DNA of 6,283 nt from Zymomonas sp. GTDB taxonomy: Bacteria; Pseudomonadota; Alphaproteobacteria; Sphingomonadales; Sphingomonadaceae. A program made the position numbers and the translations under genes. Positions 1-6,283 of this stretch are shown here, in pieces. Position 1 is the stretch's first letter, and each line of letters begins with the position of its first letter. A model generated the notes under the pieces. That model ran no database searches, was not told where the DNA came from, and saw only the letters and a list, made by a program, of their open reading frames with translations. The stretch spans positions 1 to 6,283 of the forward strand of contig JAIYAJ010000161.1 of the NCBI GenBank assembly GCA_027489105.1. Direction: 5' to 3'.

Positions 1-16
1 CCTTCAGGTTATGAGC
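1..16 (-). other. Putative attachment-site core in initiator tRNA-Met
   Basis: On the minus strand these 16 bases read as the last base of the 5' anticodon stem, the CTCATAA loop with CAT anticodon, the 3' anticodon stem and the start of the variable region of an alphaproteobacterial initiator tRNA-Met, compared from memory. Identity stops abruptly at position 17, and a P4-type integrase gene follows 168 bp later. Such integrases often recombine within the anticodon loop of a tRNA gene, so this is probably the att core, with the host tRNA 3' half lying to the left of the window. The intact tRNA would then be rebuilt at the other end of the element. The match is short and the rest of the tRNA is not visible. 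Confidence 0.5.
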
Positions 17-54
17 TTCAAAGTCGCAGTTCTACCGAGTTGCTCTGAGTAGAC

Positions 55-88
55 TGCAATCGTTTTTCATCTTGTTTTGCAGTCGTTT
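55..88 (+). repeat. Paired direct repeats, candidate integrase arm sites
   Basis: TGCAATCGTTT at 55-65 and TGCAGTCGTTT at 78-88 match at 10 of 11 bases and lie 23 bp apart, about two helical turns. They sit between the att core and the integrase gene, where the N-terminal arm-binding domain of tyrosine integrases usually contacts DNA. The repeats are seen directly. The arm-site role is inferred. Confidence 0.45.
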
Positions 89-100
89 GCCCCCTATCTA
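72..100 (+). promoter_or_regulatory. Weak candidate integrase promoter
   Basis: TTGTTT (72-77) and TATCTA (95-100) are separated by 17 bp, the preferred sigma-70 spacing, but each hexamer matches the consensus at only three positions. The candidate overlaps the second presumed arm site, so integrase binding could repress it. It is the best placed candidate I see upstream of the integrase, and still a poor one. Confidence 0.2.
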
Positions 101-130
101 GAACCACACAGTATCACAGAGTTTGAATTT

Positions 131-171
131 CGGTGACGACGCGGTGACGATTTTCGGAGCCAGTCGTCACC
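131..171. repeat. Operator-like repeat cluster before the integrase
   Basis: CGGTGACGA occurs at 131-139 and again at 142-150, 11 bp apart or one helical turn. The inverted copy GTCGTCACC lies at 163-171. The inverted copy can pair with either direct copy, giving two mutually exclusive hairpins of 8-9 bp that end just before the G-rich ribosome-binding region at 173-180. This could be an operator for an excisionase or repressor, or an RNA switch on integrase translation. The repeats are certain and the role is inferred. Confidence 0.5.
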
Positions 172-183
172 AGGGTGGGGCAG

Positions 184-1482
184 ATGGCGAAGATCACGAA
201 GAGAACTGTAGACGCATTGATGAGCCAGGCGATCGGCTCGGTTTTGAGGGACGACGATCTCAAGGGCTTTCAGGCCAGGCGCATTTCCTCAGGCGTGACG
301 TTCGCCTTCGAGTATCGCGCCGGAAGCGGTCGGGCCGCTCCGGTCAAGCGGATCGCTATCGGGCGCTATGGCTCCCTGACACCTGATGAGGCCCGCAAGA
401 TCGCAAAGGATCACGCCGTCGCCGTCGCTGGCGGGAAAGACCCTGCGGCGGAGAAGGCCAAGGAAAAGGGCATCCCCCGGCTGATCGATTTCGCGACCGG
501 CTATCTCAATGAGTGCGAGGAGATCGCGACTTCCCATCCCGAAAGCGCGAAGCTTAGGACGGGATCAATCCGCTCCTATCGATCGCTTCTCAATGTCCAC
601 ATCGGCCCTGCCCTCGGGAAGCGGACGCTCGACAAGATCGATAGCGACGATGTCGAGCGGCTTCACAAGGCGATCAGCAAGGAGAAGCCCGCCACGGCGA
701 ACCGCTGCCTTGAACTGATCGGGACGATCTACAGGCAAGCAGTCATCGCCCGCCACGTTCCGAAGGGGACCAATCCGGCAAGCGGCATCACCGCGAACAA
801 GGAACGGAAGCGAGAGCGGTTTCTCTCGCCCGACGAGCTGGCCCGCCTCGGCGAGGCGATCAGGACCGCAGAGACGGACGGCCTCCCCTATTCGCCGCCG
901 GAGCCGACGCCGGGCAAGAAGGCGAAGCATATTCCGAAGGCTCTTCCGCCCTACGTGATCGATGCCTACAGCGCCGCCGCTCTCAGGCTCCTGATCTTCT
1001 CCGGCGCTCGCCTGCGCGAAATCCTGCACGCCAAATGGACGGACATCGATTTCCGTCGCGGGCTCCTGACGGTATTCGGGAAGACGGGGCGGCGGCATAT
1101 CGTTCTCCCCGCCCCTGCCCTTGAGATCATCAATGGCCTTGAACGCGCCGGGGAATACATCATTGCGTCCACCGATCCCGCAAAGCCGAAAGCCGATCTC
1201 GCTCGCCCGTGGGCAGCGGTCTGCAAGCTCGCCGGTCTGGATGACGTTCGCATTCACGATCTCCGCCACAGCTTCGCCAGCGTCGCCGTGAGCGGCGGTG
1301 CGTCCCTGCCGATGATCGGCAAGCTCCTCGGTCACAGTCAGGCGCAGACGACGGCCCGCTATGCTCATCTGGCCGATGATCCCGTCAGAGCCGCCGCTGA
1401 GCGGGCGGCCGGAGTGATCGCGGGAGCCATGGCCGGAACGTCTGAGAATGTGGTCCCGATGCGCAAAGGAGGGGCTGCATGA
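184..1482 (+). CDS. P4-type site-specific tyrosine integrase
   Basis: This enzyme would cut and rejoin DNA between the element's attP and a chromosomal attB through a covalent phosphotyrosine intermediate. Counted from ATG 184 it has 432 residues. Residues 1 to about 95 form a DUF4102-like arm-binding domain, about 100-195 an alpha-helical core-binding domain, and about 215-410 the catalytic domain. The catalytic set is visible: Arg276 in SGARLRE, His358 and Arg361 in HDLRH, His384 in LLGHS and the nucleophile Tyr393 in TTARYAHL. It is therefore probably active. Start choice: ATG 184 gives the MAKITKR beginning common in this family and has a G-rich stretch at 173-180, although the spacing is tight; GTG 175 is the alternative. 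It lies next to the presumed att core and overlaps the next gene by ATGA. The excisionase was not found in the window. Confidence 0.95.
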   Translation: MAKITKRTVDALMSQAIGSVLRDDDLKGFQARRISSGVTFAFEYRAGSGRAAPVKRIAIGRYGSLTPDEARKIAKDHAVAVAGGKDPAAEKAKEKGIPRLIDFATGYLNECEEIATSHPESAKLRTGSIRSYRSLLNVHIGPALGKRTLDKIDSDDVERLHKAISKEKPATANRCLELIGTIYRQAVIARHVPKGTNPASGITANKERKRERFLSPDELARLGEAIRTAETDGLPYSPPEPTPGKKAKHIPKALPPYVIDAYSAAALRLLIFSGARLREILHAKWTDIDFRRGLLTVFGKTGRRHIVLPAPALEIINGLERAGEYIIASTDPAKPKADLARPWAAVCKLAGLDDVRIHDLRHSFASVAVSGGASLPMIGKLLGHSQAQTTARYAHLADDPVRAAAERAAGVIAGAMAGTSENVVPMRKGGAA

Positions 1483-2192
1483 CGATCGCTCGTAGCATGG
1501 AGAAGAGGTCGCTGGTTTCGGTCGCGTGCATTCGCCTCGCAACGGTCCTTTCGAAGATTGGCTCCGGGCACAATGGTCCATCCTTGGACGAGGCTATCGC
1601 CTGCGCCCGCGCCGGTTCTCTTGGCCGGATCGGGATCGATGACGAGGCCGTTGCGATCATCATCACAGCGAAGATGATCGTCGCGTCGCTGATGACCGGC
1701 GCGGAGGGCGTCCTCCGCGAGCAGGTGAATGAAGGCCGGGAAACGAACCGGAGGCGCGAAGCGCAACTCGAAAGGCTCAAGGCGATGCGCCACGAGTTCG
1801 CCCTTGAAGTGATCGAGAGGGTCGAAGACCAGCGGAAGATTGGGCGGGTCGCTTTGGTCGAGCACGAACTCGAAATGATCGTGGAAACCGTTGAGGGGTT
1901 AGATCAGGCGATCGAAAATCTCGAAAGGCTCGTAGAGAGCCGTAGCGAGCAATTGAAGGGGTCAGGCGGAAACTTCAATGTTTTCGAGCGCAACTTCGTC
2001 CGTGCCGTTCGCGAGATTTGGATCGAGATCACTCGCGACATTGACGGCTCAACTGTTGATCCCGGTTACGCCTCGCGGCCCGTTGTCGAGTTCGCTGCCG
2101 CCCTTTGGACGGCTTACGGCTTCGAGGAGCCTGCCGGTCGCGATCTGACAGATTGGCTTGCAGAGCGCTTCGCGAACGTGAAGGACGCCTGA
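1479..2192 (+). CDS. Coiled-coil protein of unknown function, coupled to the integrase
   Basis: I do not recognise this 237-residue protein. The start ATG overlaps the integrase stop as ATGA and has a very strong ribosome-binding site, AAAGGAGGGG at 1465-1474, so the two genes are co-transcribed and probably translationally coupled. Residues 1-75 are mixed, with a hydrophobic helix near 58-72 but no convincing membrane anchor. Residues about 78-160 are rich in Glu, Arg, Leu and Lys with heptad-like spacing, suggesting a long coiled coil. Residues about 170-237 form an aromatic, probably helical C-terminal domain containing FVRAVREIWIEITRD and WTAYGFEEP. No catalytic motif, signal peptide or HTH is evident. 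A gene cotranscribed with integrase may influence recombination or belong to the element's cargo, but nothing here decides it. Confidence 0.8.
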   Translation: MTIARSMEKRSLVSVACIRLATVLSKIGSGHNGPSLDEAIACARAGSLGRIGIDDEAVAIIITAKMIVASLMTGAEGVLREQVNEGRETNRRREAQLERLKAMRHEFALEVIERVEDQRKIGRVALVEHELEMIVETVEGLDQAIENLERLVESRSEQLKGSGGNFNVFERNFVRAVREIWIEITRDIDGSTVDPGYASRPVVEFAAALWTAYGFEEPAGRDLTDWLAERFANVKDA

Positions 2193-2225
2193 TCGGAGCT
2201 GCTCGCAGCGTCAGGTGTTTTTCTT
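2186..2225 (+). terminator. Intrinsic terminator of the integrase operon
   Basis: The arms CGCCTGA (2186-2192) and TCAGGTG (2211-2217) pair over 7 bp with one G-U. Inside them a second stem, GCTG/CAGC, closes on a CTCG loop. TTTTTCTT follows at once. The coiled-coil gene's stop codon lies in the left arm and the convergent minus-strand gene's stop lies in the right arm. The U-tract is only on the plus-strand transcript, so it ends the integrase operon. Confidence 0.8.
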
Positions 2226-2777
2226 CTCGACCGGGTAGACCTGATGCTCAGCGTCCCACCAAACGACGCTGAAATGCGGGCCATTCCGATAGCCCCAGAT
2301 GCGGCCTTTTCCAGTCGTTCGGAACCGGAAGAGCATATCCTCCTCGCGGCCCAGATCGTTGATCCACCGATCCTGTGCCTCTTGCACTATCGAGGACAGC
2401 TCTTGGTCATGGTGCTTCTGATGGCCGCCGGACCTTTGTTGAAGGATTTCGGACCATTTCAGAGCAGACATAGCCATCATGGTCGAACTGACCTCGCAGG
2501 CCCCGCCGTTCTGGCACTCGTGCGAGGCGCACCAATTCCGATGCTGCCCCCAAGTCCATGCGCCCTCTCGATCCGCACTCCCGTGCGCATCGAAGGTCAT
2601 GATCATCTGCATGATGGAAGAGGGGTCAGCGCCTTGTCTGACCGATTTTGCCGGATTGAAAGCGGCCCTCGGCTCCTCAGCCTCAATGACGCGCTCCCGG
2701 AGCCGAGCTTGTTTTTCGGCTCTGTCGAGTTCCTTGGCAAGCTTGCGATCCGCCCGGGCCTGTTTCCGCGACACCAT
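2211..2777 (-). CDS. Putative toxin partner of a Panacea antitoxin
   Basis: This 188-residue protein starts 12 bases after the Panacea gene's stop and is probably the second gene of a two-gene operon. Residues 1-35 are a charged helix rich in Lys, Arg and Glu. Residues 83-94 hold Cys83, Cys88 and Cys94. Residues 108-126 hold WSEILQQR followed by a His-rich KHHD. Residues 149-186 form a compact, probably beta-rich end with FRFRTTGKGRIWGYR and VVWWDAEHQVYPVEKK. I recall this C-terminal pattern from uncharacterised bacterial proteins but cannot name the family. Panacea proteins neutralise many unrelated toxins encoded beside them, so position argues for a toxin; a RelE-like RNase end is one possibility, not shown. 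There is no clear Shine-Dalgarno before ATG 2777, so translation may depend on the upstream gene, which would keep toxin below antitoxin. Confidence 0.8.
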   Translation of the reverse strand: MVSRKQARADRKLAKELDRAEKQARLRERVIEAEEPRAAFNPAKSVRQGADPSSIMQMIMTFDAHGSADREGAWTWGQHRNWCASHECQNGGACEVSSTMMAMSALKWSEILQQRSGGHQKHHDQELSSIVQEAQDRWINDLGREEDMLFRFRTTGKGRIWGYRNGPHFSVVWWDAEHQVYPVEKKNT

Positions 2778-2789
2778 CGGGCAGGCAGA

Positions 2790-3242
2790 TCACTTAGCTG
2801 CGTCGGGACCGAGTGACAGGTAGTATTCCGCCATCGCGTCGAGAGTGATCTCGGCGGAGCACAGATCGCCGTCCCGAACCCCGGCCTTCTCTCGCGTCTT
2901 CTTCCAAGGGTCTTCGAGGTGCGTCAGATCGCTCAGCCATTGAGCCGACTTGCTGCCATAGAACTCGAGAACGGCATCCACCGTCTCCCGAGCGTCTTGG
3001 TCCAACGCTCCGGCATCCCCGGGGATCGATCCCGGCTCGACTGTAAAGCGGCCGCGATGGCTGTTGTAGAGCGAAACGCAGACGGGGCCGTTGGCCCATG
3101 CCTCGATCCGATCGCCGAACATGGGGCGATCGTCCCAAACGAGGGACCACGCCTGGGAATAATACACGAGCTTCTGAAGCTTCATCGCGGACATCGGTCC
3201 ACGAGCTTGGAGGATGTAGTTTGCGACGTCGTTCGCAGTCAT
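2790..3242 (-). CDS. Panacea-domain (SocA/GepA-like, DUF4065) antitoxin
   Basis: This 150-residue protein carries the DUF4065/SocA-Panacea pattern: MTANDVANYIL at the start, MSAMKLQKLVYYSQAW at 17-32, IEAWANGPV at 46-54, LYNSHRG at 58-64, and LSDLTHLEDPWKKTR at about 103-117. It is the usual single-domain length for the family. Proteins of this family act as antitoxins in two-gene systems. Some, such as Caulobacter SocA, act as protease adaptors for their toxin; others bind and block it. ATG 3242 is preferred to an upstream TTG at 3257 because GGGAGGA lies six bases before it. The downstream 188-residue gene is the likely toxin. The promoter at 3388-3416 has a dyad in its spacer, which fits autoregulation, although no separate DNA-binding domain is visible here. 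Family assignment is strong; the pairing is inferred from gene order. Confidence 0.9.
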   Translation of the reverse strand: MTANDVANYILQARGPMSAMKLQKLVYYSQAWSLVWDDRPMFGDRIEAWANGPVCVSLYNSHRGRFTVEPGSIPGDAGALDQDARETVDAVLEFYGSKSAQWLSDLTHLEDPWKKTREKAGVRDGDLCSAEITLDAMAEYYLSLGPDAAK

Positions 3243-3387
3243 AGTGCATCCTCCCAATCAGTCAGCGGCCAGCCCGGCAAAATCAGATCACACGGCGAAA
3301 TCAGCGACACGCTTTCACCAGGAAACGGGCGAGACACGCGAGCGGTTCATCCGCCTTCTCGTTGTCAAGTGAAAAAACCATGGCCGG
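3243..3387 (-). other. Untranslated leader of the Panacea gene
   Basis: I see no gene here. The leader contains three copies of AATCAG on the plus strand (3256-3261, 3281-3286, 3299-3304), a TTGACA hexamer (3368-3363, minus strand) with no good partner -10 box, and the Panacea ribosome-binding site GGGAGGA at 3255-3249. The repeats are short and could be chance. Confidence 0.4.
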
Positions 3388-3416
3388 GATATACCCCTGA
3401 AAGGGGGAATTTTCAA
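3388..3416 (-). promoter_or_regulatory. Candidate promoter of the Panacea-toxin operon
   Basis: On the minus strand TTGAAA (3416-3411) is followed after exactly 17 bp by TATATC (3393-3388). These match the sigma-70 hexamers at 5 of 6 and 4 of 6 positions. Transcription would start near 3381, giving a leader of about 140 bases. No other gene lies between this site and the Panacea start. Confidence 0.55.
3394..3406. promoter_or_regulatory. Dyad operator inside the toxin-antitoxin promoter
   Basis: CCCCT (3394-3398) and AGGGG (3402-3406) form a perfect inverted repeat around three bases, exactly inside the spacer between the -35 and -10 boxes. A protein bound there would block RNA polymerase, as expected for a conditionally repressed toxin-antitoxin operon. 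The dyad is certain. The regulator is unknown. Confidence 0.4.
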
Positions 3417-3431
3417 TGAACGTTGGGCTTG

Positions 3432-3524
3432 TCAGTTGGATTTATTCCACTTGCAGTCAGGCCATCGAGCCGCCTTCCGATCGATGACGATCCGAAGCCG
3501 TCGCCTTCCGATGCGGAGGCGCAT
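3432..3524 (-). CDS. Possible 30-residue basic micropeptide
   Basis: The reading frame runs from ATG 3524 to TGA 3432 and encodes a peptide with nine arginines and three lysines, containing RLRIGRRRLRI near its start and WPDCKW near its end. A purine-rich GGAAGGG precedes the ATG at a workable distance. It lies between the DUF6362-like gene and the toxin-antitoxin promoter, on the same strand as both. It is too short to judge by codon use, and arginine-rich frames arise easily in GC-rich DNA, so this is only a candidate. The rest of 3525-3666 shows no gene. Confidence 0.2.
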   Translation of the reverse strand: MRLRIGRRRLRIVIDRKAARWPDCKWNKSN

Positions 3525-3643
3525 AGGAGGCCCTTCCAGCGCGACGGATAGATTTCGGCTGGGGTGGTAGCGGGAAGGGTGAGAAACGCGCTGTAGGGTC
3601 CAAATTGGCGAACAATACGGGCATTCTGATCGTGGGGGTCCGC

Positions 3644-3663
3644 CCCGCCCTGACGGCGGGCGG
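3644..3663 (-). terminator. GC-rich hairpin just after the DUF6362-like gene
   Basis: Four bases past the stop codon, CCCGCC/GGCGGG (3644-3649 with 3655-3660) or alternatively CCGCCC/GGGCGG (3645-3650 with 3658-3663) can fold into a 6-bp GC stem. No U-tract follows on either strand, so it is at best a weak or Rho-assisted stop. Confidence 0.25.
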
Positions 3664-3666
3664 CCC

Positions 3667-4125
3667 TCAATGGCTCCCGAACCCGATCCCTTCGGCGGTC
3701 AGTCCGATTGCGATCGTCGCGAGGGCCTTGTCCCGGGCTCGGTACGCCGTCGCCCTCGACCATCCGACGCGCTGGCAAGCGCGGTCGAATGACATCTTCC
3801 GAGTGAGCCGCGATCTGATCCAGACCTTGAGCACGCGCCCTGCGCCCGGCTGATCGAGGAGATACCGCCCCTGCCATGAGAGAACGCGCTCCATCTGGGA
3901 GATGCGCCGGGGCGGGAGCTGGATGCGGAGAGGCCGAGCATCCCCCTCGGCCAGCGGCGGCCAGCCATCGAAATCGGGATCGGCCATGCGGGCAACCTCC
4001 GGCCAGGCGGTGCGCATCCGGGCCGGGCCAACCGGCCCGCTGCTCCGATTGATCCACCTGACAGCATCGAGGAGTTCGTCACCGACGAGCTTCGGTGTCC
4101 AGATATCGGCGGCGAGATCGTCCAT
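3667..4125 (-). CDS. DUF6362-like phage protein with C-terminal helix-turn-helix
   Basis: This 152-residue protein resembles the DUF6362 proteins of alphaproteobacterial prophages. The N-terminus has IWTPKLVGDELLDAVRWI; a middle segment has MRTAWPEV; then RRISQMERVLSW at about 73-84, and a C-terminal helix-turn-helix FDRACQRVGWSRATAYRARDK-like segment at about 113-133, similar in layout to sigma region 4. The family's function is not established; the HTH suggests DNA binding and possibly transcription control of phage genes. ATG 4125 is chosen because TGGAG lies ten bases upstream, whereas the longer frame beginning at GTG 4227 would start inside an intrinsic terminator. It lies downstream of the nuclease gene and is separated from it by that terminator, so it may have its own promoter, though I could not find a good one. 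Confidence 0.75.
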   Translation of the reverse strand: MDDLAADIWTPKLVGDELLDAVRWINRSSGPVGPARMRTAWPEVARMADPDFDGWPPLAEGDARPLRIQLPPRRISQMERVLSWQGRYLLDQPGAGRVLKVWIRSRLTRKMSFDRACQRVGWSRATAYRARDKALATIAIGLTAEGIGFGSH

Positions 4126-4163
4126 CGGCGCGGCACTCCATCTTGTTCGGGATGAAGCTTTGT

Positions 4164-4202
4164 CGCCGTATTCGCGACGGCGCTCAAGAGTGCAGCGCTG
4201 CA
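4164..4202. repeat. Two inverted repeats upstream of the DUF6362-like gene
   Basis: CGCCGT (4164-4169) pairs with ACGGCG (4177-4182), and TGCAGCGCTGCA at 4191-4202 is a perfect 12-bp palindrome. Both lie in the 81 bases between the terminator and the DUF6362-like gene, where an operator would be expected. Regulatory use is inferred only from position. Confidence 0.3.
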
Positions 4203-4206
4203 TTCC

Positions 4207-4243
4207 AAAGAAAAACCCGCCTGGCACGAGGAACCAGACGGGT
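4207..4243 (-). terminator. Intrinsic terminator after the nuclease gene
   Basis: On the minus strand ACCCGTCTGG and CCAGGCGGGT (4243-4234 and 4224-4215) form a 10-bp stem with one G-U around a 9-base loop. The U-rich tract TTTTTCTTT follows (4215-4207). It sits about 120 bases beyond the nuclease stop and before the DUF6362-like gene, so it ends the nuclease transcript. Confidence 0.8.
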
Positions 4244-4249
4244 CAATTT

Positions 4250-4293
4250 CTAAGAGGGGGCGCTGATTGAGCGGCGGGCAAATCAGCGCTTAG
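4250..4293 (-). other. Extended hairpin in the nuclease 3' untranslated region
   Basis: GCGCTGATT (4260-4268) and AATCAGCGC (4281-4289) are a perfect 9-bp inverted repeat around 12 bases. The helix can continue past a six-base bulge with CTAA/TTAG (4250-4253 and 4290-4293). It precedes the terminator on the minus transcript. It may stabilise the mRNA end or be part of a 3'-derived small RNA. The remaining 4294-4363 shows nothing I can name. Confidence 0.4.
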
Positions 4294-4363
4294 GCAAGCT
4301 GCAAGATGAGCGAGGGAAAGGCAATGGCGATCCGTGTGACAATTCTTCGATAGACAGCCGATT

Positions 4364-4867
4364 TCAACAGCTCGGCTTGCGCCCGCTCTTTGCCGCCCGC
4401 CATTCACAGGGCAGCTCGAAGCTCCCCGCCCATATGCTAAGCCCGGAATTCTCTGCCGCGTCCTGATCGGCCGCATATCGGCCCTTCGAATATCTCGGCC
4501 AGTCCAATGCGTGGCCGGATCGGACGAGCCAGGCATTCACCTCCTGCCCGTCAGCGCGAAAGCAGACGGCGACAAGGCGGCCGTAGCGATCGCGGTCCTT
4601 CGACTGGCATCGGGTAGGACGAGAGGCAGCGAGGAAGGCGTCGAGGGCGTCAGCGGCGGTCTTGCCGCAGCGATAGGACTGCCCGGCCGCATCGTTGCAC
4701 GCCTGGCGGCTCTCGGGGCTGTCGATCCCGTCGAGACGGATGCGCTCACTGTCGATCTCGATCGTGTCGCCGTCGATGACGGAGGCGCGACCTATGACGA
4801 CAGGATCAGCGAAGGCGGAGGATGAGAACAGGGCGAAGGCGGATGCGGCAATGAGATGAGACAGCAA
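4364..4867 (-). CDS. Exported thermonuclease-family (SNase-like) nuclease
   Basis: This 167-residue protein belongs to the staphylococcal nuclease family, calcium-dependent phosphodiesterases cutting DNA and RNA. Residues 1-20 are a signal peptide with a hydrophobic core and an AFA cleavage motif before Asp21, so it should act in the periplasm or outside. The OB-fold follows. IDGDT (31-35), RLDGIDSPE (44-52) and DRYGR (93-97) supply equivalents of Asp21, Arg35, Asp40, Glu43 and Arg87 of the staphylococcal enzyme: Asp34, Arg44, Asp49, Glu52 and Arg97. Activity is therefore likely. Six cysteines (57, 67, 87, 102, 154, 167) could form disulfides after export. The start is TTG 4867, preceded at seven bases by AGGAG; no better ATG exists. 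It has a candidate promoter at 5048-5077, a long structured leader and its own terminator, so it may be an independently expressed cargo gene. Confidence 0.92.
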   Translation of the reverse strand: MLSHLIAASAFALFSSSAFADPVVIGRASVIDGDTIEIDSERIRLDGIDSPESRQACNDAAGQSYRCGKTAADALDAFLAASRPTRCQSKDRDRYGRLVAVCFRADGQEVNAWLVRSGHALDWPRYSKGRYAADQDAAENSGLSIWAGSFELPCEWRAAKSGRKPSC

Positions 4868-5041
4868 AGGGAAGCTCCTGAAATTGGAATGGGGCGGGGT
4901 CTACAGCCCCCCGCCCCAGTTGATTATCAGTGCAACCTGACAATCATCGAGAGGTTAGCCGCTTCAACCCGGCACCTCTCGGTGAGAAGAAACCGCTCCA
5001 ACACAGTCGCTTCTCGGAGAACCCGGCATGGAAGAACCGAG
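4868..5041 (-). ncRNA. Structured leader or small RNA before the nuclease gene
   Basis: No convincing gene lies here. On the minus transcript I see TGCCGGGTT twice, 54 bases apart (5028-5020 and 4974-4966); a perfect 8-bp inverted repeat CGAGAGGT/ACCTCTCG (4948-4955 with 4974-4981); a 6-bp one, GAGAAG/CTTCTC (4984-4989 with 5010-5015); and a 10-bp GC hairpin at 4890-4918. The nuclease ribosome-binding site AGGAG (4879-4875) follows. This density of pairing suggests a regulatory leader or an independent small RNA. I do not recognise any known riboswitch. Confidence 0.35.
4890..4918. other. Perfect 10-bp GC hairpin before the nuclease start
   Basis: TGGGGCGGGG (4890-4899) and CCCCGCCCCA (4909-4918) are perfectly complementary around a nine-base loop. 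No run of T follows on either strand, so it is not a classical terminator. It ends 11 bases upstream of AGGAG on the minus transcript and could shape access to the ribosome-binding site, stop transcription with Rho, or block readthrough from upstream genes. Confidence 0.5.
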
Positions 5042-5047
5042 TGATTT

Positions 5048-5077
5048 CTTATAGCCCATCCGCGACTTGCCTGCCAC
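5048..5077 (-). promoter_or_regulatory. Candidate promoter of the nuclease gene
   Basis: On the minus strand GTGGCA (5077-5072), 18 bp, then TATAAG (5053-5048): 4 of 6 and 5 of 6 matches to sigma-70 consensus. Transcription would begin near 5041 and give a leader of about 174 bases to the nuclease start at 4867. Confidence 0.4.
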
Positions 5078-5184
5078 GAGCGAAATCCGCTTCCGAGCAT
5101 TCGGCAACCAATCGAGCACTTGCCGGAAATTCACAGAGCGGGCCGCAGGCGCGATTTGTGCTCGTGGATGCTGTCGGGCGGCGC

Positions 5185-5204
5185 TGGCGGGCTTGTGCCC
5201 GCCA
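5185..5204 (-). terminator. GC hairpin after the winged-helix gene
   Basis: TGGCGGGC and GCCCGCCA (5185-5192 and 5197-5204) form a perfect 8-bp stem with a four-base loop, 26 bases beyond the winged-helix gene's stop. It is correctly placed to end the TerS operon, but no U-tract follows, so termination is uncertain. The bases 5078-5184 and 5205-5230 show no further feature; open frames through them have no ribosome-binding site. Confidence 0.35.
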
Positions 5205-5230
5205 CGCGCCAACGTCGGGCGAAATTGTCC

Positions 5231-5530
5231 CTATGCAGCCCGCCGCGATGCCTTGGCGGGCTTCGGGGCGAGCAAGAGCTGCACGCCCCATGTGAGGACG
5301 CCCTGTCGGGCCGTGATGTACCCGAGTTGGTCGAGCCGGGCGATGGCATGCCGGACAGTCGGCTCCGAGGTTCCCGTTGCCGCCATCAGGCTATCGAGCC
5401 GGACAGTTGCCCGACCGCTCATCGGGACCGCCTGCATGACCGCAACGCCGACGCGGGCGAAGTGGGCCGTCAGCCTACCGTCTGCGAGCAGCTTACACAG
5501 CCACTCCCTGCGAGTTTCCGGCAGTGCCAT
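5231..5530 (-). CDS. Small winged helix-turn-helix DNA-binding protein
   Basis: This 99-residue protein has a helix-turn-helix at about 45-70: LDSLMAATGTSEPTVRHAI is followed by ARLDQLGYI and a short beta hairpin (ITARQGVLTWGV), the wing. The layout is that of GntR/MarR-type winged helices, and the protein is little more than that one domain with a basic C-terminal tail. A likely role is transcription or replication control within the element; no ligand domain is present. Its ATG shares one base with the stop of the preceding gene (TGATG), and GGAGGA at 5545-5540 lies nine bases before it, so expression is coupled to the TerS operon. I cannot assign a named family. Confidence 0.8.
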   Translation of the reverse strand: MALPETRREWLCKLLADGRLTAHFARVGVAVMQAVPMSGRATVRLDSLMAATGTSEPTVRHAIARLDQLGYITARQGVLTWGVQLLLAPKPAKASRRAA

Positions 5531-5697
5531 CAGGCGCGATCCTCCTCGGCCTGGCTCTCGCCCTCGGGCTTGTCGGCTGCCTCGTCGTCCGCCGGGAATT
5601 CGAGGGGAGCGGCCAGGATATCGGCAGCGTGCCGCAACGCAGCGGCCACCGCAGCCCGATTGGTGAACTTGGAACTCGAAAGCTGGAAATCGGTCAT
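5530..5697 (-). CDS. Small acidic-tailed protein of unknown function
   Basis: This 55-residue protein has an N-terminal part MTDFQLSSSKFTNRAAVAAA with a likely alanine-rich helix at about 14-30, and a disordered acidic tail of Asp and Glu from residue 36. A longer frame opens at 5772, but ATG 5697 is the credible start because AAAAGGA (5711-5705) lies seven bases upstream and the longer form would overlap the TerS-like gene. It sits 25 bases after the TerS-like stop and overlaps the winged-helix gene by one base. I do not recognise it. Size, charge and operon position are typical of small phage accessory proteins; no function can be given. Confidence 0.7.
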   Translation of the reverse strand: MTDFQLSSSKFTNRAAVAAALRHAADILAAPLEFPADDEAADKPEGESQAEEDRA

Positions 5698-5722
5698 CGC
5701 AATGTCCTTTTCTGAGGGGGGA

Positions 5723-6229
5723 TTAGGTTTCATCGTCAGCGTCCGCGAGCGCCGCCTCTGCTGTCGCGGCATGGTCTTTCGCCCGTTTGGCGGAAGCGTT
5801 GAGGATGCGGATGACTTCCGCGTCTATGGCCCGTCGCAAGCTCATGTCCCGCGTGACACGGGCGGCGAGGCCGAGCAGGTCTGACTTGATGCCGCCGAGC
5901 ACCGTGGCGAGGGTGAAATCAACCTCCTCGACGGGGACGAGCAGGCCATCGTTCCTCGCGTTCTGGATTTCGATCGCCCTGCGACGCGCCGCGATGAGGC
6001 TCGCCTTCTCCGCATCGACAGCCGATGACGCCTTCTTTTCGGCCTGGGCGACGACAGCGCGGATGCTCTCCGCGAGCAGGTACCGGCCACGGCCTGCACG
6101 CTTCACAATCCCTTCGTCAGCGAGATTTCGTACCTGCCGATCAGTGATCCCCAGCAATTCCGCTAGAGCCTTGCCCGTTGCCGTTTCAGGGAGGCCAGTA
6201 TTGTTCTCAATCTTTGAACTATCAGGCAC
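5723..6229 (-). CDS. Small terminase (TerS), lambda Nu1-like DNA packaging protein
   Basis: TerS proteins recognise the packaging site on phage DNA and hand it to the large terminase, the ATP-driven motor and nuclease. Counted from GTG 6229 this one has 168 residues. Residues 18-62 form a MerR-like winged HTH, ALAELLGITDRQVRNLADEG then RGRYLLAESIRAVV, as in Nu1. Residues 64-100 are a charged helix with AARRRAIEIQNARNDGLLVP; about 101-150 (VDFTLATVLGGIKSDLLGL, VTRDMSLRRAIDAEVIRIL) match the oligomerisation part of alphaproteobacterial TerS proteins. GTG 6229 is chosen because GGAG at 6240-6237 lies seven bases upstream; TTG 6235 would be too close. No large terminase follows; the next genes are a small protein and a regulator. 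An unrelated HTH regulator is a less likely alternative. Confidence 0.8.
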   Translation of the reverse strand: MPDSSKIENNTGLPETATGKALAELLGITDRQVRNLADEGIVKRAGRGRYLLAESIRAVVAQAEKKASSAVDAEKASLIAARRRAIEIQNARNDGLLVPVEEVDFTLATVLGGIKSDLLGLAARVTRDMSLRRAIDAEVIRILNASAKRAKDHAATAEAALADADDET

Positions 6230-6283
6230 TTGCAATCTCCATTTTTGTTGACAATCCGGAAACGGAACGCAGTTTTCGAAACA
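6230..6283 (-). other. Upstream region of the TerS-like gene
   Basis: It holds the GGAG ribosome-binding site (6240-6237) and an imperfect palindrome TTGTTGACAA at 6245-6254. A TTGACA hexamer on the plus strand has no -10 partner at the right distance. The promoter for the TerS operon is probably to the right of the window. Confidence 0.3.

Follow-up and report, generated by a model that had tools for sequence, protein, structure and literature searches.

The question raised by this locus is whether a Panacea protein and the 188-residue product of the gene that follows it form a toxin-antitoxin pair and, if so, what kind of toxin the second protein could be. The window, that is, the whole 6,283-nucleotide stretch of Zymomonas sp. 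DNA that was analyzed, carries on its minus strand a toxin-antitoxin-like unit in which a 150-aa Panacea protein is encoded first and the 188-aa protein second (Table 1). A preliminary description of this DNA had placed Panacea at the head of a two-gene unit, and the positions of both open reading frames (ORFs) and the profile match of the first product bear this out. The explanation that we favor, and hold to be somewhat probable, is a Panacea-neutralized type II toxin-antitoxin pair (PanAT) in a prophage-like element, in which a toxin of the RelE fold would cleave mRNA through an Arg/Arg/His set and Panacea would bind this toxin directly.

Organization and surroundings of the locus

The two genes form an isolated unit: the nearest likely upstream gene on the same strand ends at position 3667, and the 237-aa ORF on the other side is convergent. 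With its integrase and its staphylococcal-nuclease-like and terminase small-subunit-like neighbors, the window resembles an end of a prophage-like integrated element or of a satellite. No tRNA or Rfam family was detected in the window, and the phage collection yielded no near match to it. The promoter scan found no candidates, the terminator scan found one, which is below the number in shuffled sequences, and the inverted repeats close to the Panacea start are imperfect.

Table 1. Features of the window, ordered by position
Feature	Position	Strand	Basis
Tyrosine integrase	175-1482	+	profile matches
237-aa ORF without clear family, overlapping the integrase	1479-2192	+	
Toxin candidate, 188 aa (gene 2)	2211..2777	-	phrog_8366, NF046006 (below cut-off), NsnC, structural model, fold matches
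Predicted RelE-like domain, residues 58-184	2226..2606	-	VIA-align span; second model, residues 213-339 of the linked chain
His178, candidate general acid (YoeB His83)	2244..2246	-	conservation; alignment to YoeB chain
Asp175, invariant in all sets counted	2253..2255	-	52/52 in the wider set, 120/120 listed phage-branch proteins
Arg159, candidate equivalent of YoeB Arg65	2301..2303	-	conservation counts
Arg153, candidate equivalent of YoeB Arg59	2319..2321	-	conservation counts; YoeB residues from PMC3814384 (excerpt)
KHHD segment, residues 121-124	2406..2417	-	conserved in the close branch
Cys83, Cys88 and Cys94, not conserved	2496..2531	-	counts in the 118 close relatives
N-terminal charged helix, residues 4-33	2679..2768	-	structural model; alignments
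12-base intergenic gap without Shine-Dalgarno	2778..2789	-	sequence read directly; no AGGAGG-like motif
PanA, stand-alone Panacea (SocA-like) antitoxin, 150 aa (gene 1)	2790..3242	-	PF13274, phrog_1281
Staphylococcal-nuclease-like protein	4364-4867	-	profile matches
Terminase small-subunit-like protein	5723-6235	-	profile matches

The first gene encodes a stand-alone Panacea protein

The product of the first gene matches the SocA_Panacea family (PF13274) over the full profile (positions 1-113) with a score of 64.9 bits against a cut-off of 25.7 (E 1.6e-17), which settles the assignment made in the preliminary description, and it also matches phrog_1281 (9.5e-34). No other Pfam domain was found in this protein, hence it represents the stand-alone form of Panacea, which in other pairs neutralizes the toxin via direct interaction (PMC10440598, excerpt). 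In an AlphaFold2 model of Panacea and the toxin candidate as a linked chain, the domains are confident but the linker is disordered, and the low overall score (pTM 0.51) supports no particular interface between the two proteins; 10 of the 89 rows of the underlying alignment held both proteins.

A match to the SocA equivalog model NF047745 brings up the possibility that the locus is a relative of SocAB, with Panacea serving as a ClpXP adaptor (type VI) and the toxin binding the replication clamp. Caulobacter SocA, an alphaproteobacterial Panacea protein, acts in this way (PMC8832971, excerpt), and a Panacea-type antitoxin in Alphaproteobacteria is what the two systems have in common; however, the score of the window protein (47.8 bits) is far under the cut-off of the SocA model (190). 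Unlike the window Panacea, the SocA-like proteins L081-L084, two of which score over that cut-off, have neighbors without a match to the toxin profile; the best value in their vicinity (E 0.054) comes from another ORF. Membership in SocAB was rejected on these grounds, and we consider a SocAB-like mode of action very improbable.

The second gene is constantly paired with Panacea

To the extent that the two genes function together, they should be found together, and the preliminary description had named the opposite pattern, a partner mostly without Panacea in related genomes, as evidence against a pair. The searches used the second protein or its alignments, were blind to Panacea, and retrieved loci from phages and viral contigs as well as from bacterial genomes and a plasmid. 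All 43 distinct loci of the toxin family (three repeats, L025, L037 and L039, omitted) have a Panacea gene upstream on the same strand, in direct contradiction to that pattern. The two genes are directly adjacent in 42 of these loci; the exception, L032, retains remnants of both genes, arranged in the same order, while L036 is truncated at the end of its contig. Among the first 24 loci, the Panacea ORF is directly upstream on the same strand in every case.

The pairing was also observed in two draws of bacterial genomes. Of 385 genomes drawn evenly from the class to which Marinibacterium (L002) belongs, at least 12 contain the toxin family, each with Panacea upstream, and of 394 genomes from the class that includes Microbacterium (L010), at least 8 contain it, each with Panacea; these occurrence rates are lower bounds because a limited number of candidates was scored per genome, and the draws contain known carriers, namely both central genomes and, in the second draw, the genome of L013 as well. 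We take the two classes to be Alphaproteobacteria and Actinomycetes, respectively. Two further copies of the toxin gene are accompanied by Panacea, too.

Seen from the other side, 20 of the 22 viral-contig loci that encode a Panacea protein at least 44% identical to that of the window adjoin a member of the toxin family (the exceptions are L049 and L054); when the 7 loci that repeat counted ones are set aside, the ratio is 13 of 15. Furthermore, the distances among 52 Panacea proteins and those among their 52 partners (10 repeats omitted, along with 3 loci provisionally classed as broken or cut) are correlated (Mantel r 0.75), and none of 10,000 permutations reached this value, the largest being 0.24. 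Thus, Panacea and the toxin family co-diverge, and their pairing is far above chance. Nothing was found in favor of a chance neighborhood of functionally unconnected genes, and this explanation, confronted with 43 paired loci out of 43 and with the co-divergence of the two proteins, is hardly credible.

The junction between the two genes varies. The 12-base gap without a Shine-Dalgarno sequence that the preliminary description had associated with low toxin output is present in the window but is not a general trait: judged by candidate start codons, the two genes abut or share 1 or 4 bases in 13 of 24 pairs (junctions of 0, -1 or -4 bases). These overlapping or abutting junctions in relatives suggest translational coupling of the two genes.

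In the window and in 10 of 51 relatives (L002, L015, L016, L017, L022, L031, L046, L048, L057 and L065), both genes are in one frame and split by a single stop codon, with about one third of pairs expected to be in frame by chance; judging from this arrangement, a read-through Panacea-toxin fusion is formally possible in such pairs.

Carriers of the pair were identified among Alphaproteobacteria and Actinomycetes, and they also include a planctomycete, a gemmatimonadote, and phages that infect Pseudomonas and E. coli. On pTH2b, a conjugative plasmid of Rhizobium sp. TH2 (L023), the pair is located just upstream of the genes for cbb3 oxidase, and Symbioplanes lichenis possesses two divergent copies of the pair (L006 and L089), which are separated by about 18 kb on one contig. 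A more distant Panacea protein, from a Mycobacterium abscessus prophage, has a Doc toxin as its partner, so partner exchange of Panacea does occur. In Mycobacterium phage prophi68-1 (L085, 2495-3447), the Panacea protein is labeled 'GepA-like toxin' and its Doc-like neighbor 'antitoxin'; these labels look swapped.

Predicted fold and sequence relatives of the second protein

According to the preliminary description, the second protein has no toxin fold that could be named. The structural model and the fold matches indicate otherwise: residues 58-184 are predicted to adopt the arrangement of RelE, HigB and YoeB (BECR), so that by predicted fold the toxin candidate belongs to the RelE/ParE superfamily, along with the YoeB, HigB, YafQ and RelE RNases. 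ParE chains appear among the structural matches as well; the viral structure library gave no match at E 0.001. For some of the listed PDB toxins, the superfamily assignment is our own assumption. Cami1 carries a RelE domain.

Two other elements that the preliminary description read from the sequence are also present in the model. The beta-like end (IWGYR...VVWWDAEHQVYP, residues 160-182) indeed contains strands, and the charged N-terminal helix is real but limited to the long forms of the family, being shortened or missing in other aligned members. This additional helix, along with the Panacea partner and the KHH segment, distinguishes the window protein from the RelE/ParE RNases.

At the sequence level, the 188-aa protein matches phrog_8366 (1.9e-11) and the PADLOC profile NsnC (7.1e-8), and it shows similarity to MAG6450_fam (NF046006; E 4.5e-6) with 27.2 bits, which is under the cut-off of 40. 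The relative L018 passes this cut-off (57.2 bits), and 117 of the 118 close relatives match NF046006 at E 0.01; phrog_8366 is matched almost over its full length by proteins of E. coli and P. aeruginosa phages. There is no Pfam family for the protein, and the 13 Pfam families of the RelE/ParE fold tabulated in PMC11980606 (excerpt) were matched neither by 118 members at E 0.1 nor by 25 members at E 1. A search for PF15738 (YafQ) was uninformative because the two genomes and the controls were all silent.

Among the relatives listed, named family members are called 'hypothetical protein' or 'MAG6450 family protein'. MAG6450 itself appears in one of the papers searched, as a locus in a table on Mycoplasma agalactiae (PMC3179502, excerpt). 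Neither phrog_8366 nor NF046006 is mentioned in the literature searched, and no function is named in the two entries as printed. This family can now be given a likely fold and a set of candidate residues, along with an antitoxin that constantly accompanies it.

Conserved residues and a candidate active site

Conservation was counted among 118 close relatives (set A2), in a wider set of 52 proteins, and among 120 proteins listed by a search of the phage branch that was seeded mostly with phage-branch proteins. Arg151, Arg153, Arg159, His123 and His178 are fixed in all 118 close relatives. In the wider set, Arg153 is kept in 47, Arg159 in 51 and His178 in 50 of the 52 proteins, against 22 for His123, which lies in the KHHD segment that the preliminary description had pointed out. 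Among the listed phage-branch proteins, Arg153 is kept in 79 of 120, Arg159 is replaced by Pro in 61 and His178 by Phe in 57.

The cluster of three cysteines noted in the preliminary description exists (residues 83, 88 and 94), but Cys83 is kept in only 21, Cys88 in 2 and Cys94 in 23 of the 118 close relatives, which rules out a conserved zinc-binding motif. An EGF-like match (E 0.19) and matches to factor VII chains were taken as chance hits to this Cys-containing stretch.

YoeB uses Glu46 as general base and His83 as general acid, with Arg59 and Arg65 acting on the transition state and the substrate (PMC3814384, excerpt). The proteins of the window's branch have an Arg/Arg/His set with similar spacing: Arg153, Arg159 and His178 are separated by 6 and 19 residues, compared to 6 and 18 in YoeB. 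Residues 1-84 of the YoeB chain 2a6q_E align with residues 60-179 of the model, which would place His83 on His178, provided that the alignment has no gap in its last pairs. For Glu46, the toxin family showed no conserved counterpart, and, unlike the RelE/ParE RNases, the family includes a phage branch (E. coli and P. aeruginosa; L022, L086 and P0121-P0240) in which 60 of the 120 listed proteins lack both Arg159 and His178. In view of this departure and the missing Glu46 counterpart, we propose the RNase reading for the window's branch and hold it with slightly lowered confidence. Phage-branch proteins with Pro159 and Phe178 often end in Tyr-Asp-His.

The loss of two candidate catalytic residues in half of the listed phage-branch proteins would suit a RelE-fold toxin with a different target, that is, a ParE-like gyrase inhibitor or another non-catalytic protein neutralized by Panacea. 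ParE has this fold, ParE chains are among the structural matches, and some ParE-domain partners of Panacea have been reported (PMC8832971, excerpt). However, the residues with which the RNases catalyze cleavage are missing from ParE toxins (PMC11980606, excerpt), so the polar set that is fixed in the window's branch favors an RNase over a gyrase inhibitor; in addition, hhalign detected no profile similarity between the toxin family and 13 ParE-family proteins (from 14 ParE loci, with L075 omitted for want of a clear ORF). We therefore regard a ParE-like mode of action as quite unlikely.

Under the favored reading, a Panacea-neutralized RNase, the first gene would provide the antitoxin and the second the toxin, probably translated by coupling to the first. 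By analogy with YoeB, the toxin most likely would enter the ribosomal A site and cut mRNA by means of Arg153, Arg159 and His178, and Panacea would block it through direct binding. Should Panacea fail, upon loss of the element or perhaps in response to a phage cue, the toxin would be expected to stop translation.

Relationship to known Panacea systems and to Menshen

The organization of the locus is that of the PanAT systems (PMC8832971, Kurata 2022, and PMC10440598, NetFlax 2023; excerpts), in which a stand-alone Panacea gene comes first, a small partner is encoded directly downstream, and the pairs reside in phages, prophages and chromosomes. The toxins of the ten pairs in Table 1 of PMC8832971 include membrane proteins, a nucleotide cyclase, a MazF/PemK-like RNase, toxSAS and Fic/Doc; in contrast to the window pair, none is given there as RelE-fold in the excerpted text. 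The same excerpts report 88 partner clusters, with 938 of 1,268 partner proteins having no domain hit, and the window toxin family may be among these clusters. 'Panacea' is absent from the main text of the 2025 review PMC11980606. The locus is, then, best classed as a PanAT pair with a toxin family of predicted RelE fold that no source searched describes as a toxin. The suggestion in the preliminary description of an undescribed toxin class holds in that no library or paper searched names the partner as a toxin, but not with regard to the fold, which is predicted to be RelE/HigB/YoeB-like. A stand-alone Panacea with a RelE-fold partner would be a clean case for the binding of unrelated toxins by Panacea.

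The match to NsnC connects the family to a different kind of system. Residues 95-180 of the window toxin match positions 203-280 of the 284-position NsnC profile, so the likeness is limited to its last part. We take NsnC to be a gene name of Menshen. Neither a DUF262 nor an ATPase gene, the partners that mark Menshen, was found in the nine window ORFs scanned, and a search for NsnC in 190 genomes was uninformative, being silent along with its controls. Judging from the profile alignment, the C-terminal domain of NsnC appears to be the same RelE-fold domain as that of the window toxin. PtuZ of ptuXYZ has a HigB/YoeB-like C-terminal domain (PMC11980606, excerpt); ptuXYZ may be Menshen under another name, with PtuZ equivalent to NsnC. 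These observations link Panacea pairs to the effector end of Menshen, and the idea of a shared effector is directly testable.

Such a link also lends some appeal to the notion that the second protein is not toxic alone and that Panacea and its partner constitute a phage-triggered sensor-effector device for superinfection exclusion. Phages, prophages and viral contigs all carry such pairs, and in one E. coli chromosome the pair lies between genes for phage DNA transfer and genes of the Arc family. A sensor role of Panacea has been put forward in PMC10440598 (excerpt), where ten systems showed no toxicity in E. coli. Nevertheless, the gene order, the junctions and the constant pairing fit a toxin-antitoxin pair, and pairs are also present on a Rhizobium conjugative plasmid; we consider this scenario unlikely.

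A broader synthesis, which is possible but which we put forward as speculation, is that the family is the 14th RelE-fold toxin family, with Panacea acting as a phage sensor in place of the usual small DNA-binding antitoxins, with the effector domain recruited into Menshen, and with an active site that comes in at least two forms, Arg/His and Pro/Phe. If true, toxin-antitoxin pairs of prophages and multi-gene defense against phages would both draw on a single module.

Copies of the pair in E. coli prophages

A pair of the type found in phage EC.P3 is present in 34 of 5,426 E. coli genomes, covering at least 80% of the query in each. We take the prophages that carry it to be P22-like. Both genes are open in three of the four regions viewed (L087, L088, L091 and L092), whereas E. 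coli HH97 has a broken toxin frame beside an open Panacea frame; because HH97 is a single case, this pattern was kept out of the argument. In all four regions, RefSeq annotates the Panacea gene and no gene over the toxin ORF, and Arc-family genes lie close to the pair in three of the four.
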